From assembly GCF_009859475.1 (NCBI RefSeq), contig NZ_CP044549.1, positions 2,728,001 to 2,792,000 on the forward strand: a stretch of 64,000 nt of DNA. The letters are read 5' to 3'. The stretch is from Hydrogenophaga sp. BPS33. GTDB taxonomy: Bacteria > Pseudomonadota > Gammaproteobacteria > Burkholderiales > Burkholderiaceae_C. The notes under the pieces were generated by a model, which had not been told where the DNA came from, ran no database searches, and saw only the letters and a list, made by a program, of their open reading frames with translations. A program made the translations under genes and the position numbers. Below are positions 1-64,000 of this stretch, piece after piece. Within the stretch, counting starts at the first letter, position 1. Every line of letters begins with the position of its first letter.

Positions 1-47
1 GCGGCAGCGCCGAGGGCACGGCACAGGCGGTTCAAGGAGGAGGACAT
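1..47 (-). CDS. N-terminus of an exported or membrane protein (cut by window edge)
   Basis: Only the first 15 codons are inside the window (MSSSLNRLCRALGAA). The ATG lies 66 bases downstream of the creatininase-family stop on the same strand and is preceded by AGAAAGG at a suitable distance. A basic stretch followed by Leu/Ala/Gly fits the start of a signal peptide, so this may be the substrate-binding receptor of the operon; that is inference from context. Confidence 0.45.
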   Translation of the reverse strand, partial: MSSSLNRLCRALGAA

Positions 48-113
48 GGCAAGCCTTTCTGGTGAAGGATGTGGGTCGGAGGGGCAGGGAGGGAAGGGAA
101 CAGCGGGAAAAAA

Positions 114-971
114 TCAGCCCAGCGTTTGCTGGATGTGGCCGGTGTGGTGGCCGCGCTCCCAGGTCGCTTCCTCGCGGACGACCCAGCGCATGGTGAAGAG
201 TTCGGTAATGGCCTTGACCCAGCTGTCGGCCAGGCTGTCGAGAATGGCTTCGCCTTGTTCGCGCGTGGCGGTGGTGGGGTCGCCGATCACGCCGCTGGGG
301 CCGAAATCGCGCGCCACCCAGGCGCAGGCGGGGCGGCCGTCGGCCGAGAGCGTCTTGCTCGGGAAAGGCGGCGGGAAGTAGGCCGCGGCGCGCTCCATGT
401 GCACGGTGTCGGGCGCCAGCGCGAGCATCAGCGCAGTCTCGGAATGGCCGGCGTGCATCGACAGTTTGCGTTCCTGCTCGCTGATGAACTGGCCCGAGAC
501 GTTGGGCACGCGCGAAACGCCGTAGGGCACGACCACGAAGTCGCCATGGCGCAGGCGCAGTTCGCGCGCAGCCATCTCCAGCACCTGCGGCTGGCCGCCG
601 TGGCCGTTGGCGAACACCAGCTTGCGAAAGCCCGAGCGGTAGACCGACTCGCCCAGCTCGATCATGGTGGAGAGCAGCGTGGTGCCGGTAAGCGTCATGG
701 TGCCGGCGAAGTGCAGGTGCTCTTCCGATTTGCCGTAGGTGATGGGCGGCAGGCCGAAGGCGCGGACCTCGGCCGGCAGGCGCTCGAACGCCTTGCCGAT
801 CACGCCAGCGGCAATGACGGTGTCGACCGAGCAGGGCAGGTGCGGGCCGTGTTGCTCGGTGGCGCCCACGGGCAACACGATGACGGTGTTCTCGCGGTCG
901 GGCAGCGCCGTGATTTCCGTCCACGCCAGGTACGGCAGGAAGCGGTGCGGGGGAAAGTAGCCGTGCAGCAT
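114..971 (-). CDS. Creatininase-family amidohydrolase
   Basis: A 285-residue protein of the creatininase/MftE/ArfB family, metal-dependent hydrolases that cleave cyclic amides or formamides. The metal-site pattern is visible: GATEQHGPHLP (Glu39, His41) followed by Asp50, NGHGG with His124, and HAGHSE with Glu178. The start MLHGYFPPH was chosen because upstream codons lie inside the preceding deaminase gene, leaving a 22-base gap. It is the third gene of a minus-strand operon with a ferredoxin reductase and a cytosine-deaminase-like protein under a likely RutR-type regulator, which points to breakdown of a cyclic N-heterocycle. The true substrate cannot be read from the sequence; creatinine itself is only one possibility. 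Confidence 0.85.
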   Translation of the reverse strand: MLHGYFPPHRFLPYLAWTEITALPDRENTVIVLPVGATEQHGPHLPCSVDTVIAAGVIGKAFERLPAEVRAFGLPPITYGKSEEHLHFAGTMTLTGTTLLSTMIELGESVYRSGFRKLVFANGHGGQPQVLEMAARELRLRHGDFVVVPYGVSRVPNVSGQFISEQERKLSMHAGHSETALMLALAPDTVHMERAAAYFPPPFPSKTLSADGRPACAWVARDFGPSGVIGDPTTATREQGEAILDSLADSWVKAITELFTMRWVVREEATWERGHHTGHIQQTLG

Positions 972-993
972 GGGGCGGTGTCCTTGTGAAGCG

Positions 994-2256
994 TCAGGGG
1001 GTGAGGGGGCGGCCATCGCGCAGCACCACGCGGGGCATGGTGCGCGAGGGCCAGGCGTGAGCGCCCGATGCCGTGAACACCACCAGGTCGGCGCGGGCGC
1101 CATCGAGCGTGGGGCGTTCGAGTGGCTGGCGTTGCAGCCAGTCGCCGCGGCACAGGGCGTCGGACCAGGTGTCGAACGGCGTGTCGAGTTGGCCCACCAG
1201 CGCAGCGGTCTGCATGGCCTCCAGCGGGTCCAGGCTGCCCGCGCGGCAGAACGGGTCTTGCACGTTGTCGCTGGCAAACAGCAGGGGAATGCCGCGCTCG
1301 CGCGCTTCCTTCACCAATGTGAGGCCGCGCAGGCGCGGAGTGCGCCCGGTGGTGGCGTCCTGCAGCAGCAGGTTGGTGATGGGCAGCGAGACCAGCGTGA
1401 TGGGCGCGCGCGCCACGGCGTCGAGCGTGGCCAGCGCGCGTGTTTCGGGCATGGCGGCCAGCGCGCAGTTGTGGCCGCAGACCACACGGCCGGCGAACCC
1501 CACTTCGCGCAGCAGCTCGGCGACCAGGGCCAGGCCTTGTGCGTCGGCGTTGAGCTCTTCGTCGACGTGCAGGTCCAGATCGAGATCGGTTCTCTGTGGG
1601 GCGAGCACGAGCTCGCGCAGCGCGCCCGGATCCCAATTGCTCGAATGCACCAGGCCGCCGAGCACCGCGTGCGCGCCGGTGACGGCCACGCATTGCGCCA
1701 GCGCGCGGGCGTCGTCGGTCTTCTGGAACAGCGCGAGCCGGATCATGGCGACCTGCTCCAGCCGGATGCGCCCGCGCCATTCGCAGGCGAGTTCGTTGAT
1801 CACCTCCCACGCCAGTGGCACGGTGTGCGGGTCCCACCAGTCGACGTGGGTGCGCAGGTGTGTGGTGCCGGCTTCCCAGGCCTGCCGCAGGCCGCGCTCG
1901 GCACGCTGGCGAAGGTCTTCGCGCGTCCAGTTCGCGCGATCGGCGATGGAAGCCTCGATGGCGCCGAGCAGGCCGGGCTTGACCGCGCCCATGCGCGGCA
2001 GGATGAAGGCCTTGTCCAGGTGCGTGTGGGCGTCGACCAGGCCGGGCAGCACGGGCGCGCCTTGCACGTCCCACGTCGTGCCGGCGGCATCGCTCAGGGC
2101 GGACATGGGTGACACGCGGGCCACGCGGCCATCGGCCAGTGCGATGCGCGCCAGTGCCGGCGCGGAGCCTTGCACGGGCCAGTCCGACGCCAGCAGCCAG
2201 CGCGGCAGGCGCGCGTTGGCAATGGCGTTGAAGCTGGCGGGCGGCTGCTGTGGCAT
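994..2256 (-). CDS. Cytosine-deaminase-like amidohydrolase
   Basis: A 420-residue metal-dependent amidohydrolase. The metal motif HTHLDK (residues 77-82) is the CodA-type signature. Further ligand regions are LHVDEEL, CGHN and FASDNVQDPF, the last carrying the catalytic Asp of the TIM barrel. Family members hydrolyse amino groups or ring amides of pyrimidines, triazines and isocytosine-like compounds. It starts one base after the stop of the upstream reductase, so the two are translationally coupled, and a creatininase-family hydrolase follows. With a RutR-like repressor nearby, a pyrimidine or other N-heterocycle is the likely substrate (inference). It could instead be an N-isopropylammelide- or hydantoin-type hydrolase. 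Confidence 0.85.
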   Translation of the reverse strand: MPQQPPASFNAIANARLPRWLLASDWPVQGSAPALARIALADGRVARVSPMSALSDAAGTTWDVQGAPVLPGLVDAHTHLDKAFILPRMGAVKPGLLGAIEASIADRANWTREDLRQRAERGLRQAWEAGTTHLRTHVDWWDPHTVPLAWEVINELACEWRGRIRLEQVAMIRLALFQKTDDARALAQCVAVTGAHAVLGGLVHSSNWDPGALRELVLAPQRTDLDLDLHVDEELNADAQGLALVAELLREVGFAGRVVCGHNCALAAMPETRALATLDAVARAPITLVSLPITNLLLQDATTGRTPRLRGLTLVKEARERGIPLLFASDNVQDPFCRAGSLDPLEAMQTAALVGQLDTPFDTWSDALCRGDWLQRQPLERPTLDGARADLVVFTASGAHAWPSRTMPRVVLRDGRPLTP

Positions 2257-2257
2257 T

Positions 2258-3289
2258 TCAGAGGTCCAGCGTCAACACCGGTGAATGGCTGCGTGCGCAA
2301 CACACCGCCAGGTGGGTGGCATGTTCGTCGTCCGTCATGCACAGGTCCTGGTGGTCCGGCGTGCCGTCGAGGTAGGGCGTGAGGCAGGAGCCGCAGATGC
2401 CTTGTTCGCACACGGTATCGACCGCCACCCCGGCGGCCTGCAGCGCGTGGGCGATGCTTTGGCCTGGGGCCACGTGCAGGCGCAGCTGGCGGCGCGCGAG
2501 CACCACGTCGAAGCCCGCGCTCTCGGCCGAGGCCGCGGCTGTGGAAGGAGGGGCGCTGAAGTACTCGAAGTGCACGCGCTCCGAGGGCCAGGTCTGCGTG
2601 GCCTGGCGCACGTGGGCCATGAAGCCTTCGGGGCCGCAGAAATACACGTGGGAACCCGCCGGCGCCTGCGCCACCAGCGTGGCTGCCTTCATGGGAGCGT
2701 TCGGGGGAGATGGGGCGTCGTCAAGATGCACTTGCACCTGCGCGCGCCAGGGGGCGGTCTCCAGCACGCTCTTCAAAGCCAGGTGCTGCGCGCTGCGCGC
2801 GAACACGGCGAGCGTGAACGGCGCGCCGAGTGCGTGCAGGGCGTGCGCCATGGAGACCAGCGGTGTCACGCCAATGCCGCCGCCCAGCAGCAGGTGGTGG
2901 GGCGCGTGGGGCGACAACTGGAATTGGTTGCGCGGTTTGCCGATGCGCAGGATTTCGCCTTCGCGCACCCAGTGGTGCACCGCACGCGAGCCGCCACGGC
3001 CCGCGTCCTCGCGTTTGACCGCGATTTCGTACGCCTCGGTCGTGAGCGTGGGGTCGCCGCAGAGCGAATAGCTGCGCACCAGACCGCCGGGCAGGTACAC
3101 GTCCAGGTGGGCGCCGGCCTCGCAGGCCGGCAGTGGCAGGCCATCGACACGCTGCAGCACATAGCTGTTCACCTCGCCGGTGTGGCGCACCACGCGGGAC
3201 ACGCGGATGGTGATGTCGCCGCGTGGAACGGCGTTGGGGGCTGCGCTGGTCTGGACCGCAGGGGCGGACGCCGTGGGGATCGAACTCAA
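2258..3289 (-). CDS. Phthalate-dioxygenase-reductase (VanB-type) FMN/2Fe-2S oxidoreductase
   Basis: Electron-transfer reductase of Rieske oxygenases in the PDR/VanB order: FMN-binding domain (RSYSLCGD motif), NAD-binding domain (LLLGGGIGVTPL; CGPEGFM) and a C-terminal plant-type [2Fe-2S] domain (CEQGICGSC followed by a distal Cys in LAVCC). The start is uncertain. Codons continue open upstream to 3496 but cross the operator and a palindromic repeat, so I chose the TTG at 3289, giving 343 residues; GTG codons about 30 codons further in are alternatives. No Rieske oxygenase partner is in view; it may lie past the left edge or elsewhere. It heads the operon with the deaminase and creatininase-like genes. 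Confidence 0.8.
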   Translation of the reverse strand: MSSIPTASAPAVQTSAAPNAVPRGDITIRVSRVVRHTGEVNSYVLQRVDGLPLPACEAGAHLDVYLPGGLVRSYSLCGDPTLTTEAYEIAVKREDAGRGGSRAVHHWVREGEILRIGKPRNQFQLSPHAPHHLLLGGGIGVTPLVSMAHALHALGAPFTLAVFARSAQHLALKSVLETAPWRAQVQVHLDDAPSPPNAPMKAATLVAQAPAGSHVYFCGPEGFMAHVRQATQTWPSERVHFEYFSAPPSTAAASAESAGFDVVLARRQLRLHVAPGQSIAHALQAAGVAVDTVCEQGICGSCLTPYLDGTPDHQDLCMTDDEHATHLAVCCARSHSPVLTLDL

Positions 3290-3305
3290 TTTCTGACCAT
3301 TTAAT

Positions 3306-3321
3306 TTGACTATTTGGTCAG
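3306..3321. promoter_or_regulatory. RutR-like operator (TetR-family palindrome)
   Basis: TTGACTA-TT-TGGTCAG. Each half differs by one base from the RutR consensus TTGACCA-NN-TGGTCAA as I recall it. A further CTGACCA lies at 3293-3299, so CTGACCA/TGGTCAG arms also span 3293-3321. It sits directly in front of the reductase start, and the adjacent regulator gene (3604-4269) is a RutR relative. Repression of the operon by that protein is inference. Confidence 0.6.
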
Positions 3322-3443
3322 TATAAGAAAAAGGCGGCGTTCCCAAACGGTAGTAACCCGCAAATTCGTCTATGAAAACCGGCGTGGCGTCTCGCATGCG
3401 CCACAGCGCACCAATGGGGTTCGCCGGCGCACCAAAGGGGCTC

Positions 3444-3604
3444 AGAAGGTGTGAATGGATCCGGCGTGGTCGAGCAGCCAGCCCCAATGCGCCCAATCAA
3501 GGCGCAAAGCACAGCCGTAGCTCGGGCTACGGCGCGCATTTGCAACGCGGAGTGGGTGCATTGGGGCGGGATGAGCGGCCATGGCGGATTCGTTCACACC
3601 TTCT
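3444..3604. repeat. 161-bp palindromic intergenic element with about 51-bp terminal inverted repeats
   Basis: Left arm 3444-3494 and right arm 3554-3604 are inverted copies: both ends read AGAAGGTGTGAA inwards and both reach CCCCAATG followed by C(G/A)CCC. A second nested hairpin (GCCGTAGC at 3514-3521, GCTACGGC at 3526-3533) sits in the middle. No transposase is encoded. The right end overlaps the last bases of the RutR-like gene. This resembles a MITE or REP-derived element; I believe related sequences occur in Comamonadaceae genomes but cannot check it here. Confidence 0.7.
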
Positions 3605-4269
3605 TAGTCTTGCACCAGACCGCAGCCTCGCAGGATGAAGGGAATGAGGTCCTGGGCCACGGCTTCGCGGTCGAGCGGGCCGCAGATGTGGTGCAGCTGC
3701 AGCGCGAAATCGGCGTGGTGCTGCGTCATGGCCCAGATGTGCATGAGCAGCAGGTGGGCGTTCATCGGTTTCATCAGGCCCCGCGCCATCCAGCCGTTGA
3801 TGATGCCCACCTCCTTCTGCACCCAGGTGCGCGCGTTGGGCCAGTAGCGCCCGAGGTTGTGGCCGCCGTCCAGGATCTCGCGCGTGAAGATGCGCGAGAC
3901 CCGGGGCTGGTCAAAGGCGTGGTCCAGCTTGGCGCGGATGTAGTGCGCAAGGATCTCGGCCGGATCGCTCAGCCCGGGCGGCGCGAACTCGATCTTCCAG
4001 GCCTGCATGACCGAGTCGAGCAACTCGTTGTAGAGCTCTTCCTTGCCGGTGATGTAGTAGTGCAGCTGCGGCTTGGTGAGGCCGGCGCGCTCGGCGATGG
4101 CCTGGGTCGAGGTGCCTTTGAGGCCGTGCAGGCTGAACTCTTCGGTGGCTGCTTCGCGGATGGCGGACAGGATGCGTTGGCGGCTTTCCCGCACCGCGCG
4201 AGCGGGGCGCGCAGGCGTCGTGTGGTCGGCGCGCGGCTTGTGGCGTGCCGTGGATTTCGCTGCTGTCAT
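3604..4269 (-). CDS. RutR-like TetR-family transcriptional repressor
   Basis: A 221-residue regulator with an N-terminal TetR helix-turn-helix (STQAIAERAGLTKPQLHYYI) and a C-terminal ligand domain closely resembling E. coli RutR: YIRAKLD, SRIFTREIL, INGWMARGLMKPMN and IWAMTQHHADFA match RutR segments I know. RutR senses uracil/thymine and represses pyrimidine-catabolic genes. The start MTAAKSTARH gives a normal length; an ATG 19 codons upstream (4326) is possible. It faces the same way as the deaminase operon, separated from it by the palindromic element and a RutR-like operator, so it is probably the local regulator. The stop codon lies at the edge of that repeat. Confidence 0.85.
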   Translation of the reverse strand: MTAAKSTARHKPRADHTTPARPARAVRESRQRILSAIREAATEEFSLHGLKGTSTQAIAERAGLTKPQLHYYITGKEELYNELLDSVMQAWKIEFAPPGLSDPAEILAHYIRAKLDHAFDQPRVSRIFTREILDGGHNLGRYWPNARTWVQKEVGIINGWMARGLMKPMNAHLLLMHIWAMTQHHADFALQLHHICGPLDREAVAQDLIPFILRGCGLVQD

Positions 4270-4368
4270 GGTCCGGATTCGCGCCGGCCGCGGGCGGCCG
4301 CAACGCGCTGAAAAGTGGGATTTCATGATAGCAGCGGCGCATGGGGCGACTGTGGTGGAGGGGGCTGC

Positions 4369-4430
4369 TCTTTTCGTTGTCTTTGTTTTTGTCTTTGTCT
4401 TTTTCTTTGTCGTGGGTTTTCTTCTTTCGT
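4369..4430. repeat. T-rich low-complexity tract with TTTGTC-like units
   Basis: A plus-strand run of repeated TTTGT/CTTTGTC units upstream of the RutR-like gene, in an otherwise GC-rich genome. It lies in the 411-base stretch 4270-4680 that carries no recognisable gene. It could be bent or easily melted DNA acting as an upstream promoter element; function unknown. Confidence 0.6.
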
Positions 4431-4462
4431 GGCTGGCCGGGTCTCGGCCCGGCGGCCGACTC

Positions 4463-4490
4463 ACTTTTCTTTGCTTCGTCAAAGAAAAGT
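4463..4490. other. Perfect 11-bp stem-loop in intergenic repeat
   Basis: ACTTTTCTTTG (4463-4473) pairs perfectly with CAAAGAAAAGT (4480-4490) around a CTTCGT loop, followed by a partial repeat AAGCAAAAGAAAG and then GC-rich short hairpins up to 4680. I recall this motif as a dispersed intergenic sequence in Comamonadaceae. It lies downstream of the ridA-like gene (ending 4681) and might stabilise or terminate that transcript. Confidence 0.55.
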
Positions 4491-4680
4491 AAGCAAAAGA
4501 AAGGCGAGCCGAAGACCGGGCCCCTTCGGGGTTCCTTGCGCTGCTCGGGGCGCGGGGAGAAGTTCGCAAACTCGCCCGCTGCGCGGACTCAAACACGCGA
4601 ACTTCTTTTTCCCCGCACCCCTGCGCTGCTCAGCCCGGCCCAACGGCAGAAAACGGGAGCGGGAGCGGACTCCCCCTCCG

Positions 4681-5070
4681 TCAAGGTCTTACCGCGATGG
4701 CCTCGATTTCGACCAGCACCGGCGCGATCAATCCCGAGATCACGGTGGAGCGCGCGGGGGCGGTCGCGGCCGGGAAGCGCTCGGCATACGCGGCATTGAA
4801 GCCAGGGTAGTCGGCCGCGTTCACCAGCCACACCGTGGTCTTGACCACATCGGCCAGCGTGCAGCCGGCTTGCCGCAGGATGCCTTCGATAAGGTCCAGC
4901 GTGTAGTGCGTCTGGCTGGCAATGTCTTCACCCGCGGCCTTGCCTTCGCGCATGGGCACCTGGCCGGCGACGAAGACGAAGCGGTCGTCGGCGATGACGG
5001 CGGGTGAGATCGGTTGCACCACGCCGGCGCGTTGCACCGGCGGGCCCACATGTCGGATGGCAGGGTTCAT
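4681..5070 (-). CDS. RidA/YjgF-family enamine/imine deaminase
   Basis: A 129-residue Rid-family protein, the usual length. The family hydrolyses reactive 2-imino or enamine intermediates released by amino-acid oxidation. Conserved segments include FVFVAGQVPM, the region TLDLIEGILRQAGCTLADVVKTTVWL, and C-terminal RSTVIS followed by VEIEAIA. I chose the ATG at 5070 (MNPAIRHVG), which directly follows the Bug-gene stop at 5072; six more codons are open upstream. It is the last gene of an operon containing a D-amino-acid dehydrogenase-like FAD enzyme, whose imine product is the type of compound RidA removes. Confidence 0.85.
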   Translation of the reverse strand: MNPAIRHVGPPVQRAGVVQPISPAVIADDRFVFVAGQVPMREGKAAGEDIASQTHYTLDLIEGILRQAGCTLADVVKTTVWLVNAADYPGFNAAYAERFPAATAPARSTVISGLIAPVLVEIEAIAVRP

Positions 5071-5071
5071 G

Positions 5072-6052
5072 TCAATCCGGTTTCGCACCCGAGGCTTTCA
5101 CGATGGCCGCCCATTTTTTCGTTTCCGATTCGATGAAGGCCTTGTACTCGGTCGCGCTGCTGCCACCGAGCTTGAAGCCGCGCGAGACGAAGTACTCCTG
5201 GATGTCGGGGCTGGCCAGCGCAGCGTTGACGTCCTTGTTGATCTTCTCCACCACGGCGGCGGGCGTGCCGGGCGGCGCGAACAGGCCTTGCCAGGACAAC
5301 GCCTCGAAACCCGGGTAGCCGCTTTCGGCGACCGTGGGCACGTTGGGGAACAGCGGGTGGCGCTCCTTCGAGGTCACTGCCAGCGGGATCAGCTTGTTGG
5401 ACTGCACTTGCGGCATCACCACCAGCACGTCGCCGAACATCATGTCGATCTGGCCGCCCATGAGATCGCTCAGCGCCCCCGCGCTACCGCGGTAGGGGAT
5501 GTGCAGGAACGACGCCTTGGTGGCGATCTTGAACATCTCGCCTGTGAGGTGCATCGAGGTGCCGCTGCCGGGCGAACCGTAGGTGATCGATGCCGGCTTG
5601 GCGCGCGCGGCGGCGATCAGCTCCTGCAGGTTCTTCGCCGGCAGGTTCGGGTTCTTCACGATCAGCAGGGGCGCGCTCACCACGGCCGTGACCGGTGTGA
5701 AGCCCTTGACCATGTCGTACGGCAGGTTCGGGTACAGCGCGCCTGCGATGCCGTTGCTGCCGGTCACGCCGAGCAGCAAGGTGTGGCCATCGGGTTCGGA
5801 CTTGGACACATAGTCCGCGCCCACCGTGCCACCGGCACCTGCGCGGTTCTCCACCAGCACGGTCTGCTTCCAGGTGGTGGTGAGTTTTTCGCCGAGCTTG
5901 CGCGCGAGCAGGTCGGTGCTGCCGCCTGGCGGGAAAGGCACGACGATGCGCACGATCTTGCTGGGGAAGGTCTGCGCCGAAGCGAGCGACGGGGCGAGCG
6001 CGGCCACGGCGAGCGTGGCGGTGAGCGCGGCGGTGAAGGCAATGCGGTTCAT
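5072..6052 (-). CDS. Bug-type tripartite tricarboxylate transporter receptor
   Basis: A 326-residue periplasmic receptor of the Bug/TctC family. A Sec signal peptide is visible (MNRIAFTAALTATLAVAALA, cleavage near LASAQ). The first family motif follows: FPSKIVRIVVPFPPGGSTDL, with NRAGAGG and PDGHTLLLG further on. It would bind the organic or amino acid handled by the neighbouring hydantoinase/dehydrogenase enzymes and pass it to a TctAB membrane pair, which is not encoded nearby. It lies between hyuB-like and ridA-like genes with only 13 bases to hyuB. Confidence 0.9.
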   Translation of the reverse strand: MNRIAFTAALTATLAVAALAPSLASAQTFPSKIVRIVVPFPPGGSTDLLARKLGEKLTTTWKQTVLVENRAGAGGTVGADYVSKSEPDGHTLLLGVTGSNGIAGALYPNLPYDMVKGFTPVTAVVSAPLLIVKNPNLPAKNLQELIAAARAKPASITYGSPGSGTSMHLTGEMFKIATKASFLHIPYRGSAGALSDLMGGQIDMMFGDVLVVMPQVQSNKLIPLAVTSKERHPLFPNVPTVAESGYPGFEALSWQGLFAPPGTPAAVVEKINKDVNAALASPDIQEYFVSRGFKLGGSSATEYKAFIESETKKWAAIVKASGAKPD

Positions 6053-6065
6053 GGCGAAATCACTT

Positions 6066-7667
6066 TCATGTAGATGGGTTCAACGGTGCCGCCAGCGTGT
6101 GGTCTGGTGCACCCCAAGCGCCTCCTCCGGCCGTTTCGATGACGAGCCTGTCTCCCGCCGACCACTCGGCGCGTGCCCGGGCAGGCAACACATCGATGCG
6201 TCCATCGGCTCTTTCGATGCGGGCGGCCGACGGCGAACCATCGCCGCCGCCCTGGCTGCCGCGCGCGCGGCTGACATGGCGCTCGCCCCGGTAGGAGATG
6301 CTGCCATGGCCTTCAAGCAATTGGTATACCCGCCGCACGCCTTGCCCACCCGCGAAGCGGCCCGCGCCGCCCGAGCCTTCGCGGATGGCGTACGTGTTCA
6401 CGCGCACCGGGGCTTCCGACTCGATCACCTCCACCGGCGTGTTGCGCGCATTGCCCACGTCGGTGGAAATGCCGCTGGTGCCGTCGGCGTCGGCACTCGC
6501 GCCCGCGCCGCTGGCGATGATTTCGGTGAACAGCCAGCGCTGGCCGTCGGCACGCGCGCCACCGAGCGAGAGCACCGTGGCCACGCCGGCGTTGGACGCG
6601 AGCGGGTCGCGCGAAGCGCCCAGCGACCAGGCGCTGAGCATGGCGTTGCACGCCAGCTTGACCGTGGCGGTGCGCGCGTTCAGCGCCGCGGGCAGGCGCG
6701 GGTTCACGACGCTGCCTTCAGGCAACACCCAGGTGGCGGGCGCGAGGCAGCCCGCGTTGTTGGGGGCCTGCGGCGCGAGCGAGCGCATGAAGAACAGCAG
6801 CGCCGACATCATGGCCGACGGCGATGCGTTCACCGGCCCGCGCGTCTGTGGTGAGGAGCCGCTGAAGTCGATGGCGATCGCGTCACCCTTCTTTCGCAGC
6901 TCCACCGCGATGCGCACGGGGCTGTCGTCGACACCGTCGCCGTCGAGCTGGTCTTCCCATCGCCATGTGCCATCGGCCACCTGGCGCAGCGCCTCGCGCG
7001 TCAAACGTTCGGACTGCGCGATCAGCGCATCGCACACCGCATTGAAGGGCCCGGCGGTGCGTTGCCGAAGAGCCGCGAGTTCGCTGGCGCCCTGGCTCAC
7101 GGCGGACCATTGCGCGTTCAGGTCGCCGAGCAGGTTGCCAGGCGTGCGGCTGTTGGCGGTGAGCAGGGTTTCGACGTTGCGATCGATCTGCCCGCCCTGG
7201 CGCCAGCGCACCGGCGGAATGCGCAGGCCTTCCTGGTAGATGTCGGTGGCATTGGGCGGAATCGAACCGGGAGCCATGCCGCCCACGTCCTGGTGGTGCA
7301 GGATCGCGGCGGCCAGCGCGATGGTGGCGCCTTCGACCACGATCGGGCGCACCACGATCAGGTCGGGCAGGTGCGTGCCGCCGGACCAGGGATCGTTCAT
7401 CAGGTAGGCATCGCCATCGGCCATCTGCTCGGCGGGAAAGCGCTGCAGCACACCCGCGATCGCGGGGATCAGCGAGCCCAGCAGCAGCGGTAGCGAGCGC
7501 GCCTGCGCGAGCAGGCGGCCGTCGGGCAGAAACACGGCGGCCGCGCAATCGCCGCCTTCGCGCGCGATCGACGAATAGGCCGCGCGCATCATGCGGCTCT
7601 GCATGCGGTCGACGATGCCCTGCAGCGCCAGGCGCACGGGCTCCATGAGGATCAGGTGCTCGTTCAT
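6066..7667 (-). CDS. hyuB: Hydantoinase B/oxoprolinase family protein
   Basis: A 533-residue subunit of the ATP-dependent N-methylhydantoinase/oxoprolinase class. Family landmarks: the start region with GIVDRMQSRMMRAAYSSIAREGGD, then NDPWSGGTHLPD, IDFSGSSPQTRGPVN, and C-terminal RVNTYAIREGSGGAGRFAGG. The start at 7667 overlaps the hyuA stop by four bases (ATGA), so the two subunits are translationally coupled. The pair opens hydantoin or 5-oxoproline-like rings at the cost of ATP. The adjacent FAD dehydrogenase, RidA and receptor indicate catabolism of a D-amino-acid-derived compound; the exact ring substrate is unknown. Confidence 0.9.
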   Translation of the reverse strand: MNEHLILMEPVRLALQGIVDRMQSRMMRAAYSSIAREGGDCAAAVFLPDGRLLAQARSLPLLLGSLIPAIAGVLQRFPAEQMADGDAYLMNDPWSGGTHLPDLIVVRPIVVEGATIALAAAILHHQDVGGMAPGSIPPNATDIYQEGLRIPPVRWRQGGQIDRNVETLLTANSRTPGNLLGDLNAQWSAVSQGASELAALRQRTAGPFNAVCDALIAQSERLTREALRQVADGTWRWEDQLDGDGVDDSPVRIAVELRKKGDAIAIDFSGSSPQTRGPVNASPSAMMSALLFFMRSLAPQAPNNAGCLAPATWVLPEGSVVNPRLPAALNARTATVKLACNAMLSAWSLGASRDPLASNAGVATVLSLGGARADGQRWLFTEIIASGAGASADADGTSGISTDVGNARNTPVEVIESEAPVRVNTYAIREGSGGAGRFAGGQGVRRVYQLLEGHGSISYRGERHVSRARGSQGGGDGSPSAARIERADGRIDVLPARARAEWSAGDRLVIETAGGGAWGAPDHTLAAPLNPST

Positions 7668-9619
7668 GCCGTGGCTCCAGGGGTGCACTGGCTGAGCCAC
7701 AGCGAACCATCGGCCTCGAGCCTCCATTGCCAGCCTGCCGGCACCCACACCGTGGTGGTGGCGGCGAACAGGGCTTGCGGTCCCAGGCCTTCGGGCGCGC
7801 AGCCGGCCCACAGCGCAGGGTCGGGCCGCAGGTGATGCGCCTGCACGCCGGGCGTGGGCACGTCCTGCTCGAACACGCCGCGCAGCAGACCCACGACCGC
7901 TTCGGCACCCGCGGGCATCTGGCCGCGCAAGGCTTCGTAGCGCGCGGCAAAGCGCGCTTGCAGGGTGGGCAGGTCATCGTCGGGCGACCAAGCCACTTCT
8001 ACCGGGCTGCCTTGTCCCTTGAGCACGATCTCCAGGCTCCAGCGAATGGCGGCGCAAGCCGTTGCAGGTTGTAGCGCGTCGCGCAGGGCAACGAGTGTTG
8101 AGAGGCTCTCGCTGTCGAGCGCGAGCGCACAGGCTTTCTCCACTGTCTGCGTTGGCGGTGAGGCGAGCAAGCCGAGCGCGGCCACCACGCCCGCGTGCGC
8201 GATCACGCGCACCTGCGAGACACCGGCGAGCTCGGCCACCTCGGCCACGTGCTGCGCGCCCCCACCGCCGGCGGCGACGAGCACGCAGTCGGCGGGGTGG
8301 ATGTTGCGCTGGAACGCGCGCATCTTCACGCTCTCGGCCATCGCCGTGGCGGCGGTGGCCACGATGGCCCGTGCCGCGTCATGGGCGGGAATGCCCAGGG
8401 GCTGAGCGATGTCGCGTTCGATCGCGGCTTGGGCCAGGGCCACGTCCAGCACCACGCCGCCCGAGAGCTGGCGCGGCAGGCGGTCGAGCAGCAGCAGCGC
8501 GTCGGTGAGCGTGGCGTGCGTGCCGCCCAGGCCATACGCCGCGGGTCCGGGCGAAGCGCCTTGCGAGCGTGGCCCCAGGCGCAAGCCGCCGCCCGCGTTC
8601 ACGCTGGCCAGGCTTCCGCCGCCGAGGGAGAGCGACTCCACGTCGGCACAGCGCAGCCGCAGCGCGAGCTCGCCGCAGAGCAGGGTGTCGGTGAAGAGCG
8701 GGCGGCCCGCTTCGAGAATGCCGATGTCGGTGCTGGTGCCGCCCACATCGATGGACATGACCACCTGCGCGGTGTCGCCATCGGGCAGGCTCGCGGCCAC
8801 GCCTTGCAACGCGGCGCAGGGGCCGGACATCGCCAGGCCGATCGGGCGTTGTGCCGCGTCCTGCCACGGCGCGATGCCGCCTTCGGATCGCATCAAGGCG
8901 GGCGCGGGCAGGCCGCGGGTGGCGAGCGCATCGCCCAGTTGCCGCAGGTACTGCTGCACCAGCGGCTTGCTGTAGGCGTCGAAGGCGGTGGCCAGAAAAC
9001 GTTCGAATTCGCGCGGCTTGGGGTCGACCTCGGCCGAGAGCGAGACCATCAGTTGCGGCTCGGCTTGCAACAGCCACTCGCGCACCTGCTGCTCGTGCGC
9101 CGGGCGCAGGTGCGAGAACAGCAGGCAGACCGCGACCGCGCGCACGCCCTCGGCGGCGATGCGGTGGGCCAGGGCGGTGATCTGCTCGCGTTGCAGCGGC
9201 TCGATCTCCGTGCCTTGCGCGTCCACGCGAGCGGCGATCTCGAACCGCAGTGCGGCGGGAAACAGGCGCCGCTCGGGCGTGGGCGGCCGCACGGCGGGTG
9301 TGTACAGGTCGCGCCGGTCCTGCCGCGCGAGCGCGAGCACATCGCGCATGCCGGCGTTCGTGATCACCGCGATGGGGCCGTCGTTCTGCTCCAGCAACAG
9401 GTTGGTGACGACGGTGGAGCCATGCACGATGCGCGCGACCTGGGCGGGTTCGATGCCGCTCTCGTCCAGCATGCGTTGCACCGCCTGCAGGATCGGTTGC
9501 ACCAGGTGCCCGTCTTCGCGGGGGTGTTTGAGGCTGCGCAGCTCGCCATGCGAAGAGCAGGCCACCACATCGATGAAGGTGCCTCCCATGTCGATGCCGA
9601 TGGACCACTGGAGTGTCAT
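7664..9619 (-). CDS. hyuA: Hydantoinase A/oxoprolinase family protein (ATP-binding subunit)
   Basis: A 651-residue ATP-binding subunit of an N-methylhydantoinase/oxoprolinase. It has the N-terminal phosphate-binding loop (SIGIDMGGTFIDVVA, residues 6-20) and a second actin-like motif, VMSIDVGGTSTDIGI, near residue 290. EGGIAPW and GPCAALQGVAAS lie between them, as in the family. It begins 9 bases after the stop of the FAD dehydrogenase and overlaps hyuB by four bases. The length is slightly below the usual 680-700 residues but no key motif appears missing. Confidence 0.9.
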   Translation of the reverse strand: MTLQWSIGIDMGGTFIDVVACSSHGELRSLKHPREDGHLVQPILQAVQRMLDESGIEPAQVARIVHGSTVVTNLLLEQNDGPIAVITNAGMRDVLALARQDRRDLYTPAVRPPTPERRLFPAALRFEIAARVDAQGTEIEPLQREQITALAHRIAAEGVRAVAVCLLFSHLRPAHEQQVREWLLQAEPQLMVSLSAEVDPKPREFERFLATAFDAYSKPLVQQYLRQLGDALATRGLPAPALMRSEGGIAPWQDAAQRPIGLAMSGPCAALQGVAASLPDGDTAQVVMSIDVGGTSTDIGILEAGRPLFTDTLLCGELALRLRCADVESLSLGGGSLASVNAGGGLRLGPRSQGASPGPAAYGLGGTHATLTDALLLLDRLPRQLSGGVVLDVALAQAAIERDIAQPLGIPAHDAARAIVATAATAMAESVKMRAFQRNIHPADCVLVAAGGGGAQHVAEVAELAGVSQVRVIAHAGVVAALGLLASPPTQTVEKACALALDSESLSTLVALRDALQPATACAAIRWSLEIVLKGQGSPVEVAWSPDDDLPTLQARFAARYEALRGQMPAGAEAVVGLLRGVFEQDVPTPGVQAHHLRPDPALWAGCAPEGLGPQALFAATTTVWVPAGWQWRLEADGSLWLSQCTPGATA

Positions 9620-9628
9620 GCCCGATCC

Positions 9629-10867
9629 TCAGCGAAAGCGCTGCGCGCTGAAGGGCGAGAGGTCTACCTGCGTCGCTCGGCCCGCCACCAGGTGGGCTAC
9701 CTCGCGGCCGGTGGCCGCGCCCATGCACATGCCCATGTGGCCATGGCCGAAGGCCAGCCAGGCGTTCTCGGCGTCGCGGCTGCGGTCGATCACGGGCAGG
9801 CTGTCGGGCATGCAGGGCCGATGGCCCATCCACTGCGTCACCTCGGAGGTGTCCAGGTGCGGGAACAGCAACTGGCCCTGGCGCAGCAAGGCCTGTGCGC
9901 GCTCGTAGTTCGGCGCGGGCTTGAGGCCCGCGAACTCCACCGTGCCCGCCAGCCGCAGGCCCATGGCCATCGGGTTGACCATGATGTTGTTCTCCGACGC
10001 CATCACCGTGTGGCGCAGCTTCAGGTTGGAACTGCGCACGGTGACGTGGTAGCCGCGCTGCGTCTCCAGTGGCACGCGGTTGCCCAGCTGTTTCGCCAGC
10101 GTCCCGGACCAGGCGCCTGCCGCCACCACCACACCGTCGACAGCCAGGGCTTCCCCGCTGTCCATGCGCAGGCCGGTGACGCGCCTGCCTTGGCGTTCGA
10201 AGCCGGTGACCGAACGGTGGTCGTGGCGCGCGCCGTCGCGCACGCTTTGCGCCACGAGCGCCTTGACCAGTTGCGAGGGGTCCAGCGTGGAGCCGTTGTC
10301 GGGCGCGAGGATGCCGAAGCGGAAGCGTCCTTTCAAGTCCGGTTCGAGTTCTTCCAATTCGTCGCGCTCGACGTTGACCAGGTTCACGCCAAGCGACTTG
10401 CGCAGCGCCATGCCCCACTTCCACTGGTCCGCCGCTTCGCGCGAGGAATACACGTAGAGGCAGCCGGTGCGGCGCACCAGCGCGTTCGCGTCGGCGTGGT
10501 CGAGCAAGGGGCCATAACAATCGAAGATCGGGCGCAGCAAGGTCTGCAGCGCGGTGGCGATGCGCGTGACCTCCTGCGGTGTGGAGTGCTGCAGCATGCG
10601 GATCAGCCAGGGCGCCACGCGCGGCAGGTAACTGGTGCGGATGGTCAACGGGCCCAGCGGGTCGAGCAGCCAGCTGGGCACCTTCTTCCACATGTTGGGC
10701 ATGCCCACGGGCAGGCAGGCGCTGGGAGAGAGCGAGCCGGCGTTGCCGAAGGAGCAGGCCTCGCCCGGTTCCAGGGGATCGACAAAGGTGATCTGGTGGC
10801 CGTCGCGCTGCAGCCAGGCGGCAGTGCAGGCGCCGACGATGCCTGTGCCTACGACGGCGATGTGCAT
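9629..10867 (-). CDS. D-amino-acid dehydrogenase-like FAD oxidoreductase (DadA/DAO family)
   Basis: A 412-residue flavoenzyme with an N-terminal Rossmann FAD motif (VVGTGIVGACTAAWL) ending in FVDP, a GSLSPSACLP active-site region typical of DadA, and a C-terminal FAD-closing segment WLAFGHGHMGMCMGAATG. It is the first gene of the minus-strand operon, divergent from a LysR gene. Such enzymes oxidise D-amino acids to imino acids and feed electrons to the respiratory chain. Together with HyuA/HyuB and RidA it suggests a route in which a ring amide is opened and the amino acid is oxidised. Confidence 0.88.
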   Translation of the reverse strand: MHIAVVGTGIVGACTAAWLQRDGHQITFVDPLEPGEACSFGNAGSLSPSACLPVGMPNMWKKVPSWLLDPLGPLTIRTSYLPRVAPWLIRMLQHSTPQEVTRIATALQTLLRPIFDCYGPLLDHADANALVRRTGCLYVYSSREAADQWKWGMALRKSLGVNLVNVERDELEELEPDLKGRFRFGILAPDNGSTLDPSQLVKALVAQSVRDGARHDHRSVTGFERQGRRVTGLRMDSGEALAVDGVVVAAGAWSGTLAKQLGNRVPLETQRGYHVTVRSSNLKLRHTVMASENNIMVNPMAMGLRLAGTVEFAGLKPAPNYERAQALLRQGQLLFPHLDTSEVTQWMGHRPCMPDSLPVIDRSRDAENAWLAFGHGHMGMCMGAATGREVAHLVAGRATQVDLSPFSAQRFR

Positions 10868-10952
10868 GGGTTGCGAACGCTTTCTACAAGGGGAATCGGA
10901 TGTCTCGCGGGCATTCTATGAACGCTCCTCATCATCAACCAAGCGAATTCTT

Positions 10953-10968
10953 TTGATACATTGATCAA
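10953..10968. promoter_or_regulatory. Candidate LysR-type operator between divergent genes
   Basis: TTGAT-ACATTG-ATCAA, an interrupted palindrome with the length and T...A ends typical of LysR sites, in the 154-base region between the dehydrogenase start (10867) and the LysR start (11022). The surrounding DNA is clearly richer in A/T than the genes. Assignment to the adjacent LysR is inference. Confidence 0.5.
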
Positions 10969-11021
10969 GAAACCTGATGCGGGTGCACGCACCCCGCCAG
11001 GGCACCTTTTTGGACCGGACC

Positions 11022-11924
11022 ATGAATATCAGCCTGCGACAGATGCGCGCCTTCGCCGCCGTGACCCAAAGCGGCAGCTTCACCGGCGCGGCCCGCCAGC
11101 TCAACCTCACACAGTCCGCCGTGAGCATGCTGGTGCAGCAGCTCGAACAGGCGCTGCACCTGCAGCTGTTCGACCGCAGTCGCACGGCCATCACCCTCAC
11201 CGAAGCCGGCAAGAACCTGCTGCCGCTGGCGCAGCGCATCCTGGAGGACGTGCGCCAGGTGGTGGAGGGCGCCTCCGAGATCCGCGCACTGCGCCGGGGC
11301 TTCCTGCGCGTGGCGACCTCGCAGATGATGGCTTGCACCTGGGTGGCCTCGGTGCTCACCGAGTTCGGCCAGCAGCACCCGGGCATCGGCCTGCGCCTGA
11401 CCGATGCGGTGGCCGACGATGTGGTCGACACCGTGCGCCACGGCGCGGTGGAGCTGGGCATCGGCCCCGAGCGCGCGACCGGCGACGACGTCACGCGCAG
11501 CTTTCTCATGAACGTGCCGATCCGTCTCGTGTGCCCAAAAGGCCACCCGGCGTATGGACGCGCCAGCGTGGCGTGGAAGGACCTGCGCGACGAACGCTGG
11601 ATCAGCTACTCGCACGAATTCGGCCGCCACGTGGAGCGCGCGCTGCACACCCACGGGCACGACTTCTCGCTGAACACCGCCAGCGACGTGGGCTACCTCA
11701 CCACCGCCATGGCGCTGGCCGGCCACGGCATGGGCGTGTTGCTGGCACCGGAATACGCGCGCTCCTTCGCCGACAACTTCGGCGTGCGCTTCGTGCCGCT
11801 GCGCGCGCCGGCCATCCAGCGCGAGTACTTCGTGTACCAGCGCAAGGGGCAGTCGCTCTCACCCTCGGCGCAGACTTTTCTGAAGATGCTGCGGCAACGG
11901 GGTGGGGGCGCGAAGCGCGGGTAA
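11022..11924 (+). CDS. LysR-family transcriptional regulator
   Basis: A 300-residue LysR regulator: winged helix-turn-helix at the N-terminus (MNISLRQMRAFAAV, then GAARQLNLTQSAVSMLVQQL) and a substrate-binding domain from about residue 90. The start at 11022 places the HTH at the normal position. It is transcribed away from the D-amino-acid/hydantoinase operon, the classic arrangement for a LysR activator of the divergent operon. The inducer is unknown. Confidence 0.92.
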   Translation: MNISLRQMRAFAAVTQSGSFTGAARQLNLTQSAVSMLVQQLEQALHLQLFDRSRTAITLTEAGKNLLPLAQRILEDVRQVVEGASEIRALRRGFLRVATSQMMACTWVASVLTEFGQQHPGIGLRLTDAVADDVVDTVRHGAVELGIGPERATGDDVTRSFLMNVPIRLVCPKGHPAYGRASVAWKDLRDERWISYSHEFGRHVERALHTHGHDFSLNTASDVGYLTTAMALAGHGMGVLLAPEYARSFADNFGVRFVPLRAPAIQREYFVYQRKGQSLSPSAQTFLKMLRQRGGGAKRG

Positions 11925-11945
11925 GCCCGCGCGGGAGGACGGCGA

Positions 11946-13205
11946 TCAGTCCGGTTTGCCGGCCGCCGCCGCCGCGACAGCCGCAGCGCGCAGCTTGTCC
12001 TTCTTGCTCGGCCGCTTGCCCTTGATGCCGCCATCGTTCTGCGTCGGCAGCGCAGGCGCAGCCTCTTCGGTGGGCTCGAAGCCGGGCAGCACTTCCAGCG
12101 GCAGCGACAGGCCCTGGCGTTTCTCGATCACCCGCCAATGCGCCTCGGTGGCCGGTGTCACGAAGCTCACGGCCAGGCCACTCTCGCCCGCGCGCCCGGT
12201 GCGGCCAATGCGGTGCGTGTAATCCACCGGCGAACGCGGCAGGTCGTAGTTCACCACCACGGGCAACTGGTCGATGTGGAGGCCGCGCGCGGCCAGGTCG
12301 GTGGTGACCACCACGTCCCAGCGTTTTTCCTTGAACTCATCGAGCGTCTGCTGGCGCGCGCCCTGGCTGAGCCCGCCGTGGAACGAGGTGGCGAACAGAT
12401 CGCCCTGGTGCAGCTTGGCCGCCACGCGCTCGGCCGCGTATTGCGTGGCCACGAAGACCAGCACGCGCTGCCCATCGTGGGTCTTGATGAGCCGGCGCAG
12501 CAACTCGGTGCGGCGCTTGCTGTCGACCAGGTAGGCCTGCTGCAGGATCACCGCTTCTTCCACCGGTGCGCTCGCAACGTCGATGCGCAAAGGCTCGCGC
12601 AACAGGCCGTTGGCCAGGGCCTGCACCGCGTTCGGAAAAGTGGCCGAGAAGAACAGGTTCTGGCGGCGCGCGGGCAAGAGGGCCAGCACGCGCGCGAGTT
12701 CATCGGCGAAGCCCAGGTCGAGCAGGCGGTCGGCCTCGTCGAGCACCAGATGCTCGACGGCGGAAAGGCGCAGGGCGTTGTGCGCCACCAGGTCGAGCAA
12801 GCGCCCCGGCGTGGCCACCACCACGTCGGCGCCGCCGCGCAAGGCCATCATCTGCGGGTTGATCGACACGCCGCCGAAGACCACCGCGATCTTGGGTTTG
12901 CGCGGCAGGTGTTGCGCCAACGAGCGCACCACCTCGCCGGCCTGTGCCGCGAGTTCGCGCGTGGGCACGACCACCAGGGTGCGTACGCGCCGTGGCGTGA
13001 GCGGCTCCGCTTGTGCCAGACGCTGCAGCAGCGGCAGGGCATAGGCGGCGGTCTTGCCGGAGCCGGTTTGCGCGGTCGCGAGCACATCGTGGCCGGCGAG
13101 CACGGCCGGAATGGCTTCGGACTGGATGGGGGTGGGCGCGGTGAAGCCGAGTTCGGCGGCGGCCTGGGCGAGTGCGGGCGCGAGGCCCAGAGAGGTGAAT
13201 GGCAT
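11946..13205 (-). CDS. rhlE: DEAD-box RNA helicase, RhlE-like
   Basis: A 419-residue DEAD-box helicase with motifs in order: F..LGL and Q motif PTPIQSEAIP, Walker A AQTGSGKT, PTRELA, GG and TPGRLLD, VLDEADRLLDLGF, SATF, VFVATQ, TTDLAARGLHI, and HRIGRTGRAG. It has a short basic tail (KGKRPSKKDKLR then Ala-rich), as in RhlE proteins. It works in RNA remodelling, probably ribosome maturation or RNA decay at low temperature. It is convergent with the LysR gene and divergent from the Sui1-like gene. Confidence 0.88.
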   Translation of the reverse strand: MPFTSLGLAPALAQAAAELGFTAPTPIQSEAIPAVLAGHDVLATAQTGSGKTAAYALPLLQRLAQAEPLTPRRVRTLVVVPTRELAAQAGEVVRSLAQHLPRKPKIAVVFGGVSINPQMMALRGGADVVVATPGRLLDLVAHNALRLSAVEHLVLDEADRLLDLGFADELARVLALLPARRQNLFFSATFPNAVQALANGLLREPLRIDVASAPVEEAVILQQAYLVDSKRRTELLRRLIKTHDGQRVLVFVATQYAAERVAAKLHQGDLFATSFHGGLSQGARQQTLDEFKEKRWDVVVTTDLAARGLHIDQLPVVVNYDLPRSPVDYTHRIGRTGRAGESGLAVSFVTPATEAHWRVIEKRQGLSLPLEVLPGFEPTEEAAPALPTQNDGGIKGKRPSKKDKLRAAAVAAAAAGKPD

Positions 13206-13247
13206 GGAGCAGGGCAGTGTACCGGCCCGCGGCTACGATGTGGCCCC

Positions 13248-13613
13248 ATGAAAAACAAGCTTTCGCTCGGCGGCCTGGTCTATTCCACCGAGACCGGCCG
13301 CATGTGCCCGGACTGCCGCCAGCCGGTGGCGCAATGCGTGTGCAAACAACTGGCCAGGGCCGCGCCGGCGGGCGACGGCACGGTGCGCGTCTCGCGCGAG
13401 ACCAAGGGACGGGGCGGCAAGGCAGTCACGCTGGTCAAGGGCGTTCCCCTGGACGCCGATGCATTGGCCGCGCTGGGCAAACAGCTCAAGGCCACCTGCG
13501 GGACGGGCGGCACCGTGAAGGACGGCGTGATCGAGATCCAGGGCGATCACGTGGAGAAAGTGATGGCGGCGCTGAAGGCCAAAGGCCATAGCGTCAAGCG
13601 GGCGGGTGGGTGA
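13248..13613 (+). CDS. eIF1/Sui1 (YciH)-family translation factor-like protein
   Basis: A 121-residue protein. The N-terminus carries a short Cys-rich segment (MCPDCRQPVAQCVC) that may bind zinc. A Sui1 domain follows, with the marker GRGGKAVTLVKG, then LKATCGTGGTVKDGVIEIQGDH. YciH proteins resemble eIF1 and the C-terminal half of IF3 and may check initiation fidelity. The start is fixed by the 42-base gap to the divergent helicase gene. Confidence 0.88.
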   Translation: MKNKLSLGGLVYSTETGRMCPDCRQPVAQCVCKQLARAAPAGDGTVRVSRETKGRGGKAVTLVKGVPLDADALAALGKQLKATCGTGGTVKDGVIEIQGDHVEKVMAALKAKGHSVKRAGG

Positions 13614-13635
13614 GGCGCCATCGAACGCAGCCGTC

Positions 13636-13706
13636 TCACGCAACCGCGATGGACGCCGTGTAGGTAACGCTCGCGCAAACGGCTTGGGCGTCTGCCTCGG
13701 CCCGCC
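13636..13706 (-). pseudogene. C-terminal remnant of a NYN-domain gene
   Basis: The 71 bases align with the 3' end of the intact NYN-domain gene at 23037-23489, including its stop (TCACGC...GCGAT.GAC.CCGT.TAG), with about seven bases missing in the middle. Read on the minus strand the fragment encodes GGPRQTPKPFARA, against GGRQTPRPFVAAC in the intact gene. A shifted frame then gives YTASIAVA against YTESIATA. The upstream part of the gene is absent. The rest of 13614-13822 shows no gene. Confidence 0.55.
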
Positions 13707-13822
13707 TGCGCATTTATTTTTTCTAAAGCCTTTCGAAAGAATTCGAGCATTGTTGAGCAACGCGGTGGCACCTACGATGAGCTCGAACGTGCCCGCGCGC
13801 TGCGGGCAGATCCCGCAGGCCT

Positions 13823-15070
13823 ATGGAATCAAGTCCACGCATGAATGACGCCAACCCTTCGCCCCACGATTTCGCCGCCCGCACGCAGGCGCTCAACATC
13901 TATTCCGGGCAAGACGCCCTGGCCAACCTGCCGCGCGAATTGCGCCGACACGGTGTGCGGCGGGCCCTGGTGCTCTGCGGCAAAAGCGTCAACGAGAAGA
14001 CCGATCTGATCCGACGCATCGAAACCTTGGCCGAATCCGGTGTCATCGGTGTGTTCGCGGGCATCACGGAGGGTGCCCCGGCCGAATGCATCGAGGACGC
14101 TGCTCGTGTGGCGCTTGAGCTGCGCGCAGACGGTCTGATTGCCGTGGGCGCTGGCAGTGTGATCAAGGGTGCGCGCGTCGTCGCCATGCTGATGGGAGAA
14201 GGTCGTCCGTTGCAGGAGATGGCGACGCGCCATGTCGAGGGCCTCCCGCCTGTGAGCCAGCGTCTCCTGGCGCCCAAGCTGCCGATCTTCAATGTGCTGA
14301 CGTCGCCCACGTCGGCCCAGCACCGCGCAGGCTCGGCGGTGCGCTACCACGGCAGTGCACACCACCTGGAGTTCTTTGATCCGAAGACGCGACCCAAGGC
14401 CGTGTTCTGGGACGCACAGGCATTGGCCACGGCACCACTGTCGCTCCAGCGCTCCACCAGTTTCGAAATCTACTGGTGGTCGCTCATGTGCATGGGCGCT
14501 GTAGACACTTGCAATCCACTGGTGCAGGCGAGCCGGCGCCAGGCGTGGCGGCTTGCGCGCGCTGCCTACCCACGCCTGGGCTCGACGGCCGCCAGTAGTG
14601 CGCAGATCGACCTGTGCGCCGCCGCCTTGCTGCAGAACCGGGACGAAGAAGACGGTGGCCGTCCCTGGTCTTGCCATTTGCTCGCGCGTGCGGCGTATGC
14701 CGTGGCGGTCGGTGTGTTCAATCATTACCGGGGTATCACGCAGTCGCATGGCTATGCCGGCATGGCGCCCGCCGTGATCCGCCACCTGGGTCCTCAAGTG
14801 CCCGATGTGCTGGTCGCTCTCGGAGAGGCGCTGGGCCTGGCCAACCTGGACCGCGATGCCGGGCTCGCGGAGCGTGTGGCCTCGGCGGTGGAGAAGGAAT
14901 TCGAGGCCTTGGGCTGGCAGGGCAAGCTCGCGGGACGCGGCATACCGGGCGCGGACGCGCCGCTGCTGGTGGGCTTTGCGCTGCGCAACTACAACGCCAA
15001 TCACGACCGCTTGCTCGATGCGCACGTCGATGGCCTGCAACGTGCTATCGAAGCCAGCCTTCGAGTTTGA
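13823..15070 (+). CDS. Iron-containing alcohol dehydrogenase family protein with altered metal site
   Basis: A 415-residue member of the group III Fe-ADH/maleylacetate-reductase fold. The N-terminal nucleotide domain shows GVRRALVLCGKSV and a GGGS-like turn AVGAGSVIKGA; PTSAQHRAGSA matches the family's TTAGTGSE region only loosely. In active iron ADHs the metal is held by a DxxxH motif plus two later His. Here the first motif reads FEIYWWSLMCMG, without the Asp/His pair, while later His residues (WSCHLLARAAY, SHGYAGMAP) remain. It may be inactive or use another cofactor. An ATG at 13841 is an equally possible start. Confidence 0.7.
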   Translation: MESSPRMNDANPSPHDFAARTQALNIYSGQDALANLPRELRRHGVRRALVLCGKSVNEKTDLIRRIETLAESGVIGVFAGITEGAPAECIEDAARVALELRADGLIAVGAGSVIKGARVVAMLMGEGRPLQEMATRHVEGLPPVSQRLLAPKLPIFNVLTSPTSAQHRAGSAVRYHGSAHHLEFFDPKTRPKAVFWDAQALATAPLSLQRSTSFEIYWWSLMCMGAVDTCNPLVQASRRQAWRLARAAYPRLGSTAASSAQIDLCAAALLQNRDEEDGGRPWSCHLLARAAYAVAVGVFNHYRGITQSHGYAGMAPAVIRHLGPQVPDVLVALGEALGLANLDRDAGLAERVASAVEKEFEALGWQGKLAGRGIPGADAPLLVGFALRNYNANHDRLLDAHVDGLQRAIEASLRV

Positions 15071-15088
15071 AGCGCGGGGTCCCGGCGC

Positions 15089-15985
15089 TCACGGCTGTTC
15101 GGCCGCCACTTCCTCGAGCAGCCAGGCGCGAAACAGTTCGAAGGCAGGGCCTGTGGGCTGGTTGGTGGGCCAGCCGAAGAAGTAACCTTTGGAGCTCGAT
15201 GCCGTCAGCGCGAACGGCGCGACCAGCGAGCCATCGGCCAGGTTGGCCGTGGCGTAGACGCGCTGGACCATGGCCACGCCCATGCCGTCCAGCGCCGCGC
15301 GGATTGACAGCGACGAGTTGCCGAAAGACAGGTTGTGTGCTGGCTTCGCATCGGGCAAGCCGGCGAGCGACAGCCATTGATGCCAATCGTCCGCGCGAGA
15401 CACGGAATGCAGCAGCGTGAACTGCAAGAGGTCTGCCGGGCTTTCGAGCGGCGCCCGGTTTTCGAGCAGCTTCGGGCTGCACACGGGCATGAAGACGTCG
15501 TCGAACAGCCGGATGCCCGAGATGCCGGGGGGCAAATGCGTGCCCACGTAAGAGGCCATGTCTACTTCGTCCGAGTCGAACTGCACCGGTCGGAAGCTCG
15601 TCATCATCTGAATGTCCAGCTCGGGATGTGCGCCGTGAAAGCGCGCGAGTCGGGGCATGAGCCATTTTTCCGCGAGCGTGGGCAGCAGCGTAAGCCGCAG
15701 TGTGCGAAGTTTGGGCTGGCGCGTGATCGCATCGCAAGCCAGGCTGATCATGTCCAGCGCCTGCGTCACTTGCGGTTGCAGCACTTGTCCGGCATCGGTC
15801 AGTTCGATGGTGCGCCCTTTGCGCTGGATCAAGGCCACGCCCAGCACATCTTCGAGCAACTTGACCTGCTGGCTCACGGCTCCGGGCGTGACGCACAACT
15901 CGCTGGCCGCCTTGGTCACGCTCAGGTGCCGCGCAGCCGCTTCGAAGGCGCGCAGACCGGCCAGGGGGAGATGGGAACGGTTCAT
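15089..15985 (-). CDS. LysR-family regulator (GcvA-like)
   Basis: A 298-residue LysR regulator of the GcvA subgroup: PLAGLRAFEAAARHLSVTKA then ELCVTPGAVSQQVKLLED forms the winged HTH. The effector domain carries the usual MASYVG and SLSIRAALDGMGVAM segments. It is divergent from the acyl-CoA operon beginning at 16176 and probably controls it; two inverted motifs lie in the shared intergenic DNA. Confidence 0.9.
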   Translation of the reverse strand: MNRSHLPLAGLRAFEAAARHLSVTKAASELCVTPGAVSQQVKLLEDVLGVALIQRKGRTIELTDAGQVLQPQVTQALDMISLACDAITRQPKLRTLRLTLLPTLAEKWLMPRLARFHGAHPELDIQMMTSFRPVQFDSDEVDMASYVGTHLPPGISGIRLFDDVFMPVCSPKLLENRAPLESPADLLQFTLLHSVSRADDWHQWLSLAGLPDAKPAHNLSFGNSSLSIRAALDGMGVAMVQRVYATANLADGSLVAPFALTASSSKGYFFGWPTNQPTGPAFELFRAWLLEEVAAEQP

Positions 15986-15999
15986 CGTGTCTGGATTTC

Positions 16000-16101
16000 C
16001 ACGTTTTAGTCCGGCTCAATCGAGGCAGGGTGCAAAAAAGCAAGGGTTATTGCTGATGAGCGCATAAGGCTGCCTTGAATCGTTAGACATTCTAAAACGT
16101 G
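16000..16101. promoter_or_regulatory. Divergent promoter region with LysR-type inverted repeats
   Basis: CACGTTTTAG (16000-16009) recurs as its exact reverse complement CTAAAACGTG (16092-16101). The second copy overlaps a tighter palindrome TTAGA-CAT-TCTAA (16083-16095) with the T-N11-A form of LysR sites. The 190-base region separates the LysR start from the operon of acyl-CoA genes. Binding by the adjacent LysR is inference. Confidence 0.5.
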
Positions 16102-16175
16102 ATGTCAGCAAACATGCATTGTTTGGCTGGGGGTGCGCTTCTACCATTTGCATCGCTTAACCACCGAGACCAACG

Positions 16176-16568
16176 ATGCAACTGACCCAGCGCGAAGCGC
16201 CCTATATGCGCGAAACGGCCGATGGTGTGGTCCTCATGGCCGCACGTGCACGCCGCGGTGCCGACCTGCAGTTCCCGCCGCCCGCATTCGTCCACGGCCC
16301 GTCCGATGCGGCAGACCTTGCGGACGTGGAAATCGGCCCTCAAGGCTTGCTGTACACCTACAGCATCGTCCATCCCGGCCGTGACAAGCCCCCCTATGGC
16401 CTGGCGATGGTCGACTTCGAACCGGGTGTGCGCGTGTTTGGCCGGCTGCTCGTTGAGCCAGGCAGCGAGCCAGAGCTGGGCGCGCTGGTGAAGGTGGTGC
16501 CGTTCGCGCTGCAGGACGGTACACCCGACTACGCTTTTGAACCTTTGCCAGGAGCCACCCATGCGTGA
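16176..16568 (+). CDS. OB-fold (DUF35-type) thiolase partner protein
   Basis: A 130-residue protein resembling the OB-fold part of DUF35 acyl-CoA-associated proteins: GLLYTYSIVHPG followed by PYGLAMVDFEPGVRVFGRLL. Such proteins usually precede SCP2-type thiolases and form a complex with them. The expected rubredoxin-like zinc knuckle is not evident: no Cys pairs are seen. Its stop overlaps the thiolase start by eight bases, supporting a coupled two-subunit enzyme. Confidence 0.75.
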   Translation: MQLTQREAPYMRETADGVVLMAARARRGADLQFPPPAFVHGPSDAADLADVEIGPQGLLYTYSIVHPGRDKPPYGLAMVDFEPGVRVFGRLLVEPGSEPELGALVKVVPFALQDGTPDYAFEPLPGATHA

Positions 16569-17697
16569 GCCCTTGATCACCGGCGTTGGCATCTCCGACT
16601 TCGGCCGCTTTCCCCACCTCACCGAAGAGTCTCTGGCGCAGGCCGCCATCCTCGATGCGCTGGACGATGCCGGCATCGCCATCGGCGACGTGCAGGGGTT
16701 CTATTGCGGCAACGCCCTCGGCGGGCACCTGCCCGGCCAGCGCGCGTTGCGCGAACTGCGCACGGCGGGTCAGGCGGTGTTCAACATCGACAATGCCTGC
16801 TCCAGCGGCGCCACCGCGTTGAACCTGGCGCTGCAGGCACTCAACGCGGGTCAGCACGACACCGTGGTGGTCTTCGGCATGGACCAGTTGAGCAACCTGG
16901 GCGGCGGCGCGCTGCCCATGAACCAGAGCGACTGGAACAACCGGCGCGGCATGATCATGCCGGCGCTGTACGCCATGCGCGCGCGCCGCTACATGCACGA
17001 GCATGGCGTGGCTGCTTCGGTGCTGGCCGATGTGTCGGTGAAAAACCGCCGGCACGGGATGCTCAACCCGATCGCGACGTTCTGCAAACTCGTCACGCGC
17101 GAAGAGGTGCTGTCATCGCGCCCGATCGCCGAACCGCTGACCTTGTTGCAGTGCTGCCCGGCGGTGGTCGATGGTGCCGCCGCCATCGTGCTCACCAACC
17201 GCCCAAGCCAGGGCACAGCCAGGCCCGTGCGCGTGCGCGCCTCGGTGGTGCAATCCGGCATCTTCGAATCGGCCCCGGTGGACATGACCGAGGCGGAGAT
17301 CACCGCGCGTGCCGCCCGCATGGCGTACGAGGCGGCGGGTCTGGGTCCGCAAGACCTGAACCTGATCGAACTGCACGACGCTTTCACGATCTCGGAGTTG
17401 CTGTACTACGAGGCGCTGGGACTGTGCGGGCGCGGCGAAGCGCAGCATCTTCTTGCCAGCGGCGCCACGTCGCTGGGCGGGCGCGTGCCGGTCAACCCCA
17501 GTGGCGGCTTGATCGCCAAGGGGCATCCACCGGGCGCCACTGGCGTGGCGCAAATCGTCGAGGTGTGCGAGCAGATCCAGGGGCGGGCCGGCAAGCGCCA
17601 GGTCGAAGGCGCCCGCGTCGGGCTCACGCAGGTCACGGGTGGCGGCATCTGGGGCGTCGACCACGCGGCTTGTTCCATCCACATTCTTTCTGCCTGA
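16561..17697 (+). CDS. SCP2-type thiolase (acetyl-CoA acetyltransferase-like)
   Basis: A 378-residue thiolase-superfamily protein. The nucleophile Cys lies in NIDNACSSGATALNLAL (near residue 80). A His-containing loop GGLIAKGHPPGATG stands near the C-terminus, but the second-Cys motif CxGxG of classical thiolases is absent, as in SCP-x/archaeal-type enzymes that work with a DUF35 partner. AGGAG precedes the ATG at 16561. The likely job is thiolytic cleavage or condensation of an acyl-CoA in the pathway encoded by this operon. Confidence 0.85.
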   Translation: MREPLITGVGISDFGRFPHLTEESLAQAAILDALDDAGIAIGDVQGFYCGNALGGHLPGQRALRELRTAGQAVFNIDNACSSGATALNLALQALNAGQHDTVVVFGMDQLSNLGGGALPMNQSDWNNRRGMIMPALYAMRARRYMHEHGVAASVLADVSVKNRRHGMLNPIATFCKLVTREEVLSSRPIAEPLTLLQCCPAVVDGAAAIVLTNRPSQGTARPVRVRASVVQSGIFESAPVDMTEAEITARAARMAYEAAGLGPQDLNLIELHDAFTISELLYYEALGLCGRGEAQHLLASGATSLGGRVPVNPSGGLIAKGHPPGATGVAQIVEVCEQIQGRAGKRQVEGARVGLTQVTGGGIWGVDHAACSIHILSA

Positions 17698-17708
17698 GGA
17701 CAGTTTCC

Positions 17709-18500
17709 ATGCATGCAACGGACACGGCCGCAGCGCCAACCCTTCCCACCAGCCTCAATGGGCTGACCGCCATCGTGACCGGCGGCGCACGCGGCATCGG
17801 CCTGGCTGTCGCGCGCGACCTGGCCTTGCAGGGTTGTCGCGTTGCGATCTGGGACATCGACCCCGATGCGCTGCGCGAGGCGGCCGCGCAGCTCAAGGCG
17901 ACCGGTGCCGACGTGGTCCCGCAACGGGTGAGCGTCACCTCCGTCGAGATCGTCGAGGCTGCCGTGGCCGAACTCGTGGCCCAAACGGGCCGCGTGGACA
18001 TTCTCGTCAACAACGCGGGCATTGGCGGCGACAAGCTGGTGACCAAGATGGAGCTGAACTTCTGGACACGCGTGATCGAGACCAACCTCACGTCGCAGTT
18101 CATCTGCTGCAAGGCCGTGGTGCCGCACATGGTCGCGCAGGGGTTCGGTCGGATCATCAACGTGTCATCGCGGGCGTGGTTGGGCAACCGGGGCCAGACG
18201 TCCTACGCGGCGTCAAAGGGCGGCGTGGTGAGCCTCACGCGCAGTCTCGCGCTCGAATTCGCCCGCAACGGCATTACCGCCAACGCCATCGCGCCGGGCA
18301 TCACACACACACCGCTGTATGACACGCTGAGCGAAAAGGTCCGCGCCGACCTGATCAAGACCGTGCCTGTGCAACGCATCGGCCAGCCCGAGGACATGGC
18401 CAACGCCGTTCGCTTCTTCGCGCAGCCCGTGTCCAGTTACGTCACCGGGCAACTGCTGTACGTGTGCGGCGGCCGCAGCCTCAGCAGTCCATCGGTCTGA
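17709..18500 (+). CDS. Short-chain dehydrogenase/reductase
   Basis: A 263-residue classical SDR: cofactor loop VTGGARGIG, DID at the end of strand 2 (NAD preference likely), NNAG, catalytic Ser in INVSSRAW and YAASK. It probably oxidises a hydroxyacyl-CoA or similar alcohol between the enoyl-CoA hydratase and thiolase steps of the same operon. The start ATG at 17709 lies 11 bases after the thiolase stop. Confidence 0.88.
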   Translation: MHATDTAAAPTLPTSLNGLTAIVTGGARGIGLAVARDLALQGCRVAIWDIDPDALREAAAQLKATGADVVPQRVSVTSVEIVEAAVAELVAQTGRVDILVNNAGIGGDKLVTKMELNFWTRVIETNLTSQFICCKAVVPHMVAQGFGRIINVSSRAWLGNRGQTSYAASKGGVVSLTRSLALEFARNGITANAIAPGITHTPLYDTLSEKVRADLIKTVPVQRIGQPEDMANAVRFFAQPVSSYVTGQLLYVCGGRSLSSPSV

Positions 18501-18548
18501 TTTTTCCGCGCTTCACCGACAACCACCCCATATAACCAGGAGACAGAC

Positions 18549-19526
18549 ATGAAACACAAAAAACTCGCGGTGCTTTTTTCGGCTGCCTTGCTGAGCTTCT
18601 CGAACCTTGCCTTTGCGCAAACCGCGTACCCATCGAAGCCGATCCGCGTGATCGTTCCGTATCCGGCGGGCGGGGGCACCGACGCCGTGGCGCGTGCCGT
18701 GTTCGAGAAGGTCGGCCAGGCCCTGGGGCAGGCGGTGGTGATCGAGAACAAGGCCGGCGCCGGCACGATGATCGGACTCGGTGAGGTGGCACGTGCCGCG
18801 CCCGATGGCTACACCATCGGCATCGGCGGCACGAGCGATCCGCTGTTGCCCTTGCTCTACGAAAACGTGCCCTTCAACCCGAACACGGATCTGGTGTTCG
18901 TGTCCACGCTGGCCTCGGTGCCTTTGGCGCTGGCCGCCGGCACCAGCGTGCCGGCGAACACCATGCAGGAGCTCGTGGCCCATGGCAAGACGCAGTCTTC
19001 GAAGCCACTGTCCATCGCGACGGTCGGGTTGACCTCGCCGCACCACATGGCCGCCATTCTCCTGGGCAACATGGCCGGATTTCCCATGACGCCTGTGCCC
19101 TACAAGGGCACGGCGCCCGCCGTCACCGACCTGGTGGGTGGACACATCCCCCTGGGCATGATGGGACTGCCTTCGGTTCTGCCGTACCAGCGCACGGGCA
19201 AGCTGAAAATTCTGGGTGTGGGTTCGCCCAAGCGGTCGGCCCTTGCGCCTGAAATTCCGACCTTCGAAGAGCAGGGCGTGACCGGATACCAAGCGAGCTA
19301 CTGGTTCCACGCGACGGTGCCCAAGGGCACGCCAACCGCCATCGTCGAACGTTTGCGGACCGAGATCGACAAGGTGGTGCGCAGCGCGGACGTGCGCGAC
19401 TCGCTCGCCAAGGCCGGCTTTGAAACGCTGACGCTGTCTCCTCAGGAATCGGCGGCAGCACTCAAGGCCGATACGGCGCGCTGGACCAAGGTGATCCAGG
19501 ACAACAAGCTCCGTGGCACCCAGTAA
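18549..19526 (+). CDS. Bug-type tripartite tricarboxylate transporter receptor
   Basis: A 325-residue periplasmic receptor. The signal peptide MKHKKLAVLFSAALLSFSNL ends near AFAQ, then YPSKPIRVIVPYPAGGGTDA. NKAGAGT, PDGYTIGIGG and a VPYKGTAPA segment are further family markers. AGGAG stands six bases before the start. It sits in the acyl-CoA operon between the SDR and CoA-transferase genes, so it likely captures the acid that the CaiB-type transferase activates. Confidence 0.9.
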   Translation: MKHKKLAVLFSAALLSFSNLAFAQTAYPSKPIRVIVPYPAGGGTDAVARAVFEKVGQALGQAVVIENKAGAGTMIGLGEVARAAPDGYTIGIGGTSDPLLPLLYENVPFNPNTDLVFVSTLASVPLALAAGTSVPANTMQELVAHGKTQSSKPLSIATVGLTSPHHMAAILLGNMAGFPMTPVPYKGTAPAVTDLVGGHIPLGMMGLPSVLPYQRTGKLKILGVGSPKRSALAPEIPTFEEQGVTGYQASYWFHATVPKGTPTAIVERLRTEIDKVVRSADVRDSLAKAGFETLTLSPQESAAALKADTARWTKVIQDNKLRGTQ

Positions 19527-19538
19527 GGAAGCCGTCGC

Positions 19539-20735
19539 ATGTTGACCCAGTCCCTTGTCGGCCTGAAGGTGGTCGACTTCACCCAGATCACCGCGGGCCC
19601 GACCTGCACCATGATGCTCGCCGACCTCGGCGCCGACGTGGTGAAGATCGAAGCCCCTGCAGGGGAACTCGGCCGCGCGTTCTTCCCGTTCGTGGGGGGC
19701 GAGAGCGTGCCCTTCATGTCGATCAACCAGAACAAGCGCAGCGTCTGCCTCAACCTCAAGGACCCCGCGCACGCCGAGGTCGCGCGCCAGTTGATCGCGC
19801 AGGCGGATGTGGTGGTCGAAAGCTTTCGGCCCGAGGTGATGGAACGCCTGTCGCTCGGCTACGCATCGATGCGCGCGCTGAACCCGCGCCTGGTGTATTG
19901 CTCGGTGACGGCCTATGGGCAGGACGGCCCCTGGAAGGATCGACCGGGTGTCGACGGCGTGGTGCAGGCCGTGTCCGGCCTCATGAGCGTGACCGGCGAC
20001 ACGGGGGCGGCGCCGTGCAAGGTGCAGGTGCCGGTGGTCGACCTCGTCACAGGCTATTGGGCCGCTGTGGCCGTGCTCGCCGCGGTGCAGCAGCGCGATC
20101 GCGAAGGACATGGACAGCACATTGAGGTGGACATGTTCTCAAGCGCTCTGGCACTGCAACTCAGCGCGTTTGCCACCTACTTCGCTGATGGTGTGATCCC
20201 CACGCGCTTGGGCAGCGCCGCGCCGTATGCCGCGCCCAACGAGGCGCTGCGCTGCGCCGATGGCTGGATCATGGTGGCAGCCTACCACCCCGAGCGGTGG
20301 GCAGCGCTGTGTGCCGTGATCGGCAGACCCGAACTGGTGTCAGATGCGCGGTTTGTCGACTCGCGGTCGCGCGTGGCTCATCGCGGGGAACTGATCCAGG
20401 TGCTGGAAGACGCCATGAGGTCGCGCACGAAACGCGAATGGCTGCAGGCCTTCACTGCGGCGGACATCATCTGTGGGCCGATCAACGACTACGGGGAAGT
20501 GGTGGCGTGCGGGCAGTTCGTGCAAAAGCAAATGGGCGAAACGGTGACGCATCCCACCGCCGGCTCTCTGACCATGCTGCGCTCGCCGTTCGCATCACCT
20601 GGCGCGTCCGCCGCACGCACGCCGGCACCGCTGCTGGGCCAGCACACGCGTGAAGTGCTGGCAGAAATCGGCTACGCATCGGATGCCATTGATGTATTGA
20701 TGGCGGCATCCGTGGCACATGGCGTTCCGGTTTGA
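19539..20735 (+). CDS. CaiB/BaiF (class III) CoA-transferase
   Basis: A 398-residue family III CoA-transferase. It has GLKVVDFTQITAGPTCTMML, LGADVVKIE, NKRSVCLNLKDP, SVTAYGQDGPW, and the segment PVVDLVTGYWAA with the probable catalytic Asp. C-terminally KREWLQAFTAADIICGPIN is typical. It moves CoA from an acyl-CoA donor to a carboxylic acid without passing through ATP. It lies 12 bases after the receptor gene and before the hydratase, and presumably performs the entry step of the pathway. Confidence 0.88.
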   Translation: MLTQSLVGLKVVDFTQITAGPTCTMMLADLGADVVKIEAPAGELGRAFFPFVGGESVPFMSINQNKRSVCLNLKDPAHAEVARQLIAQADVVVESFRPEVMERLSLGYASMRALNPRLVYCSVTAYGQDGPWKDRPGVDGVVQAVSGLMSVTGDTGAAPCKVQVPVVDLVTGYWAAVAVLAAVQQRDREGHGQHIEVDMFSSALALQLSAFATYFADGVIPTRLGSAAPYAAPNEALRCADGWIMVAAYHPERWAALCAVIGRPELVSDARFVDSRSRVAHRGELIQVLEDAMRSRTKREWLQAFTAADIICGPINDYGEVVACGQFVQKQMGETVTHPTAGSLTMLRSPFASPGASAARTPAPLLGQHTREVLAEIGYASDAIDVLMAASVAHGVPV

Positions 20736-20781
20736 CGTCGCCCTTGCCCTCTCTCATCACCCGACATCCAAGGATTGACGC

Positions 20782-21555
20782 ATGCCCGTGACACTTCATG
20801 TTCGAGACTTCGTGGCCACCATCACGCTCGACCGGCCCGAGGCGATGAATGCCATCGATCCCGAATCCAGCGCACAGCTGGTCGAGGCGTGGGCCGAGGT
20901 CTCGTCCCGCGACGACATCCGGGTGGCCGTTGTGACCGGCGCAGGGGAGCGGGCCTTTTGCACCGGCGCCGATCTCAAGAAGACCATGCCACCGGCGGCG
21001 TCGTTTGCGCAGTTGCACTACGGGTCGACCAAGCCACCTTCTGTGGCCACATTGCAGACCGACAAACCCCTCATCGCCGCCATCAACGGGTACTGCCTGG
21101 GAGGCGGGCTCGAACTGGCACTCATGTGCGACGTGCGCATCGCCTCCAGCACGGCCACCTTCGGCTTGCCCGAGGTCGCCATTGGCAGCATTCCTGGCGG
21201 GGGCGGCACGCAGCGCCTCGTGAGGGCGGTGGGCCAGTCCGATGCCATGTTGATGCTGTTGTCCGGCGAAAGAACGGATGCCGCTGAGGCGTTGCGCATC
21301 GGCCTCGTGAGCCGTGTGGTGGCTGCGGATGCGCTGATGGCCGAGGCGCAGAAGATCGCGCAGCGGATCGCATCCAATGCGCCCCTGGCGGTGGTGGCGG
21401 TGAAACGGTTGGCCATGCAGGGCGGGGAGTTGTCGCTGGCCGCCGGGCTGGAGCTGGAGCAGCAAGCCTTCGGTATTCTTCGCGACAGTGAGGATCGGTT
21501 GGAAGGGCGGCGCGCGTTCGCGGAAAAGCGGCCTGCGCAGTTCAAGGGGCGCTGA
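20782..21555 (+). CDS. Enoyl-CoA hydratase/isomerase family protein
   Basis: A 257-residue crotonase. The oxyanion-hole loop GAGERAFCTGADLK and both catalytic glutamate positions of enoyl-CoA hydratase are kept: GYCLGGGLELALMCDV (Glu in GGGLE) and FGLPEVAIGSIPGGGGTQRL (Glu in LPEV). Hydration of an enoyl-CoA is therefore likely. It is the last gene of the operon starting at 16176; the 182 bases after it hold no gene. Confidence 0.9.
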   Translation: MPVTLHVRDFVATITLDRPEAMNAIDPESSAQLVEAWAEVSSRDDIRVAVVTGAGERAFCTGADLKKTMPPAASFAQLHYGSTKPPSVATLQTDKPLIAAINGYCLGGGLELALMCDVRIASSTATFGLPEVAIGSIPGGGGTQRLVRAVGQSDAMLMLLSGERTDAAEALRIGLVSRVVAADALMAEAQKIAQRIASNAPLAVVAVKRLAMQGGELSLAAGLELEQQAFGILRDSEDRLEGRRAFAEKRPAQFKGR

Positions 21556-21625
21556 GAGCTTTGCCTTGTCGGCTGGCCCGGATCATCGAGCGCAGTGGTC
21601 ATGTGCAGCTCGCAGGGTGCGGAGC

Positions 21626-21642
21626 TAGACTTCGGCTTTCGG
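21626..21642. repeat. Left 17-bp inverted repeat of the aac(6')-kinase segment
   Basis: TAGACTTCGGCTTTCGG, the exact reverse complement of 22976-22992. The pair encloses 1.37 kb with the acetyltransferase and kinase genes. No transposase or integrase is inside. Confidence 0.75.
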
Positions 21643-21737
21643 TCACTGGCAGAGATACGACTTGCGCTGGACTATGTCACGTCGCACACGAGCATCTCTT
21701 TCAGATGGACCGCCCGACTTGTTTGAGCTAGCTGCAT

Positions 21738-22304
21738 ATGCCTTTGACATCACACCGTGTCGTTCTGCGTCTCATGACGGCAGGGGATTTGCCCATGCTT
21801 CACGAGTGGCTGAACCGTCCCCATATCGTCGAGTGGTGGGGCGGCGACGAAAACCGACCTTCCCTTGAGGACGTGCAGCGGGACTACATGCCCGAGCACC
21901 TGGCCCGGGAAAACACGACGGCGTACATCGCCCTGCTGGACGGCGAACCGATGGGTTACGCACAGTCGTATGTCGCGATGGGAAGCGGTGGCGGTTGGTG
22001 GGAAGCGGAGACCGACCCAGGCGTGCGAGGGATAGACCAATCGCTGGCCGATTCAGAGCAACTGGGCAAAGGGCTGGGCACCTTGCTGGTTTGTGCACTG
22101 ACCGAACTGTTGTTTGCCGATCCGTCCGTCACGAAAATTCAAACGGACCCGGCGCCCGAAAACCATCGAGCGATCCGTTGCTACGAGAAGGCGGGCTTTG
22201 TTCGGCAGGGCACTATTACTACGCCCGACGGTCCTGCGGTCTACATGGTGCAGACAAGACGAGATTTTGAGCGAGCACGCGGTGCGGCCTTGCTCGCACC
22301 TTGA
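21738..22304 (+). CDS. Aminoglycoside 6'-N-acetyltransferase, AAC(6')-Ib-like
   Basis: A 188-residue GNAT acetyltransferase that closely resembles the AAC(6')-Ib group as I remember it. The shared segments run through the whole protein: EWLNR then HIVEWWGG, GYAQSYVA, ETDPGVRGIDQSLA, QLGKGLGT, KIQTDP, RAIRCYEKAGF, TTPDGPAVYMVQTR. Enzymes of this type acetylate the 6'-amino group of tobramycin, amikacin and kanamycin, causing resistance. The gene is not in an evident integron cassette: I see no attC site or intI. It shares a 17-bp inverted-repeat-bounded segment with a P-loop kinase, and base composition here seems lower in GC than in the flanking operons. Activity is inferred, not shown. Confidence 0.85.
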   Translation: MPLTSHRVVLRLMTAGDLPMLHEWLNRPHIVEWWGGDENRPSLEDVQRDYMPEHLARENTTAYIALLDGEPMGYAQSYVAMGSGGGWWEAETDPGVRGIDQSLADSEQLGKGLGTLLVCALTELLFADPSVTKIQTDPAPENHRAIRCYEKAGFVRQGTITTPDGPAVYMVQTRRDFERARGAALLAP

Positions 22305-22393
22305 GTCAAAGCTTTGATGGTTTGAACTTCCGCTTTGGGCCCCAAGCTGTCTTCTGCCCCTGGCTACGACGCCATACGAAAATCCAGTTTTCA

Positions 22394-22930
22394 ATGAATC
22401 AGGCGAATGAAATCCTCGTTCTTACCGGTGCTCCTGGCGCAGGAAAAACGACCACATCCAAGGCGCTAGCAGCGACATCAGGCTCGCCCAAGGTACATCT
22501 TCATTGCGACGACTTCTGGCACTTCATCAAGCACGGAGCGATCCCTCCCTTTCTGAAATCGGCGCACAAACAAAACGATACGGTCGTGAAGGTGCTGGCC
22601 CAGGCGGCGGAGGGCTATGCGAAGGGAGGTTACTTTGTGATCGTGGATGGCGTCGTCGGGCCCTGGTTTCTAGACGCCTTCACTGGACTTTCGGCGCGCC
22701 TTCACTACATCGTGCTTCAGATCGACGTCGAAAGCGCAATTGCGCGATGCCAAGCTCGTGGTGGCGACACACTTACCGACGCGAAAGTTATTGCATCCCT
22801 GCATCACCAGTTGTCATCCCTTGGGGTGCTGAGCAAGCATGTACTGGACGTACGAGGCCTGTCGCCAGAACTCACATTGGCTGCCGTGGTTGGCGCAGTT
22901 GAAAGCGAAATGTTTCTTCTGAAGGCCTAA
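22394..22930 (+). CDS. P-loop kinase-like NTPase (AAA/zeta/CPT-like)
   Basis: A 178-residue P-loop protein with Walker A GAPGAGKTT at residues 12-20, an LHCDDFWHFIK segment like the lid/substrate Asp of small-molecule kinases, and a Walker-B-like FVIVDGVVG. It resembles chloramphenicol-phosphotransferase/gluconate-kinase-like families found beside resistance genes, but the substrate is unknown. The ATG at 22394 was chosen because the P-loop then lies at the usual N-terminal position. It lies 89 bases after the acetyltransferase gene on the same strand. Confidence 0.7.
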   Translation: MNQANEILVLTGAPGAGKTTTSKALAATSGSPKVHLHCDDFWHFIKHGAIPPFLKSAHKQNDTVVKVLAQAAEGYAKGGYFVIVDGVVGPWFLDAFTGLSARLHYIVLQIDVESAIARCQARGGDTLTDAKVIASLHHQLSSLGVLSKHVLDVRGLSPELTLAAVVGAVESEMFLLKA

Positions 22931-22975
22931 GCGTCTGAGTTGTCACCGCCGTGGTTGAGGAGAGTCCGCTTCTGG

Positions 22976-22992
22976 CCGAAAGCCGAAGTCTA
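22976..22992. repeat. Right 17-bp inverted repeat of the aac(6')-kinase segment
   Basis: CCGAAAGCCGAAGTCTA, exact reverse complement of 21626-21642. It lies within a longer run beginning GCTTCTGGCCGAAAGC (22968-22983), which recurs with one change at 24045-24060. Confidence 0.75.
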
Positions 22993-23036
22993 CGTCGCCG
23001 GGTGGCGGGAAGGTGAGGCACCATTCACCGCAAGCC

Positions 23037-23489
23037 TCACGCCGTTGCGATCGACTCCGTATAGATGAAGCTATCGCAAGCAGCCACGAAAGGCCTCGGC
23101 GTCTGCCGCCCGCCAAAGCCATACACCCGCAGGCCCTCGCGCCGGATGCAGTAGGCCAGTGGTGTGAGATCGCTGTCGGACGACGCAATGCAGACACCAT
23201 CGAACTGGCCCGTGTTCACGAGTTCCATCGCCTCCAGGCTGAGCATGATGTCGGCGGCGTTCTTACCCTTGGTGTACGGGAACAGCTGCACCGGCTCAAT
23301 CGCGTTGTGCAGCAACACGCTGCGCATGCGGCTCATACCCGGCAGTGACCAGTCGCCGTATGCGCGCTTCACGGTGAGCACGCCATAGTTGGCTGCGCGT
23401 TGCAGGATGGGGCGGGTGAGGGTGTAAGAGATATTGGCCGAGTCGAATAACACGGCGAGCCTCTGTTGCTTGTGCTGCAGTCGGGTCAT
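23037..23489 (-). CDS. NYN (PIN-like) domain protein
   Basis: A 150-residue stand-alone NYN domain. The acidic nuclease-like positions are visible in VLFDSANIS, KGKNAADIML and IASSDSDLTPL, followed by a REGLRVYGFGGRQTPRPF strand. NYN domains are predicted metal-dependent ribonucleases of the PIN fold. The LOTUS/OST-HTH tail common in longer relatives is absent. The start MTRLQHKQQR was chosen because upstream codons cross a strong hairpin and lack family similarity. A degraded piece of a second copy lies at 13636-13706. Confidence 0.78.
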   Translation of the reverse strand: MTRLQHKQQRLAVLFDSANISYTLTRPILQRAANYGVLTVKRAYGDWSLPGMSRMRSVLLHNAIEPVQLFPYTKGKNAADIMLSLEAMELVNTGQFDGVCIASSDSDLTPLAYCIRREGLRVYGFGGRQTPRPFVAACDSFIYTESIATA

Positions 23490-23525
23490 GCTGCGCCTTC
23501 CCTGGTCGTTCGGTGTGATGGACTG

Positions 23526-23725
23526 CCGCCGCCACGTGACAGAGTGGCGGCGGCCCGAACGGGTTGAGAACCGGTGACCTCTTGCGAAAGCCGGCAGGCC
23601 TTGCGACCTCCCGCCCGAGCCGCCAAAAGCATGCACGAACGAAGAAGGCCACTATTCAAGCGGTTCATAGCGGCCTTCAGGCCGCAACAGGTCAACGGGT
23701 TCTCAAGCCCGGCTCACCTTTTGCG
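23526..23725. repeat. Hairpins and an imperfect direct repeat in a gene-free stretch
   Basis: CCGCCGCCAC (23526-23535) pairs with GTGGCGGCGG (23544-23553), and GCGGCC/GGCCGC pair around TTCA near 23670-23685. An imperfect direct repeat of about 30 bases occurs at 23558-23586 and 23694-23725; both copies begin AACGGGTT and end TTGCG. The stretch 23490-23821 holds no gene. It may be the trace of recombination at this variable site. Confidence 0.5.
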
Positions 23726-23821
23726 TGAGTGGCGCAGACTTTACCTCAACGCGTGGGCTGTGCGCATCTTGGAACCTCAAGAGAGGGATGTTCCCATTGC
23801 TGCGCGATCCTGTTGCGTGCC

Positions 23822-24027
23822 GGTCTCGAGCAGTCCCCGCCATCCGCGAGCGCACGTCCCGCCGCCACGAGCTTCGTGTCCTCGTGAACGAAGCACTTGA
23901 ACATGCTGTTCGAAAAGACCTTCTGCAGGTGAAGCGGTGGCTTCTCGCCCAATGGCGCCGCCCGATACAGGGCAGACAGTTCTTCCCAGTCGACGTCATC
24001 GGTGGCGTGTTTCCATTCGAGTGTCAC
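23822..24027 (-). pseudogene. Truncated GNAT acetyltransferase
   Basis: The first 69 codons read like the N-terminus of a GNAT enzyme (MTLEWKHATDD, LYRAAPLGEKPPLHLQKVF, TKLVAAGRALADGGDCS). Where the acetyl-CoA-binding strand ICDVAV and the QGxGxG loop should follow, the frame runs into unrelated sequence and stops at 23746. No downstream GNAT piece is seen, so the gene is cut off rather than frameshifted. Confidence 0.65.
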
Positions 24028-24044
24028 TTGTGGCTCCTATGCCT

Positions 24045-24060
24045 GCTTCTGACCGAAAGC
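24045..24060. repeat. Third copy of the GCTTCTG(G/A)CCGAAAGC motif
   Basis: GCTTCTGACCGAAAGC matches 15 of 16 bases of 22968-22983. It lies between the start of the truncated GNAT gene (24027) and the end of the decayed patatin gene (24079), that is, at a junction between broken genes. Confidence 0.6.
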
Positions 24061-24078
24061 TGGGATGTGCGGGCCGAC

Positions 24079-25066
24079 TCAGTCCGGTGCAGCGTCCAGC
24101 ACCCGCAAAGCCTCTTCATACCCCTTCTGCACCGTGCTCTCGTACCGGGCCCACTGCAGCAGTCATCAACGAGGGCAGGCGGTAACGCCGCAGCCGGCTC
24201 GGCCGCAGCCGGTCGCGCAACAAGGCCCAAGGGCCGGGCAGTTGCTCAAGGTCGATGCGAGTTGGTGCTTCAAAACTCAGGTCCACCCCGATCACCTTGC
24301 CCACGCCCCACTGGAGGCGCATCACGTCAACGGGAAAGTTGTTGAAGGTGCCGCCGTCGCACAGCAGGTGGCCACGCAGTAGTAGCTCCGCCAGGTGTCT
24401 TCCAGGCCCCGGCCACGGCGGCCGGCAAGTGCGTGTTCGGTGCGCTGCATCCTGTCGCGCAGGCGCACGCCCTTGATCAGCGAGAGCATCGGCAGCAGCG
24501 CGGCGTCGCCCGTGGGATTGTCGGCGTAATGCAGCTTGAACATGTCGATCACCTTCTGGGGCGTTGCATCCAGCCCGATCAGCGCGGCGAACACCGCACC
24601 CATGCTGGTGTCACCGGCCACGTCGACCGGCATACCGCGGGCTTTGCAAGCGCCGCACGATTTGCCGCGTCAACGCGATGGACACCGCGGCGCTGGTGGC
24701 CAGCAACTGGTTGAACTCGGATTTGCCCAGGCGCACCAGCACCGAGTCGCGCGCCGCTACCACGGAGGCCGAGCGCGGGTCGTCGGTGAGCAGACTCATC
24801 TCGCCCACCACCTGGCCGCGGGTGAGCTCGCGCACAGCGCGCTCTTCGCCATCCTCGCCCGTGATGGTCACGCGCATGCGCCCGCTGACCAGCACATACA
24901 TCGCGTCGCCCACCTCGCCTTGCGTCATCAGCGGCTGTCCACCAGGCAGCTCCAGCCAGGTCAGTTGCTCGATGAGCCGCGCCATCGCGGTGGGTTCGAG
25001 ATCGCCGAGGAAGTCGTGCAGGTGCTTGCGCAGCAGGGCGTCCAGGTAGGCCGGGCGGTCAGACAT
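24079..25066 (-). pseudogene. Decayed cNMP-binding patatin-like phospholipase
   Basis: The 5' part (25066 down to about 24640) still encodes a cyclic-nucleotide-binding domain: GEVGDAMYVLVSGRMRVTI and VVGEMSLLTDDPRSASVVA. The N-terminal part of the patatin domain is deleted, and the rest continues in shifting frames. These give VDVAGDTSMGAVFAAL (the family's GGTSMG serine motif, with Asp replacing one Gly), LLCDGGTFNNFPVDVMRLQWG, VIGVDLSFE and RLRPSRLRRYRLPSL, ending in QKGYEEALRVLD and a stop at 24079. About 330 codons remain of a protein that normally has around 600 or more. Its start overlaps the GTPase stop by eight bases. Confidence 0.8.
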
Positions 25067-26486
25067 GCTTGGGCTCCCTCGACACCAGGGCCTCGATCTC
25101 CTGAGCCAATGCCAGGCCCAGTGCTTCGCGCTGACGGCTGTGATCGCGGGCGTGCCCCGAGCGGTGTTCCCATTCCGGGTGTGCACGCGCTGGCTGCAGC
25201 GCCCGCAGCAGCAAGCGTAGCGCTTCGTTGTACGACCCCGATGGGGCCAGGCGCAGCTCGATGGTGTCTTGCGCGGCATGGCCGCGGGCCTGCAGCACCT
25301 GGCACAGGTGGATGAGGCGGTCGGCCAGCACGACGAGCACATCGTTGTCGAGCGTCAGTTCCTCGATGCCCCGAAGCCGGTTGAGTGCCATGCGCGGTGC
25401 CTGGCCCCAACCCTGACCGAGCGCACCCCCAATGGCCGCACCAATGGCCGTGCCCGCGCCCAGCGAAAGGCCCGCCAGCGCGATGTCCAGCGTGAGGCCC
25501 ACGGCCGCACCGGCCGCCGCGCCTTTGCCGAGCAGACGACCGGCCACGGCCAGGGTTTCGGGGTTGAACAGGTCCGATGCCCAGCGGTCGTGGGTCCAGG
25601 GCAAGACGTCCAGCCTGGCGTCGTCGTGCTCGAAGCCGTGCATTTGCAGCAGATCGTGCACGCATTGGCGCACATGGTTCCCCAGCTCGGTGCGGAAGGC
25701 TTCCACGAACGCTCGCTTGGCCTGTGGGTCGGCCAGCGTTTGCGGCGATATCTCGCGCCTCATCGCCGCTGCGGAGATGAGCGTGTCGGCCACGCGCTGT
25801 GCGCTGGCGCTGCGGCGCTCGGCGGCGTGCCGGTCCAGATCCAGCAGCACCGTCTGCAGCGTGGGCTTGTGCTGGCGCATGAGCACGCTCAGGTCTTCGT
25901 AGAGCTGGCGCTCGGCACCCACGAAGGGCGCCACCGCGTCGAACAGTACCGCGGTGTGCAGGCCGTAGGCGGCCAGCATCTCGCGCCACTCGGCTTCGCG
26001 GCTGCGCTCGGCGCGCACGAAGTTGAGCACCGGCATGAGGGGGCGGGCGCAGGTGTTGAGCGTTTCGATTTCGCTGCGGTATTTGGGCAGCACGGGTTCG
26101 CGGCAATCGATGACCACGATGGCGGCACTCGACGCCAGCACCTGGCGCAGCACCTTGGCCTCTTGCTCAAACACGCCATGCGCTTCGGGTCCGTCAAGCA
26201 GGGCGCGCACGCGTTCGGGTGGCGTGAGCGTTTCGTTCATTTGCTTCAGGTGGTGCTGCAGGGCGACCGCATCTTCCAGGCCTGGCGTGTCGAAATAGCG
26301 CAGCAGCGTCTGGCCACCGATGTCGAGGTCGATCGACTCGACATGCCGCGTGGTGCCGGGCCGGTCGGACACCTCGCCGAAGTGCCGCTGGCGCGTCAGC
26401 GTGCGCAGCAGCGAGGTTTTGCCGGCATTGGTGTGGCCGACGACGGCGATGTCGATCGGGCCGGCGGGCTCGCTGCGCTCAACCAC
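25059..26486 (-). CDS. GTPase with DUF3482 domain
   Basis: A 475-residue GTPase: G1 loop GHTNAGKTS (residues 17-25), G3 DTPG, and a long C-terminal DUF3482 region containing a hydrophobic Gly/Ala-rich stretch (GAAAGAAVGLTLDIALAGLS) that likely inserts into membrane. I chose the GTG at 26486, which has GGAG seven bases upstream and overlaps the DUF2868 stop; an upstream ATG adds nine codons. DUF2868 and DUF3482 genes commonly lie together in betaproteobacteria; the function of the pair is unknown. Confidence 0.82.
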   Translation of the reverse strand: MVERSEPAGPIDIAVVGHTNAGKTSLLRTLTRQRHFGEVSDRPGTTRHVESIDLDIGGQTLLRYFDTPGLEDAVALQHHLKQMNETLTPPERVRALLDGPEAHGVFEQEAKVLRQVLASSAAIVVIDCREPVLPKYRSEIETLNTCARPLMPVLNFVRAERSREAEWREMLAAYGLHTAVLFDAVAPFVGAERQLYEDLSVLMRQHKPTLQTVLLDLDRHAAERRSASAQRVADTLISAAAMRREISPQTLADPQAKRAFVEAFRTELGNHVRQCVHDLLQMHGFEHDDARLDVLPWTHDRWASDLFNPETLAVAGRLLGKGAAAGAAVGLTLDIALAGLSLGAGTAIGAAIGGALGQGWGQAPRMALNRLRGIEELTLDNDVLVVLADRLIHLCQVLQARGHAAQDTIELRLAPSGSYNEALRLLLRALQPARAHPEWEHRSGHARDHSRQREALGLALAQEIEALVSREPKHV

Positions 26487-27891
26487 GGTGCTGCTCCATC
26501 CATTGGCGCGCATCGCCCGGGGAGGCGCAGAACGCCACGGCTTGCAGATCGCTGTCGGCCAGCCAGTGGGCCCAACGCTGGGGCTTGTTGTCCATGGTGC
26601 CCACGGTCTCGATGCCCAGCGGCAGCAGGGCGCAGTCAACGGCCTCGGCACAAACCTGTCGCAGAAAACGCGCGGTGCCGCGGTCGGGGCTGGCGGCGGC
26701 CGAGCAGACCACCAGGGCGCGCATGCCGGGCGCTGCCGCCAGCGCCGTCAGCAGACCCAGCCGTTCGCCCATGCTGCCTCGGATGGTGTGCACGTGGTCG
26801 GCGCGTTCGGCCAGCGCCTGTGGCGGCCAGGGCAGGTTGTCGGGCAGTTCAAAACCGATCAACACCGTGGGCGGGGTCTGGCCGGGTGTGCGCGGGTGAA
26901 ACAGGGGCGCGTGATCGCTCGGGGGGGCATGTTCAGCGTCCACCACCGAGGCCTTGGCCATCGATGCAAAACGGGTGGCGAGCTGTCGAAAGTAAGGGTC
27001 GCGGGTGTCCAGGCCGAGATGGCGGGCGCGCCGGGCCCAAACGGCGGCACAGACCACCAGCGCGATCAAGCGCGGCACCAGCCCGTAGAGCAGGCCGCAG
27101 GCCAGCAGCCACCAGGCGATGGCCTGGGAGTCGGCCGCGCTGGGCGCTGCGTGCACGACCGCTGCTTGTGGCACCACAACGCCCAGCGCGCGCGGCAGCC
27201 AACTGGTGATGCGCAAAAAGCCGTCAAAGAAAGCCGGGCTCAGGATGGTGGTTTCCCAGGTCAACTGGTAGGCCTGGAACGAGAACAGCACGAGCAGTGT
27301 GAGCAGCGCCAACACGAACGCCAGCGCCCACAAGCCATGGCTGATCGCTCCGAAGACCCAAAGCGAGAGCCGCTGCTGGCGCAGTGCGGCATGGGCACCG
27401 CGCAGCAGCGCCAACGAATGGGGGCCGTGCAGCCCCGGCATGCGCGCGGCCAGCGCCAGCAGGGTCTGCCCGAGCGACCACGGTGCCGAGCCCTGGCCGA
27501 ACAGCCACGAGCCCACCGCCCACAACAGCCACACCAGCAAGGCCAGCAGCGGCATGCCCAGCATGGCGAGAAAGGCGAACGCGGCGTTCACCGTTTGCCC
27601 GCTGCCCAGCACGCGGGTGAGCAGGCCGCCGGCCAGCAGCCAGGCCAGCACCACCAGCAGGCCGGCGGCGATCCACAGCCCGGTGGTCAAACGCGCCCAG
27701 TCGTCCAGCAGCCCCAGGCGGCGTGCGAGCAGGCGGGCCCGCTCCAGCAGTCGGCCCTGTTCGTCGCGTGAGCGGGCGTGGGCCAGCGCCATCTCGCTGG
27801 CATCGTCGAGCGCACCGGCTTCTTCCAAGAGCCGCAGGGTGTGGGCCAGGGTGAGGTCGCGAAACGTGGGGGCGGACGGGCTCGCGGGCAT
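26479..27891 (-). CDS. DUF2868 membrane protein
   Basis: A 470-residue protein with several hydrophobic segments: one near LWIAAGLLVVLAWLLAGGLL, one at FAFLAMLGMPLLALLVWLLW, one at GLWALAFVLALLTLLVLFSF and one at IAWWLLACGLLYGLV. A soluble C-terminal domain follows. It is coupled at both ends: its ATG overlaps the redoxin stop by one base and its stop overlaps the GTPase start. The family has no proven function; pairing with a GTPase suggests a membrane-associated complex. Confidence 0.8.
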   Translation of the reverse strand: MPASPSAPTFRDLTLAHTLRLLEEAGALDDASEMALAHARSRDEQGRLLERARLLARRLGLLDDWARLTTGLWIAAGLLVVLAWLLAGGLLTRVLGSGQTVNAAFAFLAMLGMPLLALLVWLLWAVGSWLFGQGSAPWSLGQTLLALAARMPGLHGPHSLALLRGAHAALRQQRLSLWVFGAISHGLWALAFVLALLTLLVLFSFQAYQLTWETTILSPAFFDGFLRITSWLPRALGVVVPQAAVVHAAPSAADSQAIAWWLLACGLLYGLVPRLIALVVCAAVWARRARHLGLDTRDPYFRQLATRFASMAKASVVDAEHAPPSDHAPLFHPRTPGQTPPTVLIGFELPDNLPWPPQALAERADHVHTIRGSMGERLGLLTALAAAPGMRALVVCSAAASPDRGTARFLRQVCAEAVDCALLPLGIETVGTMDNKPQRWAHWLADSDLQAVAFCASPGDARQWMEQHRG

Positions 27892-28448
27892 CACCACCAC
27901 CGTGCCCACCAGAGCCGAAGGCGCATGCCGATTTCGGTGGTGTAGCCCACCGTGGCACCGCGCAGATCGCCTTGCGCGTCCACGACGACGAAGGCGGGTA
28001 CGGCCTTGAAGCCGAGCTGGCGCGCCGTCGCGCCGCGCGGATCGATGGCCGTGGCCCAGGGCAATTGCCGTTGCGCCAACACGCCTGCCACCTGCTCGGC
28101 GCGCCCGGACTGCATGGCGATGGTGAGCACGGGCCAATCGCGCGACAGGCGCGTCACGCTGCCTTCTTCCGCGCGGCAGATCGGGCACCACTCGGCCCAC
28201 ACGTGCAAGGCCACCGGCTGCCCAGGGTGCTGGGCGCGCCATTGGCTCAGCGTGGTTTGGCCGAAGCTGCCGTCGGGCTGCACCACGGTCGCGGTGAAAT
28301 CGGGCGCGGAGCCACTGGGCACGTCGCGCGTTTGCCAGGCCTGCACGCCGAGCAGTACCGCCAGCAAGAGGCCCAGGCTGAGCAGGTGGCTTTTCCACCG
28401 CTGGCGTAGAGACCGGGCGAAGGCCGACAGGCGTGCGGTGACAGCCAT
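27891..28448 (-). CDS. Membrane-anchored thioredoxin-fold (TlpA/ScsD-like) protein
   Basis: A 185-residue protein with one N-terminal membrane anchor (about residues 21-37) and a periplasmic redoxin domain. The active site is WAEWCPICR (Cys89, Cys91-type CPIC; WCPIC spans 87-91), with the cis-Pro loop in FKAVPAFVVVD. It resembles protein disulphide reductases of the suppressor-for-copper-sensitivity ScsD type. It is translationally coupled (TGATG) to the DUF2868 gene. Confidence 0.82.
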   Translation of the reverse strand: MAVTARLSAFARSLRQRWKSHLLSLGLLLAVLLGVQAWQTRDVPSGSAPDFTATVVQPDGSFGQTTLSQWRAQHPGQPVALHVWAEWCPICRAEEGSVTRLSRDWPVLTIAMQSGRAEQVAGVLAQRQLPWATAIDPRGATARQLGFKAVPAFVVVDAQGDLRGATVGYTTEIGMRLRLWWARWW

Positions 28449-28457
28449 GGGGCGGGC

Positions 28458-29201
28458 TCAGCGCAAGATGTCGAGCAGGCGGTCGAGCCCACCTTCGTTG
28501 ATCGCGACCATGGCCTGGGCGCGCACCGTGGGTTTGGCGTGGTAGGCCACCGAGAGGCCGGCCGCGCCCATCATGGGCAGGTCGTTGGCGCCATCGCCCA
28601 TGGCGATGCATTGCGAGGGCTCGATGCCCAGCAGCGAGGCCACTTCGAGCAGCGTGCGGCGTTTCTCGGCGCCGTCGCAGATGTCGCCCCAGGCCTGGTC
28701 GACCACGCGGCCGGTGAGCAGGCCGCAGTTCGGGCCGCTTTCCACTTCCAGGATGTTGGCGCGCGTGAAATCGATGCCCAGCGTTTCGCGCACGCGCTCG
28801 CTGAAGAAGGTAAAGCCCCCCGAGACCAGCAGCACTTTCATGCCGACGGCCTTGCAGGCGCGGATGAGCTCGGCCGCACCCGGGTTGATGCGCAGGCGCT
28901 CGGTGTAGACCTGCTCCATGTCGGCGATGGTCACGCCGCGCAGCAGGGCCACGCGGCGGCGAAGGCTGTCTTTGAAGTCGGTGATTTCACCGCGCATCGC
29001 GGCTTCGGTGATGGCGGCCACCTCGGCCTTGCGACCCACCGCGTCGGCAATTTCGTCGATGCACTCGATGCTGATGAGCGTCGAGTCCATGTCGAAGGCG
29101 ATGAGCTTGAAGTCGCTCAGTTTCAAGGGTGGCGTGAAGCCCTGGACCATGAGGCCCGGGGCGAATTCGATGGCGGTGGCGGCGGCAGGAGCGGGTGTCA
29201 T
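28458..29201 (-). CDS. serB: Phosphoserine phosphatase
   Basis: A 247-residue HAD-superfamily phosphatase making L-serine from phosphoserine. Motif I DMDST (residues 37-41), SIECIDEIAD, motif II LLVSGGFTFF, and motif III GDGANDLPMM with the SerB-typical AYHAKPTVR are all present. It has a short N-terminal extension of about 30 residues instead of the ACT-like domain of longer forms. It is first in the gene string serB-redoxin-DUF2868-GTPase on this strand. Confidence 0.95.
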   Translation of the reverse strand: MTPAPAAATAIEFAPGLMVQGFTPPLKLSDFKLIAFDMDSTLISIECIDEIADAVGRKAEVAAITEAAMRGEITDFKDSLRRRVALLRGVTIADMEQVYTERLRINPGAAELIRACKAVGMKVLLVSGGFTFFSERVRETLGIDFTRANILEVESGPNCGLLTGRVVDQAWGDICDGAEKRRTLLEVASLLGIEPSQCIAMGDGANDLPMMGAAGLSVAYHAKPTVRAQAMVAINEGGLDRLLDILR

Positions 29202-29244
29202 GGGTCGGGATTATCCCCGTCCATGGCCCCGCACGTGACCGGCC

Positions 29245-30219
29245 TTATTGCGGTGTCAGGCCGGCGGCTTTCACCAGCTCGGCGTGCAGCTTGATGTCGG
29301 CGGCGATGATGCGCTGCAATTCTTCCGGCGTGCTGGTCGCCACCTCGATGCCGCTGCTGGCCAGCTTGGCCTTCACCTCGGCGTCCATCGCGGTCTGCAC
29401 CGCGCGGTTGAGCTGGTCGATGATGGACTTGGGCGTCTTTGCGGGGGCGAGCAGGCCGACCCAGGCCGAGAGGTTCAGATCGGCCAGGCCGCTCTCGGCC
29501 ATGGTCGGCACGTTGGGCAGGGTGGGCGAGCGCTGCGGGCTCATGAGGCCCAGCGCGTGCAGCTTGCCGGCCTGGATGTGCGGCAGGGCTTCGGGCAGCA
29601 CGGCGAACAACGCGTCCACGTTGCCGGCCAGCGTGTCGTTCACCGCGAGCGCGCCGCCCTTGTAGGGCACGTGCAGCATGCGCGCCTGGGTGCGGGTTTC
29701 GAACATCAGGCCGGCCAGGTGCTGCGGGCTGCCGTCGCCGGACGAGGCAAACGTGATCTTGCCGGGCTCGGCCCTGGCCGCGGCGAGGAAGGCGGCGGCG
29801 GTCGGGTACTTCTGCTTGTTGTTGACCACCAGCACCATGGGCTGGTTCACCAGGCGCGAGACCGGCTTGAAGTCAGCCTCGGGGTCGTAGGGTAGGGACT
29901 TGAAGATCGCCTTGTTGGTCGTGAGGAAGGAGGCGGGCGACACCGTGAGCGTGTAGCCGTCGGGTGGTGACTTGGCCACCACCGGCATGCCGATCTGGCC
30001 CGAAGCGCCGGCGCGGTTGTCGATGACCACCGGTTGGTTGAATTGGGTATTGAGCTTCTGGCCCAGCGTGCGCGCGATCATGTCCGCGCTGCCGCCGGCC
30101 GGCAGGCCGACGATGATCTTCACCATCTTGTCGGGGTAGGTCTGGGCCAGTGCGGGCCCGGTGAGGGCGAGCGCCAGGAGGGCGCTGGCGGTGTGCAGGG
30201 CAGTGCGGCGGTTCGGCAT
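29245..30219 (-). CDS. Bug-type tripartite tricarboxylate transporter receptor
   Basis: A 324-residue receptor. The signal peptide MPNRRTALHTASALLALALT ends at ALAQ, followed by YPDKMVKIIVGLPAGGSADM, NRAGASGQIG, PDGYTLTVSP and VPYKGGALA. It stands alone between serB and mfd with no metabolic partner genes, an orphan Bug receptor as is common in this order. The ligand cannot be deduced. Confidence 0.9.
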   Translation of the reverse strand: MPNRRTALHTASALLALALTGPALAQTYPDKMVKIIVGLPAGGSADMIARTLGQKLNTQFNQPVVIDNRAGASGQIGMPVVAKSPPDGYTLTVSPASFLTTNKAIFKSLPYDPEADFKPVSRLVNQPMVLVVNNKQKYPTAAAFLAAARAEPGKITFASSGDGSPQHLAGLMFETRTQARMLHVPYKGGALAVNDTLAGNVDALFAVLPEALPHIQAGKLHALGLMSPQRSPTLPNVPTMAESGLADLNLSAWVGLLAPAKTPKSIIDQLNRAVQTAMDAEVKAKLASSGIEVATSTPEELQRIIAADIKLHAELVKAAGLTPQ

Positions 30220-30346
30220 GGTGTGCTCCGTATCAGGGCTGGTGTGTGGTGAAGACCGGTCGCCATCGAAGGCGACCTCGCCTTTCCACGCAAAAACCAT
30301 GCCGCTGAACAGCGGGCCTGCCCGCCCTTTGCAGCTGCGGGGCGGT

Positions 30347-33300
30347 CTACCGTGCCATGGCGGGCGTTGGCGTCGGCACCGGCTGGCCGAGCGAGCGCAA
30401 CACGTCGCGCACCATCTGCACGCGGTCTTTCACCTCGGGCAGGGGGCGTTCGATGCGCAGCTTGTCGTTGCCCGCCAGCTTGATGTGCTTGTTCTTCTGG
30501 ATCATCTCGATGATGCGCATCGGCTCGAACGGCGGGTTGGCCTTGAAGGTGATGTTCGTCACCCCGGGCGCCGCATCCACCTTCACCACGCCGTAGGGCA
30601 TGCTGATGCAGCGCAGGCGGTGCACGTCGATCAGCGTCTGTGCCTGCGGCGGCAGCTTGCCGAAGCGGTCGACGATTTCTTCCAGCAGTGCGTCGACCTG
30701 GTCGGTGTTCTTCGCCGTGGCCAGTTTCTTGTAGAACGACAGGCGCAGGTGCACGTCGCCGCAGTAGTCGTTGGGCAGCAGCGCGGGCGCGTGAAGGTTG
30801 ATGTCGGTGGTGACGGAGAGCGGCGCGAGCAGGTCGGGTTCGCGTCCGGCCTTGAGCGAGGCCACGGCTTCGCTCAGCATCTCGTTGTAGAGCTGGAAGC
30901 CCACCTCCAGCATGTTGCCGCTCTGGTTCTCGCCGAGCACCTCGCCCGCGCCGCGAATCTCCAGGTCGTGCATGGCGAGGTAGAAGCCGCTGCCGAGTTC
31001 TTCCATCTGCTGAATGGCGTCCAGGCGTTGCGCGGCCTGCTTGGTCAGGCCTTCGATGTCCGGCACCATGAGGTAGGCATATGCCTGGTGGTGGCTGCGG
31101 CCCACGCGCCCGCGCAACTGGTGCAACTGCGCCAGGCCGAACTTGTCGGCGCGGCTCATCACGATGGTGTTGGCCGTGGGCACGTCGATGCCGGTCTCGA
31201 TGATGGTCGAGCACAGCAGCACGTTGAAACGCTGGGCCACGAAGTCGCGCATCACGCGCTCCAGCTCGCGCTCGGGCATCTGCCCATGCGCGATGGCGAT
31301 GCGCGCCTCGGGAAGGATTTCCTCCAGCTTCTGGCGCCGGTTCTCGATCGTCTCCACCTCGTTGTGCAGGAAGTACACCTGCCCGCCGCGCTTGAGTTCG
31401 CGCAGCACGGCCTCGCGGATCACGCCGTTGCCTTCGTTGCGCACGAAGGTCTTGATGGCCAGGCGGCGCTGCGGCGCGGTGGCGATCACCGACAGGTCGC
31501 GCAGGCCTTCGAGCGCCATGCCCAGCGTGCGCGGGATCGGCGTGGCGGTGAGCGTGAGCACGTCGACCTCGGCGCGCAAGGCCTTCATCTGCTCCTTGTG
31601 GCGCACGCCGAAACGGTGCTCCTCGTCGATGATGAGCAGGCCCAGGTCCTTGAATTTCACGCTCTCGCTCAGCAGCTTGTGTGTGCCGACCACGATGTCC
31701 ACCGAGCCGTCGGCCAGGCCTTTGGCGGCGGTTCCGATCTCCTTCGCGGAGCGAAAGCGGCTCATCTCGGCGATCTTCACCGGCCACTTGGAAAAGCGAT
31801 CGGACAGGGTCTGGAAATGCTGCTCGGCCAGCAGCGTGGTGGGCGCCAGGAACGCGACCTGCCGCCCGCCGGTGACCGCGACGAACGCGGCGCGCAGCGC
31901 GACCTCGGTCTTGCCGAAGCCCACGTCGCCGCACACCAGGCGGTCCATCGGGCGCGGGCTGATCATGTCCTGAATGACGGCGTGGATCGCGGCCTTCTGG
32001 TCGGCCGTTTCCTCGAAGCCGAAGTCGTTGGCGAACACTTCGTAGTCCTGCGCCGAATAGCGGAACGCGTGGCCCTGGCGCGCGGCGCGGCGGGCGTAGA
32101 TGTTGAGCAGTTCAGCGGCCGCGTCGCGCACCTGCTCGGCCGCCTTGCGCTTGGCCTTTTCCCATTGGCCGCTGCCCAGCTTGTGCAGCGGCGCCTCGTC
32201 CGCGCTCACGCCGGTATAGCGGCCGATCAGCTGCAACTGGCTCACGGGCACATAGAGCACGGCCTTGTCGGCGTATTCGAGGTGCAGGAACTCCATCAGC
32301 GCCGGTGTGCCGTCGGGGTTCTTCTCGCCCATGTCCATGTTCACGAGGCCCCGGTAGCGGCCGATGCCGTGTGCGTTGTGCACCACCGGGTCGCCGAGGT
32401 TGAGCTCGGACAGGTCCTTGATCAGCGCGTCGACGTCGCTCACCTGTTCCTGTTTCTTGCGCCGGCGCGTGGTCGGCCCGGCGGCGAAGAGTTCGGTCTC
32501 GGTGACGAAATCGATGCCGTCTTCGAGCCAGGAGAAGCCGGTGGTCAGCGCTGCGGTAGCGATGCCGGTTTTCTCGTCGCTGTCCTGGAACTCGGCCAGC
32601 GAGTCGAAGGCGGGCGGGTTCAGGCCGCTGGCGCGCAGGAAGTCGAGCAGGCTCTCGCGCCGGCCGTCGCTCTCGGCCAGCAGCAGCACGCGGTGCGCGG
32701 TGTTGCGGATGTGGGCCTGCAGGCGCGAGAGCGGATCTTCTGCGCCACGCACCACGGAGAGGTCGCCCAGCTTCTGCACCTGCGCGCCGTGTTCGATCTC
32801 CTGCTGCGGCGGGCGCACCACGAACAGCGCATGCCCATTGGCCTGCGTGTAGAACTGCTCGGCATTGAGGAACAAGGCCTCGGGCGGCAGCACCGGCCGC
32901 TCGGGATCGCCCTTGAGCAGGCGATGGCGGTCCTTCGTGTCTTGCCAGAAGCGCTGGAAGGCCGGTTCGAGGTCGCCGTGGAGCACCACAGTTGCACCTG
33001 ACCCAAGGTAGTCGAACACCGTCGCCGTGTCGTCGAAGAACAGCGGCAGGTAGTACTCGATGCCGGCGGTTGCCACACCGTTGCCGATGTCCTTGTAGAT
33101 CCGGCTCTTGGTCGGGTCGCCCTCGAGCAGTTCGCGCCAGCGGCTGCGGAATTTCGCGCGCGCCGCGTCGTCCATCGGGAACTCGCGCCCGGGCAGCAGG
33201 CGCACCTCGTTCACCGGGTACAGGCTGCGCTGGCTGTCGGGGTCGAAGGTGCGGATGCTGTCGATCTCGTCGTCGAACAGGTCCACGCGGTAGGGCACCA

Positions 33301-33838
33301 GGCTGCCCATGGGGAAGAGGTCGATCAGGCCACCGCGCACTGCGTACTCGCCCGGGCTCACCACCTGCGTGACGTGCTGGTAGCCGGCCAGGGTGAGCTG
33401 GCCCTTGAGCTTGGCCTCGTCGAGCTTTTGCTTGACCTTGAAGTGGAAGGTGTAGCCCGCCAGGAACGAAGGCGGCGCGAGACGGTAGAGCGCGGTGGTG
33501 GCCGGGATCAGCACCACGTCGGCGCCGGTGTCCTTGTCGCGCTGCGAGATGCGCCACAGCGTGGCCAGGCGTTCGCTGATCAGGTCCTGGTGCGGCGAGA
33601 AGGTGTCGTAGGGCAGGGTCTCCCAATCGGGAAACATGGCGCAGCGCAGCCCGGGCGCGAAGAAGGCCACTTCTTCGATCAGGCGCTGGGCGTCGTTGGC
33701 ATCGGCCGTCACGATGGCGGTGAGGCGGCCGGCGGCCTTTTCGCGCGCACCCAGCTGGGCGAGCAACAGGGCATCGGCCGAGCCGCCGGGGTGGGGCACG
33801 GTGTGGCGTTTGCCAGGGGAGAGTTGGGGCAGGTCCAT
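30347..33838 (-). CDS. mfd: Transcription-repair coupling factor
   Basis: A 1163-residue Mfd: UvrB-like damage-recognition part (LPYDTFSPHQDLISERL), RNA-polymerase-interaction domain (LHLEYADKAVLYVPVSQL), then SF2 translocase motifs GDVGFGKTEVALRAAF, IIDEEHRFGVRHKEQ, LTATPIPRTL, TNTIVMSRADKFGLAQLHQLRGRVGRS, and a C-terminal TRCF domain. The start MDLPQLSPG was chosen because earlier codons lack family similarity. It removes stalled RNA polymerase and recruits UvrA. It is divergent from ispD, 80 bases away. Confidence 0.96.
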   Translation of the reverse strand: MDLPQLSPGKRHTVPHPGGSADALLLAQLGAREKAAGRLTAIVTADANDAQRLIEEVAFFAPGLRCAMFPDWETLPYDTFSPHQDLISERLATLWRISQRDKDTGADVVLIPATTALYRLAPPSFLAGYTFHFKVKQKLDEAKLKGQLTLAGYQHVTQVVSPGEYAVRGGLIDLFPMGSLVPYRVDLFDDEIDSIRTFDPDSQRSLYPVNEVRLLPGREFPMDDAARAKFRSRWRELLEGDPTKSRIYKDIGNGVATAGIEYYLPLFFDDTATVFDYLGSGATVVLHGDLEPAFQRFWQDTKDRHRLLKGDPERPVLPPEALFLNAEQFYTQANGHALFVVRPPQQEIEHGAQVQKLGDLSVVRGAEDPLSRLQAHIRNTAHRVLLLAESDGRRESLLDFLRASGLNPPAFDSLAEFQDSDEKTGIATAALTTGFSWLEDGIDFVTETELFAAGPTTRRRKKQEQVSDVDALIKDLSELNLGDPVVHNAHGIGRYRGLVNMDMGEKNPDGTPALMEFLHLEYADKAVLYVPVSQLQLIGRYTGVSADEAPLHKLGSGQWEKAKRKAAEQVRDAAAELLNIYARRAARQGHAFRYSAQDYEVFANDFGFEETADQKAAIHAVIQDMISPRPMDRLVCGDVGFGKTEVALRAAFVAVTGGRQVAFLAPTTLLAEQHFQTLSDRFSKWPVKIAEMSRFRSAKEIGTAAKGLADGSVDIVVGTHKLLSESVKFKDLGLLIIDEEHRFGVRHKEQMKALRAEVDVLTLTATPIPRTLGMALEGLRDLSVIATAPQRRLAIKTFVRNEGNGVIREAVLRELKRGGQVYFLHNEVETIENRRQKLEEILPEARIAIAHGQMPERELERVMRDFVAQRFNVLLCSTIIETGIDVPTANTIVMSRADKFGLAQLHQLRGRVGRSHHQAYAYLMVPDIEGLTKQAAQRLDAIQQMEELGSGFYLAMHDLEIRGAGEVLGENQSGNMLEVGFQLYNEMLSEAVASLKAGREPDLLAPLSVTTDINLHAPALLPNDYCGDVHLRLSFYKKLATAKNTDQVDALLEEIVDRFGKLPPQAQTLIDVHRLRCISMPYGVVKVDAAPGVTNITFKANPPFEPMRIIEMIQKNKHIKLAGNDKLRIERPLPEVKDRVQMVRDVLRSLGQPVPTPTPAMAR

Positions 33839-33918
33839 GGAAGGCTCGCAGGCGCCGAACACCCCCTTCCAGGGCTGGGAGGGGGTGCGGGGCACTGATT
33901 CTAGAATGCGGGCACACC

Positions 33919-34635
33919 ATGCCCGACGCCACGCCCGAATCGCCCCGCACGCCCCGTTGCCATGCGCTCTTGCCCTGTGCGGGCAGCGGCTCTCGCGCCG
34001 GCACCGAAATGCCCAAGCAATACCAGCCCATCGCCGGCCAGGCCATGGTGATGCACACGCTCGATGCCTTGCGCGCCGTGGCGCGGCTCGATCGCTGCGT
34101 GGTCGTCATCGCGCCCGGTGACGTGTTCTGGGCCTCGCACGCGGGTGGCGTCACGCTCGCGCGGTGCGGGGGTTCCACGCGCGCCGAAACTGTGTTCAAC
34201 GGCTTGCAGGCACTGCGCGACCAGGGGGCCGACGACCACGACTGGGTGCTGGTGCACGACGCCGCGCGTTGCCTGGTCACCCCTGCCCAGGTGGACGCGC
34301 TGATCGACGCCTGCTGGCCCGATGCCGTGGGCGGCTTGCTCGCGCTGCCCTTGCCCGACACGCTCAAGAGCGAGGCCGATGGGCGTGTGTGCGCCACGGT
34401 AGACCGCGCGCACAAATGGCTGGCGCAGACGCCGCAGATGTTCCGCCTGGGCGCCTTGCACGCCGCGTTGGCCGCCACCGCGGCGAGCGGCTTTGCCGGC
34501 GTCACCGACGAGGCCAGCGCGATGGAAATGGCAGGCCACCGGCCTTTGCTGGTGCGCGGCAGCGCGCAGAATTTCAAAGTCACTTATCCGGAAGACTTCG
34601 CCTTGGCCGAAGCCGTCCTCAGGAGTCGCCCATGA
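33919..34635 (+). CDS. ispD: 2-C-methyl-D-erythritol 4-phosphate cytidylyltransferase
   Basis: A 238-residue cytidylyltransferase of the MEP isoprenoid pathway. The CTP-binding loop [12 protein letters not shown] is followed by [10 protein letters not shown]; later VHDAARCLV and the C-terminal [11 protein letters not shown] are family motifs. The stop overlaps the ispF start by four bases (ATGA), the usual ispDF operon. Confidence 0.96.
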
Positions 34636-35126
34636 GCGCCACCATTCCGTTTCGCATTGGCGAGGGCTGGGACGTGCACGCACTCGTGCCGGGCCGCCCG
34701 CTCATCATCGGCGGCGTGACCATTCCCCACAACCAGGGCCTGCTCGGCCATTCCGATGCCGACGTGCTGCTGCATGCCATCACGGACGCGTTGCTGGGCG
34801 CTGCCGCGCTGGGCGACATCGGCCGCCACTTCCCCGACACCGATGCCCGGTTCAAGGGCGCCAATTCCAGCGTGCTGCTGGCCGAAGCGGCGCGGCGCGT
34901 GCGCGCGGCCGGCTTCGAGATCGGCAACGTCGACAGCACCGTGGTCGCGCAAGCCCCCAAGCTCGCGCCGCACATCGGCGCGATGTGCGAAGGCATCGCC
35001 CGCACCCTGGGCCTGGCCCTGAACCAGGTCAACGTGAAGGCTAAGACGGCCGAGAAGATCGGGCCGGTGGGACAGGGCCTCTCGATTGAGGCGCGCGCCG
35101 CGGTGCTCCTGGTCGCAACGGGCTGA
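34632..35126 (+). CDS. ispF: 2-C-methyl-D-erythritol 2,4-cyclodiphosphate synthase
   Basis: A 164-residue MEP-pathway enzyme. Metal ligands are in GEGWDVHAL (Asp, His) and the signature [20 protein letters not shown] is intact. [11 protein letters not shown] and KAKTAEKIG are further family motifs. AGGAG precedes the start. It forms the cyclic diphosphate after IspD and IspE. Confidence 0.96.
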
Positions 35127-35143
35127 GGCCCGATGCGACCGCC

Positions 35144-36547
35144 TCAGTTCGGCGCGCGAACCAGCTTCATGTGGGCGGCCAGGCCGCCGGTGCTGCTGTT
35201 GGCCAGCGCGAAGCGTCCACCCATGCGCGAAATCGCGCGCTCCACGATGGCCAGCCCGAGCCCCGTGCCGGTGGCCGCGCTGCGCGAGACGTCGCCACGG
35301 AAAAAGGGTTGCGTGAGCTGCTTCAACTGGTCCGGGGCAACGCCATTGCCATGGTCGCGCAGCTTGACCAGCACCGCATCGTCCTTGGACTTCGCAGCGA
35401 TGTCGATGCGCACGATGCCGGTCTGAGGATTGCGTCCGTAGCGGTTGGCGTTCTCGATCAGGTTGGTGAACACGCGTTGCAGTTCCACCGCATCCCCCAT
35501 GACCACCGTGTTGGCCGGAATGTGGGTGGTGATGTGCGTGCTGGGATCCTGCCCGGTGGAGAAGATCGCGGCGTCGATGATCTGGTTGAGGTTCACGCGT
35601 TCGGGCGTTGCGTGGTCGGGCCGCGCGTAGTCGAGGAATTTGTCGATGATGGCGTTGACCTGGTCGATGTCGGCGGCCATGTGCTCGCGCGCCGCCGCAT
35701 CGCTCACGCTCAGCTCGGTCTCCAGGCGCAGGCGCGCCAGCGGTGTGCGCAGATCGTGCGAGATGCCGGCGAGCATCAGGGCGCGGTCCTGTTCGATCTT
35801 CGAGAGGCGCTGCGCCATGCGGTTGAAGCCGATGTTGACCTCGCGGATCTCGCTCGTGGCCACGGCTTCGTTGAGCTGGCTGGCGTCGAAGTCGCCTTCG
35901 CGCACGCGCCCGGCGGCGAACGACAGTTTTTTCAGCGGGCGGTTGATCAAGCCGGCGATCACGGCCGCGCCGGTGAGCGAGAGCAGGGCGGCCGTGCCAA
36001 GCCAGATCAGCCAGGTCGTGCCCGTCACCGCGCCAATGCGCGAAGGGTCGGTGAGCAGCCAGTACGGGTCGTCGTCAATCGTGAAGCCGATCCACAGCCC
36101 GGGCACGCTGTTGACCTCGCGCGCCACCAGGGTGTCGGGCCCCAGGCGGGCGCGCAGCTGCTCCGACACGTTGCGGCTGAGCGCGTCCACGTTGTAGAGC
36201 CGGAAGGTGTCCGTGGGCTCGCGCGGCGCGATGCGCAGATCTTCCTCGTTGGCCAGCGTCTTGATCAAGGACACGCGCGCGATCGCATCCGAGTGCACCA
36301 GCGCCGCCCGGCTGAGGTTGACCAGCGAGGCGAGCTGGTTCGCGCTTTGCAGCGCGCGCGGCTCGTATTCCAGCGAGCGGTAGGTCTGCAGCCAGGCCAC
36401 CGTGCAGCCGATGAGCAGCAGGGACAGGAAGAAGAACGTGCGCCAGAAAAGACTGACACTGCGCGCGGGGCGCATTTCAAGGGGCGCGGGCAGGGTCTCC
36501 AGTGAGGCCGGCTCGGTCTCGAACGGAACACGCGATTCGTCGGACAT
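35144..36547 (-). CDS. EnvZ-like sensor histidine kinase
   Basis: A 467-residue inner-membrane kinase: first membrane helix at SVSLFWRTFFFLSLLLIGC, a periplasmic part, second helix at GTTWLIWLGTAALLSLTGAA, HAMP (INRPLKKLSFAAGRVREGD), H box LAGISHDLRTPLARLRLE, N box NLIENANRYG and ATP-lid GTGLGLAIVERAIS. It is coupled (TGATG) to the OmpR-like gene. The pair resembles EnvZ/OmpR, which responds to osmolarity, but the signal is not proven here. Confidence 0.9.
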   Translation of the reverse strand: MSDESRVPFETEPASLETLPAPLEMRPARSVSLFWRTFFFLSLLLIGCTVAWLQTYRSLEYEPRALQSANQLASLVNLSRAALVHSDAIARVSLIKTLANEEDLRIAPREPTDTFRLYNVDALSRNVSEQLRARLGPDTLVAREVNSVPGLWIGFTIDDDPYWLLTDPSRIGAVTGTTWLIWLGTAALLSLTGAAVIAGLINRPLKKLSFAAGRVREGDFDASQLNEAVATSEIREVNIGFNRMAQRLSKIEQDRALMLAGISHDLRTPLARLRLETELSVSDAAAREHMAADIDQVNAIIDKFLDYARPDHATPERVNLNQIIDAAIFSTGQDPSTHITTHIPANTVVMGDAVELQRVFTNLIENANRYGRNPQTGIVRIDIAAKSKDDAVLVKLRDHGNGVAPDQLKQLTQPFFRGDVSRSAATGTGLGLAIVERAISRMGGRFALANSSTGGLAAHMKLVRAPN

Positions 36548-37278
36548 CAGGCATTGCCGTCCGGTACGAACACATAGCCCACACCCCACACGGTTTGCAG
36601 ATACCGCGGGGACGCGGCGTCTTCTTCGATCAGCTTGCGCAGGCGCGAGACCTGCACGTCCAGGCTGCGGTCGAAGGGCTCGAACTCCCGGCCGCGGGCC
36701 AGTTGCGCCAGCTTCTCGCGCGACAGTGGCTGGCGCGGATGGCGCACCAGGGCCTTGAGCATGGCGAACTCGCCCGTGGTCAAGGGCAGGTCGGCGCCGT
36801 CCTTGCGCAGGGTGCGCAGGCTCAGGTCGAACTCGAACGGACCGAACTTCACCACCTCCTGGTCTTGCGACGGTGCGCCGGGCACCTCGGTGGGCGGGCG
36901 GCGGCGCAGCACCGCGTGGATGCGGGCCAGCAGTTCGCGTGGGTTGAAGGGCTTGCCCAGGTAATCGTCGGCGCCGACTTCCAGCCCGACGATGCGGTCC
37001 ACGTCCTCGCTCTTGGCGGTCAGCATGATGATGGGGGTGCGGTCGCCGTTGGCGCGCAGGCGCCGGCAGATGGACAGGCCGTCTTCGCCGGGCATCATCA
37101 GATCGAGCACGATGATGTCCACCGAATCGCGCTGAAGCACCCGGTTGAGGGCCTTGCCGTCCTCGGCCAGCATGACCTCGAAGCCTTCCTGCATGAGGTA
37201 GCGGCGCAGCAGATCGCGGATGCGAACATCGTCGTCGACCACCAGAACCTTGTTGGGGCGGACTTGGGTTTGTGGCAT
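36547..37278 (-). CDS. ompR: OmpR-like response regulator
   Basis: A 243-residue regulator: receiver domain with VDDD acidic pocket, phosphoacceptor Asp59 in VLDLMMPGEDG, Lys in GKPFNPRELLARI, then a winged-helix OmpR/PhoB DNA-binding domain (LTTGEFAMLKALV, FDRSLDVQVSRLRKLIE, TVWGVGYVF). The length and the sequence at the receiver-effector junction fit the OmpR subgroup. The start MPQTQVRPNK was taken because it places the receiver normally; 16 more codons are open upstream. Confidence 0.92.
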   Translation of the reverse strand: MPQTQVRPNKVLVVDDDVRIRDLLRRYLMQEGFEVMLAEDGKALNRVLQRDSVDIIVLDLMMPGEDGLSICRRLRANGDRTPIIMLTAKSEDVDRIVGLEVGADDYLGKPFNPRELLARIHAVLRRRPPTEVPGAPSQDQEVVKFGPFEFDLSLRTLRKDGADLPLTTGEFAMLKALVRHPRQPLSREKLAQLARGREFEPFDRSLDVQVSRLRKLIEEDAASPRYLQTVWGVGYVFVPDGNA

Positions 37279-37447
37279 GGCAGCAACTCTCCGAATATGT
37301 AACAAACGCGATTGTGGCAGCGCCAAGTGCTTGTCACGCCTCGTTTTTTATTTTTCTGACATGCTGTTACAGATGTTGCCCCGGCTGTCCGCAGCTTCAC
37401 CCGAAGCACATCACACAATCGCTGGATTCTCCATACTTGAGTGCACC

Positions 37448-37747
37448 ATGAAATCGTACTTGTCGGGTGGTTTGTTGCTGATGGCATTGGGTTCCGCCCA
37501 CGCCGGAGCGGAAGACGTCCGCGTCGTTCCCGCGCCGGGCGTGATCGATGGACCGGTGGCCGTCTTGCCCATCACCGCGGACGACAACGACTCGCGGGGC
37601 CCGATGCGTTTGCGCGATGCCCTGCGCCGGCCGGTCGATGACATGAACGACAGCCGCAAGCCCTACCGACTCTCGGTGGAGGAGCGCCAGCGTCTGCGCG
37701 AACAGCTTCGCGATCAGCCGCCCTACGACTTCAAGTTCAAACCATGA
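37448..37747 (+). CDS. Small exported protein of unknown function
   Basis: A 99-residue protein with a signal peptide (MKSYLSGGLLLMALGSAHAG, cleavage after AHA) and a charged mature part ending in EERQRLREQLRDQPPYDFKF. I recognise no domain. The last four bases overlap the start of the SIMPL gene, so the two are probably made together. Confidence 0.75.
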   Translation: MKSYLSGGLLLMALGSAHAGAEDVRVVPAPGVIDGPVAVLPITADDNDSRGPMRLRDALRRPVDDMNDSRKPYRLSVEERQRLREQLRDQPPYDFKFKP

Positions 37748-38493
37748 CCCTGTTTTCTTCTCTGCAACGTCCTTCGTTCTTCGCTTCCCGTTTTCTCGCC
37801 CCTTCCTTGCTGGCCGTCGGACTGGCCCTCAGCGCTCCCGCCATGGCCCAAGTGACCGCTCCCGTGCCCGCCAACGTCGTCAACATCGCCGCCAGTGGTT
37901 TCCTGGAAGTGCCCCAGGACTGGTTGAGCATGCAACTGAACACGACCCGCGAAGGCAGCGATGCCGTGACCGTGCAGAACCAGCTCAAGCAGGCGCTGGA
38001 CGCGGCATTGGCTGTAGCCAGGGCCAACGCCAAGCCTCAGCAGCTCGAAGTTCGCACGGGGCAGTTCAGCCTGTACCCGCGGTACGACAGCAAAGGGAAG
38101 ATCAATGGCTGGCAGGGCAGCACCGAGCTGGTGCTCGAAGGCCGCGATTTCGCGCTGATCAGCACCACGGCCGGCAAGATCCAGACGCTCACCATGTCGG
38201 GCACCAGTTTCTCGCTGTCGCGCGACGCGCGCCGCAAGCTCGAATCCGATGTGCAGGCCATGGCCATCGAGCGCTTCAAGGCGCGAGCCGACGAAGTCAG
38301 CAAAGGGTTCGGTTTCTCGGGTTACAGCCTGCGCGAGGTATCGGTCAGCTCGGCCGACCAGGAAGCCCGCCCCCTCCAGCCGCGCACGATGGCGATGGAA
38401 GCCAAGGCCGCCATGTCGGACGCGCCGGTGCCGGTCGAAGCCGGCAAGTCCACGGTCAACGTGACCGTGTCAGGCTCGATCCAACTCAAATAG
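37744..38493 (+). CDS. SIMPL-domain periplasmic protein (DUF541)
   Basis: A 249-residue exported protein: signal peptide ending near LSAPAMAQ, then the SIMPL/DUF541 pattern VNIAASGFLEVPQDWLSM with long helical repeats of Ala and Gln (QLKQALDAALAVARAN). The family is periplasmic or outer-membrane-linked and lacks a firmly assigned activity (YggE relatives protect from oxidative stress). It is coupled to the small exported protein upstream. Confidence 0.85.
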   Translation: MTLFSSLQRPSFFASRFLAPSLLAVGLALSAPAMAQVTAPVPANVVNIAASGFLEVPQDWLSMQLNTTREGSDAVTVQNQLKQALDAALAVARANAKPQQLEVRTGQFSLYPRYDSKGKINGWQGSTELVLEGRDFALISTTAGKIQTLTMSGTSFSLSRDARRKLESDVQAMAIERFKARADEVSKGFGFSGYSLREVSVSSADQEARPLQPRTMAMEAKAAMSDAPVPVEAGKSTVNVTVSGSIQLK

Positions 38494-38498
38494 GTACA

Positions 38499-38763
38499 CC
38501 CCCCTGCGCCGCTGACGCGGCTTCCCCCCTCCGTAGCGCGCCTGACGGCGCTTCGAGGGGGGACGGCATCTCGGGCCGGCTGAGCCGTCCCTTGCTGCCC
38601 TTTGAATGAGGCACGCGATCCGGAGATCGAGTGGCAACGAGCGAGGGGAAGTCCGACCAGGGGCACCGAGGGTCCGGCTCCGCCGGCCCCAGGTGCCGTC
38701 CCCCCTCGAAGCGCCGTCAGGCGCGCCACAGAGGGGGGAAGCCGCGTCAGCGGCGCAGGGGGG
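38499..38763. repeat. Inverted 70-bp intergenic repeat
   Basis: Left arm 38499-38568 and right arm 38694-38763 are inverted copies with about two mismatches, both starting CCCCCCTGCGCCGCTGACGC when read inwards. The 125-base spacer has no gene. Each arm also has internal hairpins (GCGCGCCTGACGGCGC). It sits between two convergent genes and probably ends both transcripts. Similar sequences are common, as I recall, in Acidovorax-type genomes. Confidence 0.75.
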
Positions 38764-38769
38764 AGTTCT

Positions 38770-39540
38770 CTACTGCGCCGCCCAGCCGCCGTCCATGTTC
38801 CACGCAACGCCGCGCACATTGTTGCCTGCGGGCGAGCAGAAGAACACCGCCAGTTCACCGAGTTCTTCGGGCGTGGTGAATTGCATCGAAGGTTCCTTTT
38901 CTCCCAGCAATTGCTTCGTGGCTTCCTCGTTCGAAATACCCTGCGCGGCGGCCTTGGCGTCCACCTGCTTCTGCACCAGAGGCGTGAGCACCCAGCCGGG
39001 GCAGATGGCGTTGCAGGTGACGCCCGAGGTGGCGTTCTCCAGAGCCGTGACCTTGGTCAGGCCGACGATGCCGTGCTTGGCCGCGACGTAGGCCGCCTTC
39101 TCTGCCGAGGCCACCAGTCCATGCACCGACGCCACGTTGATGATGCGGCCCCAGTTGGCCTTCTGCATGGCCGGCAGCGCCAGCCGTGTGGCGTGAAAGG
39201 CGCTGCTCAGGTTGATGGCGATGACCGCGTCCCAGCGCTCCACGGGGAAGTTTTCAACCCGCGCCACATGCTGGATGCCTGCGTTGTTCACCAGAATGTC
39301 GACTTGCCCGAAAGTGCTGGCCGCAAACGCCATCATGTCCTCGATCTCGGCCGGCTTGCTCATGTCCGCACCGTGGTAGGCCACCTTCACGCCGAGCGCG
39401 GCAATCTCCGCTTTTGGGCCCTCCGCGTCGCCAAAACCATTGAGCACGATGTTCGCGCCCTGGCGTGCCAAGGCCTTGGCAATACCCAGGCCGATGCCGC
39501 TGGTGGAGCCGGTGACGAGGGCGGTTTTGTTGGCAAGCAT
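38770..39540 (-). CDS. 3-Hydroxybutyrate dehydrogenase
   Basis: A 256-residue SDR: TGSTSGIGLGIA cofactor loop, NNAGIQHVA, INVASVHGLVAS with the catalytic Ser, YVAAKHG with Tyr and Lys, and a C-terminus EEATKQLLGEKEPSMQF then WNMDGGW that is characteristic of BdhA-type enzymes. It converts 3-hydroxybutyrate to acetoacetate in polyhydroxybutyrate or ketone-body use. Confidence 0.9.
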   Translation of the reverse strand: MLANKTALVTGSTSGIGLGIAKALARQGANIVLNGFGDAEGPKAEIAALGVKVAYHGADMSKPAEIEDMMAFAASTFGQVDILVNNAGIQHVARVENFPVERWDAVIAINLSSAFHATRLALPAMQKANWGRIINVASVHGLVASAEKAAYVAAKHGIVGLTKVTALENATSGVTCNAICPGWVLTPLVQKQVDAKAAAQGISNEEATKQLLGEKEPSMQFTTPEELGELAVFFCSPAGNNVRGVAWNMDGGWAAQ

Positions 39541-39632
39541 GCTTGGATCTCCAGTTCCAGTACGATGGGTTGAAAAGCGCTCGAGGCATTATCACGGACG
39601 GCTTCCCGCGTCCGTTCCACACCACCACGCAT

Positions 39633-40553
39633 ATGCAAGAACCGAACCTCCAATTCCTCCCCGTCAGCGGCCCCACGGCCAAATCGGGCGCACCGCGGCG
39701 CATGGCGTATTGGGACTGGGCTTGCACCGCCGGCAAGAACGATCACACCGTCGTGTGCGTCCATGGACTTTCGCGCCAGGGCCGCGACTTCGACACGCTG
39801 GCGCGCGCGCTGACCGAGCGCTCGCGCGTGATCGCGGTCGACGTGGCCGGACGTGGCCACAGCGACTGGCTGGCCGACCCGATGAAGTACGAGTTGCCGG
39901 TCTACGCGGCCGATCTCGCCGCCTTGCTGATGCACCTGCGCGAACAAACGCCCAGCGCGGCGATCGATTGGGTGGGCACCAGCATGGGTGGCCTGATCGG
40001 CATGGCAGTGGCGGCGCAGCCTGCGCTCGCGCCGCGGCGGCTGGTGCTCAACGATGTGGGGCCAACCGTGCAGTGGGAAGCGCTGCAGCGCATCGCGGCC
40101 TATCTGGGCTTGAACCCGTCCTTCGACAGCGAGCAGGCGGCGATCGACTACCTGGCTTCGATTTCGGCCAGCTTCGGCCCGCACACGCCCGCGCAATGGC
40201 GGGCCCTCTCCGTGCCCTTGCTGCGCGAGCGCGATGGCCGTTGGTGGTTCCACTACGACCCGGCGATCGCACTGCCCGTCAAAGCTCTGGTGGGCCTGGA
40301 AGACCAGGCCGCCGCCCAGCAAGTGGTGCGCGCGGGCGAGGCCACCCTGTGGAGCCTTTACGACGCGATCACCGCGCGCACCTTGTTGCTGCGCGGCCAG
40401 CAGTCGGATCTGCTCTCGCAGTCTACTGCGGCAGAAATGGGGCAGCGCGGTCCCAAAGCCCGGTGTGTGGTTTTTGAAGGCGTGGGCCATGCGCCGACGC
40501 TGGTGGCGGATGATCAGGTGCGCGCGGTCAAAGAGTTTCTCTGGTCGGAGTGA
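39633..40553 (+). CDS. Alpha/beta hydrolase
   Basis: A 306-residue alpha/beta hydrolase: oxyanion region CVHGLSRQGRDFD, nucleophile elbow GTSMGG, catalytic Asp region LLLRGQQSDLLS and His in VGHAPTLVADDQ. The start MQEPNLQFLP was preferred over an ATG 30 codons upstream next to the divergent dehydrogenase gene. Its stop overlaps the relA GTG start (GTGA). Substrate unknown; coupling to relA is conserved in related bacteria as far as I recall. Confidence 0.85.
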   Translation: MQEPNLQFLPVSGPTAKSGAPRRMAYWDWACTAGKNDHTVVCVHGLSRQGRDFDTLARALTERSRVIAVDVAGRGHSDWLADPMKYELPVYAADLAALLMHLREQTPSAAIDWVGTSMGGLIGMAVAAQPALAPRRLVLNDVGPTVQWEALQRIAAYLGLNPSFDSEQAAIDYLASISASFGPHTPAQWRALSVPLLRERDGRWWFHYDPAIALPVKALVGLEDQAAAQQVVRAGEATLWSLYDAITARTLLLRGQQSDLLSQSTAAEMGQRGPKARCVVFEGVGHAPTLVADDQVRAVKEFLWSE

Positions 40554-42874
40554 GCGCAGCGATCAAACGGTTCATGAAGCGATTGAGTCCATCCACCTTG
40601 TCGGAGACAGCCGACACGACAGTGCTTGCCGAGCGGGCAGCACCGACGCCGTCGGCGATCGTCGCCGCCACGTCGGACAGCCTGCCTCAGCAGGCGAACG
40701 CGCTGGCCCGCGCCCGGGCATTCGCCGAGCCGCTGCTCAGCAGCGAGCAACTCGGCACCGGCGAAAACACTTTGGCGCACGCGGATGCGGTCGCCCAGGT
40801 GGTGCGCGACATCGGCGGCTCCGAGGCCATGCAGGCCGCCACCTACTTGGTGCACGCTTGCCAGCACCTCAACCGCCCGCAGGAAGTGATCGCCAAGGCG
40901 TTTGGCGACAGCTATGCCGCGCTGGCCATGGAAACGTCCAAGCTGGTGCACCTGCAGCACCAGGCGCGCGAGAAGTCCGAGCAGGCGCAGGCCAAGAAGG
41001 AAGAGGCCGCGGTCACCGCGCCATCGGGCAAAACGCCCATGTCGGAACTCGCCGCGAGCCAGACCGAGAACGTGCGCAAGATGTTGCTCGCGTTCTCGCG
41101 CGACCTGCGCGTAGTGATGCTGCGCCTGGCCTCGCGCCTGCAGACGCTGCGCTACTTCGCGGGCATCAAGGGCGACCCCGGTGCGGGGATCGCCAGCGAG
41201 GCGCTGCATGTTTTCGCGCCGCTGGCCAACCGCCTGGGCATCTGGCAGATCAAATGGGAAATGGAAGATCTGGCCTTCCGCTTCCTGGAGCCGCAGACCT
41301 ACAAGGAGGTCGCGCGGCTGCTGGATGAGAAGCGCGCGGAGCGCGAAGCCCATGTGGAGCAGGTGCGCCAGGAGCTTGAGTCCGAACTGAAGCGCCAGGG
41401 GATCGCTGCTTCCGTGCAAGGACGTCCCAAGCACATTTACAGCATCGTCAAGAAGATGCGCGGCAAGTCGCTCGACTTCGACCAGGTGTTCGACATCCGC
41501 GCGCTGCGCGTGATCGTGCCCGACGTGGCCGATTGCTACGCCACATTGGCCTACGTGCACGCCCATCTTTCGCCCATCGCCGAGGAGTTCGACGACTACA
41601 TCGCCAAACCCAAACCGAACGGCTACCAGTCGCTGCACACGGTGGTGCGCGACGAGCAGGGGCGGGCCTTCGAGATCCAGATCCGCACCCAGGCCATGCA
41701 CGACCACGCCGAGCATGGGGTGGCCGCACACTGGGCCTACAAGGAAGCGGGCGCCAAAGGCTATGCCGGCGTGACCGCGAGTTCGGACTACGACGCCAAG
41801 ATCGCGGTCCTGCGCCAGCTGCTGGCCTGGGAGCGCGACCTGAGTGGCGCGGCCGAGGGCTTGTTCGACGACCGCATCTACGTGCTCACGCCCGATGCCG
41901 CCATCGTGGAACTGCCCCAAGGTGCGACGCCGGTGGATTTCGCCTACACCGTGCACACCAGCCTGGGCCACCATTGCCGTGGCGCGCGCGTGGACGGCGC
42001 GATGGTCACGCTCAACACGCCCTTGCAGAACGGCCAGACGGTGGAGATCACCGCGGTCAAGGAAGGTGGCCCGTCGCGCGACTGGCTCAACGCCGAGCTG
42101 GGCTATCTCGTCAGCCACCGCGCGAAGAGCAAGGTGCGCGCGTGGTTCAACGCCCAGGCCATGGCCGAGACCGTGGCGCGCGGGCGCGAAGCGGTGGAAA
42201 AGCTGCTGCAACGCGAGGGCAAGACCGCGCTCAAGCTCGACGAACTGGCGGTGGGCATGGGCCTGGCATCCGCGCAGGAATTGTTCGAGCAGGTTGGCAA
42301 AGACGAACTCTCGTTGCGGGCAATCGAAACGTACCTGCGGCCGCCCGAGCCGCAAGCGCCCTCCGAGGTGCCGACGTGGTTGAAGAAGCCGCGCAAACCG
42401 TCGAGCTCGCCGAATGGCGGCGTGCTGGTGGTGGGCGTGGAATCGCTCATGACGCAGTTGGCCAAGTGCTGCAAACCGGCGCCACCCGACGAGATCGGTG
42501 GGTTCATCACACGGGGCAAGGGCGTGAGCATCCACCGCGCCGACTGCAGCGACTTCGCGCACTTGCAGCGCAAGAACCCGGACCGCGTCATCGAGGTGCA
42601 GTGGAGCGGCCAGCACGCGCCCGACAAGGACGGGCGCGCCGCGGTGTACCCGGTGGACGTGGCGATCGAAGCGCAGGACCGGCAGGGACTGCTGCGCGAT
42701 ATTTCGGAAGTGTTCGCGCGCGAGAAGATGAACGTGATCGGCGTGCAGACCCAGTCGGTGAGGGACGTGGCCTGGATGACGTTCACCATTGAAGTGACGG
42801 ACGCGCGGCAAGTGGCGCGCGCGATGTCGGTGGTGGGCGACGTAGCGGGCGTGCGGGTGGTGCGGCGCAAATGA
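40550..42874 (+). CDS. relA: (p)ppGpp synthetase RelA
   Basis: A 774-residue RelA/SpoT protein. The HD hydrolase region is degenerate: YLVHACQHLNRP stands where active enzymes have a His-Asp pair. The synthetase domain (FDIRALRVIV, EFDDYIAKPKPNGYQSLHT) has the EFDD form typical of RelA rather than SpoT. TGS (YVLTPDAAIVELPQGATPVDF), a zinc-finger-like CC region (QLAKCCKPAPPDEIGGFITRG) and an ACT domain (VAIEAQDRQGLLRDISEVF) follow. It makes the alarmone on starved ribosomes. The start is GTG at 40550; ATG at 40574 is possible. Confidence 0.93.
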   Translation: MSAAIKRFMKRLSPSTLSETADTTVLAERAAPTPSAIVAATSDSLPQQANALARARAFAEPLLSSEQLGTGENTLAHADAVAQVVRDIGGSEAMQAATYLVHACQHLNRPQEVIAKAFGDSYAALAMETSKLVHLQHQAREKSEQAQAKKEEAAVTAPSGKTPMSELAASQTENVRKMLLAFSRDLRVVMLRLASRLQTLRYFAGIKGDPGAGIASEALHVFAPLANRLGIWQIKWEMEDLAFRFLEPQTYKEVARLLDEKRAEREAHVEQVRQELESELKRQGIAASVQGRPKHIYSIVKKMRGKSLDFDQVFDIRALRVIVPDVADCYATLAYVHAHLSPIAEEFDDYIAKPKPNGYQSLHTVVRDEQGRAFEIQIRTQAMHDHAEHGVAAHWAYKEAGAKGYAGVTASSDYDAKIAVLRQLLAWERDLSGAAEGLFDDRIYVLTPDAAIVELPQGATPVDFAYTVHTSLGHHCRGARVDGAMVTLNTPLQNGQTVEITAVKEGGPSRDWLNAELGYLVSHRAKSKVRAWFNAQAMAETVARGREAVEKLLQREGKTALKLDELAVGMGLASAQELFEQVGKDELSLRAIETYLRPPEPQAPSEVPTWLKKPRKPSSSPNGGVLVVGVESLMTQLAKCCKPAPPDEIGGFITRGKGVSIHRADCSDFAHLQRKNPDRVIEVQWSGQHAPDKDGRAAVYPVDVAIEAQDRQGLLRDISEVFAREKMNVIGVQTQSVRDVAWMTFTIEVTDARQVARAMSVVGDVAGVRVVRRK

Positions 42875-42908
42875 TTGCGTCGGCGGCAGAAACGCTCAAT
42901 TCCGCTGC

Positions 42909-42914
42909 TATACT
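42909..42914 (+). promoter_or_regulatory. Probable -10 box of the tRNA-Val gene
   Basis: TATACT, 22 bases before the mature tRNA 5' end, followed by a GC-containing discriminator. No good -35 box is seen at the usual spacing, and relA read-through could also supply the transcript. Confidence 0.45.
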
Positions 42915-42935
42915 CCGAGGCTTCGAATCGTTTGT

Positions 42936-43012
42936 AGGCGCGTAGCTCAGCTGGTTAGAGCACCACCTTGACATGGTGGGGGTCGTTGGTTCGAGTCCAA
43001 TCGCGCCTACCA
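42936..43012 (+). tRNA. tRNA-Val (anticodon GAC)
   Basis: A 77-nt cloverleaf: acceptor AGGCGCG pairs with CGCGCCT, D-arm region AGCTCAGCTGGTTAGAGCA, anticodon stem CCACC-TTGACAT-GGTGG with anticodon GAC, T-arm GTTGG-TTCGAGT-CCAAT, discriminator A and encoded CCA. Reads GUC/GUU codons. Confidence 0.97.
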
Positions 43013-43050
43013 AAATGCCCTTGTAATTCTTTGAGTTACAAGGGCATTTT
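43012..43050 (+). terminator. Rho-independent terminator of tRNA-Val
   Basis: AAAATGCCCTTGTAA (43012-43026) pairs perfectly with TTACAAGGGCATTTT (43036-43050), 15 base pairs around a nine-base loop, ending in a T-run and starting right at the tRNA 3' end. Confidence 0.92.
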
Positions 43051-43164
43051 GCTTTTGGGGACAGCTTCAAGCTGTTCCAGCGGAAACGACGAAGCTTCTG
43101 CCAATGCAGACAGCTTTGTGATGGTGTTTTCGTGGGCCGAAGCGCTCGGCATACCATCCTCGCC

Positions 43165-43869
43165 ATGAGCTCCGAATACGAATGCCTGCGTCCAGACCAC
43201 CTGTACCGGGACATTTTTGACGTCGACGCGCCCAGCGACACCGTGCTGGGGCGCCAGGTTTGGCCCCGCCGCCCCGGGGTGTTCATCCGCAATCAACCGG
43301 CACCGCCTTCGGTCGAAGGCGCCGAATGCCCGTACCCAGGCGGGATCGAGCGCGAGCTCGTGGTGGGGCAGTTCGGCTTGGTCCCGCCTTGGGTGAAATC
43401 CGCTTCCGACGCAAAGCTGCGTTCGACCAAGCTGGTCAACGCGCGCTCGGAAACCGCGAGCACGTCCAACAATTTTCGCGGCGCGTGGCTGGGTGCGCAG
43501 CGTTGCATCGTGCCCATGATGGCGTTTCAGGTCGATGACTTGCGCAGCGGCAAGGCTGTGCCCACGCGTGTCGCGCGGGTGGACACCAAACCCATGGGCG
43601 TGGCCGGTCTGTGGGAGTGCTGGACCGGTGCGCAGGGCGAGGTGATCGTCAGTTTCTGCCTGCTCACGGTGAACGCCAACAGCCACGCGCTGATGCACCG
43701 CTACGGGCAACCGGGCAGCGAAAAGCGCATGTTGGCGATCTTGAACGAAGGTTCGTATGGCGCCTGGCTGAACGCGGCCCATCCGGAGAAAGCGCGCGAA
43801 TTCATGAGGGCGTATTCGGCCGAGGGGCTCACAGCCAACCCCATCGAGAAGAAGCGCTCGGCCGCTTGA
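43165..43869 (+). CDS. SRAP/YedK (SOS response-associated peptidase) family protein without the catalytic Cys
   Basis: A 234-residue member of the HMCES/YedK fold: NARSET, GLWECWTG and FCLLTVNANSHALMHRYG with the conserved His are recognisable. Active SRAP proteins begin MCGR, and Cys2 forms the covalent link to abasic DNA. This protein begins MSSEYECLRP, and the VPADGFYEW Glu region reads VPMMAFQVDD. Both key residues are thus missing. It may bind DNA without crosslinking, or do something else. The start at 43165 is the first ATG giving the family N-terminus; an upstream start (43132) does not restore a Cys2. Confidence 0.75.
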   Translation: MSSEYECLRPDHLYRDIFDVDAPSDTVLGRQVWPRRPGVFIRNQPAPPSVEGAECPYPGGIERELVVGQFGLVPPWVKSASDAKLRSTKLVNARSETASTSNNFRGAWLGAQRCIVPMMAFQVDDLRSGKAVPTRVARVDTKPMGVAGLWECWTGAQGEVIVSFCLLTVNANSHALMHRYGQPGSEKRMLAILNEGSYGAWLNAAHPEKAREFMRAYSAEGLTANPIEKKRSAA

Positions 43870-44236
43870 TCCACTTGCGGGAAGCCCAGGTCCATCATGC
43901 AAGGGGCTCTGGGCATCATGGGGGAATGGCTCCTCGAGGCGACGGCAGGACCTTGTTCTTGGACGTTGCATGCATTCGAGACACCAACTTGCAGGCAAGT
44001 CGCCATCGGTACACGTGCGCTCCAGCGAGAGCCACCGGCGATGCGGGTGCTGGGAGACTTTCTCAACATGTGGGCTCTCTCTAGCTTGGCAAGTCCAAGC
44101 CATCGAAAGAATCGCCGCCAGCGGGGGGATGCTTGAACCGCATGCATGCGGTCAACTGATGTCAATTTGAGCGACGAGCCTTGCGCGCAGCCAGTCTTGG
44201 TTTGCTCCAGGTTTCCTCATCCTGTGAGTTACTGCG
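43870..44236. other. Gene-free stretch
   Basis: 367 bases between the SRAP-like gene and the truncated deacetylase. I see no coding pattern, RNA gene or clear repeat; composition is lower in GC than the neighbours, consistent with degraded DNA. Confidence 0.5.
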
Positions 44237-44617
44237 GTGATCACCCGAGAGAACAGGATCGACTATCTTCCGTTCAACAGAAGGCCGAGAATCCGATGGC
44301 CGAACAATGCGCGGGTTGCGTTTTGGGTAGTTCCCAATGTTGAACACTACGAGTATGTTCCCCCGGTGCATGCCGTCAAACGTGCGGGACGGTACGACAA
44401 CCCCGATTTCCCGACGCCGAATATTCCGGTGACGGTCCGTCGAGACTACGGCAACCGAATCGGGTTCTGGCGCATGTTGAAGTCGCTGGACAGATTCGGC
44501 ATCCGTTGCACGGTCAATATCAACATGGCCGTGCTCGATCATTTCCCCGAGGTGCGCGATGCCATGGTGGATCGCAACTGGGATTTCTGTTGCCACGGCA
44601 TGTACAACACGAGGTGA
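44237..44617 (+). pseudogene. N-terminal fragment of a polysaccharide deacetylase (PuuE-like)
   Basis: 126 codons match the start of the polysaccharide-deacetylase/allantoinase family: NNARVAFWVVPNVEHYEY, NPDFPTPNIPVTVRRDYGNRIG, FWRMLKSLDRFGIRCTVNIN, then WDFCCHGMYNTR followed at once by a stop. Full-length relatives continue for about another 170 residues with the catalytic and metal-binding segments. The remainder is absent and a GntR gene begins 44 bases later on the other strand. The gene starts with GTG. It is almost surely non-functional. Confidence 0.75.
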
Positions 44618-44660
44618 GGTGCCGGCGGGCTGACGATCTCGGCCCGGGTGAACGCGCTTC

Positions 44661-45401
44661 TTACCGCACCCCCACGCCCCGCCTCAACCGCGACCGGTAC
44701 GCATACCGATCCCCCGGAAATACACTCGCCGACACCAGAAACGGTTGCTCGTCCCGCCCGTAGTACCAGCGCCGCGAGCGCAGCGCCGGCGCGCCCACTT
44801 CGCAACCCAGGTGCTCGGCTTCTTCGGCACCCAGCGCGATGGCGCGGATCTCCTGGTCGATGCCTTGCACCTCGTGTCCGTGCTCCTGCGCCAGCCATTG
44901 GGCGAACGAGATCTTCACGTTCGCCAGCTGCGCGCTCGTGGGCGCTGACAGGCTGGGCACGTAGTGATGGCTGTACACCGTGGCGGGCGCGCGCGCCTTC
45001 TTGCGGACCGCTTCGAAGCGCACATAACTTTCGCCCAAGCCCAGGCCCAGATCGTTGGCCAGGGCCGGTGTGACCAGCAACTGGGTGCGCGACAGCACCT
45101 TGAGCGGGATGTCCTTGGTGAACTCGAGCACGTCGTCCACCGTGTCGCCCAGCGCTGCAAACGGCGCCTGGCGGGGCGGTACCTGCACGCGGCTGCCAAT
45201 GCCCGGCCGGCGGTCGATCAGCCCCTGCAGTTCGAGTTCGCGCAGCGCACCACGCACCGTGATGCGGCTGACACGGAATTGCTCGCCCAGGCTTTGTTCG
45301 GTCGGCAGCAGACTGCCCGGCGGCAATTCGCCCGACGTGATGCGCTGGAGGAGGTGATCGGCCAGCAACCGGTATTGAGGGACGACATTCCTGGAAGCCA
45401 T
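44661..45401 (-). CDS. GntR/HutC-family regulator with UTRA domain
   Basis: A 246-residue regulator: winged HTH (PQYRLLADHLLQRI, LPTEQSLGEQFRVSRITVRGAL, LELQGLIDRRPGIGSRV) and a UTRA effector domain (SYVRFEAVRKK through RRWYYGRDEQPFLVSAS). It is divergent from the MaoC-Bug-M81 operon and most likely represses it. The ATG at 45401 was chosen since it gives the standard N-terminus. Confidence 0.88.
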   Translation of the reverse strand: MASRNVVPQYRLLADHLLQRITSGELPPGSLLPTEQSLGEQFRVSRITVRGALRELELQGLIDRRPGIGSRVQVPPRQAPFAALGDTVDDVLEFTKDIPLKVLSRTQLLVTPALANDLGLGLGESYVRFEAVRKKARAPATVYSHHYVPSLSAPTSAQLANVKISFAQWLAQEHGHEVQGIDQEIRAIALGAEEAEHLGCEVGAPALRSRRWYYGRDEQPFLVSASVFPGDRYAYRSRLRRGVGVR

Positions 45402-45489
45402 GGCGAGCGATTGTAGGGAGTGAAAATTTGTCGTGCCATTTCGGTGTTGGGCTTCCAATTGTTATAACAATAAGATAAAGTAGTCGTCC

Positions 45490-46548
45490 ATGCCAACTCT
45501 TCACCACAGCGCCTACGCCCGCGACCCCGACGGCCTCCTGCACGAACGCTTCGGCCTGCCTTTCGAAGCCCTGGAAGCGGGCCAGATCTTCGAACACCGC
45601 CCAGGCATCACGTTCTCGCAGCAGGAGAACGTGGACGAAGCGCTCTCCACCTTCAACGCCGCGCAGATCCACACCGACGAAGCCTATGCGGCCCGCACGG
45701 CCTGGCAAGGACCGTTGATGGTGAGCACCTGGACCTTGCAGCGTCTGATCGGCATGACCTGGAAAACCTTCGGCCTGGGACGGCGGCGCATCGAGATCCT
45801 GCACGAGGTGCGCATGAGCACGCCGGTCTTCGCCGGCGACACGCTGTGCGCCCGTACCGAGGTGCTCGCGGTGACAGACGATGCCCGCGTGCGCCTGCGC
45901 ACCGAAGCCTGCAACCAGCGCGGCGACACCGTCGCATGGGCGGACTACACGGTGCGCATGTGGCGCGCCTCGGAGCTGCCCGAGCGCCCCGGCCCGGCGG
46001 TGGACGAAGCGCGCTTCGCCTCTCACGTGGCGGCTGGCCCGCACACCTGGGTGGAAACCTACGGCCTGTGTTTCGAGGATTTGCGCGCGGGCGAGACGTT
46101 CGTGCACGCCTTGCGCCGCACGGTGGAGGCGCACGAGATCGCCGCGATCGCGCGTCGCGCGCTCGAGTGGTCGCCGCAGCACCACGATCTGGCCTGGTGC
46201 GAGGCTTTGGGCGAGTCCGGCTGCGCGATCCCGCAAGCGTGGCTGGTCGGGCTGGCCACGGCGCTGACCACCTTGACCTTGGGCCGGGTCTCGGCCAACC
46301 TGGGCTGGACCGAGGTGCGCTTCCTGCGCGACGCGCGCGCAGGCGACAGCCTGCAGGCGCGCTCGACCATCCGCGAATTGCGCAGCTCGCGCTCAAGGGC
46401 CCACGAAGGCATTGCCCATGTGCACACGACCTTGATGAACGGACAGGCGCAGCCCGTCCTGGATTTTCAGCGCGCGCTGCTCGTGTACCGGCGCGGCTTC
46501 GAGCCCGCGCCGCGCAGCGCGCCAGACCACACCGCCGCGCCGATCTGA
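45490..46548 (+). CDS. MaoC-family double-hotdog dehydratase
   Basis: A 352-residue protein with two hotdog halves (about residues 20-160 and 180-330). The first includes FNAAQIHTDEAYA then LMVSTWTLQRL, resembling the hydratase Asp/His region; the second has VHALRRTVEAHEI. It resembles mesaconyl-CoA hydratase and other tandem MaoC enzymes. It is first in an operon with a Bug receptor and an M81-type metallopeptidase-like protein. Substrate unknown. Confidence 0.8.
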   Translation: MPTLHHSAYARDPDGLLHERFGLPFEALEAGQIFEHRPGITFSQQENVDEALSTFNAAQIHTDEAYAARTAWQGPLMVSTWTLQRLIGMTWKTFGLGRRRIEILHEVRMSTPVFAGDTLCARTEVLAVTDDARVRLRTEACNQRGDTVAWADYTVRMWRASELPERPGPAVDEARFASHVAAGPHTWVETYGLCFEDLRAGETFVHALRRTVEAHEIAAIARRALEWSPQHHDLAWCEALGESGCAIPQAWLVGLATALTTLTLGRVSANLGWTEVRFLRDARAGDSLQARSTIRELRSSRSRAHEGIAHVHTTLMNGQAQPVLDFQRALLVYRRGFEPAPRSAPDHTAAPI

Positions 46549-46586
46549 TCTCCCTTGCTCCACACCAATTGAAGAAAGGAATTTCC

Positions 46587-47570
46587 ATGCAATGCTTTAA
46601 AACGATGCTGGCCGCCCTGTTGTGGGGTGTCTGCCAACTGGTGGCCGCACAGTCGCCATCCATCGCCGGTCCGGTGTCGCTGGTCGTGCCCTATCCGGCG
46701 GGCGGGGCCAGCGACATCACGGCCCGCATCTTCGCCGAGCCGATCGGCAAGGAGCTGAAGACCACGGTGGTGGTCGAGAACATCGCAGGCGCCACCGGTG
46801 GCATCGCGGTGCAGAAAATGCTCAGCGCGCCAGCCGACGGGCGCATGTTCTTCCAGGGCTCGCAGAACGAGGTGTTCCTGCCGCCGCTCACGATCAAGAG
46901 CACGCGCTACCAGATCTCGGACTTCGAGGTCGTGCACCCGATCACCACCACGCGTCTCGTGCTCGTGGTCCGCAAGGGCTTGCCGGTGCAGAACCTGCAG
47001 GAGTGGATGAACCTGGCGCGGACCCGAAGCGCGAGCGAGCCGCTGACCTACGGCAGTCCGGGCGTGGGTTCGCTCTACCATCTGCTGCCCGACAGCATGG
47101 GCAAGCTGATGTCGACCAACTTCAACCACATCCCGTACAAGGGCGGCGCGCCGCTGATGCAGGACCTGCTGGGCGATCGGATCGACTTCACCGTCATGGC
47201 CTTCTCCACCACCATGCTGCCCGCCGTGCAGGCCGGTCACTACCGCATCATCGCGAACCTGTCCAAGGACAAGCCGCGCGAGCTGGCCCACCTGCCCAGT
47301 GTGTCCGAGCTGCCGGTGTTCAAGGACGTGGACTACGCCGGCAACGCCGCGTACTACGTGAGGAAGGGCACGCCGCCCGCGATCCGGCAATTGCTCAACA
47401 CCGCGATCGGCAATGCCGTGGCCTCGCCCGAGGTGATCAAGGCCCTGGAAGCCGATGGACGCCGCGTGCCACCGCGCATGTCGATCGCCGAGGCCGAACG
47501 CTTCTACCAGTCGGAACTGGCGCGCTACAAATCGGTGGTGAGCATCACCGGCTTCCAACCCATCGATTGA
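46587..47570 (+). CDS. Bug-type tripartite tricarboxylate transporter receptor
   Basis: A 327-residue receptor with signal peptide MQCFKTMLAALLWGVCQLVA (cleavage near AAQ) and the family motifs SLVVPYPAGGASDITAR, NIAGATGG and IPYKGGAPLMQDL. AAAGGA lies before the ATG. It is encoded between the MaoC-type hydratase and the M81-family protein and probably supplies their substrate. Confidence 0.9.
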   Translation: MQCFKTMLAALLWGVCQLVAAQSPSIAGPVSLVVPYPAGGASDITARIFAEPIGKELKTTVVVENIAGATGGIAVQKMLSAPADGRMFFQGSQNEVFLPPLTIKSTRYQISDFEVVHPITTTRLVLVVRKGLPVQNLQEWMNLARTRSASEPLTYGSPGVGSLYHLLPDSMGKLMSTNFNHIPYKGGAPLMQDLLGDRIDFTVMAFSTTMLPAVQAGHYRIIANLSKDKPRELAHLPSVSELPVFKDVDYAGNAAYYVRKGTPPAIRQLLNTAIGNAVASPEVIKALEADGRRVPPRMSIAEAERFYQSELARYKSVVSITGFQPID

Positions 47571-47588
47571 TCCCGGAGTCGCTCTTCA

Positions 47589-49067
47589 ATGCCACGCATC
47601 GCCGTCGCCGGCTTTCAACACGAGACCAATTCGTTCACCGACCACCGCGCCGACTACGCCTATTTCTGTCTGCACCGAGACCGGCCACCGCTGGTGCGCG
47701 GCGATGGGGTGATCGAAGCCCTGCGCCATGGCACCTATGGGCTGTCGGGCTTTCTCGACGCCGCCCAAGCCGACTGGACCCTGGTGCCTCTGGTGTGGGC
47801 CAGCGGCGGCGCGGGCGGGCCGGTGACCGATGACGCGTTCGAGCGCATCGTGGGCGAGATGGTGCAGCGGCTGGTCGGTGCGGGCCCGCTGGATGGCGTG
47901 TACCTCGACCTGCACGGGGCGATGGTGACCGAGAGCCTGGACGATGCCGAAGGCGAGCTGCTGCGCCGCGTGCGCGACGTGGTCGGGCCGCGCGTACCGG
48001 TCGTGGTCAGCCTGGACTACCACGCCAACGTGTCCGACGAGATGGTGCAGGGCTGCGACGGTATGGTGGTGTTCCGGACCTATCCGCACATCGACCGGCC
48101 CGAGACCGGCGCGCGCGCGGCGCACATCCTCGCGCGCTTGCTGCGCGAAGGCCGGCCCGCGGGGCGTGCTCTGCGCAAGACGCCATTCCTGCTGCCGATC
48201 GACTTCCAGTGCACGCTGGTCGAGCCCAGCCGTTCCATCGTGGCGTGGCAGCCGCCGGCCGATGTGATCAACGCCAGCTATGCTGCGGGTTTCCCGCCTT
48301 CGGATACGTTCGCCTGCGGCCCGGCGGTCATGGTGCACGCGCGCACCCAGGCCGACGCCGACCGGGTGGCCGATGCGTACCTCGACTTCGTGCTGCAACG
48401 CGAGCAGGCCTTCGCCGCCACGTTCTGGCCGTTGAACCAGGGGGTGGAGGAGGCGATCGAGCGCGCGCGCACCGCGAAACGCCCCGTCGTCATCGCCGAT
48501 ACGCAGGACAACCCGGGCGCGGGCGGCAGTGGGAACACCACCGGGCTTTTGCACGCCCTGCACGCGAGACAGGCGCAGGGTGTGCTCATGGGCTACTTCT
48601 TCGACGCCGAGGCCGCCCGCCGCGCATGCGAAGCCGGCGAGGGTGCGCGCTTGCCGCTCTCGCTGGGTATGGGCCTGCCTTTCCAGGCCGAATTCGACGT
48701 GCTGCGCTGTGCGGATGGCCCGTTCCGCTACACCGGCGCGGTCGCGGGCAACGTGGTGGCGGACCTCGGCCCGATGGCCCTGTTGCGCACGGGCGGCATC
48801 GAGATCGCGGTGAGCTCGCGCAACGTGCAGGCCTACGACGCGGCGCCCTTCGAGCGGCTCGGCGCCGATCCGGCGGCCGCGCGCATCCTCGTGCTCAAGA
48901 GCTCGTGCCACTTTCGTGCGGTGTTCGAACCGATGGCCGAGTGCGTGATGACGGTGCTCTCGCCGGGCGGTTACCAACCCGACCCGACCGCTAGCGATTA
49001 CCGGCGCTTGCGCGAAGGGGTGCGGCGTCTGCCTACCAACCTTGCAGCTCAGAAGGTGTTGACGTAG
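47589..49067 (+). CDS. M81-family metallopeptidase-like protein (MlrC-like)
   Basis: A 492-residue protein of the MlrC/M81 family. Metal-site motifs are AGFQHETNSF near the N-terminus, DLHGAMV, SLDYHANVSDEM and a C-terminal ADTQDNPGAGGSGNTTG segment. MlrC processes linearised microcystin, but most relatives lie in amide or amino-acid catabolic clusters and have unknown substrates. It is third in the operon after the Bug receptor, 18 bases apart. Confidence 0.85.
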   Translation: MPRIAVAGFQHETNSFTDHRADYAYFCLHRDRPPLVRGDGVIEALRHGTYGLSGFLDAAQADWTLVPLVWASGGAGGPVTDDAFERIVGEMVQRLVGAGPLDGVYLDLHGAMVTESLDDAEGELLRRVRDVVGPRVPVVVSLDYHANVSDEMVQGCDGMVVFRTYPHIDRPETGARAAHILARLLREGRPAGRALRKTPFLLPIDFQCTLVEPSRSIVAWQPPADVINASYAAGFPPSDTFACGPAVMVHARTQADADRVADAYLDFVLQREQAFAATFWPLNQGVEEAIERARTAKRPVVIADTQDNPGAGGSGNTTGLLHALHARQAQGVLMGYFFDAEAARRACEAGEGARLPLSLGMGLPFQAEFDVLRCADGPFRYTGAVAGNVVADLGPMALLRTGGIEIAVSSRNVQAYDAAPFERLGADPAAARILVLKSSCHFRAVFEPMAECVMTVLSPGGYQPDPTASDYRRLREGVRRLPTNLAAQKVLT

Positions 49068-49091
49068 TATGTCCAATATTTTCGACATACT
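49066..49091. promoter_or_regulatory. Palindromic operator of the toxin-antitoxin pair
   Basis: AGTATGTC (49066-49073) and GACATACT (49084-49091) form perfect 8-bp arms 10 bases apart, ending 11 bases before the HTH gene start. The AT-rich spacer is a good place for a -10 box. Autorepression by the HTH protein is inferred from the position. Confidence 0.65.
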
Positions 49092-49102
49092 TTGGTGCTG
49101 CA

Positions 49103-49594
49103 ATGAATCTCATCGACATTGGCCATGCCGTACGGGAGCGGCGTTCTACGCTGGGCCTGTCCCAGGCGCAGTTGGCGCACCTGAGTGGCTTGTCGCGCCA
49201 AACCTTGGTGGGTCTGGAAAACGGCACGCTGAGTGACCTGGGGGTCAACCGCGCTGGTCAGGTGATGGCTGTGCTGGGTTTGGACAGTCCCAAGCCGGAT
49301 ACGCTGACACGGCGCAAGAAGCGCGGCCTGTGGATGGCAGCCAAGACGGCCAGTGTCAGCTATGCGCGGGAGCTGGGCCCCGACGCGCTTGAGAAGGCCC
49401 TGGCGAGCGGAGAAGTGTCGCCGCCATTTGCCCCGCACTTGACCCACTTGCTTGACGAAGCGCCTGTATCGATTGTCGTGATGGCCGTGGAGGAGACGGC
49501 CTCGCGGGCGCATGTGCCACCTCGGCAAATCTGGCGCAACGTGGCGAAGCTGGCCGAATCCTTGTCCGTGCACCGACGGGCGTTGTGGGCATGA
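49103..49594 (+). CDS. HTH (Xre-type) antitoxin-like regulator
   Basis: A 163-residue protein with an N-terminal Cro/Xre helix-turn-helix (LSQAQLAHLSGLSRQTLVGLENG) and an unassigned C-terminal part. Its stop overlaps the start of a nucleotidyltransferase gene (ATGA), and a strong palindrome lies at its promoter. The layout is that of a type IV AbiE-like system, where the first protein is antitoxin and autorepressor. The HTH type differs from classic AbiEi, so this is a variant pairing. Confidence 0.8.
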   Translation: MNLIDIGHAVRERRSTLGLSQAQLAHLSGLSRQTLVGLENGTLSDLGVNRAGQVMAVLGLDSPKPDTLTRRKKRGLWMAAKTASVSYARELGPDALEKALASGEVSPPFAPHLTHLLDEAPVSIVVMAVEETASRAHVPPRQIWRNVAKLAESLSVHRRALWA

Positions 49595-50247
49595 AGCCCC
49601 GGTCACTGCCCGGTGGGGCCTGGAAAAAGCTATTCCCTCGGGCCTTGGCGCTGATCGACGAGATCGGCCAATACGGTGGGCTTGCCGATCCGTTCTGGAC
49701 CTTGGGTGGCGGGACCGTGCTGATGTTTCGCTATCGCCATCGGCTGAGCAAGGATATCGACATCTTCGTACCCGATCCGCAATACCTCGGATTTGTCACG
49801 CCGCGGCTGAGCGACACCGCGGCGGACCTGACGCAGGACTACACCGAGCAGCCCGGCTCCTTCGTCAAGCTGCAGTTTGAGGAAGGTGAGATCGACTTCG
49901 TGGCCTCCCCCAACTTGCTGGCCGATGCATGGGAAGCCTGGGACATCGGTGGCCGCTCCGTGAAGGTAGAGACAGCCGCTGAAATCATTGCCAAGAAGAT
50001 GTACCACCGCGGTGACCGGGCCACCGCGCGCGATCTGTTCGACTTCGCGCTCGTGATCGAGCGCGAGCCCCAGCAGCTTTTGACGGCAAACCCGTTCATG
50101 TTGCGCCACCGAGAAGCCTTCCTGTCCCAGGTCCGGCAGCCCCATGCCAGCATGCGCGCCGCGTTCGACGCCATCGCTACGCTGGACTACGCGCCGAGCT
50201 TCGACCATTGCGCGTCGGTGGTCGAAGAGTTCCTGGTCGGTGTGTAG
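49591..50247 (+). CDS. AbiEii/AbiGii-type nucleotidyltransferase toxin-like protein
   Basis: A 218-residue DUF1814-type nucleotidyltransferase: WTLGGGTVLMFRYRHRLSKDIDIF carries the GG...DxD nucleotidyltransferase pattern (cut here across its length), then EIDFVASP, and VETAAEIIAKKMYHRGDRATARDLFDF with the conserved Lys and RDLFD motif. Such proteins transfer nucleotides to tRNA or other targets and arrest growth in abortive infection. The ATG at 49591 is coupled to the HTH gene. Confidence 0.82.
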   Translation: MKPRSLPGGAWKKLFPRALALIDEIGQYGGLADPFWTLGGGTVLMFRYRHRLSKDIDIFVPDPQYLGFVTPRLSDTAADLTQDYTEQPGSFVKLQFEEGEIDFVASPNLLADAWEAWDIGGRSVKVETAAEIIAKKMYHRGDRATARDLFDFALVIEREPQQLLTANPFMLRHREAFLSQVRQPHASMRAAFDAIATLDYAPSFDHCASVVEEFLVGV

Positions 50248-50272
50248 GCATCAACGGCCGTGGCCCTCAGGC

Positions 50273-50941
50273 TCAGGCCGCGAACTTCAGGACGAAGAGG
50301 GCCGCCAACACCGAGACCGCCGCCGCCGTGGCCGAGATCGCGGCGGCGAGCACCGCGATCTGATGGCCCTGAGACGCAGACTGCTGGATGACAACGGGCG
50401 ACGCCGCACCGGCGGTGCTTGCGCCCGTTGCCTTCGGCGCCGTGCCGACGTCCCGTGCAGCCGTGGCCGAGGACTCCGCGGCTTTGCCATCGGCCTTGCC
50501 CGCGCCCGAGAGCTCGTTGGCAAAGCGCGTGAAGAAGTCGTCCGACATGCGCTTGGTCACGCCGTCGATCAGCCGTGCGCCCACTTGCGCCAGGCGCCCG
50601 CCCACCTGGGCTTGCGCGCTGTAGCGCAGGCGCGTGCCGCCCTCGACATCGTCGAGACTCACCTGGGCCGTGCCCTTGCCGAAGCCGGCCACCCCACCCG
50701 AACCTTCGAACGACATCGCATACGAGGTCGGTGGCACCATGTCGCTCAGTTGCAGCTTGCCGTTGAAGCGCGCACGCACGGGGCCCACGGTCATCTGCAT
50801 CGCCACGCGGAATTTGTGCTCGCCGTCCGCTTCGAAGGTGTCGCAACCGGGGATGCAGCGCTGCAGCACGGCCGGGTCGTTGAGGGCGCGCCAGACGTCG
50901 CTGCGCGGCACGGGAAGAATTTTTTCGCCTTGGATTTCCAT
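50273..50941 (-). CDS. CoxG-like SRPBCC-fold protein
   Basis: A 222-residue protein: an N-terminal SRPBCC/CoxG domain (PVPRSDVWRALNDPAVLQRC, IPGCDTF, VGGRLAQVGARLIDG), an Ala-rich linker and a C-terminal hydrophobic helix (IAVLAAAISATAAAVSVLAA) likely anchoring it to the membrane. CoxG recruits CO dehydrogenase to the membrane; homologues accompany many molybdenum hydroxylases. It closes the operon that follows on this strand. Confidence 0.85.
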   Translation of the reverse strand: MEIQGEKILPVPRSDVWRALNDPAVLQRCIPGCDTFEADGEHKFRVAMQMTVGPVRARFNGKLQLSDMVPPTSYAMSFEGSGGVAGFGKGTAQVSLDDVEGGTRLRYSAQAQVGGRLAQVGARLIDGVTKRMSDDFFTRFANELSGAGKADGKAAESSATAARDVGTAPKATGASTAGAASPVVIQQSASQGHQIAVLAAAISATAAAVSVLAALFVLKFAA

Positions 50942-50955
50942 GGTGTTCTTTTCTT

Positions 50956-51453
50956 TCAGGAGGCGTTGGCGTTGGAAGCAGCCCGCATGCGCAGGCCGGC
51001 CAGCTGCACGGCCTTGATGATTTCGGGGTACGCGCCGCAACGGCAGAGGTTGCCCGCGAGGTAGTGGCGGATCTCATGCTCGGACGGGTCGGGGTTCTGC
51101 GCCAGCAACTGGCGCGACATCAGGATGAAGCCCGGCGTGCAGAAGCCGCACTGGAACGCGCCCGCGTCGATGAAGGCCTGCTGCACCGGGTCGAGCTCGC
51201 CGTCTTTTTCCAGGCTTTCCACGGTGGCGACGTTGCAACCGTCGGCGTGCATCGCGGGGTAGATGCAGCCGGTGACGGCCTTGCCGTCGACCACCACGGT
51301 GCAGCAGCCGCACAGGCCTTGCCCGCAGCTCTCGCGCGCGCCGTGCAGGCCGCAGTCGCGCACGACTTCCACCAGGGTGTTGTAGGCCTCGACGTGTCGG
51401 GCCACGGGCTCGCCGTTGAGGCGGAACTGGATCAGGGTGCTGGTGGTGCTCAT
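50956..51453 (-). CDS. Molybdenum hydroxylase [2Fe-2S] subunit (CoxS-like)
   Basis: A 165-residue two-cluster iron-sulphur protein. The plant-type cluster is in CGQGLCGCCTVVVDGKAVTGC; the second, helical cluster in QCGFCTPGFI and NLCRCGAYPEI. It carries electrons from the Mo subunit to FAD. Its ATG overlaps the stop of the large subunit by four bases. Confidence 0.93.
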   Translation of the reverse strand: MSTTSTLIQFRLNGEPVARHVEAYNTLVEVVRDCGLHGARESCGQGLCGCCTVVVDGKAVTGCIYPAMHADGCNVATVESLEKDGELDPVQQAFIDAGAFQCGFCTPGFILMSRQLLAQNPDPSEHEIRHYLAGNLCRCGAYPEIIKAVQLAGLRMRAASNANAS

Positions 51454-53741
51454 GTCGGGCTCTCTTCGCTCTGGCGCCGGGCCAGCGCCTTGTGGATGTC
51501 TTCGGGGGTGATGGGCAGGGTGGTGATGCGCACGCCCACCGCGTCGTGGATGGCTTCGGCGACGGCGGAGGCCACGCCGAAGCAACCGCTTTCCCCCAGG
51601 CCCTTGGCACCGAACGGGCCGGTGCTCTGTTGCGCGTCGACCGCCTCGCAGCCGAAGTGCTCGGGAATGTCGAGGATGCCGGGGATCTTGTATTCGGAGA
51701 ACGAGGCGTTGCGCAGCTGGCCGTCGGCGTCGAAGTCCATCTTCTCCAGGTGCACCATGCCGAGCTGCATGATGGCCGCGCCGGAGATCTGCGTTTCCAC
51801 CACCTTGGGGTTGAGCGGCGTGCCGCAGTCCACCACGTTCTCCATGCGCAGGATCTTGAAGTGGCCGGTCTCGGTGTCCACCTCCACTTCCACGCCGGTG
51901 CCGCCGATCATCCAGTTGGGTGTGATGTCGGGCGACTGGCCGTTGGCGTCCGGCGAGGTGTAGGAGGGCACGAAGCTGCCCGTGCCCACCAGCGTGCCGG
52001 CCTGCATGCTGAACTTCTTTTTCAGCAGCGTCGGCACGTCCGGCATGCCGTTGAATGGCAGGCCCAGGCTGTCGGCGAGCGCGCGCGCCTGCACCAGCAG
52101 GTCGGCGGCGGCGGCCTTCACCGCGTTGCCCATGGAGAAGGTGGAGCGCGAGCCCAGTGTGGCCATGTCGTAGGGTGTGGCGTCGGTGTCCGGGTGCACC
52201 ACGCGGATGTCCTGCGCGCGGATGCCCAGCACCTCGGCGGCCACGATGGCCATGGCCGTGTCCGAGCCCTGGCCCATGTCGACGGTGCTCATGAGCAGGG
52301 TGCAACTGCCGTCGCCCGCGGCGGTGACGGTGGCCACCGAGGTGGTGGGCGCGACCAGCGCCTTGAAGCCCAGGCCCAGGCCACGGCCCTTGCGCACCGT
52401 GCCTGTGCCGCGCTCGATCGGCGTGTCCCAATCCATGCGGCGGGCCACGGTGTCGAGCACCTGGCGCAGCGCGGCGTCTTTCATGATGGTGCCGGCGCCG
52501 TGCGGGCGGCCGTTCTCCAGCAGGTTCAGGCGGCGGAATTCGAGCGGGTCCATGCCGATCGCGCGTGCGATCAGGTCGGCCTGGCTCTCGTAGCCCCACA
52601 CCACCTGGGTGATGCCGAAGCCGCGGAACGCGCCGGCTGGGGGAAGGTTGGTGTAGACCTGGTACGAATCGATGTGGAGGTGGTCGATGTCGTACGGACC
52701 ACCGGCGGTGAAGCCCGATTTCTGCGTGACGCGTGGCCCGATGTCGGCATAGGCACCGCCGTTCCAGTAGACCTCGCAATGCCGGCCGGTGATGCGGCCC
52801 TGGGCGTTCACCGCGCTGCGGATGCGGAAGGTGGTGGCGTGCTTGGTGATGGTGTAGAACTGCTCTTCCATCGTGAGCGCCACGCGCACCGGACGCTTGG
52901 CGATCAGCGTGAGCGCGGCCGCCAGCGCTTCCAGCTTGATGTAGAGCTTGGCGCCGAAGCCGCCGCCGAGCAGGCGCGTCTTCACCTGCACGCGGTTCTC
53001 GGGCCAGCCCAGCAGGCGCGCGATCTCCAGCCGCACGAAAGACGGGCTTTGCGAGGCGGTGTGGATGGTGATGCCGCGCTCGTTGAACTCGGCGATGCTG
53101 ATCATCGGCTCCATCGGCGTGTGCATCACCTGCTGGGTGCGGAAGGTGTGGTCGAACACCTGTGCCGCTTCGGCAAAGGCCTTCTCCACGTCGCCATGGC
53201 GCAGGCGGTAGTCCAGCGCGACGTTGGTGCCCTTGCGCCCGGCCAGGTGCTTCAAGTCGGGGAAGGTGCCGGCGGGGCGCAGTTCGTCGTGCACCAGGAT
53301 GCCGGTGTCGTGGGCGGCCTGGACTTCGTCGAACACGGCGGGCAGCACCTCGTATTCGACCTCGACCAGGCCGGCCGCCGCTTCGGCCACGTGCACGTCC
53401 TCGGCCAGCACCACGGCCAGTGGCTCGCCGATGTGCCGCGCCTTCTCGATTGCCAGGATCGGCTGGTCGTGGAACGCGGGGCCGTAGTGCGGGTCGGGGA
53501 TGACCTGCATCACATCGCGCGCCGTGACCACCTTGAACACGCCCGGCATGGCCGCCGCGCGCTGGGTGTCGATGCCGAGGATGCGCGCGTGTGCGTGCGC
53601 GCTGCGAACCACCTTGGCGTGCAGCATGCGCGGCAGCGAGAGGTTGTGCGTGTAGTCGGCCGCGCCGGTGACTTTGGCGCGCGACTCCAGGCGGTTGACC
53701 GAGTGGCCGACCTGTTCGTGTTGGGTGGAGGTGAAGGTCAT
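51450..53741 (-). CDS. Molybdenum hydroxylase large (Mo-pterin) subunit
   Basis: A 763-residue xanthine-oxidase-family large subunit. The start shows GHSVNRLESRAKVTGAADY. Cofactor segments include GGGFGAKLY, GAFRGFGITQVVWGYESQ, MGQGSDTAMAIVAAEV, and C-terminal KGLGESGCFG with the catalytic Glu. The CO-dehydrogenase loop AYxCSFR is absent and GAFRGFG stands there, so this is not a CO dehydrogenase but a ring or aldehyde hydroxylase. It is coupled by four-base overlaps to the FAD and 2Fe-2S subunit genes. Confidence 0.92.
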   Translation of the reverse strand: MTFTSTQHEQVGHSVNRLESRAKVTGAADYTHNLSLPRMLHAKVVRSAHAHARILGIDTQRAAAMPGVFKVVTARDVMQVIPDPHYGPAFHDQPILAIEKARHIGEPLAVVLAEDVHVAEAAAGLVEVEYEVLPAVFDEVQAAHDTGILVHDELRPAGTFPDLKHLAGRKGTNVALDYRLRHGDVEKAFAEAAQVFDHTFRTQQVMHTPMEPMISIAEFNERGITIHTASQSPSFVRLEIARLLGWPENRVQVKTRLLGGGFGAKLYIKLEALAAALTLIAKRPVRVALTMEEQFYTITKHATTFRIRSAVNAQGRITGRHCEVYWNGGAYADIGPRVTQKSGFTAGGPYDIDHLHIDSYQVYTNLPPAGAFRGFGITQVVWGYESQADLIARAIGMDPLEFRRLNLLENGRPHGAGTIMKDAALRQVLDTVARRMDWDTPIERGTGTVRKGRGLGLGFKALVAPTTSVATVTAAGDGSCTLLMSTVDMGQGSDTAMAIVAAEVLGIRAQDIRVVHPDTDATPYDMATLGSRSTFSMGNAVKAAAADLLVQARALADSLGLPFNGMPDVPTLLKKKFSMQAGTLVGTGSFVPSYTSPDANGQSPDITPNWMIGGTGVEVEVDTETGHFKILRMENVVDCGTPLNPKVVETQISGAAIMQLGMVHLEKMDFDADGQLRNASFSEYKIPGILDIPEHFGCEAVDAQQSTGPFGAKGLGESGCFGVASAVAEAIHDAVGVRITTLPITPEDIHKALARRQSEESPT

Positions 53742-54607
53742 GCGGGGCTCCGGCTGCGGCGCAGGGCGATGTGAATGGCCCTGGGCAAGGCGGTCTTGAG
53801 CAATTGGGTTTTGTATTCGGCCGACCCGTGCGCATCGGCCATGAGGGGGACTTCGGTCGCGGCGGCCTCGGCGGCGGCGCGCAGCGCGTCGGCTTCGAGT
53901 CCGCGCTGTTCGATCACGGCCTGCGCCCGCGCCAGCCGCGTGGGCCGGTCGGTGGCCGCACCGGTGAAGATGTGGACTTTCTGCACCCGGTCCTGTTGCA
54001 TCTTCAGCACCACGGCCAGGCCGAGCGCAGGCCAGTCGTGTGCGGCGCGGGTGGTGAGCTTGAGGTAGTGGCCCGGGCCGGCTTGCGCCGGCACGATCAC
54101 CCGCGTGATCAGTTCGTCGCGCGCCACCACGGTTTCGTAGTAGCCCGTGCACAGGTCTTCGGCGTTTACCGTGCGGCTGCCCTGGGGGCCGGTGATCACC
54201 ACGCGCGCGCCCAGCGCGGCCAGCACCGGTGGCATGTCCAGGTGCGGATCGGCGTGGCGCAGGTTGCCGCCGATGGTGGCCACCGCGCGCACCCGGGCAT
54301 TGGCCACGCCGCGCAGCGCCAGGCTCAGCATGGGCCAGCCTTCGAGCACGGCCGCGTGGCGTTCGATGTCGGCCAGGCGCGCCAGGCCGCCGAGCTCCAG
54401 TTCGCCGGCTGCGTTGACGGCGATCGAGGCATGCTCATCGCCGATCTTGTGCAGGCTGATGAGGCGCGTGGGATGCAGCACGCCGGCCTTCATCATCAAC
54501 ATGACGGCGGTGCCGCCGCCCACGGGGCGGATGTTCGGGTCCTCGGGGTCGAGCAGCGAAAGGGCTTCGTCCAGCGAGTAGGGCAGCAGGAATTCGAACG
54601 GTGTCAT
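53738..54607 (-). CDS. Molybdenum hydroxylase FAD subunit (CoxM-like)
   Basis: A 289-residue FAD-binding subunit: PYSLDEALSLL, the FAD loop RPVGGGTAVMLMMKAG, and ATIGGNLRHADPHLDMPPVLAALGA... typical of the family (segment cut short here). It passes electrons from the iron-sulphur subunit to an acceptor. The start overlaps the stop of the upstream hydrolase (ATGA). Confidence 0.92.
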   Translation of the reverse strand: MTPFEFLLPYSLDEALSLLDPEDPNIRPVGGGTAVMLMMKAGVLHPTRLISLHKIGDEHASIAVNAAGELELGGLARLADIERHAAVLEGWPMLSLALRGVANARVRAVATIGGNLRHADPHLDMPPVLAALGARVVITGPQGSRTVNAEDLCTGYYETVVARDELITRVIVPAQAGPGHYLKLTTRAAHDWPALGLAVVLKMQQDRVQKVHIFTGAATDRPTRLARAQAVIEQRGLEADALRAAAEAAATEVPLMADAHGSAEYKTQLLKTALPRAIHIALRRSRSPA

Positions 54608-55428
54608 TGCGCTGCCTCCGCGCAGAGTTGCAGCAGCGCGTGCGCGACCACGTCGGGCACTTCCAGCGGCGCGAGGTGGCGCGCGTTGGGGATGACCGCC
54701 AGGTGCGAATGCGCGATGCCGGCGTGCATCGCCTGCGCCATGGGCACCGGCGCGGCGTAGTCCTCTTCGCCCACCAAGATGCGCGTGGGGACCTGGATGC
54801 GGGCCAGCAGCGCGCGGCCATCGAAGTGGCCCAGCATGTGGCAGGTGGCGACGTAGCTCTCGATGCGGTTGCGCAGAAAGGTGTCGATGCAGGCCTGCAC
54901 GATCTGCGGGTTCTGCGCGCGGAACGCGTCGCTGAACCAGCGCGTCTTCTGGAAATCCACCAGAGAAGCCAGGCCCTGGGTGCGGCCTTTGGCGGCGCGG
55001 TCTTCCCAGTCCTTGGGCGCGGTCGGTCCGTACCAGGCGGTGGTGCCGATCAGCGCCAGCCCGGCCGTGCGCTGCGGGTGGCTGCCGGCGAACTGCAGCG
55101 CGATGCAGCCGCCCATGGAGGCACCACCCACGATCGCGCGGGGAACGTCCAGGTGGTCCAGCACCTCACGCAGGTCCTCGGCCATGCGAGCGGCCGTGTA
55201 GGGCGTGGGGCCGTGGCCCGACTGGCCATGGCCGCGCGCGTCGATGGCGACCACGGTCGCCTTGCCTTCGAGCCTGGTGGCCTGCAGGTCCCAGAAGCAG
55301 TGGTCCATGGCCAGGGAGTGCACGAGGGCCACCACCGGCAGACCGCCGAGCGGCCCATGAACGCGGTAGCAGATGGGAATGCCGTCGCTGCTGGTCAACG
55401 TGGCAGTGGGGTGGTGGGGTGTGGTCAT
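54604..55428 (-). CDS. Alpha/beta hydrolase (enol-lactonase-like)
   Basis: A 274-residue hydrolase: LVHSLAMDHCFWDLQ at the oxyanion loop, nucleophile GGASMGG, catalytic Asp near ILVGEEDYAAPV, His in ARHLAPLEVPD. It resembles 3-oxoadipate enol-lactonases and thus hydrolyses of ring-derived products. It is the first gene of the coupled operon with the three hydroxylase subunits and CoxG-like protein; its promoter contains the 47-bp element shared with the ubiX operon. Confidence 0.85.
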   Translation of the reverse strand: MTTPHHPTATLTSSDGIPICYRVHGPLGGLPVVALVHSLAMDHCFWDLQATRLEGKATVVAIDARGHGQSGHGPTPYTAARMAEDLREVLDHLDVPRAIVGGASMGGCIALQFAGSHPQRTAGLALIGTTAWYGPTAPKDWEDRAAKGRTQGLASLVDFQKTRWFSDAFRAQNPQIVQACIDTFLRNRIESYVATCHMLGHFDGRALLARIQVPTRILVGEEDYAAPVPMAQAMHAGIAHSHLAVIPNARHLAPLEVPDVVAHALLQLCAEAAQ

Positions 55429-55523
55429 ATGGCGCGGGATTGTTCGCCCGCGCCCGCACCGCGTCCAACGAGAAATTTGAAGCTCGGCGATCAAAATCGC
55501 TCATGCCCGGCCCAGGTACCGGT

Positions 55524-55570
55524 CCCATGAGCGAAATTGGTGGCGGTCAGCAAAATCGTTCGTTTGACCC
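55524..55570. promoter_or_regulatory. Shared 47-bp regulatory element, copy A
   Basis: Located in the 208-base region between the hydroxylase operon and a divergent Bug gene. It matches copy B (62398-62444, inverted) at 34 of 47 positions without gaps; it begins CCCATGAG and carries AAAT.GTTCGTT near the other end. A flanking inverted segment TCGCTCATG/CATGAGCGA extends it on one side. Likely a regulator site; which protein binds is unknown. Confidence 0.6.
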
Positions 55571-55636
55571 GTGTGGGTCGTGTGCCGCAGGATGCCCCGG
55601 CTGTTCCGTTCACAACCTTCGTACCGAGACAAACCC

Positions 55637-56626
55637 ATGACTTTGAACAACGCATCCCGCCGGCATCTCCTGCTCGCCGCCGCCTTGGCGATTCCCACCC
55701 TGGGCACGGGCACCGCACAGGCCCAGGACTACCCAACGCGTCCCATCCGCGTGGTCGTGCCCTTTGCGCCGGGTGGTGTGGTCGACGTCACCGCGCGCCT
55801 GCTGACGCAGAAGATGACCGAGCGCCTGGGCTGGAACTTCGTGGTGGAAAACAAGCCCGGTGGCAACGGCTTCATCGCCGTGACCCAGGTGGCCAAGGCC
55901 GCGCCCGATGGCTACACCCTGCTCACGGCCCACACCGGTGAATTCGCCGTGAACCCTGCGCTCTTTCCCAACACGCCCTACGACCTGGACCGCGATTTCG
56001 CGCCGATCACCATGATCAGCGACACCCCCATGCTGCTGGTGGCCAACGCCAAGGAGCCCTACAACACCGTGCGCGAGCTGGTGGCCGAGGCGAAGAAGAA
56101 CCCGGGCAAGCTGGCCTTTTCCTCGCCGGGCAACGGCAGCGTGAACCACCTGGCGGGCGAATGGTTCGCGGCGGAGGCCGGTGCCAAGCTGCTGCACGTG
56201 CCCTACAAGGGCGGCGCGCCGGCCGTGGCCGCGGTGGCCGCGGGCGAAGTGCCCCTGGGCGTGGTGGCCGTGCCGGCGGTGGTGCCCCATGTGCAATCGG
56301 GCCGCGTGAAGGTGCTGGGCCTCACGACCGCGCGCCGCACGCCTTTCAACAACGCCTGGGAACCCGCCAACGAAGCTGGCGTGAAGAACGTCGATGCCTC
56401 GAACTGGGTGGGCCTGTTCGCGCCCAAGGGCGTGCCGGCGGACATCCTGGCCAAGCTGCACGCCGAAGTGGCCAAGACCTTGCAGGACCCCGATATGAAG
56501 AAGCGCTTCGCGGACGCGGGCGCCGAGGTCGGTGGCATGCCATCGGCGGCCTTTGCCGAGCGCATCCGCACCGACGCCGCGCGTTACCGCGACGTGGTGA
56601 AGAAAGGCAACATCCGGATCGAATGA
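55637..56626 (+). CDS. Bug-type tripartite tricarboxylate transporter receptor
   Basis: A 329-residue receptor. The signal peptide MTLNNASRRHLLLAAALAIP ends near TAQAQ; then YPTRPIRVVVPFAPGGVVDV, NKPGGNG, PDGYTLLTAHTG and VPYKGGAPAVAAV. It is divergent from the hydroxylase operon across the shared element and thus likely takes up the substrate of that hydroxylase. Confidence 0.9.
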   Translation: MTLNNASRRHLLLAAALAIPTLGTGTAQAQDYPTRPIRVVVPFAPGGVVDVTARLLTQKMTERLGWNFVVENKPGGNGFIAVTQVAKAAPDGYTLLTAHTGEFAVNPALFPNTPYDLDRDFAPITMISDTPMLLVANAKEPYNTVRELVAEAKKNPGKLAFSSPGNGSVNHLAGEWFAAEAGAKLLHVPYKGGAPAVAAVAAGEVPLGVVAVPAVVPHVQSGRVKVLGLTTARRTPFNNAWEPANEAGVKNVDASNWVGLFAPKGVPADILAKLHAEVAKTLQDPDMKKRFADAGAEVGGMPSAAFAERIRTDAARYRDVVKKGNIRIE

Positions 56627-56628
56627 AC

Positions 56629-57525
56629 CTAGGCCGCCGCGCCGAACGTGGACATCAGCCAGCGCTTGAACAGTTGCACCTTGCGCAGGCCCGAACGTTC
56701 GGGACGGCTGAGCACGTGGTAGCCCGCCGACGACGCGTAGCGGAACTCGAACGGGGCGATCAGGCGGCCGCTGGCCAGGTCCTGGCGCACCAGCACCGAG
56801 CGGCCGATGCCCACACCCAGGCCTTCGACGATGGCGTTCATGGCAAACGAAAGGGTCTCGCAGTTGATCTCGCGCTCGAAGGCCTCGATCGGCGAGCCCG
56901 CGTGCCGCAGCCACACGGTCCAGTCGTCGGTGATGATGGGCGAGACCGTGCGCACGATGGGAAAGTGGCGCAGATCGTCGATGGAGCGCAGCGGCGGGCC
57001 AGACTTCAGCAGTTCGGGTGTGCAGACGGGAAAGATGTCTTCGTCGGCGATGCGCTCGGCATCAAAGTCGCGCCAGTCGTCCGCGCCATGCCAGATCGCC
57101 ACGTCGAACTCGCGTTGTTCCAAGCGGTCTGTGGGTGCCAGCGCGGTGAGGCGCAGTTCGATCTCGGGGTGCAGGCGCTGGAAGTCCCGCAGCGCTGGCG
57201 TGAGGCAGCGCGACGAGAAAGCCACCAGGCTGGCGATGGTGAGCCGATTGTCGCGCGCGGTCGACACGCTTTCCGTGGCACTCGCGATCTGGGCCAGCGC
57301 GGGGCGAATGCATTCCAGGTACGTGCGCCCCTCGTCCGTCAGGCGCGTGGTGTTCTGTTTGCGCGTGAAGAGCTGGATCTCCAGCAGGCTCTCCAGTTCC
57401 TTGATGCGGTGGCTCACTGCGGTCTGCGTCAGGCTCAGCTCGACGGCCGCGCGGGTGAAGCTCTGGTGCCGCGCGGTGGCTTCGAAGGCGAGCAGCGCGG
57501 CGAGTGGGGGCAGTGTCCTGGGCAT
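56629..57525 (-). CDS. LysR-family regulator (GcvA-like)
   Basis: A 298-residue LysR protein: LPPLAALLAFEATARHQSFT, ELSLTQTAVSHRIKELESLL for the HTH, effector domain with REFDVAIWHGADDW and FAMNAIVEGLGVGIG. It is convergent with the Bug gene (2-base gap) and divergent, by only 42 bases, from the solute-binding/RidA pair, which it probably controls. It is also a candidate for binding the 47-bp element. Confidence 0.9.
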   Translation of the reverse strand: MPRTLPPLAALLAFEATARHQSFTRAAVELSLTQTAVSHRIKELESLLEIQLFTRKQNTTRLTDEGRTYLECIRPALAQIASATESVSTARDNRLTIASLVAFSSRCLTPALRDFQRLHPEIELRLTALAPTDRLEQREFDVAIWHGADDWRDFDAERIADEDIFPVCTPELLKSGPPLRSIDDLRHFPIVRTVSPIITDDWTVWLRHAGSPIEAFEREINCETLSFAMNAIVEGLGVGIGRSVLVRQDLASGRLIAPFEFRYASSAGYHVLSRPERSGLRKVQLFKRWLMSTFGAAA

Positions 57526-57567
57526 GAGAGGTAATTTAACTTGAACAGCTTGCAAGGAAAGAGAGAA

Positions 57568-58299
57568 ATGAGCATCGAGTCCACATTGATCCGGCAGATC
57601 GCCCCCCGAGGCGTGCTGCGCGCGTCCATCAACGTCGGCAACCCCGTGCTGGCCAGCCGCGCGAACGACGGCACGGTGCGTGGCGTGTCGGTCGACCTCG
57701 CGCGTGCGTTCGCGGGGCGCCTGGGGCTGGCGCTGGAGCCGGTGGTGTTCGAGAGCGCGGGCCAGTCGGTCGAGGCGGTGGCGCGCGGCCAGGCCGACAT
57801 CGGCTTCTTTGCGCTCGATCCCGCGCGCGCCGACCAGCTGCGATTTGCCACGCCCTACGTGCTGATCCAGGGTGCGTACCTGGTGCGCGATGGCTCTCCC
57901 CTGCAGACGATGGACGAGGTCGATCGCGCCGGACACCGGGTGGTGGTGGGCAAGGGCAGCGCCTACGACCTGTACCTCACGCGCAGCCTTCGGCAGGCGA
58001 CGATCGAGCGTGCCGCCACGTCGCCCACGGTGGTGGACGAGTTCATGCGCGGTGGGGCGCAAGTGGCGGCTGGCGTGCGCCAGCAGCTGGAATCCGATCT
58101 GTCGCGTTTTGAGGGGCTGCGCTTGTTGCCGGGCAATTTCATGACCATCCAGCAGGCCGTGGGCATTCCGGCGGACCGCAGCGATCTGGCCTTGGCCGAA
58201 GTGCGCCAGTTCGTGGAGGACATGAAGGCCGACGGCTTCGTGGCCCGTGCGCTCAAGCGGCACGAGATCGAGGGCGCGGCTGTCGCGCCGCTGGCATGA
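57568..58299 (+). CDS. Family-3 solute-binding-like protein without signal peptide
   Basis: A 243-residue periplasmic-binding-protein fold: RGVLRASINVGNPVLASR, VRGVSVDLARAFAGRLGL, GQADIGFFALDPARADQL and VVVGKGSAYDLYL match amino-acid-type (SBP_bac_3) receptors. No N-terminal signal peptide precedes the domain, either from this start or from an ATG nine codons upstream. It may be a cytoplasmic ligand sensor or cyclohexadienyl-dehydratase-like enzyme rather than a transport receptor. It overlaps the RidA gene by four bases. Confidence 0.8.
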   Translation: MSIESTLIRQIAPRGVLRASINVGNPVLASRANDGTVRGVSVDLARAFAGRLGLALEPVVFESAGQSVEAVARGQADIGFFALDPARADQLRFATPYVLIQGAYLVRDGSPLQTMDEVDRAGHRVVVGKGSAYDLYLTRSLRQATIERAATSPTVVDEFMRGGAQVAAGVRQQLESDLSRFEGLRLLPGNFMTIQQAVGIPADRSDLALAEVRQFVEDMKADGFVARALKRHEIEGAAVAPLA

Positions 58300-58703
58300 A
58301 CATGGAAAAGACCGACATGGCTTCACCTCAGATGTTTGTCGCGCCAGCGGGCATGGCGGCGCCGCGTGGTCACTACAGCCATGCCACGCGTGGGGCGGGC
58401 ATGGTGTTCGTGTCGGGGCAGTTGCCAGTGTCCTCCGATGGCCAAGTGCTGCATGACGCACCCTTCGAGTTCCAGGCCAGGCAGGTGCTGAGCAATGTGC
58501 GCGCCGCGCTTGAAGGCGCGGGCAGTGGCGTGGCCCAACTGCTGCAGGTGCGCGTGTACATCACCGACATCGGATTGTGGCCCGCCTTCGATGCGATCTA
58601 CGCGCAGTGGGCCGGTGAGGCGAGGCCGGCGCGAGCGGTGGTGCCGGTGCCTGTGTTGCACTACGGTTGTGGTCTGGAGGTTGAAGCTGTGGCGTTGGGC
58701 TGA
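58296..58703 (+). CDS. RidA/YjgF-family protein
   Basis: A 135-residue Rid protein: HYSHATRGAGMVFVSGQLPV, QARQVLSNVRAALEGAGSG, LLQVRVYITDI and a C-terminal VEAVAL. An Arg in PARAVVPV replaces the R of the RSTV-type motif. It is coupled to the solute-binding-like gene and probably acts on an imine or enamine from that pathway. Confidence 0.83.
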   Translation: MNMEKTDMASPQMFVAPAGMAAPRGHYSHATRGAGMVFVSGQLPVSSDGQVLHDAPFEFQARQVLSNVRAALEGAGSGVAQLLQVRVYITDIGLWPAFDAIYAQWAGEARPARAVVPVPVLHYGCGLEVEAVALG

Positions 58704-58743
58704 AGCGCTCGGAGGTTTCTTCAGGGCCGCTGGTGCGTGTGCC

Positions 58744-59079
58744 CGTTCTCCGGCGCACCTCTCGGTCGGATACCCGGGCACGCCACCACCCTCGCGTCAA
58801 CACCGCATGCAGGACGCATCCGTGCAGGCAACCGCGAATGGCGCCTGCGCCCGGACACCCACACCATCGACCCCAGTAGCACCTGAGCACACCACTGGGG
58901 GGAAGGGGAGGAACCGGAGAAAGGACCTATGCATGCCACCTTGCCACTCTCGACGGATGGTGGGGTTCGCGGGCGCAGGCGCCATTCGCGGTTGCCTGCA
59001 CGGATGCGTCCTGCATGCGGTGTTGAAGAAGGAGAGGAGGCGTGCACGGGCATCCGACCGAGAGGTGCGCCGGAGAACG
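58744..59079. repeat. 336-bp near-palindrome with about 110-bp arms
   Basis: Left arm 58744-58853 and right arm 58969-59079 are inverted copies, nearly identical over long blocks (for example CGTTCTCCGGCGCACCTCTC at the outer end and ACGCATCCGTGCAGGCAACC further in). The spacer has no gene. No transposase, and it is distinct from the elements at 3444 and 38499. The region 58704-59218 holds no gene. Confidence 0.8.
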
Positions 59080-59130
59080 CGGACCACGCCAGCCGTCAGT
59101 GCGAGGCGCGGGCATGAAACCCTAGCGCAC

Positions 59131-59199
59131 CAACCCTTAGCGCGATGTGCAAGCTTGAAACAAAAACACATCAACCCTCAGCGCGATGTGCAGGCTCGA
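59131..59199. repeat. Two 28-bp direct repeats, 41 bases apart
   Basis: Copies at 59131-59158 and 59172-59199 share 25 of 28 bases (both contain AGCGCGATGTGCA). They lie just past the 3' end of the ubiD-like gene (ending 59219). Part of a third unit may lie near 59120. Function unknown. Confidence 0.6.
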
Positions 59200-59218
59200 T
59201 ACAGAGGCAAGCCAAGCC

Positions 59219-60673
59219 TCAAAGGATGTGCTTCCACTTGGCCCGCACGGCCTCCTGCAGCTCCTTGCTCGCCTCCGCAACCGCCGGAAACTCCTTGATG
59301 AAGTCGTAGGGGCGGCAGGCGTCGATGACCGCCTTGGAGGTGAACGGTGCCTTGGAGGTGTAGGCAATGGACATGGGATCGTTCTTCGAACCCATGCCGC
59401 GCTGGATGATGTCGATGTCCAGGCTCGGGTCGGTGCGCGTGGCAATGGCCCACATCACCTCCTGCAGGTTCGAGGGATCGATATCTTCGTCCACCACCAC
59501 CGAGTAGCGCGACATGTAGGCGCCCACGCCGCACTGGCTCAGGATGTGCCCGGCCTGGCGCGCATGGCCGGCATAACGCTGCTGGATCGAAACGACATTG
59601 AACATGCGCGCGCCACCGATCTCGTGCGCCCACACCGCCTGCACGTCGGGCACGCCGGCCGCGATCAGCGCGTCCATCAGCAAGGCCGAGCGCATCACCG
59701 CCTTGGAGTAGGAATAGTCGTTGGGCGGCTTGGCCGGCGGGCTGCCCATGATGATCGGGTTGTTTCGGTAGTAGACCCGCTCGATCGTCACCACCGGCGC
59801 GGTCGCCGGCTTGCCCGGGTAGTAGCCGTGGAACTCGCCGAACGGGCCTTCGATGCGCTCGTCGTTCGGGTGCGCCCAACCCTCCAGCACGATCTCCGCG
59901 CCGCTGGGCACGGGCAGACCCGTGAGCTGGCCCTTCACCACCGAAACCGGCTGCTTCAGGATGGCGCCGATGTAGTTGTACTCACACATGCCGAACGGTA
60001 CTTCGATGCCCGAGATCAGGTAGCCCAGCGGGTCGCAGCCCACCACGATCGCGACGGGGAAAGGCTTGCCCGCCTTCATGTACTTGTCGTACTGGATCGC
60101 GCCGTGCTTGCCGGGCACCATGTCCAGGCCGACGTGGTTCCGGTCGTGCACCATCACGCGGTACGTGCCGACGTTGACCCATTCCGAGTCCAGGTCCTTG
60201 GTGACCACCATGCAGCCGGTGCCGATGTAGCGCCCGCCGTCGAGCTCGTGCCACAGGGGCGAGGGGAAGGCGAACACGTCCACATCGTCGCCGCTCTGCA
60301 CGTTCTCGAAAATGGGGCCCTGGTCCACGACGACCGGTGGGTATTGATCGGCTTGGCCTTGCCACTGCTTGGGCTTGCCACGCAGCGATTGTGTGAGACC
60401 GCCGTTCGTGCTCTCGATGGGCAGGCGCAGGATGGAGGACAGGCGCGAGGGGCTGCTGGTGCTGCACGTCATGACCCGGTGACCCTGGGGGTAGCCGGGG
60501 ATGTCGTCGAACAGCAGCGCGTTGGGCAAGTCCTTCTTGACGTTGAGTTCGCTGATCGCGCCCAGCTCCAGGTTCCAGTCGGCGCCCGACACCTCGGTCA
60601 GCTCGCCCATGTGTTTCACTTCATCGATCCACGCCCGCAAATCCAGCGGGTTTCCAACAGTCTTGTTGCTCAT
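59219..60673 (-). CDS. UbiD-family prenyl-FMN-dependent decarboxylase
   Basis: A 484-residue UbiD-type enzyme for reversible (de)carboxylation of aromatic or unsaturated acids using prenylated FMN. Typical segments: N-terminal LRAWIDEVKHMGEL, FAFPSPLWHELDGGRYIGTG, VGTYRVMVHDRNHVGLDM, NDERIEGPFGEFHGYY with the Glu/Arg catalytic region, and VVDEDIDPSNLQEVMWAIAT. The third gene of a UbiX-Bug-UbiD operon: cofactor synthase, receptor and decarboxylase. Substrate unknown; the pathway is linked to the hydroxylase operon by the shared promoter element. Confidence 0.9.
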   Translation of the reverse strand: MSNKTVGNPLDLRAWIDEVKHMGELTEVSGADWNLELGAISELNVKKDLPNALLFDDIPGYPQGHRVMTCSTSSPSRLSSILRLPIESTNGGLTQSLRGKPKQWQGQADQYPPVVVDQGPIFENVQSGDDVDVFAFPSPLWHELDGGRYIGTGCMVVTKDLDSEWVNVGTYRVMVHDRNHVGLDMVPGKHGAIQYDKYMKAGKPFPVAIVVGCDPLGYLISGIEVPFGMCEYNYIGAILKQPVSVVKGQLTGLPVPSGAEIVLEGWAHPNDERIEGPFGEFHGYYPGKPATAPVVTIERVYYRNNPIIMGSPPAKPPNDYSYSKAVMRSALLMDALIAAGVPDVQAVWAHEIGGARMFNVVSIQQRYAGHARQAGHILSQCGVGAYMSRYSVVVDEDIDPSNLQEVMWAIATRTDPSLDIDIIQRGMGSKNDPMSIAYTSKAPFTSKAVIDACRPYDFIKEFPAVAEASKELQEAVRAKWKHIL

Positions 60674-60692
60674 TCTCGGTACTCTCTGAAAC

Positions 60693-61685
60693 TCAGGCTT
60701 CGATCTTGAAATCCATTTCCTTGATCAGGCGGCTCCAGCGCGCCATCTCGTCGCGCATGAACTTGTCCTGGTCGTTCAGGATCAGCAGTTCGGCACCGGC
60801 CTTCTCCACGTCGGCGACGAAGCTGGCGTCGGCCAGCACCTTCTTGCCCAGGTTGCGCAGCGCATCCAGCGCGGGCCGGGGCGTGCCGGCCGGTGCGAAG
60901 AGCGCGTTGAACACCAGCACCTGCATTTCGTCGAACCCGGCTTCCACGGCGGTCGCAATGTCGGGCGCGGCCTTCAGGCGCTTGGGGCTGTTGATCGCGA
61001 GAATGCGGATGCGCCCGGCGCGGTGGTGTGCCAGCACGGCCGAGGACATGATGGGCGTGCCCATTTGCAGGTGACCCGCGATCACGTCGGCCATGGCCGG
61101 ACCGCCACCCCGGTAGGCGACGTGCGTGATGTTGAGCTTGCCGCCGACGTACTTGAACAGCTCGCCCGTGAGGTTGGTGATGGTGCCCGCGCCGGCCGAA
61201 CCGTAGGACAGCTTGCCCGGCTGGGCGCGCGCCAGCGCCACCAGTTCCTTCAGCGAGTTCACCGGCAGCGAGGGATGGACCACGACGCAGGTCGGATTGG
61301 CGCTCACCATGCTCACCATCGTGAAGTCCTTCAGGCCGTCGTACTGCGGCTTGGCCGATGCCAAGGGGTTGACGATCTGCGTCGTGGAGGTGCCCAGCAG
61401 CAGCGTGTAGCCATCGGGTTTGGCGCGCGCCACTTCGATCGCGCCGATGGCGCCGCCGGCGCCGGCCTTGTTGTCGATCACCAGCGTGTAGCCCGACAGC
61501 GGCTGGGCGGCCTTGGCCCAGTAGCGCGCCATGATGTCGCCGTCACCGCCGGGCGCGAATGGCACCACGACACGGATCGGGCGGTCGGGGTAGCCGCTTT
61601 GCGCGTGGGCGGAAAACGGGAGGCCGGCGGCGCCCAGGCTGGCCGTGGCCAGCATGAAATCGCGGCGCGAAAAGTGATTCGTCAT
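60693..61685 (-). CDS. Bug-type tripartite tricarboxylate transporter receptor (Tat-like signal)
   Basis: A 330-residue receptor. The signal peptide has twin arginines, MTNHFSRRDFMLATASLGAA, a Tat pattern (SRRDFM), unlike the Sec signals of the other Bug proteins here. Family motifs: YPDRPIRVVVPFAPGGDGDI, NKAGAGG, PDGYTLLLG, VAYRGGGPAMADV. It lies between ubiX and ubiD. Confidence 0.9.
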   Translation of the reverse strand: MTNHFSRRDFMLATASLGAAGLPFSAHAQSGYPDRPIRVVVPFAPGGDGDIMARYWAKAAQPLSGYTLVIDNKAGAGGAIGAIEVARAKPDGYTLLLGTSTTQIVNPLASAKPQYDGLKDFTMVSMVSANPTCVVVHPSLPVNSLKELVALARAQPGKLSYGSAGAGTITNLTGELFKYVGGKLNITHVAYRGGGPAMADVIAGHLQMGTPIMSSAVLAHHRAGRIRILAINSPKRLKAAPDIATAVEAGFDEMQVLVFNALFAPAGTPRPALDALRNLGKKVLADASFVADVEKAGAELLILNDQDKFMRDEMARWSRLIKEMDFKIEA

Positions 61686-61735
61686 CGTTGTCTCCTTGAG
61701 GGGTTGATCGGTGAAAGAGGAAGGTGTTAGGTGGC

Positions 61736-62323
61736 TCAGGACCCCATGCCGCTCCAGCGGCGCACGAGTGGCGTGTCGATGTCGAAGAGGTCCAGGCAAC
61801 GGCCCACCGTGTGGTTGACCATCTCGTCGATCGAGGTCGGGCGCGCGTACAGCGCGGGCACGGGCGGCATGATCACGGCGCCGTTCTCGCTCGCCTGCAG
61901 CATGGTCTTGAGGTGGCCGTTGTGCAGCGGCGTCTCGCGCAGCAGCAACACCAGCTTGCGGCGTTCCTTGAGCACCACGTCGGCCGCGCGGGTGAGCAGC
62001 GAAGTCGTGTTGCCGTACGCGATCTCGGAGAGGGAGCGGATGGAGCACGGCGCCACCACCATGCCCAGCGTCTTGAAGGAGCCGGAGGAGATGGACGCGC
62101 CGATGTTCTTCGCGTGGTGGACCTCGTCGGCCAGCGCCTCGACGTCCCTGGGCTTGAGGTCGGTCTCCGTGCTCAGCGTGAGCTTGGCGGAGTCGCTCAT
62201 GACCAGGTGGGTCTCGATGTCGGTCTCGCGCAGCACCTGCAGCAGGCGGATGCCGTAAAGAGCGCCCGAGGCGCCGCTGATGCCGACGATCAGGCGGCGG
62301 CGTGGAGTGGAAGAGGTGTTCAC
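61736..62323 (-). CDS. UbiX-family flavin prenyltransferase
   Basis: A 195-residue UbiX: the N-terminal VGISGASGALYGIRLLQ loop, SSGSFKTLGMVVAPCSI with the Ser/Cys of the flavin pocket, and VVLKERRKLVLLLRETPLHNGHLKTM and PPVPALYARPTSIDEMV regions. It attaches dimethylallyl to FMN, making the cofactor needed by UbiD. The start used is GTG at 62323 (MNTSSTPRRR), with AGGA 10 bases upstream; an ATG at 62365 is possible. Confidence 0.9.
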   Translation of the reverse strand: MNTSSTPRRRLIVGISGASGALYGIRLLQVLRETDIETHLVMSDSAKLTLSTETDLKPRDVEALADEVHHAKNIGASISSGSFKTLGMVVAPCSIRSLSEIAYGNTTSLLTRAADVVLKERRKLVLLLRETPLHNGHLKTMLQASENGAVIMPPVPALYARPTSIDEMVNHTVGRCLDLFDIDTPLVRRWSGMGS

Positions 62324-62397
62324 CGTATTTTTGTCCTGTGTGCAGGCGGCCGTGCCTTGCAGCAAAAGTCGCCGGATTTTGGTGGCGGGGTGGGTGC

Positions 62398-62444
62398 GCG
62401 TCTAACGAACAATTTCGCTGGCGGTCACGAAAAATCCTCATGGG
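62398..62444. promoter_or_regulatory. Shared 47-bp regulatory element, copy B
   Basis: Reverse orientation relative to copy A (55524-55570), 34 of 47 identical, 75 bases upstream of the ubiX start. A further palindrome TCATGGGG-GTGTG-CCCCATGA (62438-62458) overlaps its outer end. See copy A for the interpretation. Confidence 0.6.
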
Positions 62445-62457
62445 GGTGTGCCCCATG

Positions 62458-62482
62458 AAAAACGGCCGCGAAAGCGGCCGTT
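62458..62482 (-). terminator. Rho-independent terminator after the Bug gene at 62527
   Basis: On the minus strand AACGGCCGC-TTTC-GCGGCCGTT forms a perfect 9-bp stem (62461-62482), followed by a T-run (62462-62458). It ends the transcript coming from the Bug gene at 62527 and so gives ubiX its own promoter. Confidence 0.8.
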
Positions 62483-62526
62483 GCAGGGATTTTCGCGCAG
62501 CGCCGCGCGGTGTCGAAAGTTCCTCC

Positions 62527-63504
62527 TCAGTCGACCTTGACGTTGGCGGACTTCACCAGGTTCACCCAGAATTTGCTGTCGTCCACCAGCCAGCTGGCGA
62601 ACTGCTCGGGCGAGTCGGACAGGGATACCTCGGTACCTTCGCGCGCCAGCGCGGATTTCACGCTGGGCTCCAGCATGGCTTTGCGCGTGGCCTCGTAGAG
62701 CACCTTCACCACCGGCGCGGGGGTGCCGACGGGCACGAACATGCCGTACCAGAATTCGAGGTTGTACTCGGGCAGGCCGGCTTCGCGCATGCCCGGCAGA
62801 TCGGGCACCAGGGGCGAGCGCTCGCGTGTGCTGACCGCGATCGCGCGCAGCTTGCCCGCCGACGATTGCGGCAGCACCGAGGGCGAGGTGCCGAAAGTGA
62901 GCTGCGTCTCGTTGGCCATCACCGAGGTGATGGCGAACGAGCCGCCCCGGTAGGGCACGTGCGTCATCTCGGTCTTGGTCAGCAGGTTGAAAAGGGCCGC
63001 GCCCAGGTGCGGCGCGGACCCGTTGCCCGAGGTCGAGTAGTTCAGCTTGCCCGGGTTCTTCTTCGCTTCGGCGATCAGGTCGGGCACAGAGCGGATGGGG
63101 CTGCCGGGGTTCACCGCGAGCACCAGCGGCGAGGTCGTCATCCTGGTCACGGGAATGAAGTCGCTCGGTTTGTAGCTCAGCTTGGCGTTGAGCGCGGGGT
63201 TCACCGAGATCGCGCTGGGGCTGGCGATCATCAGCGTGTAGCCGTCGGCCGGTGCCTTGGCCACGATGTCGGCCGCGATGCTCGAGCCGTTGCCCGGCTT
63301 GTTGTCGATCACCACGGTCTGCCCCAGCGCCTTGCTCAAGGCCTCGCTCATCGAGCGCGCCACGTAGTCGGCCGCACCGCCCGGCGCGAAGCCGATCACG
63401 ATGCGGATGGGCTTGCTGGGGAAGGGCGCGGATTGCGCCCCAGCCAGCGGCGCCAGCGTGCCCAGGGCCAGGGCGAGTATCAGGTGCTTGCTTGTCTTCT
63501 TCAT
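62527..63504 (-). CDS. Bug-type tripartite tricarboxylate transporter receptor
   Basis: A 325-residue receptor with Sec signal MKKTSKHLILALALGTLAPL (cleavage near AGAQ), then FPSKPIRIVIGFAPGGAADYVAR, NKPGNGS, PDGYTLMIASP and VPYRGGSFAITSV. AGGAGACAC precedes the ATG. It follows a quinone-oxidoreductase-like gene by 28 bases on this strand. Confidence 0.9.
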   Translation of the reverse strand: MKKTSKHLILALALGTLAPLAGAQSAPFPSKPIRIVIGFAPGGAADYVARSMSEALSKALGQTVVIDNKPGNGSSIAADIVAKAPADGYTLMIASPSAISVNPALNAKLSYKPSDFIPVTRMTTSPLVLAVNPGSPIRSVPDLIAEAKKNPGKLNYSTSGNGSAPHLGAALFNLLTKTEMTHVPYRGGSFAITSVMANETQLTFGTSPSVLPQSSAGKLRAIAVSTRERSPLVPDLPGMREAGLPEYNLEFWYGMFVPVGTPAPVVKVLYEATRKAMLEPSVKSALAREGTEVSLSDSPEQFASWLVDDSKFWVNLVKSANVKVD

Positions 63505-63532
63505 GCGGTGTCTCCTCTTTCGGGTGGTGATG

Positions 63533-64000
63533 TCAAACGTCGTCCGCCGGCATGCGCAGTACGATCTTTCCGATGTGCGCACCGGCTTCCATGCGCGCTT
63601 TGGCTTCCTTCAGTTGAGTGAAGTCCATGACGCGGTCGATGCGCGGTTGGATGCGGCGTGCAGCGATCAAGGGCAGGACTTCCGCCACGAAACGCGGCAC
63701 GGAGGCGGCGCGCTGTGTCTTGCTACGCAGCTTGTTGGACACGCCGAACAACGTGAGGCGCTTGGCGTGCAGGGCTTCGAGATCGACCTCTGCCCTGACC
63801 ACGCCGTCGACATAGCCCACCGTGGCCAGGCGGCCTTCGAACGCGGCGCAGCGCATGTTCTCGGCGAACACGCTGCCGCCCACGGTATTGATCACCAGGT
63901 TCGCGCCGCGCTGGTTCGTGGCTTCGAGCACGGCCGGCGCGAAGTCCGCGCCCCGTGTGTGCAGGCCCAGGTCCAGGCCCAGCGGCTTGAGTTCGGCCAG
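63533..64000 (-). CDS. Zinc-type alcohol dehydrogenase/quinone oxidoreductase-like protein (5' part beyond window)
   Basis: The C-terminal 155 residues of an MDR-superfamily NADPH-dependent oxidoreductase: NLVINTVGGSVFAENMRCAAFEGRLATVGY, then KRLTLFGVSNKLRSK and a C-terminal RVMDFTQLKEAKARMEAGAHIGKIVLRM. The reading frame runs open to the window edge, so the N-terminal catalytic part is missing from view. It probably heads the operon with the Bug gene. Confidence 0.82.
   Translation of the reverse strand: MAELKPLGLDLGLHTRGADFAPAVLEATNQRGANLVINTVGGSVFAENMRCAAFEGRLATVGYVDGVVRAEVDLEALHAKRLTLFGVSNKLRSKTQRAASVPRFVAEVLPLIAARRIQPRIDRVMDFTQLKEAKARMEAGAHIGKIVLRMPADDV

What the first reader, a model, noticed from the sequence alone, without database searches (positions are those of the whole stretch)
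21738..22304. Chromosomal AAC(6')-Ib-like gene outside an integron
The 188-residue product shares most of the diagnostic segments of AAC(6')-Ib in the same order (HIVEWWGG, ETDPGVRGIDQSLA, QLGKGLGT, RAIRCYEKAGF, TTPDGPAVYMVQTR). That group is usually known from integron cassettes, but no attC-like site or intI is visible here. It could be an environmental relative of, or progenitor for, the mobile gene. Segment matching is from memory; the degree of identity was not computed.
Basis: partly seen in the sequence, partly recalled or inferred. Interest (0 to 1): 0.8.

Follow-up and report, generated by a model that had tools for sequence, protein, structure and literature searches.

The report
Chromosomal cousin of hospital resistance gene
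An environmental Hydrogenophaga bacterium carries on its chromosome a stationary relative of the aminoglycoside resistance genes that circulate in hospitals, and its wider family suggests that one of the commonest of those genes was packaged for travel in the chromosomal gene-capture arrays of related environmental bacteria.

Summary
21738-22304 (+) is an intact 188-residue AacA4-family aminoglycoside 6'-N-acetyltransferase: 338.6 bits (cut-off 260), but 314.7 of the 400 needed for AAC(6')-Ib. It is 72.8% identical to Ib and to IIa. No attC lies beside it and no integrase over the cut-off exists in its 6.77 Mb Hydrogenophaga genome.

It is not the progenitor of Ib. It is an unmobilised branch of a family carried without integrons, mostly by Burkholderiales, in which the class 1 cassettes Ib, 31, IIa and IIc are nested. 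Its Q118-S119 suggests gentamicin rather than amikacin.

A stronger lead came from the family. The closest relative of Ib held outside class 1 integrons (84.6%) sits in a large chromosomal integron of Piscinibacter (Rhizobacter) gummiphilus. The clinical aac(6')-Ib attC is 72/72 identical to an attC in the chromosomal integron of a Rhizobacter sp.. That attC type fills arrays in this genus and was found in 2 of 398 genomes sampled across Pseudomonadota. Ib probably became a cassette in Rhizobacter-like integrons. Everything here is computed; nothing was assayed.

The parts
21738..22304 (+). AacA4-family aminoglycoside 6'-N-acetyltransferase gene, 188 aa, AAC(6')-Ib/II group, Q118-S119 type
22394..22930 (+). 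small P-loop (AAA / chloramphenicol-phosphotransferase-like / zeta-toxin-like) protein gene just downstream; low GC3 (0.598); an 87.5% copy stands without the aac gene in another Hydrogenophaga (G458)
21626..21645 (+). left arm of a 20-nt inverted repeat (19 of 20) enclosing aac and the P-loop gene; function unknown
22973..22992 (-). right arm of the same inverted repeat; the shared 18-mer occurs only at these two places in the 6.77 Mb genome
20782..21555 (+). upstream flank: enoyl-CoA hydratase gene, GC3 0.818 (like the two genes before it), at the left edge of the low-GC stretch

Best explanation
The gene encodes a working acetyl-CoA-dependent aminoglycoside 6'-N-acetyltransferase of the AacA4 family, carried as a single stationary gene on a Hydrogenophaga chromosome. 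Its likely effect is protection against 2-deoxystreptamine aminoglycosides with a free 6'-amino group, with an AAC(6')-II-like range (gentamicin, tobramycin, kanamycin rather than amikacin). It entered this lineage horizontally with a neighbouring P-loop gene in a low-GC stretch (about 21.6-23.0 kb), not by integron capture. It is a side branch, not the source, of the clinical cassettes: those arose from the same family, Ib and 31 most likely through Rhizobacter/Piscinibacter-type chromosomal integrons, IIa and IIc probably by separate captures. Shown: sequence membership, intact frame, absence of attC and intI, low GC, patchy distribution, tree, attC match. Inferred: enzyme activity, substrate range, route of arrival.
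For: Family cut-offs passed for AacA4 and AAC_6p_set_A; solved AAC(6')-Ib matched over residues 6-182 at E 5.4e-89. No attC; 0 of 51 non-integron relatives against 32 of 33 cassette relatives have an attC-like score of 12.5 or more near the gene. No integrase over cut-off in the host. GC3 0.667 against 0.81-0.82 for the three upstream genes. Present at E<1e-30 in 3 of 36 same-genus genomes, window included; the four Hydrogenophaga rows of the tree are not one clade (AU p 0.013). Cassettes nested: all held as one clade rejected, p 0.022 for 11 rows with the Piscinibacter row (60-row tree), p 0.0007 for the 10 class 1 rows (66-row tree); the attC types of Ib/31, IIa and IIc differ. Two Variovorax loci (L054, L056) are collinear over 10.7 kb at 96% with the gene inside, which shows chromosomal residence elsewhere in the family.
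Against: No activity or resistance has been measured. The branches around the window are unresolved (open fork in clades of 22 and 25 rows), so its nearest kin is not settled. Family models are named after resistance genes and cannot prove the natural substrate. No sigma-70 promoter-like site was found in 21500-23100, so expression is open. That the stretch is horizontally acquired rests on GC and patchiness; no empty site was seen.
Confidence: 0.75

Rival explanations
1. The window gene is a former integron cassette that was inserted into the Hydrogenophaga chromosome and lost its attC.
For: Its closest kin include cassettes and the order of branching around it is unresolved; GC3 is low; the enclosing 20-nt inverted repeat suggests sharp borders; the Acidovorax kalamii gene has a lone GTTGGGC core-like sequence just upstream of its start (seen in the print).
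Against: No attC above background near the gene; integrase absent; the Rhizobacter-type half-site occurs 0 times in the host genome; the inverted repeat shows no attC core consensus (by eye).
Confidence: 0.2
2. It is the environmental progenitor of the mobile AAC(6')-Ib.
For: Same family, chromosomal, environmental host genus.
Against: 72.8% to Ib, against 84.6% protein and 82.4% DNA identity for Piscinibacter gummiphilus; P. gummiphilus + Ib grouped with 100/96 support and the window outside; no attC half-site of the Ib type in the host genome.
Confidence: 0.03
3. It is a metabolic or cell-wall acetyltransferase whose natural substrate is not an aminoglycoside drug; drug acetylation is incidental or absent.
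For: The family is old in Burkholderiales: relatives at 47-65% stand in contigs without integron marks, and pairs of Variovorax and of Polaromonas loci share flanking DNA, unlike a recent drug-selected gene.
Against: The window protein lies in the same starred clade as the clinical enzymes and passes the AacA4 equivalog cut-off by 79 bits.
Confidence: 0.2

Closest known systems
AAC(6')-Ib / Ib' (aacA4 cassette of class 1 integrons)
   Same: Same family, 72.8% identity, same motifs; Q118-S119 as in Ib'
   Different: Below the Ib model cut-off (314.7 against 400); no attC, no integron; separate branch
AAC(6')-IIa
   Same: 72.8% identity, S119 type
   Different: IIa is a cassette with a 60-nt attC of another type
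AacA4-like gene of Acidovorax kalamii (L007)
   Same: Best held relative, 74.5%, no attC above background
   Different: Groups with AAC(6')-31 (94/82), to which it is 85.9% identical
AacA4-like gene in the chromosomal integron of Piscinibacter (Rhizobacter) gummiphilus (L100)
   Same: Same family, 70.3% identity to the window, Q118-S119
   Different: It is a cassette in an array with 130 full attC sites in 95.5 kb and an intI of 477 bits; sister of Ib
dfrB trimethoprim resistance genes (PMC11662351; abstract and passages seen)
   Same: Also a resistance family whose non-integron members were attributed to Burkholderiales, with mobile ones in class 1 integrons
   Different: Unrelated protein; the main text has 0 occurrences of aac, Piscinibacter and Rhizobacter

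Membership tests
AacA4 family aminoglycoside N(6')-acetyltransferase (TIGR04431) | Score at or over the curated cut-off of 260 bits, full length | tested here: met
   338.6 bits, residues 2-184 on profile 2-184
AacA4 family aminoglycoside N(6')-acetyltransferase (TIGR04431) | Acetylates the 6'-amino group of aminoglycosides | not testable with these tools
   needs an enzyme assay
AAC(6')-Ib proper (NF033074) | Score at or over 400 bits | tested here: not met
   314.7 bits; a class 1 Ib gene (L008) scores 427.6
AAC(6')-IIc, -31, AacA40 (NF000135, NF000118, NF000048) | Scores at or over 415, 385 and 400 bits | tested here: not met
   293.8, 299.5 and 313.3 bits
AAC(6')-II substrate profile | Serine at position 119 (Ib numbering) | tested here: met
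   GIDQS in the window; meaning of the residue from PMC3656343
AAC(6')-II substrate profile | Gentamicin acetylated, amikacin not | not testable with these tools
   needs an assay
Integron gene cassette | attC directly downstream of the gene | tested here: not met
   best score 9.5 in 21300-23200; cassette relatives 32 of 33 at 12.5 or more
Integron gene cassette | Integron integrase in the genome | tested here: not met
   best 84.5 bits against cut-off 265 in G000; none at E<=1e-30

The most novel reading that the evidence does not exclude
The mobile AAC(6')-Ib and AAC(6')-31 cassettes, including the quinolone-acetylating Ib-cr, were assembled in chromosomal integrons of the Rhizobacter/Piscinibacter group from an old Burkholderiales acetyltransferase family, and IIa and IIc were drawn from the same family by separate captures. 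The window gene is a member that was never captured. The traces are a 72/72 identical attC and a sister gene still sitting in such an array.
Probability: 0.6. Interest if true: 0.82.

Novelty: new member of a known kind. Interest (0 to 1): 0.62.

Why it matters
Genes of this family at 60-80% identity to the window protein stand in 3669 of 72,556 plasmid records searched, most of the listed ones named Ib, Ib-cr, IIa or IIc. The review read here leaves it open whether AAC(6') enzymes share one origin (PMC3656343, passages). The attC survey of 2021 assigned 29 of 108 resistance cassettes to a source taxon; its Table 1 lists no aacA4 (PMC8352920 section 7). If the present reading is right, a source group (Rhizobacter/Piscinibacter), a source structure (chromosomal integrons with attC sites of 69-72 nt) and the non-mobile family around it are named, so the question can be tested by sequencing a few genera. 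The window gene itself matters modestly: a non-mobile, probably gentamicin-type acetyltransferase in an environmental bacterium.

Tried and rejected
First attC scan (strict complement of the outer arms) missed many known cassettes and the Piscinibacter site; it was replaced by a scorer tried on known cassettes and on ten base-shuffled copies of the first 20 kb of the window (none at 14 or more).

Tested the repeats around the locus as a possible cassette or hairpin system. The 20-nt inverted repeat's 18-mer is unique to the locus, but the looser motif with up to 3 mismatches has 3 places in the genome, one of them elsewhere, against 1 for the reversed control. The three stretches folded do not fold better than shuffled DNA. 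In the loci held then, the motif (2 mismatches) matched outside the host only inside the coding part of L035; with 3 mismatches also in L034 (coding) and L148. It is absent around the other P-loop copy, L145. Left unexplained.

Considered that the P-loop gene 22394-22930 moves with aac: in G458 it stands without aac. Rejected as a conserved pair.

Considered one common origin for all cassettes: rejected at p 0.022 (11 rows) and 0.0007 (10 rows), the former only mildly. Ib + 31 + P. gummiphilus as one clade is not rejected (p 0.60) and its best tree is even slightly likelier than the free one, so Acidovorax kalamii may fall outside.

The first tree had six distant rows, one misplaced inside (L004), and its bootstrap had not settled; rebuilt without L004, L059, L062, L063, L067 and L118. 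Rows identical in sequence were merged, and duplicates between collections (L001, L002, L095, L097, L098, L102, L112) and three contig-end fragments (L041, L058, L061) were left out of the trees.

A search for the half-site in the phylum contained no genome of the P. gummiphilus genus, so it shows rarity outside the family, not the contrast within it; searches show that.

Full report
OBSERVATION. The ORF at 21738-22304 (+) is intact and 188 aa long. NCBIfam scores it 338.6 bits as AacA4-family aminoglycoside N(6')-acetyltransferase (cut-off 260) and 329.9 bits on AAC_6p_set_A (cut-off 280). The four nearest clinical subfamily models stay below their own cut-offs: Ib 314.7 of 400, A40 313.3 of 400, 31 299.5 of 385, IIc 293.8 of 415. 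The nearest solved structures are AAC(6')-Ib and Ib11 (E about 1e-88). Identity by alignment is 72.8% to Ib, 72.8% to IIa, 72.3% to 31, 66.0% to IIc and 74.5% to the Acidovorax kalamii protein. Of 2251 proteins with E<=1e-20, the best 120 were listed; apart from the protein itself none of these exceeded 77% identity.

HOST AND PLACE. The window lies on a 6.3 Mb contig of a 6.77 Mb genome. The gene stands between an enoyl-CoA hydratase gene and a small P-loop gene of the AAA/CPT/zeta kind. GC3 is 0.667 for aac and 0.598 for the P-loop gene, against 0.81-0.82 for the three genes upstream and 0.81-0.86 for the three examined downstream. A 20-nt inverted repeat, 19 of 20 complementary, encloses 21626-22992; its 18-mer core occurs once in each orientation in the whole genome, its reversed control 0 times. 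In 36 same-genus genomes (own included) 3 have a relative at E<1e-30, and the four Hydrogenophaga rows of the tree (window, L003, L034, L035) are not one clade (AU p 0.013). The gene is therefore accessory, probably acquired, and shows no sign of an integron.

NO INTEGRON, TESTED. I wrote an attC scorer (core boxes, arm complementarity, inner stem). On ten base-shuffled copies of the first 20 kb of the window it gave 0.9 hits per 20 kb at 12, 0.3 at 13 and none at 14; the attC sites beside aac genes in eight known class 1 loci scored 12.5-19.5. Around the window gene the best score is 9.5; in the full 64 kb, both strands, nine places score 12-13 and none more. Near the gene, 0 of 51 non-integron loci reach 12.5 (1 of 51, L034, reaches 12), against 32 of 33 cassette loci, the miss being L011. 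These are all loci with at least 45% identity, after removal of four duplicates and the window's own locus; the 33 still hold two loci twice (L097 = L008, L098 = L009). A locus counted as cassette if it bore integron or cassette markers or encoded a protein row identical to that of a marked locus; L100 was added because of its array. The host's best integrase_gron match is 84.5 bits, under the cut-off of 265.

THE FAMILY AROUND IT. A scan of one genome per species gave 147 relatives, of which 80 were kept. Of the 29 non-integron loci in that set with at least 45% identity, my count from the record titles is 22 in Betaproteobacteria/Burkholderiales, 5 elsewhere (two Granulosicoccaceae, one Stagnimonas, two cyanobacteria) and 2 titled only Pseudomonadota. 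In the GTDB family of the host, 30 of 399 genomes (22 of 141 genera) have a match at E<=1e-30; 5 of these 30 are integron cases (G186, G283, G288, G313 and the chromosomal integron G400), leaving 25, the window's included. Two Variovorax loci (L054, L056) are collinear over 10.7 kb at 96% with the gene inside; L055 and L056 over 6.9 and 3.2 kb at 95%; L052 matches them in collinear pieces at 83-93%; Polaromonas L053 and L057 share pieces on both sides at 79-91%. Ramlibacter L045 and L046, and the window against L034, match in the gene alone, so residence is stable in some genera only.

THE TREE. With 66 rows and again with 60 the class 1 cassettes are nested among non-integron genes. Holding the 10 class 1 rows together is rejected (p 0.0007); holding 11 rows, the P. 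gummiphilus chromosomal cassette added, is rejected more mildly (p 0.022). Ib, 31 and P. gummiphilus together are not rejected (p 0.60). Ib is sister to P. gummiphilus at 100/96, and 31 is next to Acidovorax kalamii at 94/82 (99/97 and 83/81). The window sits in an unresolved fork within a starred clade of 25 rows (96/90), 14 non-cassette and 11 cassette. It is a side branch, not an ancestor. The attC sites agree with more than one capture: Ib and 31 share one type (93% identical), IIa has a 60-nt and IIc a 70-nt site of other types.

WHERE IB BECAME A CASSETTE. L100 lies at 3961327-3961872 of the G400 chromosome. A full-length intI (477 bits) stands at the head of an array in which 131 attC half-sites, 130 of them full sites, were found in the 95.5 kb fetched. 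The clinical Ib attC is 91% identical to the attC beside L100, and 93% at best to any full site in G400. In G269, tied to 'MAG: Rhizobacter sp.' by P0169, one of 210 full sites fetched is identical to the clinical Ib attC over 72 of 72 bases. That cassette encodes a different GNAT protein, so the match is in the recombination site, not the gene. Controls: IIa, IIc and 13 other class 1 attC sites reach 52-65% at best against the same arrays, while 31 reaches 93%; the 13 include four copies of one GES cassette and the IIa site once more, and six of them are 110-112 nt long, which lowers their identity. The half-site CTCATGTCAAACGTTRG occurs in 53 of 399 family genomes, mostly in few copies, with 20 or more in G269 (230), G400 (139), G155 (31), G255 (29) and G232 (20); in 9 of 11 genomes of the P. 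gummiphilus genus; and in 2 of 398 genomes drawn across the phylum, one copy each, both of the host's family, of which the sample held 12; one of the two is the class 1 aac cassette of G186. The reversed pattern gave 0. The window genome has 0 copies.

LIMITS OF THAT INFERENCE. An attC tells where a cassette was last at home, not where the gene first arose. P. gummiphilus is 15% away from Ib in protein, so it is not the immediate source. Of 11 genomes of the genus, G400 alone has the close relative; three (G269, G482, G484) have 50-53% relatives without attC beside them, and seven have none at E<=1e-20. G269 is a metagenome-assembled genome. The few copies of the half-site in many family genomes are partly class 1 insertions (e.g. 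G186, G283, G313) and were not separated. One published survey places 54.2% of acetyltransferase attC sites in a marine clade (PMC8352920, passages and section 7 seen); its Table 1 does not list aacA4, and I did not see whether its Figure 2 contains it.

FUNCTION. Inferred by homology: acetyl transfer to the 6'-amino group of aminoglycosides. The window reads GIDQS, Q118-S119. A review (PMC3656343, passages seen) reports that serine at 119 in Ib' gives the AAC(6')-II range, gentamicin but not amikacin. Of the 10 class 1 rows, 8 read QS and 2 read QL; of the 56 other rows (six distant rows included) 26 read QS, 20 QF, 4 other pairs starting with L, 6 gave no match, and none reads QL. Against six relatives pN is 0.17-0.21 and pS 0.69-0.78 (dS saturated), as under purifying selection. 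No sigma-70-like promoter was found in 21500-23100.

IN PRINT? Twelve paper searches were sent; two returned errors and ten ran. Judged by the listed titles and abstract openings (one search listed 20 of 40, one search listed 20 of 46), none derives aac(6')-Ib from Burkholderiales chromosomes or Rhizobacter-type integrons. Passages were also seen of PMC7782503 (part of its table of confirmed origins, which names AAC(6')-Ih) and PMC10400643. The library holds only open-licence papers, and the gene's usual name could not be searched because of its signs, so this is weak evidence of novelty.

Noticed in passing
window 23037-23748 (-): A NYN-domain gene with a C4 antisense RNA (Rfam RF01695, 50.7 bits) just upstream; the block of about 700 nt recurs at four more places in the host genome at 75-86% and at four listed places in G011 at 70-78%. 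The upstream RNA folds consistently in 7 copies, 15 of 76 predicted pairs with a compensated change. C4 RNAs are known to me (recalled) from phage P1/P4 immunity; the pairing with a NYN nuclease-like gene is worth a look.
   Followed up: partly
window 21626-21645 and 22973-22992; related motifs at 22328 and 24041: 20-nt inverted repeat around the aac and P-loop genes, its 18-mer core unique in the genome, with two looser relatives close by. No mechanism found.
   Followed up: partly
L168-L172 (G400), L173-L179 (G269): Very large chromosomal integrons in the Rhizobacter/Piscinibacter genus: 139 and 230 attC half-sites of one type in the two genomes.
   Followed up: partly
L176:1478-2062 (-): A GNAT acetyltransferase (relatives named RimJ/RimL family) in a chromosomal cassette whose attC is identical over 72 bases to that of a clinical aac(6')-Ib cassette.
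   Followed up: yes
L027, L015, L018: Class 1 integron markers with aac(6')-Ib or IIa-type genes in records titled Rothia, Corynebacterium and Pseudoglutamicibacter, Gram-positive genera; L015 and L018 are small contigs and could be contamination, L027 is titled a complete chromosome.
   Followed up: no
L049, L050: Relatives in cyanobacterial records (Oculatella 53%, a Synechococcales MAG 71%) without integron marks; transfer or misbinning not examined.
   Followed up: no
L007, upstream of 6001: The Acidovorax kalamii gene, next to AAC(6')-31 in the tree, has a GTTGGGC core-like heptamer just before its start but no attC-like score above 10 nearby; it might be a former cassette.
   Followed up: partly
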